Of a stretch of DNA of 41,728 nucleotides, positions 1-41,728 are shown one piece after another. The stretch's first letter is position 1; each line of letters begins with the position of its first letter. The DNA is from Deltaproteobacteria bacterium (lineage in GTDB: Bacteria; Desulfobacterota; Binatia; UTPRO1): the NCBI GenBank assembly GCA_005879405.1, contig VBKW01000036.1, positions 1 through 41,728 of the forward strand, in the 5' to 3' direction. The notes under the pieces are model-generated. The model was not told the DNA's origin and did no database searches. It saw nothing but the letters and a program-made list of their open reading frames with translations. The translations under genes and the position numbers were made by a program.

Positions 1-1073
1 ATGAAGACGGTGCCGGTCAGTGCGAAGACGGGTCCGAAGATCGGGTTGCGGCGGATCTCTTGCTTGGCGACGCCGACGATATCGCGGCGGAGCAAGCGGC
101 AGAGGAGCAGCATGTCGATGCCGCTCTGGTGGTTGAAGACGAAGACCGCCGGCCGGTGCGACCAAAGATGCTCCTCGCCGGTGACGCGCAGATCGACGCC
201 GGCGAGCGCGGTCCCGAGCTCGCCCCACGTCGAGATGACGACGTTCACCGCCCGCCGCCAGCTGCCGCCGAGAATCGCCGCCGGCAGCCCGAGCGCGAAG
301 GCCGGCGCGAGGCTGCCGACGGCGAGCGCGGTGCGCAGCATCGCGAGCGCGCCCGGCGTGCCGCGGCTGTGGAAGCGCCGCACCGGCCAGCCGCGCTTCG
401 CCGCGATCTCGCCGAGCCGCGCGCTCGGGTTCGTCGGTCGCGGCCGGCCGACGATCTCGAGGAGCGGCAGGTCCTCGTCGCTGTCCGTGTAGAAGAAGCT
501 CTCGGCGAGGTCGACGTCGTGGGCGGCCGCGAAGGTCCGTGCCGCCTCCGCCTTGCCTTCGCCGTAGCACGGCGGATGCACGACGCCGCCGGTGAAGCGG
601 CCGTCGTTCACCTCGAGGCCGGTGCAGAGCACGTGCGGGATGCCGAAGTCGCGCGCCAGCGGCTCGATTTGGTAGCGCGTCGCCGACGACACGACGGCGA
701 CCGTGTGCTGCTTGCGCAAGTGCGCGCGGACGAGCGCGCGCGACTCCGGGTAGACGTCACCGGCGAGGCGCTCGCGAAACACGCGCTCGGCATCGGCCTC
801 GAACTCCGTCTCGGAGCGTCCCGCCATGCGCGCCACCGTGCTGGCGATGAACCCGGAGAAGCCGAGCGCGCCGAGCTGGAAGCGCGTCGCCGCGACGAGC
901 GTCTCCGCGAGCTCGCGGACGCTCATGCGCCCGGTCATCATGTCGTCGCGGATGAACGCGGTCGCGGAGAAGCCAGCGAGGAGCGTCCGATCGAGATCGA
1001 AGAAGGCCGCGACGTGCGGACCCGACGGGCCGCGCTCGATCTCGGCGATCAGCTCGGCGGGGGCGCGCGTCAA
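1..1073 (-). CDS. HAD-IB family phosphatase fused to 1-acylglycerol-3-phosphate acyltransferase (PlsC-like); C-terminus truncated by window edge
   Basis: Reverse-strand translation gives ...VAAFFDLDRTLLAGFSATAFIRDD... (HAD motif I), ...FFYTDSDEDLPLLEIVGRPRPTNPS... (HAD-IB motif) and ...VFVFNHQSGIDMLLLCRLLRRDIVGVAKQE... (NHQSxxD acyltransferase motif). TTG start at 1073 is a guess. Confidence 0.85.
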   Translation of the reverse strand, partial: MTRAPAELIAEIERGPSGPHVAAFFDLDRTLLAGFSATAFIRDDMMTGRMSVRELAETLVAATRFQLGALGFSGFIASTVARMAGRSETEFEADAERVFRERLAGDVYPESRALVRAHLRKQHTVAVVSSATRYQIEPLARDFGIPHVLCTGLEVNDGRFTGGVVHPPCYGEGKAEAARTFAAAHDVDLAESFFYTDSDEDLPLLEIVGRPRPTNPSARLGEIAAKRGWPVRRFHSRGTPGALAMLRTALAVGSLAPAFALGLPAAILGGSWRRAVNVVISTWGELGTALAGVDLRVTGEEHLWSHRPAVFVFNHQSGIDMLLLCRLLRRDIVGVAKQEIRRNPIFGPVFALTGTVF

Positions 1074-1088
1074 CTCGAGTCGCGCCGC

Positions 1089-2534
1089 TCAGCGCTCCTC
1101 GGCGGCGTCGAAGAGCACCAGCTGGCGGTGCTTGGCGTGGTCCTCGAACGGGACGGGATAGCGACCGGTGAAGCAGGCGTCGCAGAAGCCGCTCTGCTTC
1201 CCGCCGAGAAACGCGTACATGCCCTCCTCGCTGAGATACGCCAGCGTGTCGGCGGTGATGTAACGGCGGATCTCCTCGACGTCGTGCGACGAGGCGATGA
1301 GCTCGCTGCGATTCGGGGTGTCGATGCCGTAGTAGCAGGGGCTCGTCGTCGGCGGCGAGCTGATCCGCATGTGCACCTCGCGCGCGCCGGCGTCGCGGAT
1401 CATCTTCACGATCTTGCGGCTGGTCGTGCCGCGCACGATCGAGTCGTCGACGACGATGACGCGCTTCCCGGCGAGCACCTCGCGCTGGGCGTTGAGCTTC
1501 ACCTTCACGCCGAAGTGGCGGATCGCGTCCTGCGGCTCGATGAACGTCCGTCCGACGTAGTGATTGCGGATGAGCCCCATCTCGAACGGGATGCCCGACT
1601 CTTCCGCGTAGCCGATCGCCGCCGGGACACCAGAGTCCGGCACCGGCACGACGATGTCGGCCTCGACCGGCGACTCGCGCGCCAGCTGGTGGCCGAGCTC
1701 CTTGCGCGTGCGGTACACGCTGCGCCCGAAGACGGTCGAGTCCGGGCGCGCGAAGTAGATGTACTCGAAGATGCACTTCGTCGGCGCCTCCGGCGCGAAC
1801 GGCTTGTACGAGGACAGCCCCGCTTCCGACAGGACGACGACCTCGCCCGGCTCGACCTCGCGCTCGTAGGTCGCGTCCATGAGGTCGAGGGCGCAGGTCT
1901 CGGACGCGAGCACGTACGCGCCCTTCACACGTCCGAGGACGAGCGGCCGGAAGCCGTGCGGATCGCGGACGCCGATCAACTTGTCGGTCGAGAGAAAGAC
2001 CAGCGAGTACGCGCCGCGCACCTCGCGCAGCGCCTCGACGACGCGATCCTCGAGCGTCTCACCCTGGGACGCGGCGATCAGGTGGATGATGACCTCGCTG
2101 TCGACGGTCGATTGGAAGATCGAGCCGCGCGCCTCGAGCCGCTCGCGCAGCTCCTCGGCGTTCACCAGGTTGCCGTTGTGCGCGACCGCGAGACCGCCGC
2201 GCCCGTACTCGACGACGAGCGGCTGGGCGTTCTTCAGATGCGACGCGCCGGCGGTCGAGTAGCGGTTGTGGCCGATCGCGGCGTCGCCGCGCAGACGCCG
2301 CACGATGTCCTCGCGAAAGACGTCGGCGACGAGGCCCATGCCCCGATGCGAGACGAGCACGTGCCCGTCCGACGAGACGATACCCGCCGCCTCCTGACCG
2401 CGGTGCTGCAGCGCGCAAAGCCCGAGATAGGCGAGGTTCGCCGCCTCGGGGTGGCCATACACCCCGACGACGCCGCACTTCTCGGTGAACCCGTCGAGTG
2501 CGGCCGAAGTCCGGACGACATCGCTCACGTTCAC
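1089..2534 (-). CDS. purF: Amidophosphoribosyltransferase
   Basis: 481 aa; [34 protein letters not shown]-terminus, [22 protein letters not shown] motif. Confidence 0.97.
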
Positions 2535-2541
2535 AGACCTA

Positions 2542-4772
<2,231 letters not shown>

Positions 4773-4776
<4 letters not shown>

Positions 4777-5431
4777 GGACCCGAAACCACCTTCGCGATC
4801 GACGGTTCTGCGCCCGCCGCCGCAATCACCGAGAGGAAGATCTTGCGCCCGTCCTCGCCGCCGACGAGACGCTCACAGGCGTGCTCCGGGTGCGGCATCA
4901 TCCCGAAGACATTGCCACGCGCATTGCGGACGCCGGCGATCGACGCCAGCGAGCCGTTCGGGTTCGCCTCAGGGTCGCGCCATCGGCGACGTAGCAGCCG
5001 TCGCCGTGCTTGATGGGAATGTCCAGCACGTCACCGCGCCGGCAGCGGTTGGTGAAGAGCGTGTCGGCGTCGTCGACGCGGAGATGCACCCGCGTGCAGA
5101 GGAACGAGAGGCCGCGGTTGCGGATCCGCGCACCCGGCAGGAGCCCGGCTTCGCAGAGAATCTGGAAGCCGTTGCAGATGCCGATGACGACTCGACCCGC
5201 CGCTGCAAAGTCTGCCACCGCGCGCATGATCGGCGAGAAGCGCGCCATCGCGCCGCAGCGGAGATAATCGCCATACGAGAAACCGCCCGGCAGCAGGACG
5301 CAGTCGAGACCGTCGAGCGCCGTATCCTTGTGCCAGAGGCGGACGACGCTCTCGCCGAGCAGGGTCTCGAGGGCGTACGCCGCCTGTACGTCGTCGTTCG
5401 ATCCCGGAAACGTGATGACGCCCCATTTCAT
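4773..5431 (-). pseudogene. purQ: Phosphoribosylformylglycinamidine synthase subunit PurQ, internally deleted and frameshifted
   Basis: Frame 1: MKWGVITFPGSNDD...LLPGGFSYGDYLRCGAMARF...GICNGFQILCEAGLLPG...[11 protein letters not shown]; frame then switches at ~4972-4984 to [40 protein letters not shown]...KVVSGP*. Span is 659 nt, not a multiple of 3. Confidence 0.85.
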
Positions 5432-5474
5432 GCGCGCAGGCCCATTCTAACCATTCGGCCGGGGGCGGCTACCG

Positions 5475-5729
5475 TCACGAGGCTTCGTCGATGGTGAAGG
5501 TGAAGTCTTCGATGACGCCGTTGGCAAGCAGGCGCTCGCACATCTCGCGGACGCGGGTCTGCGCGCTGTCGCGGCTGACGTCGGCGAGGTGGAGATCGAC
5601 GACCTTCCCGATCCGCACGTCCGTGACTTCCGGATACCCGAGGGTGTGCAGCGAATGCTCGACCGCTTTGCCTTGCGGGTCGAGGATGCCTTCCTTCGGC
5701 GTCACGAACACGCGCGCTCGCCACGCCAT
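5475..5729 (-). CDS. purS: Phosphoribosylformylglycinamidine synthase subunit PurS
   Basis: 84 aa; VFVTPKEGILDPQGKAVEHSLHTLGYPEVTDVRIGKVVDL is PurS-like; sits between purC and purQ. Confidence 0.93.
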   Translation of the reverse strand: MAWRARVFVTPKEGILDPQGKAVEHSLHTLGYPEVTDVRIGKVVDLHLADVSRDSAQTRVREMCERLLANGVIEDFTFTIDEAS

Positions 5730-5747
5730 GGCGTCTCCGCCCCCGGA

Positions 5748-6461
5748 TCACGCGCCGACGCGGCGCGCGATCTCCTCGTATGCCTCCTCGACGCGGCCGA
5801 GGTCGCGTCGGAAACGATCCTTGTCGAGCTTCTCTCCCGAGCTGCTGTCCCAGAACCGGCAGGTATCGGGGCAGATCTCGTCGCCGAGAATGATCGTGCC
5901 GTGATGGCGGCCGAACTCGAGCTTCATGTCGACGAGGACGATGCCGCGCTCGGCGACGAACGGCCGCAGGACGGCGTTTACCTTCAGCGTGAGCTCGACC
6001 ATGCGATCGATCTCCGCCTGCGTCGCCATCCCGAGGACGCGCACGTGCCACTCGTTGATCATCGGATCGTCGAGGGCGTCGCTCTTGTAGTAGAACTCGA
6101 CGATCGGCTCGGGCAGCGCCTTGCCCTCTTCGATCCCGAGGCGTTTCGCGAGGCTGCCGGCGATGACGTTCCGCACCACCATCTCGACCGGCACGATCTC
6201 GAGACGCTTCACCAGCATGTGGCGGTCGTCGAGGCGGCGGACGAAATGCGTCGGCACCCCCTCGCGCTCGAGGAGACGGAAGAAGACCTCCGAGATGGCG
6301 TTGTTGCGAACGCCTTTCTCGATGATCGTGCCGCGTTTCTTGGCGTTGAACGCGGTCGCGTCGTCCTTGAAGTACTGGAGGAGAAGATCGGGATCGCCGG
6401 TGGCGAAGAGCTTCTTCGCCTTCCCCTCGTAGACGAGCTCTCGCGCTTCCACGTCGCTCAT
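5748..6461 (-). CDS. purC: Phosphoribosylaminoimidazole-succinocarboxamide synthase
   Basis: 237 aa; LVYEGKAKKLFATGDPDLLLQYFKDDATAFNAKK, DMKLEFGR, GDEICPDTCRFWD. Confidence 0.97.
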   Translation of the reverse strand: MSDVEARELVYEGKAKKLFATGDPDLLLQYFKDDATAFNAKKRGTIIEKGVRNNAISEVFFRLLEREGVPTHFVRRLDDRHMLVKRLEIVPVEMVVRNVIAGSLAKRLGIEEGKALPEPIVEFYYKSDALDDPMINEWHVRVLGMATQAEIDRMVELTLKVNAVLRPFVAERGIVLVDMKLEFGRHHGTIILGDEICPDTCRFWDSSSGEKLDKDRFRRDLGRVEEAYEEIARRVGA

Positions 6462-7825
6462 CGGATCCCCCCAGGCGTTGCGCGGACGGGCCGCGGCCGA
6501 TCCGCCGGGCCGCGTCGTCGCGTCGAGCGATTGCTACCCAACGCTCGGCGAAAGAGCAAGTCTAAATTCGCGAGATGGCGCGCGGGATCGAGCAGCGCAG
6601 CGATTTGCTGCTTCGTGAGCCGCGTGCGCACCTCGGGCTCGGCACTGAGCGCGTCGGCGAAGCTCGCGCCGCCGTCCCACGCCGCGTGCGCGGCGCGCTG
6701 CACCCAGCGATACGCGTCCTCGCGGCGTGCGCCCGCTCGCACCAGCGCGAGTAGCACGTCCTCCGACAGCACGATGCCGTGGCTGCGCTCGAGGTTCTCA
6801 CGCATCCGCTCGGGGCGGACCACGAGTCCGCCGAGCACCGCAGTCATGCGCGCCAGCATGTAGTCGAGCGCGCAGGTCGCGTCGGGCGCGATCACGCGCT
6901 CGACCGACGAGTGGCTGATGTCGCGCTCGTGCCAGAGCGCGACGTCCTCCAGCGCCGCGCCGGCGTACGCACGCAGGAGGCGGGCCAGGCCGACGGCGTT
7001 CTCGGCGACGATCGGGTTGCGCTTGTGCGGCATGGCCGACGAGCCCTTTTGTTTCTCGCTGAACGGCTCCTCGGCCTCGCCGACCTCGGTGCGCTGTAAG
7101 TGACGGATCTCGATCGCGATGCGCTCGAGGCCGGAGCCGGCGAGCGCGAGCGCGGCGAAGAACTCGGCGTGACGGTCGCGCGCGACGACTTGCGTCGCCA
7201 GCGGCTCCGGCGTGAGAGCGAGCCGTTCGAGGACGTACGCCTCGACCTCGGGTGCCACGTTGCCGAAGACGCCGACGGCGCCCGAGATCTTGCCGACCGC
7301 GACCTGCCGCGCCGCGCGCTCCAGCCGCTCGCGATTGCGGACCGCTTCGGTGTACCAGCCGGCGACCTTGAGGCCGAACGTGATCGGCTCCGCGTGCATG
7401 CCGTGCGTGCGGCCGATCATCAATGTCCGCTTGTGGCGCCGTGCCAACCGACGCAGGGTCGCGATCAAGAGGTCTTGTCCTGCGAGCAGCACGCGCGCCG
7501 CCTCGCGCAGCTGCAGCGCGAAGCCGGTATCGAGAACGTCCGACGAGGTCAGACCGAGGTGGAGGAAGCGGCCTTCCGGTCCCACCGATTCCGCGACCTG
7601 CGTCACGAACGCGATGACGTCGTGTTTCACCTCCGCCTCGAGCGCGGCGATGCGCGCGACGTCGATGCGGCCGCGACGGCGGATGGCCCGGACGGCGGCT
7701 TTGGGGACGCTGCCGCGCGCGGCGAGCGCCTCGCACGCGAGGATCTCGATCTCGAGCCAGTGCGCGTACCGTGCCTCCTCGGTCCAGATCCGTCCCATCG
7801 CCGGGCGGGTGTAGCGGGGAATCAT
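6458..7825 (-). CDS. purB: Adenylosuccinate lyase
   Basis: 455 aa; [44 protein letters not shown] signature. Confidence 0.96.
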
Positions 7826-7829
7826 CGCC

Positions 7830-9101
7830 TCACCCCAACGCCTCGAACACGTCGATGCCGGGCGCGTGACGGCCGACGTCGCCGAGCAGCACGAGCGCGC
7901 AGCCGTCTGCGACGAAGAGCCGCTCGGCCGCGCCGACGACGTCGTCGTTCGTGACGGCGTCGATCCGCCGCGCGATCTCGTCAGCCGACACCGCGCGGCC
8001 GAAGTACATCTCCTCGAGCGCGAGGCGCTCCATGCGCTGCTCGGAGGTCTCGAGCGCGAGCAGCAAGGTGCCCTTGAGCTTGCCCTTGGCTCGCGCCAGC
8101 TCGTCGGCGGGCAAGCCTTCGCGCCGCAGGCGGCGCAGCTCCATCACAATCACGTCCACGACCTCGCGCACCCAGCGCGCCCGCGTACCCGCGGCGATGC
8201 CGACGTAGCCGGTGTCGCGATACGACGAGACGAACGAGTCGATCGAGTACGCGCGGCCGCGGCGCTCGCGGATCTCCTGGAAGAGCCGCGAGCTCGGGCT
8301 GTCGCCGAGCGCCGCGTTCAGTACGGCGACCGCGTCGCGCGCCGGATCCGTGACCGCTACGCCGCGCGTCCCGAGCACGAGCTGCACCTGCTCGAGCTTG
8401 CGCTGGTGCACCGCAACGCAGCCGCGCGCCGTCGGCACGCAGTCGTCGACCGCGGCAGCGCGGCCGTCGAGGTCGCCGAAGCGGGCGCCGATCGCGTCGA
8501 CGAGCGCGGCGTGGTACACCTTCCCGGCGGCGGTGACGATCAGTCGATCGGGGCGATAGCGTGCGGCGAGCAACGCCAAGCAGGCGTCGCGGTCGAAGCG
8601 CGCGACGCTCGCGCGCGTGCCACAGACCGGCGACCCGAGCGGGTGCTCGCGCCAGTACTCTTGGTGGAAGAGATCGTGGACGAGGTCGTCGGGCGTGTCC
8701 TCGATCTGCGCGATCTCCTCGAGCACGACCTCACGCTCGCGCGCGATGTCGTCGGCGTCGAATCGCGACGCCCGAAAGACGTCCGCAAGGAGATCGATCG
8801 CGAGCGCCGAGTGCTCGCCCAGCACCTTCGCGTAGTAGCAGGTGAACTCACGATCGGTGTCGGCGTTCAGGACACCGCCGACGGCGTCGATCTCCTCGGC
8901 GATCTGCGCTGCGCTCCGGCGTGCGGTGCCCTTGAAGAAGAGATGCTCGATGAAGTGCGAGAGCCCGCACTGCGCCGCGGTCTCGTCGCGGGAGCCGTGC
9001 CCGACCCAGAGGCCGATCGCCGCCGACGCGACGCCGGGGATCTCCTCGGAGACGATGCGGATGCCGTTCGCGAGCTCGGTCTTCTCGATTCCGACGTCGG
9101 G
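7830..9101 (-). CDS. M16 family zinc metallopeptidase (insulinase-like); start codon unresolved
   Basis: In-frame translation upstream of the listed ORF gives GIEKTELANGIRIVSEEIPGVASAAIGLWVGHGSRDETAAQCGLSHFIEHLFFKGTARRSAAQIAEEIDAVGGVLNADTDREFTCYYAKVLGEH... with the HxxEH zinc motif. No in-frame ATG/GTG/TTG found between ~9150 and 8825. Confidence 0.85.
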   Translation of the reverse strand, partial: PDVGIEKTELANGIRIVSEEIPGVASAAIGLWVGHGSRDETAAQCGLSHFIEHLFFKGTARRSAAQIAEEIDAVGGVLNADTDREFTCYYAKVLGEHSALAIDLLADVFRASRFDADDIAREREVVLEEIAQIEDTPDDLVHDLFHQEYWREHPLGSPVCGTRASVARFDRDACLALLAARYRPDRLIVTAAGKVYHAALVDAIGARFGDLDGRAAAVDDCVPTARGCVAVHQRKLEQVQLVLGTRGVAVTDPARDAVAVLNAALGDSPSSRLFQEIRERRGRAYSIDSFVSSYRDTGYVGIAAGTRARWVREVVDVIVMELRRLRREGLPADELARAKGKLKGTLLLALETSEQRMERLALEEMYFGRAVSADEIARRIDAVTNDDVVGAAERLFVADGCALVLLGDVGRHAPGIDVFEALG

Positions 9102-9165
9102 ACGCGCGTCGGCGCCGGCGGTCGCGCGTCCGGTGCGCGGCCGCTGCCGTCGTGGGTGGCGTCGC

Positions 9166-11259
9166 TCAGCGGGCAGCGCCCGCCTCCGCGCCGAGGGCCT
9201 CCTTGCGGGAGAGGCGGATCTTGCCGCTCTTGTCGACCTCGAGGACTTTCACCATCACCTCGTCGCCCTCGTTCAGCACGTCGCGCACCTTGGCGACGCG
9301 CTCGGCCGCGAGCTGCGAGATGTGCACGAGACCGTCGGTGCCGGGGAGGATCTCGACGAAGGCACCGAAGTCCATGATCTTCTTGACCGTCCCTTTGTAG
9401 ATCTTCCCGACCTCGGCCTCGGCGGTGAGGCGGTGGATCCAGTCGACGGCCTTCTGCATCGCCGACTCGTCGGCCGACGCGATGTAGATCGTCCCATCGT
9501 CCTCGACGTCGATCTTGACGCCGGTCTCCTCGATGATGCCGCGAATCACCTTGCCGCCCGGTCCGATCACGTCGCGAATGCGGTCGACGCGGATCTTCAG
9601 CGTCACAATGCGCGGTGCGTATGACGACACGTCGGAACGTGGCTGCGCGAGCGCCGTCTGCATCGCGTGCAGAATGTGGAGGCGTCCGTCGCGCGCCTGG
9701 TAGAGCGCGTCGCGCATGATGTCGCGCGTCACGCCGCCGATCTTGATGTCCATCTGCACGGCGGTGACGCCCTCGGACGTCCCGGCGACCTTGAAGTCCA
9801 TGTCGCCGAGGTGGTCCTCGTCGCCGAGGATGTCCGAAAGGACGCGGATCTCGTTGCCTTCGCGGATGAGGCCCATCGCGATGCCGGCGACCGGCGATTT
9901 GACCGGCACGCCGGCGTCCATGAGCGCGAGCGAGCTGCCGCAAACCGTCGCCATCGACGACGAGCCGTTCGACTCCAGGATCTCGGAGACGAGCCGGACC
10001 GTGTACGGGAACTGCGTTTCGTCCGGCAGCACCGCCGTGATCGCGCGCTCGGCGAGGGCACCGTGGCCGATCTCGCGCCGCCCCGGGCCGCGCAGGAACT
10101 TCACCTCGCCGACGCTGAACGGCGGGAAGTTATAGTGCAGCATGAACTTCTTGTAGGTGTCGCCGATGAGGGCGTCGATGCGCTGCTCGTCGGACGACGT
10201 GCCGAGCGTGGCGACGACGAGCGCCTGCGTCTCGCCGCGCGTGAAGAGCGCCGACCCGTGCGTCCGCGGCAACACCTGCACCTCGCACGAGATCGGGCGG
10301 ATATCGGCGAGGCCGCGGCCATCGAGGCGGCGCTTCTCGCCGACGATCATGCCGCGCACGATCTCCTCGTGGACGTGCTCGAAGAGGTTCTTCACTTCGC
10401 GCTCGCGCTCCGGGAACTCGCTCGCGAGCGCGGCGAGCACGTCGGCGCGCACTTGCCGTACGGCGTCGGCGCGCTCGTGCTTGCCGGAGGTGGTGAGCGC
10501 CTCGACGATCTTCGACGACGCGAGCTCGCGCACGCGCGCCGCGAGCTTGTGATCGACCGCCGGCGGCTCGACGGTGCGCTTCGGCTTGCCGACGGCGCGC
10601 CGCAGCTCCGCTTGCATGTCGAGGATCGGCTGCAGCTCGCGATGGCCGAAGTAGAGCGCGTCGAGCACGACGTCCTCGGACAGCATCCGCGCCCCGCCCT
10701 CGACCATGACGATCGCGTCGCGCGAGCCGGCGATGATCATCTGCAGATCGCAGTCCGGGAGCTGCGACGCCATCGGGTTCAAGACGAGCTTCCCATCGAT
10801 CCGGCCGACGCGGACGCCCGCGATCGGGCCGTTGAACGGGATGTCGGACATCTCGAGCGCCGCCGACGCGCCGATCATCGCCAGCACGTCGGGATCGTTC
10901 TCCTTGTCGTACGACAGCACGGTCGCGATGACCTGCGTCTCGCAGCGGAAGCCGTCGGGAAAGAGCGGCCGCAGCGGCCGGTCGCAGAGACGCGAGGTCA
11001 GGACCTCCTTCTCACTCGGTCGGCCCTCGCGCTTGAAGAAGCCGCCCGGGATCTTGCCCGCGGCGAACGTCTTCTCCTGGTAGTCGACCGTCAGCGGAAA
11101 GAAGTCGATCGACTCGCGCGGCTCGCGCGCGGCGACAGCGGTCACGAGGACGACGGTATCGCCGTACTGGACGAACGCGGAGCCGTTCGCCTGCTTGGCC
11201 ATGCGACCGCTCTCGATCGAGAGGCGCCGGCCGTGAAGATCCATTTCCACACGTTTCAT
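9166..11259 (-). CDS. pnp: Polyribonucleotide nucleotidyltransferase (PNPase)
   Basis: [74 protein letters not shown]-terminal KH and S1 domains. An alternative ATG lies at 11274. Confidence 0.97.
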
Positions 11260-11339
11260 GAAGCGTACCCCCATCCCCCGCAGGGGACTCAGATTGGAAT
11301 GCGTTCGAGAATGGAGATGGGGTGGAAAGAAAGGAGGTG

Positions 11340-11612
11340 TTACTTGCGGATGCCGAGACGCTCGATCAACGACTTGTAGCGCTCGAAATCACTCCGCTTG
11401 AGGTAATCCAGCAGCCGCCGCCTCTGCCCCACGAGCTTGAGTAGCCCGCGCCGCGAATGATGATCTTTCGCGTGCGACTTGAAATGCTCGGTCAGGTACC
11501 CGATGCGGTCGCTGAGCAGCGCGACCTGCACTTCGGGCGACCCGGTGTCGGTCTCGTGACGGCGATACGCCTCGACGATGTGCTGCGCCTCTGCGCTGCT
11601 CGTTCCTTCTCC
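11340..11612 (-). CDS. rpsO: 30S ribosomal protein S15
   Basis: [72 protein letters not shown]. Confidence 0.97.
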
Positions 11613-11683
11613 CATGTCCTTCTCGTCGACCGTCACGAGTAACATGCACCTGTTGGGATGTAAAGCGAATGCGGCAGCAGGTA

Positions 11684-12178
11684 CTGTCCTACGCTGCCCG
11701 TGAGTGTCCTAATTTCCCGCCGCTAGTGTCCTACTTTCCCACGTTGGCCCGTTCGTCCGCTTCGTCAAGGAGTTGTTCGGCTTCGCGACGCGCCTGCGAC
11801 TGACTCCAGCGGAAGCAGGTCGTCAGCAACCGGCGACCTTTCCGCACGAACGCGGCAAGGGCGAGATGCGCGGATCAGGACCAAGCCGCTGGCACAATCC
11901 GCTGAGAGTCATCAAGGGCGGGCGCAAGTAGATTCCTTGCTGGCGGCGCGTGGTGCGTGCTACGCGCCGCCCTCATGGGCAACATGCTCTACTACGGCGA
12001 CAAATCTGAAGGAGAACCTAGATGGTTGATCCGATTTGGTTCTACGTCATCTTCGGCGTGGTCGTGGTCGTGGTGGCGATCCTGATGTGGTGGGCGGGAG
12101 CCTTCAAGAGGCACTAACCGGACTCCGCCGTCACCCTGGGTGTCCTAATTTCCCGCTCCGGGTGTCTACTTAGGACAG
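11684..12178. mobile_element. Putative small insertion bounded by 8-bp inverted repeats CTGTCCTA/TAGGACAG, with nearby 11-bp direct repeats
   Basis: CTGTCCTA at 11684-11691 and TAGGACAG at 12171-12178; subterminal GTGTCCTAATTTCCCGC at 11704-11720 and ~12140-12156, GTGTCCTACTTTCCC at 11726-11740; CGGCAGCAGGT at 11672-11682 and 12183-12193. Confidence 0.5.
12022..12117 (+). CDS. 31-aa putative single-pass membrane microprotein
   Basis: ATG...TAA encodes MVDPIWFYVIFGVVVVVVAILMWWAGAFKRH*; preceded by purine-rich GAAGGAGA about 6 nt upstream; hydrophobic core and basic C-terminus. Confidence 0.6.
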   Translation: MVDPIWFYVIFGVVVVVVAILMWWAGAFKRH

Positions 12179-12204
12179 CGCCCGGCAGCAGGTCGTGACG
12201 ATGG

Positions 12205-15204
12205 TCAGCCCTCGCGCGGCGCGAAGCCCTGGCGGATCGTGTTCTCGGTGACGACGCGCGGATCGACGAACTGGAGCAGATAGTCGGGCCCGCCGGTCTT
12301 CGTGCCGACGCCGGAAAGGCCATAGCCGCCGAACGGCTGGCGACCGACGCGCGCGCCGGTGATCGTGCGATTGACGTAGATGTTGCCGGCGCGCAGCGTC
12401 TCGGCGGCGCGGCGTATGCGCGTCGGTGACCGCGAGAAGACGCCCGCCGTCAACGCGTACTCGGTGTCGTTTGCGAGCGCGAGCGCGTGCTCGAAATCGG
12501 CCGCCGGCATGATCGTGAGCACGGGGCCGAAGATCTCCTCGGTCGCGACGCGGCAGCGCGGCCCGTCGACGACGACGATGGTCGGGCCGACGTACCAGCC
12601 GCCGTCCGGCACGTCGTCGCGCGTGTACACGACGTCGCCCTCGACGCGCGCGACGTCGCGGTAGCCGCGCACGCGCCGCCACGCGTCCTCGTCGATGAGC
12701 GGCCCGATTACGGTGTCGAGCGCGCGTGGGTGCCCGAGTGGCAGCAGCGCCGTCGCGCCGACGAGCCGCTCGAGGAGCGCGTCGAGCACGGGCGCGAGCA
12801 CGATCACGCGCGAGGCGGCGGAGCATTTCTGCCCCGCGTACGCGAACGCGCTCGCGACGATCGCCGGCACGGCCTGGTCGAGGTCGGCGTCGCTGTCGAC
12901 GACGATGGCGTTCTTGCCGCCCATCTCGGCCACGACGCGCTTCACCTGCCCCTGTCCTGCATGGTGCGCGGCGCCGCGCTCGACGATCGAGAGACCGACC
13001 GACTTCGACCCGGTGAACGCCACGAACGCGACGTCCGGATGATCGACAAGCGCGGGACCGATCTCCTCGCCGATTCCGGGAAGGAAGGCGAGCGCGCCCG
13101 GCGGCACACCGGCGGCGTGCAACACCTCGACGAGCCGGTACCCGATGCCGGGCGTCTGCTCCGCGGGCTTGAACACGACGCAGTTCCCGGTGACGAGCGC
13201 CGCCGTCACCATGCCGGTCGGGATCGCGAGCGGAAAGTTCCACGGCGCGATGACGACCCCGACCCCGCGCGGCTGATAACGATACGCGTTCGTCTCGCCG
13301 GGCGTCGAGAGCACGCCGGCGCCGCGACCGAGACGAAACGCCTCGCGCGCGTAGTACTCGCAGAAGTCGATCGCCTCGCAGACGTCCGCGTCCGCCTCGG
13401 GTTCCGGCTTCCCCGCCTCGAACACCTCGAGCGCCGCCAGCTCGGCGCGGCGCGCGCGCAGGATCGCCGCGGCGCGGATGAGGACGGCCGCCCGCTCGCT
13501 CCACGGAACGGCCGCCCAGGACGCCGCCGCTGTACACGCGGTCGTCAGCGCGTGCTCGACGTCGCCGACGCCGGCGCGACCGCTCGTGCAGACGAGCGTC
13601 GCGTACGCACCCGGATCGACGGAGCGGATCGTCGCCGTCGTCTGCACTGCTCGGCCGTCGATGACGACGGGCGCGTCGAAGCCGAACGTCGCCGGCGCGG
13701 CCGCCACGGCCGCGGCGAGCGACGCGCGCGCCGCCGGGCGCCGCAATTCGGCGTGAGGCTCGTTCCGAAAGCGCGGCGGCTCCGCGGCGGCGTCCACGAG
13801 TGCGGACCCGGTCGCGATCGGCGCGGCGTCGCGTCCTTCCCGGTCGTCGTCGGCCGCAGCGTGCGCGTCGGGCGGCGCGATCAGCGCGTCGAGAGTGGCG
13901 CCCTCGGCGAAGCGGTGGCGGATGAACGACTCGTTCGACGTATTCTCGAGGAGTCGACGCACGAGGTAGGCCATCCCCGGCACGAGCGCGCCGACGGGCG
14001 CATAGACCCGAACACGGAAGCCCAGACGTGCGAGCGCCGCGTGCACGGGCTCCGCCATCCCGTAGAGGAGCTGCAGCTCGATCGCGGCATCGGGAAGACC
14101 GTGCGCGCGCGCGGCCGCGATCGCGTACGCGAGGCTGCGGACGTTGTGGCTGCCGAATGCCGGCCGCACCGCGCCCGCATGTGCGACGAGATACCGCGCG
14201 CAGCGCTCGTAATTCAAGTCCGTCTCGGCTTTGTGCTCGAATACCGGCACCGGCCACCCCTCCGCCCTCGCCGTCACGGTCTCGACGTCCCAATAGGCGC
14301 CCTTCACCAGGCGCACGTGTAGCGGGAGGCGCAATGTGGCGGCCGACCACGCGACGAGCGCGTGCAGGTCGTCGAACGCGTCGCGGCGATACGCTTGCAC
14401 CACGCAGCCGAGCTGCGGTCCGGCGCGACACTCGTCGCCAAGCGAGCGCAGCAGCTCGAGCGTGAGATCCTTCGCCTCGTCCTGCTCCATGTCGAGATGG
14501 ACCGTCGCGCCGGCGCGGCGTGCGCGCTCGAGGAGCGGATGCAGACGGTCGCGCACGTCCGCCAGGCCGGCGGCGGCGGTGAGCGGCGCGAAGAGCGGCG
14601 AGAGCGCCGTCGGCTTCACCGACACATTCACGCGCGGCACCGTGCCCCACGGATCCTGCTCGAGCCGCGGGTTTGCCGGCCACCGGCGGGCTGTCTTCGC
14701 GAACGTGTCGAGGAGCGCGGCGACACGCGTCGCATACGCGTCCGCCTCACGTCCGGTGATCGTCCGCTCGCCGAGGACGTCGACCGACGATCCTTCGCCC
14801 TTTCGCCATAGCCGCGCGAGCCGCGGCATCGCCTCCGCGGGCGTCGCGCCGGCGATCAGCTGGCGCGCCATGCGGCGGATGTTGCGACGCGCAGCCGCCG
14901 CCGTGACCTGCGCGCCGAACGGCAGATGCGCGGCGACGCCGAGGCCGACCCCGAGCGCAGGCGGCACGTCGATCGTCGCGAAGTAGTCCTCGAGATGGAG
15001 CATGACGTCGCCGTCGTCGCGACAGGCGGGAAAGACGTCGACGAACCGGAAGAGCTGCGTTTTGAACCGGGGATGCGCGAGCGCCCAGTCGAGCATGCTC
15101 TCGCTCCACCAGCTCAGATGGAAGACGCGCGCCGGCTCCGCGGCGCCCGCCGCCGCGATGGTGCGCGCGAGCTCCTGCACCTCGGACTCGGACGGCGCGC
15201 TCAC
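12205..15204 (-). CDS. putA: Bifunctional proline dehydrogenase / L-glutamate gamma-semialdehyde dehydrogenase
   Basis: 999 aa; N-terminal proDH (VHLDMEQDEAKDLTLELLRS, VRLVKGAYWDVET), C-terminal ALDH (APWNFPLAIPTGMVTAALVTGNCVVFKPAEQTP, AEMGGKNAIVVD, AGQKCSAASRVIV). Confidence 0.95.
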   Translation of the reverse strand: MSAPSESEVQELARTIAAAGAAEPARVFHLSWWSESMLDWALAHPRFKTQLFRFVDVFPACRDDGDVMLHLEDYFATIDVPPALGVGLGVAAHLPFGAQVTAAAARRNIRRMARQLIAGATPAEAMPRLARLWRKGEGSSVDVLGERTITGREADAYATRVAALLDTFAKTARRWPANPRLEQDPWGTVPRVNVSVKPTALSPLFAPLTAAAGLADVRDRLHPLLERARRAGATVHLDMEQDEAKDLTLELLRSLGDECRAGPQLGCVVQAYRRDAFDDLHALVAWSAATLRLPLHVRLVKGAYWDVETVTARAEGWPVPVFEHKAETDLNYERCARYLVAHAGAVRPAFGSHNVRSLAYAIAAARAHGLPDAAIELQLLYGMAEPVHAALARLGFRVRVYAPVGALVPGMAYLVRRLLENTSNESFIRHRFAEGATLDALIAPPDAHAAADDDREGRDAAPIATGSALVDAAAEPPRFRNEPHAELRRPAARASLAAAVAAAPATFGFDAPVVIDGRAVQTTATIRSVDPGAYATLVCTSGRAGVGDVEHALTTACTAAASWAAVPWSERAAVLIRAAAILRARRAELAALEVFEAGKPEPEADADVCEAIDFCEYYAREAFRLGRGAGVLSTPGETNAYRYQPRGVGVVIAPWNFPLAIPTGMVTAALVTGNCVVFKPAEQTPGIGYRLVEVLHAAGVPPGALAFLPGIGEEIGPALVDHPDVAFVAFTGSKSVGLSIVERGAAHHAGQGQVKRVVAEMGGKNAIVVDSDADLDQAVPAIVASAFAYAGQKCSAASRVIVLAPVLDALLERLVGATALLPLGHPRALDTVIGPLIDEDAWRRVRGYRDVARVEGDVVYTRDDVPDGGWYVGPTIVVVDGPRCRVATEEIFGPVLTIMPAADFEHALALANDTEYALTAGVFSRSPTRIRRAAETLRAGNIYVNRTITGARVGRQPFGGYGLSGVGTKTGGPDYLLQFVDPRVVTENTIRQGFAPREG

Positions 15205-15259
15205 GACACCAGCGTAGTCCCGGGGCGGCGCGAGTCGAAGAGGCGACGCGCGACGCTCG

Positions 15260-16168
15260 TCAGCGCGCCATCACCCGTGCGAGACGCCAGCCGTCGTCGA
15301 CCGCCGCCGCGACGGCGATCAGCACGCCGTCCGCGCTCTCGATCCGCACCACCTCGTCCGCCGCGTGCGGTGCGCCGAGCGCCCGCAGCGCCTGCTGCCG
15401 TCCGTCGCGGATGGCGGCGATGAGCGGCGCGTCGGCGACGATCGCGCGAAATCCCGTCATCGCCGCCGACGGCGTGAGGAGCGGCAACGTGCCGCGTGTC
15501 GCTCGCTCCTCGACGTCGTGGAGCGGCACGGCGTCGGCGAGTGAGAACGGGCCAAACGCGGTCCGGCGCAACGTCGCGAGGTGGGCCCCGGTGCCGAGCG
15601 CCGCGCCGAGGTCGTGCGCGAGGACGCGCACGTACGTGCCTTTCGAGCACTCGACGGCGAACGCCAGGCGATCGGGCGCGAGGAACGCCACGTCGAAGGC
15701 GGCGACGTGCACCGGCCGTGCGGCGCGTTCCACATCGTGACCGGCGCGCGCAAGACGGTAGAGCGGCACGCCTTCGCGCTTCAGCGCCGAATACATCGGC
15801 GGCGTCTGCATGATCGCGCCGCGCAGCGGCGCAACGGCCGCCGCCAGCGTCGCCGGCGCAATGGATGGCACCGCGCGGCGCTCCACGATGGCTCCGGTGC
15901 GATCGAGTGTGTCGGTCGTCGCGCCGAGGACGATCTCGCCGACGTAGCGCTTGGAGTCCCCGGCGAGAAATTGTGCGAGCTTCGTCCCCTCGCCTACGCA
16001 AATCGGCAAGAGACCCGTCGCAAACGGGTCGAGCGTGCCGAGATGGCCGACCTTCTGCCGAAGCGTCCGCTTGACCCGCGCGACGACCGCCGCGGAGGTG
16101 AGCCCGTCAGGCTTGTCGACGAGGAGAATCCCGTCCGACTGCCGCGACGTCGAGAGGCGACCCGTCAT
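15260..16168 (-). CDS. truB: tRNA pseudouridine(55) synthase
   Basis: 302 aa; GILLVDKPDGLTSAAVVARVKR, KVGHLGTLDPFATGLLPICVGEGTKL, CSKGTYVRVLAHDLGAAL. Confidence 0.96.
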   Translation of the reverse strand: MTGRLSTSRQSDGILLVDKPDGLTSAAVVARVKRTLRQKVGHLGTLDPFATGLLPICVGEGTKLAQFLAGDSKRYVGEIVLGATTDTLDRTGAIVERRAVPSIAPATLAAAVAPLRGAIMQTPPMYSALKREGVPLYRLARAGHDVERAARPVHVAAFDVAFLAPDRLAFAVECSKGTYVRVLAHDLGAALGTGAHLATLRRTAFGPFSLADAVPLHDVEERATRGTLPLLTPSAAMTGFRAIVADAPLIAAIRDGRQQALRALGAPHAADEVVRIESADGVLIAVAAAVDDGWRLARVMAR

Positions 16169-16626
16169 CGCTCCGCGGCATCATCGTCGTCGCGATCGGC
16201 ACCGCGTGGCTCGTCGTCGTCGGCGTCGCGCTCGCCGCGAGACGGCGCGCCTGCCGTCGTCCCGCCCGCCGCGGCAGGCTGATCCGTCGAGTGGATCTCG
16301 CGCAGCAATCGCTCCACCCGCTCGCCGGCCTCGAACGAGGGGTCGAGCTCGAAGCGCAGCTCCGGCGTGAATCGCAGACCGACCTTCCGACCCGCGTGCG
16401 ACTGCAGGTACGCGCGCGCGCTCGCGAGACCGGCGAGACTACGCGCCCGCGCCGCGTCGTCACCGAGCGCGGATACGAAGACGCGCGCGTGCTTCAAGTC
16501 CGGCGACACGTCGACGCCCGTCACCGTCACCATGCGGACGCGCGGATCTTTCACCTCGCGGAGGAGGAGCTCGGCGAGCGCCGACTTGAGGAGCGCGCCG
16601 ACACGGTCGGTTCGTTTCACCGGCAT
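16165..16626 (-). CDS. rbfA: 30S ribosome-binding factor A
   Basis: MPVKRTDRVGALLKSALAELLLREVKDPRVRMVTVTGVDVSPDLKHARVFVSALGDD...; acidic low-complexity C-terminal tail. Confidence 0.93.
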   Translation of the reverse strand: MPVKRTDRVGALLKSALAELLLREVKDPRVRMVTVTGVDVSPDLKHARVFVSALGDDAARARSLAGLASARAYLQSHAGRKVGLRFTPELRFELDPSFEAGERVERLLREIHSTDQPAAAGGTTAGAPSRGERDADDDEPRGADRDDDDAAER

Positions 16627-16630
16627 CGGA

Positions 16631-16918
16631 TCAATAGTGCAGGAACTCGAGCTGCTCCTCGCCGACCTCGGCGATCTGCATGTCGTCGATGAAGCGCACA
16701 ACCTCGCGCAGCGCCGAATCGACGAACGGCTCGTCGACGCCGACCTGGCAGATGACGAGCATGGCGCGTTGCCACATGTCGTGATCGGCGCACTCGGCAA
16801 TCGAGACGTTGAACTTGTCGCGTACACGCGCCTTGATCTTGCGCAGCACGCTGCGTTTGCCCTTCAGCGAGTGGTTTTCGTGGATGAAGAGCGTCAGGCG
16901 TAGGACCCCGACGGTCAC
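16631..16918 (-). CDS. DUF503 domain-containing protein (YlxP-like)
   Basis: 95 aa; VGVLRLTLFIHENHSLKGKRSVLRKIKARVRDKFNVSIAE; classic position between infB and rbfA. Confidence 0.9.
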   Translation of the reverse strand: MTVGVLRLTLFIHENHSLKGKRSVLRKIKARVRDKFNVSIAECADHDMWQRAMLVICQVGVDEPFVDSALREVVRFIDDMQIAEVGEEQLEFLHY

Positions 16919-16936
16919 GGCACGCTCCGCGCGCCG

Positions 16937-19708
16937 TCAGACGCGGCGCTCGACCTGCGCTTGCCCCCCGCCGGCGCCGTGACGCGCCGCCGGCGCCAAG
17001 TGCCGAGCGACCTCCTCCATCTCGAAGACCTCCACGACGTCGCCTTCCTTCACGTCGGGGAAGTTCTCGATCGTGAGGCCGCACTCGTATCCGGACACGA
17101 CCTCGCGCGCGTCGTCCTTGAAGCGGCGCAGCGTCCCGATCTTGCCCTCGTGCACCACGACGTTGTCGCGCACGACGCGCGCGCTGCCGCCGCGGACGAT
17201 CTTGCCGTCGGTGACGAAGCAGCCGGCGACGCGTCCCGCGCTCGGGATCGTGAAGATCTGCCGCACTTCTGCTTTGCCGACCGCGCGCTCGCGCAACGTC
17301 GGCTCGAGGAGACCTTCGAGGGCGTCGCGCACATCGCTCACGACCTCGTAGATGATGTTGTAGAGACGGATGTCGACGCCTTCGCGCGCGGCGAGATCCT
17401 GTGCCTTCGACTCCGGACGGACGTTGAAGCCGATCACGATCGCATTCGACGCCGCGGCGAGGAGCACGTCGGACTCGTTGATGCCGCCGACAGACGAGTG
17501 GATGACCGAGAGCTTCACCTCGTCAGTGGAGAGCCGGGTGAGCGCGTCGCGAATTGCCTCGACGGACCCCTGCACGTCGGCCTTCAAGACCACCTTCAGC
17601 GCCTTCACGCCGCCCGCTTGGATTTGTTGATACAGATCCTCGAGCGAGACCTTGCTGGTCGTGGCGAGCTCGCTCTCGCGCTGCTTCGCGCGGCGATGCT
17701 CCGCCACCTGTCGCGCCTTCGCCTCGTCGGCGACGGCGATGAACGTATCGCCGGCGGCAGGCACGCCGGTCAGCCCGAGGATCTCGACGGGCATCGACGG
17801 GCTCGCACTTTCGAGCTTGCGTCCGCGGTCGTCGATCATCGCGCGGATGCGACCGTACTCGAGGCCGCAGACGAAGGCGTCCCCGACTTTGAGCGTCCCT
17901 TCCTGCACCAGGACGGTCGCCACCGGGCCACGCCCGCGATCGAGCTTCGCCTCGACGATCGCGCCGCGCGCGCGACGGTTGGCATTCGCGGAGACCTCGA
18001 GCACGTCGGCTTGCAGCAGCAACATCTCGAGGAGCTGGGGGATTCCCTCTTTCGTCTTCGCCGAGACCGGTACGACGATGGTATCGCCGCCCCACGCTTC
18101 CGGTGCGAGACCGTGGTTGGCGAGGTCGCGCGTGACCCGCTCGACGTCCGCTTCGGGTTTGTCGACCTTGTTGATCGCGACGATGATCGGCACCTCGGCG
18201 GCGCGCGCGTGATCGATCGCTTCCTGCGTCTGCGGCATGATGCTGTCGTCGGCGGCGACGACGAGCACGACGAGATCCGTCACCTGCGCGCCGCGGGCGC
18301 GCATCGCCGTGAACGCCTCGTGGCCCGGCGTGTCGAGGAAAGTCACTCGTCGCGCGCCGACGTCGACGGCGTAGGCCCCGATGTGCTGCGTGATGCCGCC
18401 CGCCTCGCCGGCGGTAACGTTCGCCTGCCGAATGGCGTCGAGGAGCGACGTCTTGCCGTGGTCGACGTGACCCATGATCGTCACGACGGGGGGCCGCGGC
18501 TCGCGGTCGGCGTCGTCGGTCGTCTCTTCCGGGCCCGTCTCGAGGAGCGACTCGACGTTCAGCGCGACGTTCTCGACGCTGTAGTCGAACTCCGACGCGA
18601 CGAGCGTCGCGGTATCGTGGTCGAGCACCTGGTTGACGGTCGCCATCATGCCCATGTCCATGAGCTTGCGGATGACCTCGCTCGATTTGACGCCTACCGC
18701 CTTGGAGAGGTCACCGACCGTGATCGCCTCCGAGATCTTCACGACGCGCTTGCTCGCCTTCGGCGTCGTGATCTCGGTACGGTGCTGCTCTTTGCCTGGC
18801 AGCGCGCGCTTTTTCCGGCGCAGCTTGCCGCCAGGGCGCCGATCGCGCTCGAGCGTCTCGAGCATGTCGGTTTTCTTGATGACCTTGCGCTTCTTCTTCT
18901 TGCCGAGATCGACGTCCTTGGCGCGGCCGGGCGTCTCCGCAGGTGCAGGCGTTCCCGGACGCGGGCGCGCGACGCCACCCGGCCGATCGCCGGCGTCGGC
19001 GCGACGGGGCTCGGGACGCGCGGGCGGCGCGGCCTTTTTGAGATCGATGCGCCCGAGGACGCGCACGGTCTGCGGTGCATCATCGAGGCGCGGCGCCGCC
19101 GCCGTCGCGGCGGCATCGCCCGCACCGGGTGCCGGCTCCGCCTCCATTTCGACCGCGGGTGCCTCGTCGTCCGGCGCCGCGTCCGGCTCCGCGATCGCCG
19201 CCTCGGCAAGCTCGGCGGTGCTCGCGGCGATCTCGTCGGCGACCGCCGGCGCCGGCTCGTCGACGAAGAACGGCACCGCGACGTCACCGACCTCGGGCTC
19301 GACGTCGACGACCGGCGCGGGCTCGGCCCCCGCAGCCGGCGCCTCGTCGGGCGCCGTCGGCGGAATCTCCTCGCGCTTCAGGACCTCGACGCGCGTCGTG
19401 CGGCGGCGGATGACGTTGGCACGAACCCGGTTCTCGACCACTTGCTCGCGCGACGTCACCATCTGCTCGACGTCCGCGTCCTTTTCGGTGACGACGCGCT
19501 CGGAGACGATGCGCTCGGTGCCGATCGTGACCGACGCCTTGTCGCGCAGCCCGAGCGCCTCGCGTATACGCGCGATCTGATCGTCGCTCAGCGAGCTCTG
19601 CGACTTCTTGTTACGGATCCCGAGGCGCTCGATCTTCGCGAGCACGTCCTTCGTCGGGACGTTCCACTCCTTGGCGAGCTCGTGAATGCGTTTCTTGGCG
19701 GCGGTCAA
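16937..19708 (-). CDS. infB: Translation initiation factor IF-2
   Basis: 923 aa; [65 protein letters not shown]; long acidic/Ala-rich N-terminal linker. Confidence 0.97.
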
Positions 19709-19983
19709 GCCTGCACCTCCGAGAACGACGCGCGTAGCGCGACGCGTTGCGGTTTAGGTATCACGCACCGAAGGGAGCGCACAAACCCGCCCCGGCGTGC
19801 GAACGCTTCGAGACACGTCGCGCGCGCGTGTACCCACGCGCCGCGACCGGGAGCGCGCTTGTCGAGATCGACGTGCAATCGGCCGTCGCGCGCGGTGAGG
19901 CGCGTCAGCATCGCCCGCGCATCGCGCTGGCGACACCCGACGCACGTTCGCATGGGACCGACGCTCGTGCGCATCCGTCGCAC
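19705..19983 (-). CDS. YlxR/RnpM family (DUF448) protein
   Basis: [54 protein letters not shown]; between nusA and infB. True start may be 19953. Confidence 0.88.
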
Positions 19984-19986
19984 CGA

Positions 19987-21447
19987 CTACGCGCCACCCT
20001 CCTCCGACGAGCCGCTTTCGGCGGTCGACGCGTCGCCCGATTGCTCGGCGCCCGGCGCCGCGGCGGTCGACGCGTCGTCCGATTGCTCGGCGCCCGGCGC
20101 CGCGTCGGCATTGCCCGCCGGGGTCTCGGCGGCCGCGGCCTCTGCCGCAGCCCGTGCCTCTGCTTCGGCCCGTGCGTCTGCTTCGGCCCGTGCCTCTGCC
20201 TCGGCGCGCTTTTCCTCGACGTGCTTCTGCGCCGCGGCGATGATCGTCGTCGCCTTCTCCGCGCTCACGCCGTCGACTTGCGTCACCGTGTCGACGTCCG
20301 AGGTCGCGAGCTCCTCCGCCGACTTGAATCCGTGCTGGTACAAGAGCTCCGCCGTCACGTCGCCGATGCCCGGCACCGAGACGAGCGACGCGCGCGCGTT
20401 CCGCGCTTCCTCTTCCGCCTCCGCCTCGCCGCGCACGTCGAGGCGCCAACCGGTCAAGCGCGACGCCAAGCGGACGTTCTGCCCCTTCTTGCCGATCGCG
20501 AGCGAGAGCTGATCGTCGGGGACGATCACCTCCATCGCGCGCTCGTCCTCGTCCATGATGATCTTCGACACCTTCGCCGGCGAGAGCGCGCGGCAGACGT
20601 ACTCCGCCTGATCGGCTGTCCACGGCACGATATCGATCTTCTCGCCGCGCAGCTCCTGCACGACCGACTGCACGCGTGTGCCGCGCATCCCGACGCAGGC
20701 GCCGACCGGATCGACGTCCCTGTCGTTGGAGTAGACGGCGATCTTGGCGCGCCCACCGGGCTCGCGCGCGGCGCCCTTCACCTCGACGATACCCTCGTAG
20801 ATCTCCGGTACTTCCTGCTCGAAGAGCTTGGTGAGGAGTCCCGGGTGCGTGCGCGAGAGGACGATCTGCGGCCCTTTGCTCGTGAGCTCGACGTCGAGGA
20901 TGTAGGCGCGGATGCGGTCACCCTGGCGGTAGCGCTCGCGCGGGATCTGCTCCTTCTCCGGCAGGATCGCGTCGGTGCGGCCCAGGTTCACGATGATGTT
21001 CTTGCGCTCGAAGCGCTGCACGATGCCGGAGAACAGCTCGCCTTTCCGGTCTTTGAACTCGTTGAAGATGATGCCGCGCTCGGCCTCGCGGACGCGCTGG
21101 ATGATGTTCTGCTTTGCCGCCTGCGCCGCGATGCGCCCGAACTTCTCCTGCGACAGCTTCGAGAGCAGCTCGTCGCCGACCTCGGCGTCGGGATCGAGCG
21201 TCGCCTTCGCGTCCTTCACCGCGATCTGGTTCGTCGGGTCGGTGATCTGATCGACGACGGTCTTGATCTCGAAGAGCTCGACCTCGCCGATGTCGGCGTT
21301 GAACTTGGCCTCGATCTGGTGCTCGAGCCCGAACGTGCGGCGCGCGGCGGACAGCATGGCGTCTTCGAGGGCGGCGATGATGATGCCCTTGTCGATGCCT
21401 TTTTCCTTGCTCACCTGCTCGATGACGCGGTTCAGATCCGGAAGCAT
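19987..21447 (-). CDS. nusA: Transcription termination/antitermination protein NusA
   Basis: MLPDLNRVIEQVSKEKGIDKGIIIAALEDAMLSAARRTFG; S1, KH (GACVGMRGTRVQSVVQELRGEKIDIV) and C-terminal HhH-like region; repetitive acidic tail. Confidence 0.96.
   Translation of the reverse strand: MLPDLNRVIEQVSKEKGIDKGIIIAALEDAMLSAARRTFGLEHQIEAKFNADIGEVELFEIKTVVDQITDPTNQIAVKDAKATLDPDAEVGDELLSKLSQEKFGRIAAQAAKQNIIQRVREAERGIIFNEFKDRKGELFSGIVQRFERKNIIVNLGRTDAILPEKEQIPRERYRQGDRIRAYILDVELTSKGPQIVLSRTHPGLLTKLFEQEVPEIYEGIVEVKGAAREPGGRAKIAVYSNDRDVDPVGACVGMRGTRVQSVVQELRGEKIDIVPWTADQAEYVCRALSPAKVSKIIMDEDERAMEVIVPDDQLSLAIGKKGQNVRLASRLTGWRLDVRGEAEAEEEARNARASLVSVPGIGDVTAELLYQHGFKSAEELATSDVDTVTQVDGVSAEKATTIIAAAQKHVEEKRAEAEARAEADARAEAEARAAAEAAAAETPAGNADAAPGAEQSDDASTAAAPGAEQSGDASTAESGSSEEGGA
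20021..20102. repeat. Two-unit tandem repeat, 42-nt period, in the nusA 3' end
   Basis: gcggtcgacgcgtcgcccgattgctcggcgcccggcgccg (20021-20060) repeated at 20063-20102 with one substitution; encodes AAAPGAEQS(D/G)DAST twice. Confidence 0.9.
20135..20206. repeat. 18-nt-period tandem repeat, about 4 units, in nusA
   Basis: cgtgcctctgcttcggcc / cgtgcgtctgcttcggcc / cgtgcctctgcctcggcg, preceded by the degenerate unit gcggcctctgccgcagcc; encodes AEARAEADARAEAEARAAAEA. Confidence 0.85.
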
Positions 21448-21458
21448 CGTCGATCCTC

Positions 21459-21995
21459 CTAACGCGCGCCGGAGCGCTGGCCGGCCTGGCGCTCGGCCCG
21501 CCGGGGATGCGCCCGGCCGCCGTCGCCGGGATTGAAGTCGTGCTGGTAGTGCGCACGCGCAATCGCGTCGAATGCGATCGCATGCGGGCCGTCGTCGCCG
21601 GTGACGACGACGCCATGCTCGTCGACCGCGGTCAGCACGCCGCGAAACGAATGGCGCCCGGCAAGCGGCTGGCGCGTCCGCACGTGGACGCGCTTGCCGA
21701 CGTAGGGGGGAAAATGCGCCGGTCGCGTGAGCGGTCGATTGATGCCCGGCGACGACACCTCGAGCGTGTACGAGCCGGGAACCGCCTCGGGTTGCGCGTC
21801 GAGGACGTCGGACACCTCGCGGCTCACGCGTGCGAGCTCGTCCAACAACACGCCACCAGGCTTGTCGATGAGGAGCCGGAGTACCGTGCCGTGCCCCTCG
21901 CGCCGGTGCTCGACGTCGACCAGCTCGAGACCGGCCTCGAGGGCGATCGGCTCGACGATCTCCCACACCGCTCTGGTTTTCGGATCGGTTTCCAT
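21459..21995 (-). CDS. rimP: Ribosome maturation factor RimP
   Basis: METDPKTRAVWEIVEPIALEAGLELVDVEHRREGHGTVLRLLIDKPGGVLLDELARVSREVSDVLDAQ...YTLEVSSPGINRPL. Confidence 0.95.
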   Translation of the reverse strand: METDPKTRAVWEIVEPIALEAGLELVDVEHRREGHGTVLRLLIDKPGGVLLDELARVSREVSDVLDAQPEAVPGSYTLEVSSPGINRPLTRPAHFPPYVGKRVHVRTRQPLAGRHSFRGVLTAVDEHGVVVTGDDGPHAIAFDAIARAHYQHDFNPGDGGRAHPRRAERQAGQRSGAR

Positions 21996-22121
21996 GCTCG
22001 CTCTGTTCACCCGATTACGCCGCAAGCCCGCCCGCGCGACCGGGGGCCGAGAGCACAACACCAGTTCGGTTCAGGAGACCCCGCCGCGGGGAAGACTGGC
22101 CGACGCATCGGCCCCAAAAGC

Positions 22122-22150
22122 AAAAAAAGCGGGCGCGGGCCCACTTTTTT
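22122..22150 (-). terminator. Rho-independent terminator, potentially bidirectional
   Basis: Minus strand: GTGGGC-CCGC-GCCCGC stem followed by TTTTTTT; plus strand AAAAAAGCGGGC-GCGG-GCCCACTTTTTT. Lies downstream of the acyl-CoA synthetase gene. Confidence 0.7.
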
Positions 22151-22218
22151 GGCCTACAACTATGCGGGAGTTAACACGTGTCGTCGCCGCGCGCAAGCGC
22201 GGCCGTCCCGTCACACGG

Positions 22219-22320
22219 GATCAAGTTGCGATCCAGACGAGGCGCGGCGGTGAGTACGGGGTCGAGTTGCGAGCGACCCGACGAGCCCGCGGCCGGTACT
22301 GGGGCGAGTTGCGAGCGAGA
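22219..22320. repeat. Three degenerate ~41-bp units resembling the left arm of the palindromic repeat
   Basis: agttgcg at 22224, 22265 and 22307 (spacing 41 and 42), each in context (t)(c/g)(a/g)agttgcgA...cgagg/cgag. Confidence 0.65.
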
Positions 22321-22419
22321 CGAGGCGCGAAGGAAGCGAGCAGCGCAGGCGTAGCAGCGCTACGCCGAGCAGCGGAGCGACTGAGCAACGAAGTATCGCG
22401 ACGCAAATCGCCCCAGTAC
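22296..22419 (+). repeat. Dispersed palindromic intergenic repeat, copy 1 (124 bp)
   Basis: Terminal inverted repeats GTACTGGGGCGAGTTGCG (22296-22313) and CGCAAATCGCCCCAGTAC (22402-22419), one mismatch over 18; central hairpin GGCGTAG-cagcg-CTACGCC; second copy in inverse orientation at 29793-29933. Confidence 0.9.
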
Positions 22420-22420
22420 C

Positions 22421-24180
22421 TCAGTCGTACATTTGGTCGATCAGATTGCGGAAGCGCTCGGTCACGACCTTCCGTTTGACTTTGAGGCTCGGCGTCAGCT
22501 CGCCGGTCTCCTGTGCGAAGTCGCGGTCGAGAATGCGGAAGTATTTGATGCTCTCGTAGGACGCGAGCTGCTGGTTGACCGTTTGCACCTCGGTTTCGAT
22601 CAGCTCGACGACTTTCGGATGCTGGACGAGCGCCGTGCGATCGCCGACCTCGAGCTGCTGCGTGCGCGCGAACCGCTCGACCTCGTCGAGATCGACGGTC
22701 ACGAGCGCGACGCAGTACTTGCGGTTGTCGCCGATGACCACCGCCTGGCTGATGTGCGGCTGGGTCTTCAGGAGATTTTCGATGTTCTGCGGCGCGACGT
22801 ATTTGCCGCCCGAGGTCTTGATGAGATCCTTCTTACGGTCGGTGATGCGCAGGAAGCCGTCGGCGTCGATCTCGCCGATGTCGCCGGTGTGGAACCAGCC
22901 GTCGCGGTCCCAGCTCTCCGCCGTCGCTTCCGGCCGCTTGTAGTAGCCCTGCGCGATGTTCGGCCCCTTGGCGAGGAGGTCCCGAACTTGAAATGATCAG
23001 GGCGGTTCACAGTGAGGATCGGCGTCGTCTCGGTCAGGCCATAGCCTTCGAGGATGAGGATGCCGGCGGCGTGAAAGAACTCCATGATCTCCCGCGCCAG
23101 CGGTGCGCCGCCCGACACCATGAGACGAACGCGCCCGCCGAGCACCTGCCGGATGCGCGAGAAGACGAGAAAGTCCGCCACGGTCGACTGCCCCCACGTG
23201 AGAAGCGGCACCGGGCGGCGCTCCTGCTCGGCGAGACTGCGCTCACGGCCGGCGCCGACCGCCCAGTCGAAGACCATCTGCTTCACCGCGCTGCCCGACT
23301 CGCGGGTGCTCATGATGCGGGCGTAGATCTTCTCGAAGATGCGCGGCACCGACGGAATGACGTGCGGGCGCACCTCGGCGAGCTCGTGCGCGACGGCATC
23401 CACGGACGACGCGAATGCGGTCGTCGTCCCGATCCACAGACCGTGATACTCGAGCATGCGCGCGAACGAGTGCGCCAGCGGCAAGAACAAGAAATCGATT
23501 TCGCCCTCGCGCGCGAGCCCGATCGTCTCGACCGACTCGAGCGCCGCCAAGTGATTGCCGTGCGTCTGCATGACGCCCTTCGGCGGTCCGGTCGTGCCGG
23601 AGGTGTAGACGATCGTCGCCAGATCGTCGCGGCCCCGCTTCGCCATGCGTGCCGCGAGCGTCTCCTCGGCACGCTCGAGCGCGGCGCGGCCGCGTGCGCG
23701 AAGATCGCCGAGCGTGACGACGTCGCCGCCGTCGGCGTCACCCTCCATGAGGATCAGCCGCTCGACATGGACGGAGCAGCGCGTACCGTCGAGCTCGAAC
23801 CCTTCGCGCTCGGTCGTGCGGATCTTCTCGAGCTGCTTCGCGTTCTCGACGAAGCAGAAGCGTGATTCGGAATTGGCGAGGATGTACCCGCACTCGTGCG
23901 GAAGGCTCGATTGATAGATCGGCACCGAGACCGCGCCGCACGCGTACGTCGCGATGTCCGCCTCGACCCACTCCGGTCGCGTGGAGGCCAGGATCGCGAC
24001 CCGTTCTTCGGGCGCGAGCCCGAGCTCGAGGAGCCCGGCCGCGGTCTCGCGCACCGCCGTCGCGGTCTCCTCCCACGTGACCTCGCGCCATGCGCCGTCC
24101 CGCTTCACCGTGTAGCGTGGCTTGGCCGCGCGCACGGCAGCCCGATCGAAGAACATCTCCGCGAGATTGCGATACGCCAT
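22421..24180 (-). pseudogene. Long-chain acyl-CoA synthetase (AMP-forming), internally deleted and frameshifted
   Basis: MAYRNLAEMFFDRAAVRAAKPRYTV..., IVYTSGTTGPPKGVMQTHGNHL, LEGYGLTETTPILTVNRPDHFKFGT; frame switches at ~22980 to LLAKGPNIAQGYYKRPEATAESWDRDGWFHTGDIGEIDADGFLRITDRKKDLIKTSGGKYVAPQNIENLLK...; 1760-nt span is not a multiple of 3. Confidence 0.85.
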
Positions 24181-24194
24181 CCGCCGCTCCTTGC

Positions 24195-24689
24195 TCAGGC
24201 GTCGCGCTGCGGCATCTCTGCGACGGTTTCGTGCAACGTGACCAGTCCCACGATCTGATAGCTCCGCTTGCCGCCCGGCGTCTGCACCTCGACCTCGTCG
24301 CCGACGCCGCGATTCAACAGCGCGCGGCCGATCGGCGAGCTGAGCGAGATGGCGCCGCTCGCCGCGTCGACTTCCTCGGGAAACACGATGCGATACTCGA
24401 CCGTCGCGCCCTCCTCCACGTCCTCCACGGTCACCCGGCTGCCGTAGGCAACGACGTCGTGCGGAATCGACGCCAGCGTGTACATCGCGAGCTCCCGGAT
24501 CCGACCCTGCATCTGCCCGATGCGCGCGCGCACGAACTCTTGCCGCGATTTCGCCGCCTCGTACTCGGCGTTCTCGGAGAGGTCGCCGTGCGACGCCGCT
24601 TCTTGCAGCTCCTTCGGGAGCTTCACGTTGAGCTCGTGCAGGAGGTCCTGCAGCTCCTTTTTCAGGCGTGTGACGACCGGAAGTTCCAT
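24195..24689 (-). CDS. greA: Transcription elongation factor GreA
   Basis: 164 aa; LKKELQDLLHELNVKLPKELQEAASHGDLSENAEYEAAKSRQEFVRARIGQMQGRI...SPIGRALLNRGVGDEVEVQTPGG. Confidence 0.96.
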   Translation of the reverse strand: MELPVVTRLKKELQDLLHELNVKLPKELQEAASHGDLSENAEYEAAKSRQEFVRARIGQMQGRIRELAMYTLASIPHDVVAYGSRVTVEDVEEGATVEYRIVFPEEVDAASGAISLSSPIGRALLNRGVGDEVEVQTPGGKRSYQIVGLVTLHETVAEMPQRDA

Positions 24690-24772
24690 CGATTTCCTCC
24701 GAAGGCGCGGATGCTAGCGAAATGCCATTTCGCAAGTCAAAAACATCCGACTCGCGCGGCAGCAGATATGTG

Positions 24773-25178
24773 CTAGCCGTTGCTCGCCAGGATCGATCGA
24801 ACGATCTCGGCGGCGCGTCGGCCGTCGTATTGGCCGGCGTGGCGCTCCTTGAGACGCGCCATGATCGGGCCCATGGCGTTCAGGCCGTCCGCGAGCCAGC
24901 TGCGGACGAGGTTCGTGAGCTCGGCGTCGTCGAGCTGCGCGGGAAGATACCGCATCAGGATGGCACGCTCGGCGGCATTTTGGGCGACGAGGTCCTCACG
25001 AGCGGCGGTGCGGGCGTAGCTCTCCGACGATCTCGGCGTCGTTCAGCTCCGCAACGCCGCGCTCGATGCGGAGATTCGCGATCGCGGCGAGCAGGCCGCG
25101 CAGCACGTACACGGTCGGCATGTCGCGCGCCTTCATGGCCGCCTGCAGGTCTTCGCGCAGCATTGCTTCGGTTGCCAT
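24773..25178 (-). pseudogene. GatB/YqeY domain-containing protein, internally deleted and frameshifted
   Basis: N-part MATEAMLREDLQAAMKARDMPTVYVLRGLLAAIANLRIERGVAELNDAEIVG; C-part in another frame ESYARTAAREDLVAQNAAERAILMRYLPAQLDDAELTNLVRSWLADGLNAMGPIMARLKERHAGQYDGRRAAEIVRSILASNG; 406-nt span. Confidence 0.85.
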
Positions 25179-25228
25179 CCGTGGTCACCTCGCGCTGCCG
25201 ACCGCGTCCTGCGGCCGCCGCGTCCCGC

Positions 25229-25387
25229 TCAACGTTTGGTCGTGAAGACCTTCTCCTGTTTCACCCCGGGATCGTGGGAAGCCCACGCGAACCAGTTCTT
25301 CACCTCCATGAAGAACGCGTCCTTCTCGTACGCATACCAATACATGGATGCCAGCCCGAGCAGCAGGCCGGTCAGAAAACGTCGCAT
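25229..25387 (-). CDS. 52-aa putative single-pass membrane/signal-anchored small protein
   Basis: MRRFLTGLLLGLASMYWYAYEKDAFFMEVKNWFAWASHDPGVKQEKVFTTKR*; N-terminal basic-hydrophobic segment; fills the yqeY upstream gap. Confidence 0.6.
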   Translation of the reverse strand: MRRFLTGLLLGLASMYWYAYEKDAFFMEVKNWFAWASHDPGVKQEKVFTTKR

Positions 25388-25479
25388 AGCGCCGTCCTTT
25401 CTGCCCCTCCGGCACTGCCCGGCGAAAAAGTGTAGCGGCGGGATTGCGGTCCTGTCCAGCCGCTTTCGGCGCCGAGGCG

Positions 25480-25929
25480 CTACTCTCGGCGGCGTGTCGG
25501 CGGCGGCGCGACGTCGCCCGCGGGGCGCGTCGTCGAAGCGGCGCCCGGGCTGCGCTCGCGGAGCCGGCGAACGTCGGCCACCGTCTGGCGCGGGGCGACC
25601 CCCATGTCGGCGAGGAGCCGGTTCGCCATGTCGGCGGTGATCTGGTCTCGAATCGACCCCTGCCCGTCGAGATCCGTCGTCAACACGGCCTCGATCTTCG
25701 CGCGCGCGACCCCGGTCGCGATGAGCTGATCGAGCAGCTGGCTCAATCCCACCTCACCGCGGCAGCGGGCGTAGAGGTCGAGCAGCGTGCCGCAGTCGTC
25801 GCATTGGCGGCGCATCACGCCGGCGCGTTCTCCGCAATATCGACATCGCACGTTGCACCGCCCGTCCCCGTCGCATACGGTTCGTGCGCCCTCGGCTCGT
25901 GCGGAGATCCTCCGCATGCGATCCGCCAT
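25480..25929 (-). CDS. Hypothetical zinc-ribbon protein
   Basis: CRYCGERAGVMRRQCDDCG (CxxC...CxxC) followed by a ~90-aa helical region; start uncertain (25929, 25917 or GTG 25851). Confidence 0.6.
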   Translation of the reverse strand: MADRMRRISARAEGARTVCDGDGRCNVRCRYCGERAGVMRRQCDDCGTLLDLYARCRGEVGLSQLLDQLIATGVARAKIEAVLTTDLDGQGSIRDQITADMANRLLADMGVAPRQTVADVRRLRERSPGAASTTRPAGDVAPPPTRRRE

Positions 25930-26668
25930 CCGACGCGTCGCTTCCGCAGCGCTCGACGCGCTCTGCCCGGAGCGCTGCGCGGCGTGCGGCGTCGTCGTCG
26001 CGACGCACGACCTCTTTTGTCACGCGTGTCGCGACGCGGTCAACGTACTCGGTCCGCCGGAGTGCGAGCGCTGCGGCCGTCCCCTCGCGGTGGGCGCTGC
26101 GTGCGCGCCCTGCGTGCTCGAAGACGGCGCCATCCGTCAGGCCCGCGCGTTCGCGCGCTACGAGACCGGCGTCGTCGGTCATCCCGTCGCGCGCGCCCTG
26201 CACGCGTTCAAGTACGCCGGCACGTGGCGCTTCGCCGCGCGGCTCGCCGCCGCAATGCTGACGCGCGTGCCGGCGACCCAAGCAGCCGGCGCGCCACTCG
26301 TCGTGCCCGTGCCGCTGCACCCCGCCCGCCTCCGCGCTCGCGGCTACAATCAGAGCGCGATGCTCGCGCGGCACATTGCCCGCGCGCGCCGCTGGCCGAT
26401 CGTACTCACGCTGCTCGTCCGCACGCGCGATACGCCGTCGCAGACCGCGCTCACCGCCGCTGCGCGCCGCGCGAACGTCGCCGACGCGTTCGCCGTTCGG
26501 CATCCCGGCGCCGCCCGCGAGCGCGCCATCCTCCTCGTCGACGACGTCTGGACGTCGGGCGCGACGGCGCACGCCGCTGTGGCCGCGCTTCGCCGTGACG
26601 GCGCCCGCGTCGTCGACGTGCTCACCTTCGCGCGCGTCGCCGACCCGCGCTATGAGACGGGCACGTGA
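25916..26668 (+). CDS. comF: ComF family protein (phosphoribosyltransferase-like)
   Basis: CPERCAACG...CHACRDAV...CERCGRPL zinc finger; FKYAGTWRFAARLA; VPLHPARLRARGYNQSAMLAR; ILLVDDVWTSGATAHAA. Confidence 0.93.
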   Translation: MRSAIRRVASAALDALCPERCAACGVVVATHDLFCHACRDAVNVLGPPECERCGRPLAVGAACAPCVLEDGAIRQARAFARYETGVVGHPVARALHAFKYAGTWRFAARLAAAMLTRVPATQAAGAPLVVPVPLHPARLRARGYNQSAMLARHIARARRWPIVLTLLVRTRDTPSQTALTAAARRANVADAFAVRHPGAARERAILLVDDVWTSGATAHAAVAALRRDGARVVDVLTFARVADPRYETGT

Positions 26669-27387
26669 GGGACGCGCATCGTGACGAGTGGGAGGAGCGC
26701 CATCGCCGCGGCGGGGTCGCCACCGCGCCGTCGCCGTTCGTCGCCAGCGCGCTCGACCTGATCGTGCGGCGCCACGCGGCGGCGGGCGAGACGTGCGGTC
26801 ACGGCGCGGCGGGCGACGCGCGGCGGGAGCCGACCATGGTCGAGCCGCGCGCGCTCGACGTCGCCTGCGGCGCCGGGCGTCACGCGCTGCTCCTCGCGGC
26901 ACGCGGCTACCATGTCCTCGCGTTCGATTTCGCACGCCCGGCGCTCGTCGCGCTGCGCGCTGCTGCGGCGAGGGTCGGCGCGCAGCGCAGGATCGACGTC
27001 GTCGCCGCCGATGCGACGTCGTGGCCCGTGCGACCGGCGTCCTTCGACATCGTCGTCGTCGTCGATTTCCTCGAGCGCGCGCTCTTCCCCGACCTCCGCG
27101 CCGCCGTCGCACCGGGCGGCGTGCTGGTGATGGAAACCTTCATGGTCGGCCAGGAGCGGCACGGCCATCCGCGCAATCCGGCGTACTTGCTCCGTCCCGG
27201 CGAGCTGCGCGACGCATGCCGTGGATGGACGGTCCTCCTCGCGCACGAGGGTGAGAGCACGGCGGGCGCGGCGGCGTGTCGCGCCGGCATCGTCGCCCAG
27301 CGGCCGCGTGAGGCGCGGTTCGGAGAGCGCACGCGGCCGCGCGACGTTGACAGCACGGAGCCTTTCGGGTCCTATCCGCGTCGATGA
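26665..27387 (+). CDS. Class I SAM-dependent methyltransferase
   Basis: 240 aa; ALDVACGAGRHALLLAARGYHVLAFDFARPALVAL (motif I), DIVVVVDFLERALFPDLRAAVAPGGVLVMETF. Confidence 0.85.
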   Translation: MRDAHRDEWEERHRRGGVATAPSPFVASALDLIVRRHAAAGETCGHGAAGDARREPTMVEPRALDVACGAGRHALLLAARGYHVLAFDFARPALVALRAAAARVGAQRRIDVVAADATSWPVRPASFDIVVVVDFLERALFPDLRAAVAPGGVLVMETFMVGQERHGHPRNPAYLLRPGELRDACRGWTVLLAHEGESTAGAAACRAGIVAQRPREARFGERTRPRDVDSTEPFGSYPRR

Positions 27388-28421
27388 CGGCAGGCGCGAC
27401 GTACGCCGCGGCAGGCGTCGACATCGACGCCGGCGAGCGCCTCGTGCGGCGGATCGCGCCCCTCGCCCGCGGCACACGCCGGCCCGAGATCCTCGCCGGC
27501 GTCGGCGGCTTCGCGGCGTTGGCGCGGATTCCGCGCCGCTACCGCGACCCGCTGCTCGTCACCTGTACGGACGGCGTCGGCACGAAGCTGCGCATCGCCT
27601 TCGCCCTCGATCGTCACGACACGATTGGCATCGATCTCGTCGCGATGAGCGTCAACGATCTCCTCACCGTCGGCGCCGAGCCGCTCCTCTTCCTCGACTA
27701 CTTCGCGACCGGCGCGCTCGACGTCCGTCGCGGCACGGCGCTCGTGCGCGGCATCGCCCGCGGCTGTCGGCTCGCCGGCTGCAGCCTCGTCGGCGGCGAG
27801 ACCGCCGAGCTGCCGTCCTTCTACGGGCGCGGCGAGTACGACGTCGCCGGCTTCGCCCTCGGTGTGGTGGAGCGCCGGCGCGTGATCGACGGCCGGCGCA
27901 TCCGTCCCGGCGACGTGCTGGTTGGGCTGCCGTCGGCGGGCTTGCATAGCAACGGCTACGCGCTCGCGCGCGCCGTGCTCCTCGAGCGCGCGCGCCTCGC
28001 GCTCGAGTCGGTGCCGCCGGGCCTGCGTGTGCCCCTCGGCGTCGAGCTCCTGCGGCCGACGCGCATCTACGTCCGACCGGTGTTGGGCCTCCTCGCGAAG
28101 GTACCCCAAGCGGTGCGCGGCATGGCGCACATCACCGGCGGCGGTCTCCCCGGCAACGTCCCGCGCGTCCTGCCCGCGGGTTGCCGCGCCGTGGTCCGAC
28201 GCGGCTCGTGGCGGACGCCGCCGATCTTCGCGCTCATCGCGCGACTCGGAGGCGTTGCGCGCCCCGAGATGGACCGCACCTTCAACAACGGCATCGGCTT
28301 CGTGCTCGTCGTCGCTCGCACCGACGCGGATCGCGCCGTCGCCCACCTCCGCGCGCGCCGGCTGCGCCCGGTCGTCATCGGCGAGATCGTGCGCGGCAAG
28401 CCGGGAATCGACTTCGTCTGA
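27384..28421 (+). CDS. purM: Phosphoribosylformylglycinamidine cyclo-ligase
   Basis: 345 aa; TYAAAGVDIDAGERLV, LLVTCTDGVGTKLRIAF, GIDLVAMSVNDLLTVGAEPLLFLDYFATG, AHITGGGLPGNVPRVLP. Confidence 0.97.
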   Translation: MTAGATYAAAGVDIDAGERLVRRIAPLARGTRRPEILAGVGGFAALARIPRRYRDPLLVTCTDGVGTKLRIAFALDRHDTIGIDLVAMSVNDLLTVGAEPLLFLDYFATGALDVRRGTALVRGIARGCRLAGCSLVGGETAELPSFYGRGEYDVAGFALGVVERRRVIDGRRIRPGDVLVGLPSAGLHSNGYALARAVLLERARLALESVPPGLRVPLGVELLRPTRIYVRPVLGLLAKVPQAVRGMAHITGGGLPGNVPRVLPAGCRAVVRRGSWRTPPIFALIARLGGVARPEMDRTFNNGIGFVLVVARTDADRAVAHLRARRLRPVVIGEIVRGKPGIDFV

Positions 28422-29095
28422 TGGCACGGCCGCTCGCGCTCGGCGTCCTGCTCTCCGGCGGCGGCACCAACCTCCAGGCATTGATCGACGCGATCGCTGC
28501 GCGCGCGCTCGACGCGCGCATCGGCGTCGTCGTCAGCAACCAAGCCGCCGCCGGCGGCCTCGCCCGCGCCCGCACGCACGGCATCCCGTCGGTCGTCGTG
28601 CCGCACGGCGATTTCCCGTCGCGCGCGGCGTTCGACACCCGGCTCGTCGAGGTCCTGCACGCGCACGGCGTCGAGCTCGTCGTGCTCGCCGGCTTCATGC
28701 GCCTCGTGACGCCGGTGCTGCTCGGCGCGTTTCCGGCCCGCGTCCTCAACATCCATCCCGCCCTGCTGCCGTCGTTTCCCGGTTTGCACGCGGAGCGCCA
28801 AGCCTTGGAGCACGGCGCGCGCGTGACCGGCGTCACCGTCCACTTCGTCGACGAGCACGCCGACCACGGCCCGATCATTCTCCAGATCGCGGTGCCGATC
28901 CTTCCCGACGACGACGAGGAGCGGCTCCATCTCCGCATCCAGCGTCAGGAGCACCGCGCGTACGCGCAGGCGATCCAATGGATCGCCGAGGGCCGCATCC
29001 GCATCGACGGCCGGCACGTCCTCGTCGACGGCGCGCCGATCGACGCCGACGCGACGCTCGCGAGCCCCGGCGTCTCTCAGCGCACGTCGTCGTAG
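28421..29095 (+). CDS. purN: Phosphoribosylglycinamide formyltransferase
   Basis: MARPLALGVLLSGGGTNLQALIDAI...LAGFMRLVTPVLLGAFPARVLNIHPALLPSFPGLHAERQALEHGARVTGVTVHFVDEHADHGPII. Confidence 0.97.
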   Translation: MARPLALGVLLSGGGTNLQALIDAIAARALDARIGVVVSNQAAAGGLARARTHGIPSVVVPHGDFPSRAAFDTRLVEVLHAHGVELVVLAGFMRLVTPVLLGAFPARVLNIHPALLPSFPGLHAERQALEHGARVTGVTVHFVDEHADHGPIILQIAVPILPDDDEERLHLRIQRQEHRAYAQAIQWIAEGRIRIDGRHVLVDGAPIDADATLASPGVSQRTSS

Positions 29096-29754
29096 AGCCG
29101 CCGCAGGCGCGCCGGCGAGACGCCGAGTGCGTGCGCCAGGCGCAGCCCCCACATCAACGCGACGGTGCGCAGCGGCCCGCGCCGTTCCCAGCGTCGACCC
29201 GAGGTGACGACGCGGGCGCGCAGGCACGCCGCGCGTCCGCGACGCTTGAGCGCCGCCGTGAAGCGCACGTCCTCGAAGAGCGGTACCGTGGCGTAGCCGC
29301 CGAGCGCCTCGAACGCGACGCGGCGCACGAATATCGCCTGGTCGCCGGTCGCGATCCCCGTCCAGCGCGACCGCCAGTTCATCCCGGCGGCGACGAGCGG
29401 CAGCCAGCGGCTCGTGCCGTCGAGGTGCACGTCGAAGCGGCCGCCGACGACGCCGGGATCCGCGAGCGCGTCGGCGATCGCGACGTCGAAGCCGCGCGGC
29501 AGCAGCGTGTCGGCGTGGAGAAAGAGCAGCGTGTCCCCGCTCGCCGCCGCCGCGCCGGCATTCATCTGCGACGCCCGTCCCGCCGGCGCCCGCAGCACGC
29601 GGTCGGCGTCGCGCGCCGCGACCTCGCTCGTGCGATCACGACTGCCGCCGTCGACGACGATGACCTCGTGCACGTGCCCGCTGCGCACGCGCGCGAGCGT
29701 CGCGCCGATCGTGCGCTCCTCGTCGAGCGCCGGCACGATCACGGACAGTCGCAC
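29077..29754 (-). CDS. Glycosyltransferase family 2 (TIGR04283-like)
   Basis: MRLSVIVPALDEERTIGATLARVRSGHVHEVIVVDGGSRDRTSEVA...ASQMNAGAAAASGDTLLFLHADTLLPRGF...GGRFDVHLD...LFEDVRFTAALKRRG. Confidence 0.85.
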   Translation of the reverse strand: MRLSVIVPALDEERTIGATLARVRSGHVHEVIVVDGGSRDRTSEVAARDADRVLRAPAGRASQMNAGAAAASGDTLLFLHADTLLPRGFDVAIADALADPGVVGGRFDVHLDGTSRWLPLVAAGMNWRSRWTGIATGDQAIFVRRVAFEALGGYATVPLFEDVRFTAALKRRGRAACLRARVVTSGRRWERRGPLRTVALMWGLRLAHALGVSPARLRRLYDDVR

Positions 29755-29792
29755 GCGCCGGTGTATGGACGTGCGGCGCGCGATGTCAAACC

Positions 29793-29933
29793 GTACTGGG
29801 CCGATTTGCTTCGCGATACTTCGTTGCTCGGGCGCTCCTGCTCGGCGTAGCGCTGCTACGCCTGCGCTGCTTGTCCTCGCTTGACGAGGGCTCGCTTCCC
29901 TCGCGCCTCGTCTCGCTCGCAACTCGACCCAGT
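29793..29933 (-). repeat. Dispersed palindromic intergenic repeat, copy 2 (141 bp)
   Basis: Reverse complement ACTGGGTCGAGTTGCGAGCGAGACGAGGCGCGAGGGAAGCGAG...CAGCGCAGGCGTAGCAGCGCTACGCCGAGCA...GAGCAACGAAGTATCGCGAAGCAAATCGGCCCAGTAC aligns end to end with copy 1 apart from a ~21-bp insertion. Confidence 0.9.
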
Positions 29934-29967
29934 CGAAATCGTTGCGCCCGTCTGGTACCCCTGGCGC

Positions 29968-30651
29968 GTGACCGATCCCGCGCTCCGCGCGTTGCTCCTC
30001 GACTACGGTGGAACGCTCGACGGCGACGCGCGGCACTGGTTCGATCATTTTCTCGAGCTCTACGCGCGCTGCGGCGTCGCGCTCTCGGCCGCGGCGTTGA
30101 AGCCGGCGTTCTATGCCGCCGACGAGGCGCTCGCGGCGGAGCCGGACGTGCGTCACTTCGGACTCGAACGCATGACGGACGCGCACGTGCGCTTGCAGCT
30201 CGCGGCGCTCGGACACACCGACGCCGCCCTGGTGCGACGGCTCGTCGACGCCTTCGTCGCTGACACGCGCGCCGCGTGGGAGCGGAATCGGCCCCTGCTG
30301 CAGCGGCTCGCACGCGCGTTGCGGCTCGGCGTCGTGTCGAACTCGTACGGCAACATGCCGGCGCTGCTCGCCGAGGCGGCGCTGGCGCCGTTCGAGGTGA
30401 TCATCGACTCAGCCCTGGTCGGCCTCCGCAAGCCCGATCCGGCGATCTACACGCTCGCCGCGCGCCGTCTCGACCTCCCGCCGGCGGCGATCCTCCACGT
30501 CGGCGACTCGTGGGAGCGCGACGTGGTCCCGGCCGTCGCGGCGGGAATGCGCGCCGTGTGGCTGGCGGCGCCGGACGCACCGGCGCCAGCCGTGCTCGCT
30601 CGTGTCACCCGCATCGCGTCGCTGCGCGAGCTGGAGGCGGTCGTCGCATGA
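29968..30651 (+). CDS. HAD family hydrolase
   Basis: LRALLLDYGGTLDGDARHWFDHFLELYARCGV...LGVVSNSYGNMPALLAEAALAPFEVIIDSALVGLRKPDPAIY...AAILHVGDSWERDVVPAVAAGMRAVWL; GTG start. Confidence 0.88.
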   Translation: MTDPALRALLLDYGGTLDGDARHWFDHFLELYARCGVALSAAALKPAFYAADEALAAEPDVRHFGLERMTDAHVRLQLAALGHTDAALVRRLVDAFVADTRAAWERNRPLLQRLARALRLGVVSNSYGNMPALLAEAALAPFEVIIDSALVGLRKPDPAIYTLAARRLDLPPAAILHVGDSWERDVVPAVAAGMRAVWLAAPDAPAPAVLARVTRIASLRELEAVVA

Positions 30652-31355
30652 GAGCGGGCATCATCGCCGCCGGGCTCGGTGAGCGCCTCCGCCGCGCCGG
30701 CATCACGACGCCGAAGCCGCTCCTCGCGATCGGCGGCGAGCCGCTCATCGCGCGCGCGATCGCCACGGTGCGCACCGCCGGCGCGACCAGCGTCGCGTGC
30801 ATCGTGAACGCCGAGACCGATCAGGTGCGACGCTTCCTCGCCGAGACGGACTTCGGCGTCCCCGTGCACGTCGTGCAGCGTACGACCGCGAGCTCGGCGG
30901 AGAGCTTTCTCGCGCTGCGGCCGCTCCTCGACGGCGCGCCGTTCCTCCTGTCGACGGTCGACGCCGTGATCGCCCCCGCCGCCGTCGCCGCGTTGGTGCG
31001 CGCGGCGACCGCGCATCGGGACGCCGCCGGCGTTCTCGGCGTCACGACCGTCGTCGACGACGAGAAGCCGCTCTGGGCGGAGCTCGGCGCCGACGATCGC
31101 ATCGTGACGCTCGGCGACGCCGCGCGTGCGCGCCACGTAACAGCCGGCGTTTACTTCCTGAAACCGCTGGTATATTCGCTCGCTGATGCGTACGGAGCCG
31201 GCAGTTGGAGCGCATTTCGCCGCGTGCTCTGCGCACTTTTGGAGCACGGTCACGTGCTCTACGGCTACGACGTCGGCCCGAGCGTCGACGTCGATCGCCC
31301 CGAGGACGTCGCCGCGGCGGAGCGGCTGCTCGGCCTGACCGGCCGCGCGGGGTGA
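30648..31355 (+). CDS. NTP-transferase domain protein (sugar/cyclitol-phosphate nucleotidyltransferase-like)
   Basis: MRAGIIAAGLGERLRRAGITTPKPLLAIGGEPLIARAIATV (GxGxR-like signature, TPKPLLxIxGxPLI); overlaps the HAD stop. Confidence 0.85.
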   Translation: MRAGIIAAGLGERLRRAGITTPKPLLAIGGEPLIARAIATVRTAGATSVACIVNAETDQVRRFLAETDFGVPVHVVQRTTASSAESFLALRPLLDGAPFLLSTVDAVIAPAAVAALVRAATAHRDAAGVLGVTTVVDDEKPLWAELGADDRIVTLGDAARARHVTAGVYFLKPLVYSLADAYGAGSWSAFRRVLCALLEHGHVLYGYDVGPSVDVDRPEDVAAAERLLGLTGRAG

Positions 31356-31359
31356 CCGC

Positions 31360-32193
31360 ATGCCGACGATCGTGGGCGTGTTTCGCGAGGCGGAGTATTC
31401 ACCCGGCAAGGTCGAGGACGATGCCGCCATCCTCGAGCGCACCGCCGCGGCGCTCACCGGCCGCGGCTTCGCCGTCCGTCTCGGCGAGCCCGCGCTCGCG
31501 CTCGCCGACGATGTCGACGCGGTGCTCGCGATGTGCCAATCGCCGGCGGCGCTCGCCGTCCTCGATGCCGCGGCGGCTCGCGTACCGGTCGTGAACGCAC
31601 CGGTCGCGATCCGCAACTGCTTCCGCACCGAGACCGTCCGCTTGCTCGCGGCGGCCGTGCCGTTTCCGGCGACGACGATCGTCGCCACCGACGCGCCGGA
31701 CGCAGTCGATCCGGCTGGGGTCGGGACGCCGTGCTGGGTGAAACGGGGCGACGTCCATGCGATGGAGCGCGACGACGTCGTCTTCGCCGCCGACGGCGCG
31801 GCGCTCGGCGCCGCGCTGGCGCGCCTGCGCGCGCGGGGAATCGTCGCGGCGGCGGTGCAGGCGCACGTCGCGGGACCCGTCGTCAAGTTCTACGGCGTCG
31901 CCGACGGCCGCTTCTTCCGTTGCTACACCGACGGCGCCGACGTGCCGGCGCCGGTCGAGCGCTTGTGGACGGCCGCACGTGCCGGCGCCGCCCTGCTCGG
32001 CCTCGACGTCTTCGGCGGCGATCTCGTCGTCACGCCGGAGGGCGAGCCGGTCTTGATCGACGTCAACGACTGGCCGAGCTTCGCGCGTTGCCGCGACGAG
32101 GCCGCGGACGCCATCGCGGGCTACCTTGCCGATCGCGTGGCGGTGCGCCGTCAACCGCACCGGGCGTCGGCGCCACGGCGGGTACACGCATGA
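31360..32193 (+). CDS. ATP-grasp family protein (RimK/ITPK-like)
   Basis: CWVKRGDVHAMERDDVVFAADGAALGAALARLRARGIVAAAVQAHVAGPVVKFYGV...FFRCY...LLGLDVFGGDLVVTPEGEPVLIDVNDWPSFARCRDEAADAIAGYL. Confidence 0.75.
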   Translation: MPTIVGVFREAEYSPGKVEDDAAILERTAAALTGRGFAVRLGEPALALADDVDAVLAMCQSPAALAVLDAAAARVPVVNAPVAIRNCFRTETVRLLAAAVPFPATTIVATDAPDAVDPAGVGTPCWVKRGDVHAMERDDVVFAADGAALGAALARLRARGIVAAAVQAHVAGPVVKFYGVADGRFFRCYTDGADVPAPVERLWTAARAGAALLGLDVFGGDLVVTPEGEPVLIDVNDWPSFARCRDEAADAIAGYLADRVAVRRQPHRASAPRRVHA

Positions 32194-32223
32194 CGCGCCC
32201 CGGCGCATCGAGAAGGGATTCGC

Positions 32224-33546
32224 GTGCAGGATAGACCGGGCCTGCGCTCACGCGCGCTCTTCCGTGACGAGCGGGACGTCATCGCCCCCGGGCAGCAGCG
32301 TATCGCGCTGCTCTCGCAGCTCGCGCTGGCGTCCGGCCAGGGCGCGAGCGTGACCGACGTCGACGGCAACACCTATCTCGATTTCTTCGCCGGCGTCGCC
32401 GTCGCGAGTCTCGGCCACGCGCACCCGCGCTACGTCGCCGCGGTCGAAGCGCAGCTGCGGCGCATCTCGGTCGGCAGCTTCACCACCGAGAGCCGCCTCC
32501 GTTTGCTGCGTCTGATCGCCCGCCTCGCGCCCGGCGACCTCGGCCGCACGCAGCTCTACAGCGGCGGCGCGGAGGCGGTCGAGGCGGCGTTCCGCCTCGC
32601 GATGTCGTACACGGGGAAGTACGAGATCGTCGGATTCTGGGGCGGCTTCCACGGCAAGACCGCGGGCGTCATGGGCCTCATCGGCGATGAGTCGAAGCAC
32701 GGCTGGGGGCCGCTGCCCGGCGGCCGCTTCTCGGTCCCGTACCCCGACTGCTACCGCTGCCCCTTCAAGCTCAGCTACCCCGACTGCGCGCTGGCGTGCG
32801 TCGACTTCGCGCGCGAGAGCATCACGCGCACGACGTCGGGCGCCGTCGCCGCGATCATCGTCGAGCCGATGCAGGGCACCGCGGGGAACGTCGTCCCACC
32901 GCCGGAGTTCCTGCCCGCGATCCGCGACCTCGCGCACGAGATCGGCGCCGTGCTCATCGCCGACGAGATGATCACCGGCTTCGGACGTACGGGCCGCTGG
33001 TTCGGCTGCAATCACACCGGCGTTGTCCCCGACGTCATGACGGTCGGCAAAGGGATGGGGAACGGCTTCCCGATCAGCGGCCTCATCTCGACCGATGAGA
33101 TCGTCGCCGCGACGCCGTTCGCGCGCCCGAGCGCGTCGTCGTCGAGCTACGGCGGCAACCCGCTCGCCGCGGCGGCGGCGCTCGCCACGTTGGAAACGAT
33201 CGTCGACGACGGGCTCGTCGAGCACGCCGCGCGCGTCGGCGCCCGCATGCTCGACGGTCTCCGCGACATGCAGGAGCGCTATCCGTTCATCGGCGACGTG
33301 CGCGGCGTCGGCCTGCTCATCGGTCTCGACCTCGTCCGCGATCGCGCCACCAAGGAGCCCCTCGGTCGCGAGGTCACCGAGCGCATCTTCACCGAGGCGC
33401 TCCGCCGCGGGCTGCTCATGATGGGCTATTTCCCGCGCGTCCGCATCAATCCGCCGCTGACGATCACGCAAGAGCAGGCGGACGCCGGCCTCGCGATCCT
33501 CGAGGAGGTGTTCGCCGCTGTCGCCGTGGAGGTGCGCGCGACGTGA
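32224..33546 (+). CDS. Class III pyridoxal-phosphate aminotransferase
   Basis: 440 aa; VTDVDGNTYLDFFAGVAVASLGHAHPRYVAAVEAQ, YSGGAEAVEAAFRLA, FHGKTAGVMGL, VLIADEMITGFGRTGRWFGC, PDVMTVGKGMGNGFPISGL (PLP lysine). Confidence 0.93.
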   Translation: MQDRPGLRSRALFRDERDVIAPGQQRIALLSQLALASGQGASVTDVDGNTYLDFFAGVAVASLGHAHPRYVAAVEAQLRRISVGSFTTESRLRLLRLIARLAPGDLGRTQLYSGGAEAVEAAFRLAMSYTGKYEIVGFWGGFHGKTAGVMGLIGDESKHGWGPLPGGRFSVPYPDCYRCPFKLSYPDCALACVDFARESITRTTSGAVAAIIVEPMQGTAGNVVPPPEFLPAIRDLAHEIGAVLIADEMITGFGRTGRWFGCNHTGVVPDVMTVGKGMGNGFPISGLISTDEIVAATPFARPSASSSSYGGNPLAAAAALATLETIVDDGLVEHAARVGARMLDGLRDMQERYPFIGDVRGVGLLIGLDLVRDRATKEPLGREVTERIFTEALRRGLLMMGYFPRVRINPPLTITQEQADAGLAILEEVFAAVAVEVRAT

Positions 33547-34616
33547 CGATCCGCCGCAACCGCGCGCTCCGCGGCGCCCTCGTCGGCTTCGGGAACGTGG
33601 CCGTTCACGGTCACGTTCCCGTGTGGAAGAACGACCGCCACTTTTCGATCCTCGCCGTCTGTGACCCCGACGAGGCGCAGCTCGCGGTCGCCGCCGAGCT
33701 GTTGCCGGACGTGCGCCGCTACCCGACGGTCGACGAGCTCTTCGCCAACGAGCGGCTCGACTTCGTGGACGTCGCGACGCCGCCCGCGCTGCACGGCGAG
33801 CTCGCGATCAAGGCCGCCGCGCAAGGGATCCACGTGCTCTGCGAGAAGCCGCTCACCCTCAGCGTCGACGAGTGCAACCGCATCCGCAGCGCGGCCAGCG
33901 CCGCCCACGTCGTCGTCTTCACCAATCACAATTGGAAGTACGCGCCGATCTTCCGCACCGCGAAGCGCGTGCTCCGTCGCGGCGAGATCGGCCGCGTGAC
34001 GCACGTGGAGCTACAAACGCTGCGGATGCAGCCGCCAGCGACGGTCGGCGAGGGCGATACCTGGCGTCTCGACCCAGCGCGCTCCGGCGGCGGGATCCTC
34101 GTCGATCACGGTTGGCATGCCTTCTACCTCGCGCTGTACGCGCTCGATGCCGAGCCGATCGCGGTGAGCGCCCGCACCGCGCGCCGCAAGTTCCTCGCCA
34201 GCGGCGTCGAGGACACCGCCAATTGCACGATCGAGTTCGACGGCGCCACGGCAGAGATCTTTCTCACCTGGGCGGCCGACGAGCGCCGCAACGCCGCCCG
34301 CTTCACGGGTGCCCAGGGGACAATCGACGTCGCCGACCGGACGCTGATCGTGCGCGTCGCCGAGCGCGCGCCGGTCGAGACAGGATTCGCGCAGCCGCTC
34401 TCGGCGGGGTCGTACCATCCCGATTGGTTCGCGGCGCTGCTCGACGATTTCCGCGAAGAGCTGTACGAGCCGAAGCTGCGCGGCGCGAACTTCCGCGAGG
34501 CGGAGACGTGCTGCCGTTTGCTCGAGCTCGCGTATCGCTCGAGCGCTGCGGACGGCGCGCGTCTGCCCTTCCGTGAGGTGTTGCCGCCGATCGAGGGCCC
34601 CGGCGCCGGTGAGTGA
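33543..34616 (+). CDS. Gfo/Idh/MocA family NAD(P)-dependent oxidoreductase
   Basis: LRGALVGFGNVAVHGHVPVWKNDRHFSILAVCDPDEAQLAVAAELLPDVRRYPTVDELF...VDVATPPALHGELAIKAAAQGIHVLCEKPLTLSVDE (EKPL signature). Confidence 0.93.
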   Translation: MTIRRNRALRGALVGFGNVAVHGHVPVWKNDRHFSILAVCDPDEAQLAVAAELLPDVRRYPTVDELFANERLDFVDVATPPALHGELAIKAAAQGIHVLCEKPLTLSVDECNRIRSAASAAHVVVFTNHNWKYAPIFRTAKRVLRRGEIGRVTHVELQTLRMQPPATVGEGDTWRLDPARSGGGILVDHGWHAFYLALYALDAEPIAVSARTARRKFLASGVEDTANCTIEFDGATAEIFLTWAADERRNAARFTGAQGTIDVADRTLIVRVAERAPVETGFAQPLSAGSYHPDWFAALLDDFREELYEPKLRGANFREAETCCRLLELAYRSSAADGARLPFREVLPPIEGPGAGE

Positions 34617-35766
34617 CGGCGCCGCGGCGCCGCTCCGGTTCGACGACGCCACATCGAGCTCTGCGCCGCCCTTCGATACCGTGCTCGTCGTCCACCCGGC
34701 GAGCGACCACGAGGTCGCGGGTCTCCACCTCGTCGAGCGCGCCGCGTTCACGCTCGCGCGCGCGGGCGCACGACGGCTCCTGTGTGTCGGCACGCGGCCG
34801 GCGCGGACGCTCCGCCGGCCGGACGTGCCGATCGCATGGGTCGCCGCGGACGACACTGCGGCGCTCGCGTCCTGGCTCGCGAATGCGACCGCCTTCGTCG
34901 TCGGCATGGACGCCGCCGCCGTGACGGACGCCGACACCGTCGTCGCGCTTGCCGCCGATCCACGCGCCGGTCTTCTCGCGACCACCGGCGGCGGGCGTCT
35001 CTGGCGCGCCCCGCGCGAGCGCGTCGCCGCGGTGCTCCAGGGCGCGGTCACGGACGCGACGCAATGGACGCCGCCGGCGGGGGGTTTCCTCCTTCCCGCC
35101 GCCGACGCCGCCGCGCGCGCGACCGCGGCGCAGGCGCTCTTCGCGCGTCTCGGGCGTCCCAGCGACGGCTGGCTCACGCGGCTCGTGGACCGCCGCATCT
35201 CGAACGCCCTCACCGGCCTGCTTCTACCGACCGGCGTGACGCCGAATCAGGTGACGGTGGCCTCGCTCGCCGCCGGCATACTCGCCAGCGGACTCTTCGC
35301 CACCGGTAGCCGCGCCGCCGCCGTCGCCGGCGCGCTCCTCTTTCTCGGCTCGACGATCGTGGACGGCTGCGACGGCGAGCTCGCGCGCCTCACGTTTCGC
35401 GAGTCCCGTTTCGGCGCGCTGCTCGACCTCGTCGGCGACAACGTCGTCCACGTCTTTCTCTTCGCCGGCATCGCGTACGGGCTCTACCGCCGCGATCACG
35501 ATCCACGCCTCGCGGTCGCCGGGTCGGCGGTCGTCCTCGGCGTCCTCGCGGCGATGATCGCCGTCTACGCCTGCCTCGCTCGCCGTGAGCCGACCGCTCG
35601 CCAACGCGCCTTGTTCCAGGCGTTCGCCAGCCGCGAGTTCGCTTACCTCCTGGTCGTCCTCACGCTCGCCGGAAAGCTCGCGTGGTTTCTCTGGATCGCC
35701 GCCGTCGGTACGTGGGCGTTCGTCGTCGCGCTCGTCGCGCTGCGACAGGATCGTCAGAAGGCGTAG
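34609..35766 (+). CDS. CDP-alcohol phosphatidyltransferase family enzyme with N-terminal degenerate nucleotidyltransferase-like domain
   Basis: DGCDGELARLTFRESRFGALLDLVGD matches the DGxxARx8GxxxDxxxD catalytic motif; followed by TM-like segments; N-terminal ~180 aa Rossmann-like (FDTVLVVHPASDHEVAGLHLVERAAFTLARAGARRLLCVG). GTG start overlaps the previous stop. Confidence 0.88.
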   Translation: MSDGAAAPLRFDDATSSSAPPFDTVLVVHPASDHEVAGLHLVERAAFTLARAGARRLLCVGTRPARTLRRPDVPIAWVAADDTAALASWLANATAFVVGMDAAAVTDADTVVALAADPRAGLLATTGGGRLWRAPRERVAAVLQGAVTDATQWTPPAGGFLLPAADAAARATAAQALFARLGRPSDGWLTRLVDRRISNALTGLLLPTGVTPNQVTVASLAAGILASGLFATGSRAAAVAGALLFLGSTIVDGCDGELARLTFRESRFGALLDLVGDNVVHVFLFAGIAYGLYRRDHDPRLAVAGSAVVLGVLAAMIAVYACLARREPTARQRALFQAFASREFAYLLVVLTLAGKLAWFLWIAAVGTWAFVVALVALRQDRQKA

Positions 35767-36401
35767 GCGAGCCCGGCAATCAAGAGATTGCTGTTGAGAC
35801 CCGGGTTGCTGCGCGACTGGCCCGCGTTCGAGATGTGACGGAAGCGGTAGCCCGCAGTCGCGGCGAGACCGTTCCAGAGCGGCACCTGCAACCCGACCGC
35901 ACCCTGCGCCGTGAAGAGGACGCGCGACCCGAGGTCGAAGTGGCGCAGGTCGCTGTACAGCATGCCGCCTTCCAGCTCGGCGTACGGCTGCACCCGCGGG
36001 AACGCGAGGCGATAGCGCAGCAGGAGACCGCCGCCGAGCTCCATCGCGTGTGTGGGCTCGAAGATGCGGCTGAACATGCCCTCGACGCCGAACGTGACCA
36101 CGCCGGGCGCCGGGCCGTCGAGGACCCTGACCACACGGCTGAGACGCGGAAAGAACGTGACCATCTGCGCGTTGCTGCCGAGGGCGAACGAGTACGCGGC
36201 CTGCAGCCCCGCCTCGTACGAGCCGATTGCCGGCGCGGAGCTCGGCAACACGACGTCCGATGTCGCGGCGGCGTTGGACGCTCGTACATCATCCGCGTGC
36301 GCGGCGCGCGCGACGCCGAGCGTCACGGCGACGACACACAGCAACGTCGTCGTCGCGCCCCGGAAGGGAAACTTTCCCACCCGCGGACGTGTTATGATCA
36401 T
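35754..36401 (-). CDS. Acyloxyacyl hydrolase / lipid A 3-O-deacylase (PagL-like) outer-membrane protein
   Basis: Signal peptide TTTLLCVVAVTLGVARAAHADD; beta-barrel-like repeats; YRFRHISNAGQSRSNPGLN (PagL-like H-S-N-A catalytic region); C-terminal Phe. Start may be 36425 instead. Confidence 0.8.
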   Translation of the reverse strand: MIITRPRVGKFPFRGATTTLLCVVAVTLGVARAAHADDVRASNAAATSDVVLPSSAPAIGSYEAGLQAAYSFALGSNAQMVTFFPRLSRVVRVLDGPAPGVVTFGVEGMFSRIFEPTHAMELGGGLLLRYRLAFPRVQPYAELEGGMLYSDLRHFDLGSRVLFTAQGAVGLQVPLWNGLAATAGYRFRHISNAGQSRSNPGLNSNLLIAGLAYAF

Positions 36402-36416
36402 CGAGAGGATAAAGCC

Positions 36417-36818
36417 ATGACGCATAACCCAACCTCCCCTCGCGCCAGCGAACGCTGGGACGAGGCATTCCCGCTCCTGCCGGTACAGCATGCCGACCTG
36501 TGCCGTCGCAGCGAGCCCGTACAGCCCGAGCGCCGTCTCATGCTGGCCGTGCTGAGCGACGCGATCGTGCTGTTCCAGACGCGCGGTTCGCCCGGATGTC
36601 GCCGCGACGTCGAGAGCGCCAGACGATGGATCCTGTCCGACGATCGCGCCTGGCCGTTCTCGTTCGTCAACGTCTGCGACACGCTCGGGATCGCGTTCGA
36701 GCCGTTGCGGCGTGCGCTCACGCGGACGCTGCACGAGCTGCCGCGGGAGCACCGTACAGCGGCACGGCGGCGGCTCCTCGCGGGTATCCGCGACGAGCCG
36801 CTCGCGCGGACCGGCTGA
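36417..36818 (+). CDS. Hypothetical protein, 133 aa
   Basis: MTHNPTSPRASERWDEAFPLLPVQHADLCRRSEPVQPERRLMLAVLSDAIVLFQTRGSPGCRRDVESARRWILSDDRAWPFSFVNVCDTLGIAFEPLRRALTRTL...; GAGAGG upstream of ATG; no annotated gene opposite it. Confidence 0.65.
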   Translation: MTHNPTSPRASERWDEAFPLLPVQHADLCRRSEPVQPERRLMLAVLSDAIVLFQTRGSPGCRRDVESARRWILSDDRAWPFSFVNVCDTLGIAFEPLRRALTRTLHELPREHRTAARRRLLAGIRDEPLARTG

Positions 36819-37070
36819 GTCGGCGTCGGCGCGTGCGAGCGCCTGCCGTCGCCGCCTGCAGGACCCGGCGTGCGCAAAAGGTTCAGTGTGCACGACGGGA
36901 GCTGGCGACGATTGCCGGCGCTCGCACACGAACGACGGCGTAGATCGTCGGCGCGGCCGCAGCGGTCGGCCGACCTCGAAGGGCCTTCCGGGCTACAGTT
37001 GACGCGCGTCCGTGCTGCGCGCGCACGGCGTGCGTCGATGTCGCGCATGCACAGACATCGCCGCCCGGCG

Positions 37071-38540
37071 TTATGCGCGGCGGGCACGCCAGCGGGTGTA
37101 GCGGACCATGCGCGCCAACGTGCGGATGGCGCGCTGGCCGGACGGAAATGTCGTTCGGCCGGATTCTGCTACGCCGAGCGGGCCAGCGTTGCCGTAGGCG
37201 CGGTCGGTGTAGACGAGTTCCGACGCGACCAGGATCGGCTTGTCGTGGCGGCGGCTCGCCTCCGCGGCGGCGCGCGCGTAGCGCCGGTCCTGGCTCTCGT
37301 GGAAGGTGCCGATGCGCTCGAGACCGTGATCGGGCCAGAACGGGCCGCCGCGGAACATCTGCGCCTGCGCCGCCTGGATGCCGATTCCGAGGTAGACGAC
37401 GGCGTCGACGTCGGGATGCGCGGCGGCGAGCTCGAGCACCTCCGGAATCGTGTCGCGGGTCTCGCCGCCGGCGAGGTCGATCGGGTTCGAGCGGCTCCAC
37501 CGTGCCGGCACCATGCCGTCGATCGCGCGCCGCAGATCATCCGGCAACGGAATGAGGTCGAGCCCCGCTTCCACGCAGGCGTCGGAGCTGAGCACGCCCC
37601 ACCCCCCCGCGACGGTGAAGAGGAGCGTCCGCGGGCCGCGCGGCAGCGGCTGCGTCGCGAACGCGGCCGCGGTGTCGTAGGCCTCCTCGACGGTCTCGAC
37701 GCGGACGATGCCCGCCTGGCGGCAGACGCCGGCGAAGATGCGGTCGTCGGATGCGAGGGCGCCGGTATGCGAGCTCGCCGCCCGCTTGCCGGCGCCGGTC
37801 ACGCCGCCGCGCACGAGGACGAGCGGCTTCCGCAGCGCATGCGCGCGCGCGACGTCGAGGAAGCGCCGTCCGTCGGCGATGCCTTCGAGGTACGCGAGGC
37901 TCACCTCCGTGTCGGGATCTTCGCCGAAGTACTCGAGGTAGTCGGCGATCTCGAGCTGCGCCGAATTGCCGCACGAGATCGCCTTGGACATGCCGATGCC
38001 GGCGAGACAGCCGTAGTTCATGAAGCTCGACGCGATGTTCCCGCTCTGCGACGCGACCGAGATCGGCCCCGGCGGCGGATAGGGGGCGACGATCTGCGCG
38101 CACATGCGCGCCGGCGTCGAGACCAGGCCCTGCCCGTTCGGCCCCGCGATCACGATCCCGAGGTCGCGCCCGAGCGCGACGAGCCGCTGCTCCATGTCCT
38201 TGCCGTCGGCTGCCTCGCCGTATCCCGCCGAGGCGACGAACGCCGCGCGCACCCCGATTGCGGCGCACGCGCGCAGAATCTCCTCGTTCACGGTGTTCGG
38301 TGTGCAGATGAACGCCAAGTCGGCCCGCCGGGACGGCACGTCGGCGATCGCCTTGTAGGTTGGCCGGCCGAAGCAGGTCGCGCCGTCACGGTTGATCGGG
38401 AAGAGCTCGCCGGCGTACCCGTTCGCGATGAGGTTGTGATACGCGACGCTGCCGAACTTCCCCGGGTGCGTCGAGACGCCGGTGACGATGATGCCGCGCG
38501 GGTAAAACAGCGGCCGCAGCCGCTCGAGGATCGCGCTCAC
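37071..38540 (-). CDS. ADP-forming acyl-CoA synthetase, alpha (CoA-binding/succinyl-CoA ligase-like) subunit
   Basis: 489 aa; LRPLFYPRGIIVTGVSTHPGKFGSVAYHNLIANGYAGELFPINRDG; SVASQSGNIASSFMNYGCLAGIGMSKAISCGNSAQLEIADYLEYFGEDPDT; SSHTGALASDDRIF. Confidence 0.9.
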   Translation of the reverse strand: MSAILERLRPLFYPRGIIVTGVSTHPGKFGSVAYHNLIANGYAGELFPINRDGATCFGRPTYKAIADVPSRRADLAFICTPNTVNEEILRACAAIGVRAAFVASAGYGEAADGKDMEQRLVALGRDLGIVIAGPNGQGLVSTPARMCAQIVAPYPPPGPISVASQSGNIASSFMNYGCLAGIGMSKAISCGNSAQLEIADYLEYFGEDPDTEVSLAYLEGIADGRRFLDVARAHALRKPLVLVRGGVTGAGKRAASSHTGALASDDRIFAGVCRQAGIVRVETVEEAYDTAAAFATQPLPRGPRTLLFTVAGGWGVLSSDACVEAGLDLIPLPDDLRRAIDGMVPARWSRSNPIDLAGGETRDTIPEVLELAAAHPDVDAVVYLGIGIQAAQAQMFRGGPFWPDHGLERIGTFHESQDRRYARAAAEASRRHDKPILVASELVYTDRAYGNAGPLGVAESGRTTFPSGQRAIRTLARMVRYTRWRARRA

Positions 38541-39232
38541 GCCGGCGCGCCCTCGATCTCGACGAGCGCGTCGACGACGGTCGGCGTACTCCCGGCCACG
38601 ATGAGCGGGTTGACGTCGATCGCGCGGATGTCGGGACGCTCACCGCCGAGACGTCCGAGCGTTTCGAGCAGGCGCGCGAGCGCGTCGCGGTCGACCGCCG
38701 GCTCGCCGCGAAATGGGCCGAGCATCTTGCCGAAGGCGAGGTCTTCGATCAGCGCCTCGGCGTCGCCGTCGCGCAGCGGCGCAACCGCGAACGCGACGTC
38801 GCCGGCCACCTCGGCGAAGATGCCGCCGAGGCCGAGCATCACGCACGGACCGAAGGTCGGATCGCGGACGAGGCCGGCGATGAGCTCGCGCCGGCCGTGC
38901 ACCATCGGGCAGACGAGGAGGCCCGCGTTGCCGTCTTCGGGACGCCGTGCCGCAAGAAGCGCCGCGGCGGCGCGGCGCACGTCGTCGGCCGTCGTCAAGC
39001 CGAGACGCACCAGATTGCGCTCGGTCTTGTGGGCGATCCCGCGGCCGCAGAGCTTGAGTGCGACCGCGCCGCCGAGCAGCGCCGCTGCGTGCGCGGCCTC
39101 GTCGGCGCTCGCGACGACATCCTCCGGCGGAATCGTGATGCCGCCCGCGCGCAACAGCTCCTTCGACTCGTGCTCCGAGAGGGTGTACGTCATCGGCGGC
39201 GCAGCATACGGCCGCGCCGGCGTGTTTGCCAC
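38537..39232 (-). CDS. ADP-forming acyl-CoA synthetase, beta (ATP-grasp) subunit
   Basis: 231 aa; LSEHESKELLRAGGITIPPEDVV...VALKLCGRGIAHKTERNLVRLGLTTADDVRRAAAALLA...DPTFGPCVMLGLGGIFAEVAGDVAFAVAPLRDGDAEALIEDL; overlaps the alpha start. Confidence 0.9.
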   Translation of the reverse strand: MANTPARPYAAPPMTYTLSEHESKELLRAGGITIPPEDVVASADEAAHAAALLGGAVALKLCGRGIAHKTERNLVRLGLTTADDVRRAAAALLAARRPEDGNAGLLVCPMVHGRRELIAGLVRDPTFGPCVMLGLGGIFAEVAGDVAFAVAPLRDGDAEALIEDLAFGKMLGPFRGEPAVDRDALARLLETLGRLGGERPDIRAIDVNPLIVAGSTPTVVDALVEIEGAPA

Positions 39233-39395
39233 TGCGCGCGACGCGTGTCATGCGCCGCTCACACGTGTGCGCCGCTCGTCGCTCGGTACCGTCCCTTACG
39301 ACAGCACGCGTCGCTGGTAGTCGGTCGGCTCTGACCCATTACCGCGTCGCTCCGGTCGATTGACCCACGCCGGCGCCGCGCGCTATGCGCGTCGC

Positions 39396-39938
39396 ATGAA
39401 GCGGTGGTACGCGCTTTCCGCCATCGGTCGCGACCGTCCGGGCATCGTCGCCGATCTCGCCGAGCTCATCTACGACTGCGACTGCAACCTCGAGGATTCG
39501 AGCATGACGATCCTCGGCAGCGAGTTCGCGGTGCTCCTCCTCCTGTCGTCGACGAGCGCCGACGCGGAGCACTTGCTCGCGAGCACCTGCAAACGGCTCG
39601 AATGGGAGAAGCGGCTCACCGTCTTCTTCCGGCCGCTCGACGCCGAGCCGGTGCCGTACGCCGCCCGCGTGCGCGCGCGCTCGCACACGTTGCAAGCGGT
39701 CGGGGTCGACCGCGCCGGCATCGTTGCGAAGATCGCCCGCTGCCTCGCCGACCATGACGTCAACATCGCCGAGATGACGACGCAGTCACGGCCGGAGCCG
39801 GAGAGCGGCACCCCGATCTACACGCTCCGCATGCAGGTCGAGGTGCCGTCGCACGTCGATGTCGCTGCGCTCGGGCGCCGCCTGCAAGCCGTCGCGGAGA
39901 CGCTGCAGGTCGATCTCACGTTCGCCGCCGGGAGCTGA
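39396..39938 (+). CDS. ACT-domain protein, glycine-cleavage repressor (GcvR)-like
   Basis: MKRWYALSAIGRDRPGIVADLAELIYDCDCNLEDSSMTILGSEFAVLLLLS...VGVDRAGIVAKIARCLADHDVNIAEMTTQ; two ACT domains. Confidence 0.87.
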   Translation: MKRWYALSAIGRDRPGIVADLAELIYDCDCNLEDSSMTILGSEFAVLLLLSSTSADAEHLLASTCKRLEWEKRLTVFFRPLDAEPVPYAARVRARSHTLQAVGVDRAGIVAKIARCLADHDVNIAEMTTQSRPEPESGTPIYTLRMQVEVPSHVDVAALGRRLQAVAETLQVDLTFAAGS

Positions 39939-40043
39939 GGGCGCCCGCTGGGTCGCCGGCCGTGCCGCGTCCGGCGGGTCGCCGAGTGCCGCGCTCGTCG
40001 CCGACGTATCACGTCGCGCCGACGATCGTCGCAGAACGGCCGC

Positions 40044-40610
40044 TCAGGAGGTCCCGACGAGGCGGTGCTCACGCGCGTAGTCATGCAGCGACACCTGCAG
40101 CAAGCGGCGCGCACGCGCGAGACGCGAGCGGATCGTCCCCAGCGGGCAGCCGAGCGTCGCCGCCGCCTCGGCGTAGGAAAGGTCGTACACGTGGACCAAC
40201 AGCACAGCGGCGCGAAAGTCGCGTGGCAGGTTCACGAGCGCGCGACCGACCGGACCGTCGACGAGTCGCTCGAGGAGCGCGTCGCCGGCGCTGCTGCACG
40301 CGTCGAGCGACGCCGCGATGCGCTCGTACGTGTCCGCGAGCGGATCGCAGCCGAGAAACCGCTGCTCGGCGGCGCGGTGGCGGAACTGGTTGCGCAGCAC
40401 GTTGCGCAGAATCGTCAGCAGCCATGCCCTCAGGTTCGTGCCGGCGACGAACCGATCGAAAAACCGATACGCCCGTAGATATGTTTCTTGCAAAAGATCT
40501 TCGGCGTCGGCGCGATTCTCGGTGAGGTACAGAGCCGCCGCATACACGCGCCGCATCAACGGGAGCGCGCTTGCCTCGAAGCGCGTCTTCAGGTTCCCGT
40601 CCACCGCCAT
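40044..40610 (-). CDS. ECF-type RNA polymerase sigma factor (sigma-70 family)
   Basis: LYLTENRADAEDLLQETYLRAYRFFDRFVAGTNLRAWLLTILRNVLRNQFR (sigma2), LPRDFRAAVLLVHVYDLSYAEAAATLGCPLGTIRSRLARARRLLQ (sigma4). Confidence 0.95.
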   Translation of the reverse strand: MAVDGNLKTRFEASALPLMRRVYAAALYLTENRADAEDLLQETYLRAYRFFDRFVAGTNLRAWLLTILRNVLRNQFRHRAAEQRFLGCDPLADTYERIAASLDACSSAGDALLERLVDGPVGRALVNLPRDFRAAVLLVHVYDLSYAEAAATLGCPLGTIRSRLARARRLLQVSLHDYAREHRLVGTS

Positions 40611-40658
40611 GCACGCTCCCTCTGACCGCGAGGGGCAGCCCCATGGCTGCTCGGCGCC

Positions 40659-40910
40659 CTAGGGAAGGTGCGCCAGACCGCCGCGATCGGCCAAGGCTCG
40701 CAGCTCCACGTATCCCCCGACGTGCGCATCGTCGATGAAGATCTGCGGCACGGTTCGACGCCCCGCGGCGCGGCTGATCATCTCGTCGCGCAGGCTCGCA
40801 TCGGTTTCGACGTTGATCTCCTCGTAGGAAATCCCGCGCTCGCGCAACAGGCGTTTCGCCTGCATGCAAAAGGGGCAAACCGTGGTCGTGTACATCGTCA
40901 CCCGCGCCAC
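40659..40910 (-). CDS. grxC: Glutaredoxin (GrxC-type)
   Basis: 83 aa; VTMYTTTVCPFCMQAKRLLRERGISYEEINVE...TVPQIFIDDAHVGGYVELRALADRGGL. Confidence 0.94.
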   Translation of the reverse strand: MARVTMYTTTVCPFCMQAKRLLRERGISYEEINVETDASLRDEMISRAAGRRTVPQIFIDDAHVGGYVELRALADRGGLAHLP

Positions 40911-40960
40911 GTCCCAAGCCTACTGGCGGCCGCCGATCGCCGCAAGTATGTTCCGCGGGG

Positions 40961-41728
<768 letters not shown>

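What the first reader, a model, noticed from the sequence alone, without database searches (positions are those of the whole stretch)
29968..35766. Six-gene, translationally coupled cluster predicted to make an unusual phospholipid head group (aminocyclitol- or amino-alcohol-like)
Seen: HAD, NTP-transferase, ATP-grasp, class III aminotransferase, Gfo/Idh/MocA and CDP-alcohol phosphatidyltransferase genes are co-directional. Most junctions overlap or are within ~5 nt (30648/30651, 31355/31360, 33543/33546, 34609/34616). Established: nucleotidyltransferase plus CDP-alcohol phosphatidyltransferase is the IPCT/DIPPS logic of activating a phospho-alcohol with CTP and coupling it to an acceptor. Gfo/Idh enzymes include inositol dehydrogenases, and PLP aminotransferases aminate inososes in aminocyclitol pathways. 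Inference: oxidation then transamination of a cyclitol or sugar alcohol, phosphorylation or ligation by the ATP-grasp protein, CDP activation and transfer to a lipid. A PagL-like lipid A deacylase and a GT2 flank the cluster, consistent with envelope remodelling. I do not recognise this gene set as a characterised pathway.
Basis: partly seen in the sequence, partly recalled or inferred. Interest (0 to 1): 0.78.

Follow-up and report, generated by a model that had tools for sequence, protein, structure and literature searches.

The report
Aminocyclitol lipid head-group gene cluster
An uncultured bacterium carries a conserved set of genes, related to an unproven inositol-lipid operon of gut Bacteroides and Prevotella but with two extra genes that should add an amino group, so it probably makes an aminated inositol-like lipid head group not described in the papers I could search; in several relatives the genes sit beside hopanoid (bacterial sterol-like lipid) genes.

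Summary
In detail: six intact, co-directional, mostly overlapping genes at 29968-35766 (HAD, NTP-transferase, ATP-grasp, class III aminotransferase, Gfo/Idh/MocA, CDP-alcohol phosphotransferase). The set recurs in many families of the phylum and in one planctomycete, usually with an HpnL-type flippase gene. The aminotransferase and Gfo genes are absent there and are the novel addition. Inositol is supported by a MIPS gene between ATP-grasp and Gfo in one relative, MIPS beside the cluster in others, and co-occurrence across genomes. The ATP-grasp protein carries the D..DxN metal motif of inositol-phosphate kinases rather than the ExN of ligases. Best reading: inositol is oxidised, aminated, phosphorylated, CDP-activated and moved to a lipid (inosamine-type head group). 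The acceptor is unknown; several relatives have the cluster next to hopanoid genes (hpnH, hpnK, hpnJ, shc), so a phosphoaminocyclitol hopanoid is the boldest open reading. No chemistry was tested.

The parts
29968..30651 (+). HAD-superfamily gene; nucleophile D12, motifs II-IV kept, but the usual +2 catalytic Asp is an invariant Gly (DxGGTLD); proposed inositol-phosphate phosphatase or phosphotransferase
   Evidence: Pfam PF00702 9e-16; 16-row alignment including Prevotella
30648..31355 (+). Nucleotidyltransferase (MobA/IPCT-like); proposed CTP:(amino)cyclitol-phosphate cytidylyltransferase
   Evidence: PF12804 1e-11; IPCT-DIPPS model NF041135 1e-9; PDB 4jd0, named T. maritima IPCT, 3e-9; invariant AAGxGxR, PK, D105, D214/D216
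31360..32193 (+). ATP-grasp protein with ITPK-like D..DxN metal motif; proposed (amino)cyclitol kinase
   Evidence: AF2 pLDDT 91.7; Foldseek RimK/Ddl and maize ITPK1 TM 0.70/0.72; profile hits RimK 1.6e-4 and inositol 5/6-kinase 7pup 2.7e-4; invariants K128 K176 D221 D234 N236
32224..33546 (+). Class III PLP aminotransferase; proposed inosose aminotransferase
   Evidence: PF00202 1.6e-100; invariant K276, D247, R407
33543..34616 (+). Gfo/Idh/MocA dehydrogenase; proposed inositol dehydrogenase
   Evidence: PF01408, PF22725; IolG model TIGR04380 4e-24, far below its cut-off; invariant K102, D188, H192
34609..35766 (+). CDP-alcohol phosphotransferase with degenerate nucleotidyltransferase-fold N-domain; proposed head-group transferase
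   Evidence: PF01066 3e-9; complete DxxDGxxAR-x8-GxxxDxxxD; AF2 pLDDT 90.3, Foldseek AF2299 and A. fulgidus IPCT-DIPPS over both domains

Best explanation
The cluster is a variant of the Bacteroidetes 'alternative' CDP-inositol lipid operon with two extra enzymes. Proposed route: MIPS, encoded elsewhere in this genome, makes inositol phosphate; the HAD protein releases inositol; the Gfo/Idh enzyme oxidises one ring hydroxyl; the class III aminotransferase turns the ketone into an amine (inosamine); the ATP-grasp kinase phosphorylates the aminocyclitol; the NTP transferase makes the CDP-aminocyclitol; the CAP enzyme transfers aminocyclitol phosphate onto a lipid hydroxyl; an HpnL-type membrane protein, adjacent in relatives, moves the product. 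Shown: gene content, conservation, intact catalytic motifs (except the HAD +2 Asp), homology to the Bacteroidetes operon, MIPS linkage and co-occurrence. Inferred: every reaction, their order, the substrate and the acceptor lipid.
For: Six-gene set conserved across many families and in a planctomycete. B. finegoldii operon MIPS-NTP-ATPgrasp-CAP-flippase-HAD and the P. nigrescens and Parabacteroides versions, i.e. the cluster of PMC9246714. MIPS lies between ATP-grasp and Gfo in G091 and beside the cluster in G100 and G192. MIPS is present in 24 of 28 cluster-bearing genomes, the four misses all under 90% complete, against 6 of 22 genomes without the cluster (Fisher p 4e-5, not corrected for phylogeny). 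A Gfo of this group is present in all 11 cluster-bearing genomes tested (ten outside this window's genome) and in none of 4 without the cluster, even where it has moved away from the cluster. The same CAP subfamily is paired with a separate NTP transferase in a PEP mutase/PhnW phosphonate cluster, where the activated molecule would be the head group. Kinase-type metal motif.
Against: The Bacteroidetes pathway is itself unproven. In this genome MIPS sits next to an ordinary PIP-synthase-like gene, so MIPS presence is not specific. The HAD protein lacks the +2 Asp normally needed for phosphatase chemistry. The Gfo's best solved-structure match is glucose-fructose oxidoreductase, not inositol dehydrogenase. 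Inosose aminotransferases known to me are of another fold class (recalled, not tested). Foldseek ranks ligases above ITPK.
Confidence: 0.55

Rival explanations
1. Same CDP-cyclitol pathway, but the acceptor is a hopanoid polyol rather than diacylglycerol, giving a phospho-aminocyclitol hopanoid.
For: ispH-like-hpnH sits directly upstream of HAD on the same strand in G082. In G052 the whole cluster runs into TetR-hpnH-...-shc-hpnC-D-E-A, and in other f9 genomes Gfo is next to that operon. CAP-hpnL-hpnK(-hpnJ) in f11, f13, f15. CAP paralogs lie inside hpnI/J/K loci, including this genome's C2 contig. hpnH in 22 of 26 cluster-bearing genomes against 3 of 8 without (p 0.017).
Against: G002 (99% complete) has the cluster but no hpnH or shc. 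The homologous Bacteroidetes operon has no hopanoid link in the regions seen, and its flippase also matches HpnL. Nearness may only reflect a membrane-lipid gene island. No phosphate-linked hopanoid came up in the held library.
Confidence: 0.3
2. Plain phosphatidylinositol-type lipid made by HAD, NTP, ATP-grasp and CAP; Gfo and aminotransferase serve something else, such as the hopanoid side chain (HpnO-like amination).
For: The Bacteroidetes operon works without the two genes. HpnO is a class III enzyme hard to tell from its relatives, and the ribosylhopane reductase is unknown (PMC12583986). Gfo lies beside the hopanoid operon in f9.
Against: The aminotransferase lies next to ATP-grasp and, in most loci, to Gfo inside the operon. 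Gfo sits with MIPS and ATP-grasp in G091. The G002 genome has both genes without hpnH or shc.
Confidence: 0.2
3. The ATP-grasp protein is a carboxylate-amine ligase that attaches an amino acid to an amino-alcohol head group (not necessarily a cyclitol).
For: Best Foldseek and sequence matches include RimK and D-Ala-D-Ala ligase.
Against: D..DxN instead of ..ExN metal motif, shared with inositol kinases. The same protein is in the inositol-lipid operon of Bacteroides, which lacks an aminating enzyme. MIPS operon linkage.
Confidence: 0.15
4. A soluble product (DIP-like compatible solute or polysaccharide precursor), not a lipid.
For: The CAP domain's best NCBIfam model is the IPCT-DIPPS solute enzyme.
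Against: Conserved flippase-like neighbour; homologous operon in inositol-lipid producers; full-length fold nearest AF2299.
Confidence: 0.07

Closest known systems
Alternative inositol-lipid cluster of Bacteroides/Prevotella (Heaver et al. 2022, PMC9246714)
   Same: NTP, ATP-grasp (annotated hypothetical and not discussed in the passages I read), CAP, HAD with the same DxGGT motif, and an HpnL-like LPG-synthase-TM flippase in B. finegoldii; MIPS in or near the cluster
   Different: Adds a class III aminotransferase and a Gfo/Idh enzyme; CAP carries an extra degenerate NTP-fold N-domain; MIPS usually elsewhere in the genome; often near hopanoid genes
IPCT/DIPPS of thermophiles (A. fulgidus 4mnd, T. 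maritima 4jd0)
   Same: CTP:inositol-phosphate logic; NTP fold; CAP fold with N-terminal NTP-like domain
   Different: IPCT and DIPPS are fused in 4mnd; the window has a separate active NTP plus a degenerate N-domain; extra HAD, ATP-grasp, aminotransferase and Gfo
First steps of streptidine (streptomycin) biosynthesis (recalled, not tested)
   Same: Inositol-phosphate synthase, phosphatase, Gfo-type inositol dehydrogenase, inosose aminotransferase, then kinase
   Different: Antibiotic rather than lipid; different aminotransferase and kinase families; no CDP activation
BHT cyclitol ether pathway HpnI/HpnK/HpnJ
   Same: Aminated cyclitol-like head group; hpn neighbours; HpnL
   Different: Ether from glucosamine by radical SAM chemistry; no CDP-alcohol phosphotransferase step
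Phosphonate/phosphonolipid cluster with PntC-like NTP and CAP (G012, L074)
   Same: Same CAP subfamily with separate NTP and HpnL
   Different: Head group is 2-aminoethylphosphonate made by PEP mutase, decarboxylase and PhnW

Membership tests
Alternative inositol-lipid cluster (PMC9246714) | NTP transferase, CAP and HAD genes together | tested here: met
   Homologues at 31-32% identity in the same P. nigrescens operon
Alternative inositol-lipid cluster (PMC9246714) | MIPS in the vicinity | tested here: inconclusive
   Not near the window cluster; on another contig; near or inside it in G091, G100, G192, G242, G377
Alternative inositol-lipid cluster (PMC9246714) | Inositol lipid in extracts | not testable with these tools
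   Uncultured organism
IPCT-DIPPS | Active cytidylyltransferase domain fused to CAP | tested here: not met
   The CAP N-domain is poorly conserved and has no NTP family hit; the NTP is a separate gene
CDP-alcohol phosphotransferase superfamily | DxxDGxxAR...GxxxDxxxD motif and membrane helices | tested here: met
   Invariant in 17 sequences; helical model
ITPK-type ATP-grasp inositol kinases | D..DxN metal ligands in ATP-grasp fold | tested here: met
   D221, D234, N236 invariant; aligned to 7pup VDLNYLPSF against RimK MEVNASPG
ITPK-type ATP-grasp inositol kinases | Sequence membership of the ITPK Pfam/NCBIfam family | tested here: not met
   No such model hit
Inositol 2-dehydrogenase IolG | Score above TIGR04380 cut-off | tested here: not met
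   85 bits against 355; Lys-Asp-His catalytic residues kept
HAD phosphatases | DxDxT motif I | tested here: not met
   DxGGT invariant in 16 sequences
BHT cyclitol ether pathway | HpnI, HpnK, HpnJ present in the cluster | tested here: not met
   Not in the window; near some relatives only

The most novel reading that the evidence does not exclude
The cluster makes hopanoids whose side chain carries a phosphodiester-linked aminated cyclitol, a class of hopanoid polar head group not described in the literature searched, with HpnL as part of the export machinery for such CDP-alcohol-built lipids.
Probability: 0.22. Interest if true: 0.87.

Novelty: new variant of a known kind. Interest (0 to 1): 0.66.

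Why it matters
It predicts an aminated inositol-type membrane lipid in uncultured bacteria. It assigns a likely kinase role to an ATP-grasp protein, annotated as hypothetical, that sits in the unproven Bacteroides/Prevotella inositol-lipid operon. It also links HpnL, a hopanoid-locus protein of unknown function, to CDP-alcohol lipid assembly in both hopanoid and non-hopanoid bacteria. Each prediction can be tested in culturable Bacteroides and by in vitro enzymology.

Tried and rejected
CAP in plasmids: no match. Planctomycetota scan gave one full cluster (G377) and one weak ATP-grasp hit on a short contig (G494, not followed). GT2 and PagL as cluster members: rejected, not conserved beyond the genus. 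Hopanoid reading resting on HpnL alone: rejected, because the Bacteroides operon flippase also matches HpnL. Weak ATP-grasp near MIPS in G024 is a different operon. Papers on inosamine phospholipids or phosphate hopanoids: none found in the held library. Not done: gene trees, so horizontal transfer and independent origins are not separated; Bacteroidota could only be reached through records in the plasmid collection.

Full report
Observation. The six genes are present as described, on the + strand, with intact frames and mostly overlapping junctions. Family assignments were confirmed with Pfam and NCBIfam. The ATP-grasp gene has no above-threshold family but folds confidently as ATP-grasp. The window lies in contig C277 of a 4.49 Mb assembly. 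Same-family records are titled Deltaproteobacteria and 'Polyangiaceae UTPRO1'; I take this to be the GTDB family UTPRO1 of Binatota (from memory, not tested).

Conservation. Neighbourhoods were compared in 46 fetched loci by tblastn and a simple GC-frame gene caller. The gene order HAD-NTP-ATPgrasp-AT3-Gfo-CAP is kept in the family f1 and, at lower identity, in f3, f11, f13, f15 and f16. In f9 the aminotransferase stays next to ATP-grasp in most loci but CAP is divergent and Gfo is usually elsewhere. An ATP-grasp profile found 16 of 247 phylum genomes; the neighbourhoods fetched for those outside the class mostly show the same set. One of about 200 planctomycetes has the full cluster. An HpnL-type membrane protein is adjacent in most loci. 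In the window's genus, L031 shows this gene plus a second CAP upstream of HAD; both are missing from the window, where GT2 lies 200 nt from HAD.

Closest known system. A plasmid-collection search with the ATP-grasp protein hit Prevotella nigrescens, whose operon is NTP-hypothetical-CAP-HAD-MIPS; the hypothetical is the ATP-grasp homologue (37%). B. finegoldii has MIPS-NTP-ATPgrasp-CAP-flippase-HAD with overlapping genes, and Parabacteroides has NTP-ATPgrasp-CAP-HAD. PMC9246714 describes this as a putative second pathway for phosphatidylinositol through CDP-inositol, functionally unconfirmed; its text contains no mention of 'ATP-grasp'. The aminotransferase and Gfo genes are absent from the Bacteroidetes operons and are what makes the window cluster a distinct variant.

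Evidence for inositol. MIPS (PF01658) occurs in the window's genome and in 24 of 28 cluster-bearing genomes, the four without being 62-89% complete, against 6 of 22 genomes without the cluster (Fisher p 4e-5, ignoring phylogeny). In G091 MIPS lies between ATP-grasp and Gfo with short gaps; in G100 and G192 it is next to the HpnL gene. Caveat: in the window's own genome MIPS is next to an ordinary PIP-synthase-like gene, so its presence is not specific to this cluster.

Enzyme details. CAP has the full motif and its nearest folds are AF2299 and A. fulgidus IPCT-DIPPS over both domains, with a degenerate NTP-like N-domain. The same CAP subfamily occurs with a separate NTP transferase in a PEP mutase/decarboxylase/PhnW cluster, which supports CDP-head-group rather than CDP-diacylglycerol chemistry. 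The ATP-grasp protein has D221..D234-x-N236 as in inositol 5/6-kinase 7pup, while RimK has ExN. The aminotransferase keeps the PLP lysine and a carboxylate-binding arginine; Gfo keeps Lys-Asp-His. The HAD protein lacks the +2 Asp in all 16 sequences, Bacteroidetes included; its role is the weakest link.

Hopanoid linkage. In G082 ispH-like and hpnH are directly upstream of HAD on the same strand. In G052 the cluster is contiguous with TetR-hpnH-shc-hpnC-D-E-A; in other f9 genomes only Gfo is there. In f11, f13 and f15 hpnK, with or without hpnJ, follow HpnL. CAP paralogs sit in hpnI/J/K loci, including one in the window's genome. hpnH is in 22 of 26 cluster-bearing genomes against 3 of 8 others (p 0.017). 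Against: G002, 99% complete, has the cluster without hpnH or shc, and the Bacteroides operon contains an HpnL-like gene without other hopanoid genes nearby. The acceptor therefore stays open.

Conclusion. A real, widely conserved module; a variant of a putative inositol-lipid pathway with an amination branch. All reactions are predictions.

Noticed in passing
L074 1-9077 (G012): PEP mutase, phosphonopyruvate decarboxylase, PhnW-type transaminase, NTP transferase and a related CAP in a row: a likely 2-aminoethylphosphonate lipid cluster.
   Followed up: partly
L045 (G000 contig C2) and L046 (G001): A paralog of the CAP protein sits beside an HpnL-type gene and hpnI, hpnJ, hpnK.
   Followed up: partly
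L132 7781-8770 (B. finegoldii): The flippase in the Bacteroides inositol-lipid operon matches the HpnL model although no other hopanoid gene is annotated nearby.
   Followed up: partly
L044, L049, L050, L057, L136 (family f9): An extra HisB-N-like HAD-IIIA gene next to the aminotransferase and a B12-binding radical SAM gene next to CAP; both unexplained.
   Followed up: no
window 29077-29775 (-): GT2 is TIGR04283, named arsenosugar biosynthesis glycosyltransferase (260 bits, above cut-off).
   Followed up: no
window 36417-36818 (+): Small conserved protein found downstream of the cluster in four family members; its L031 homologue has no Pfam hit.
   Followed up: no
L121 7475-8317 and 10107-10958 (G024): Two ATP-grasp-like genes flanking an ABC-transporter-like gene next to MIPS, in a different operon.
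   Followed up: no
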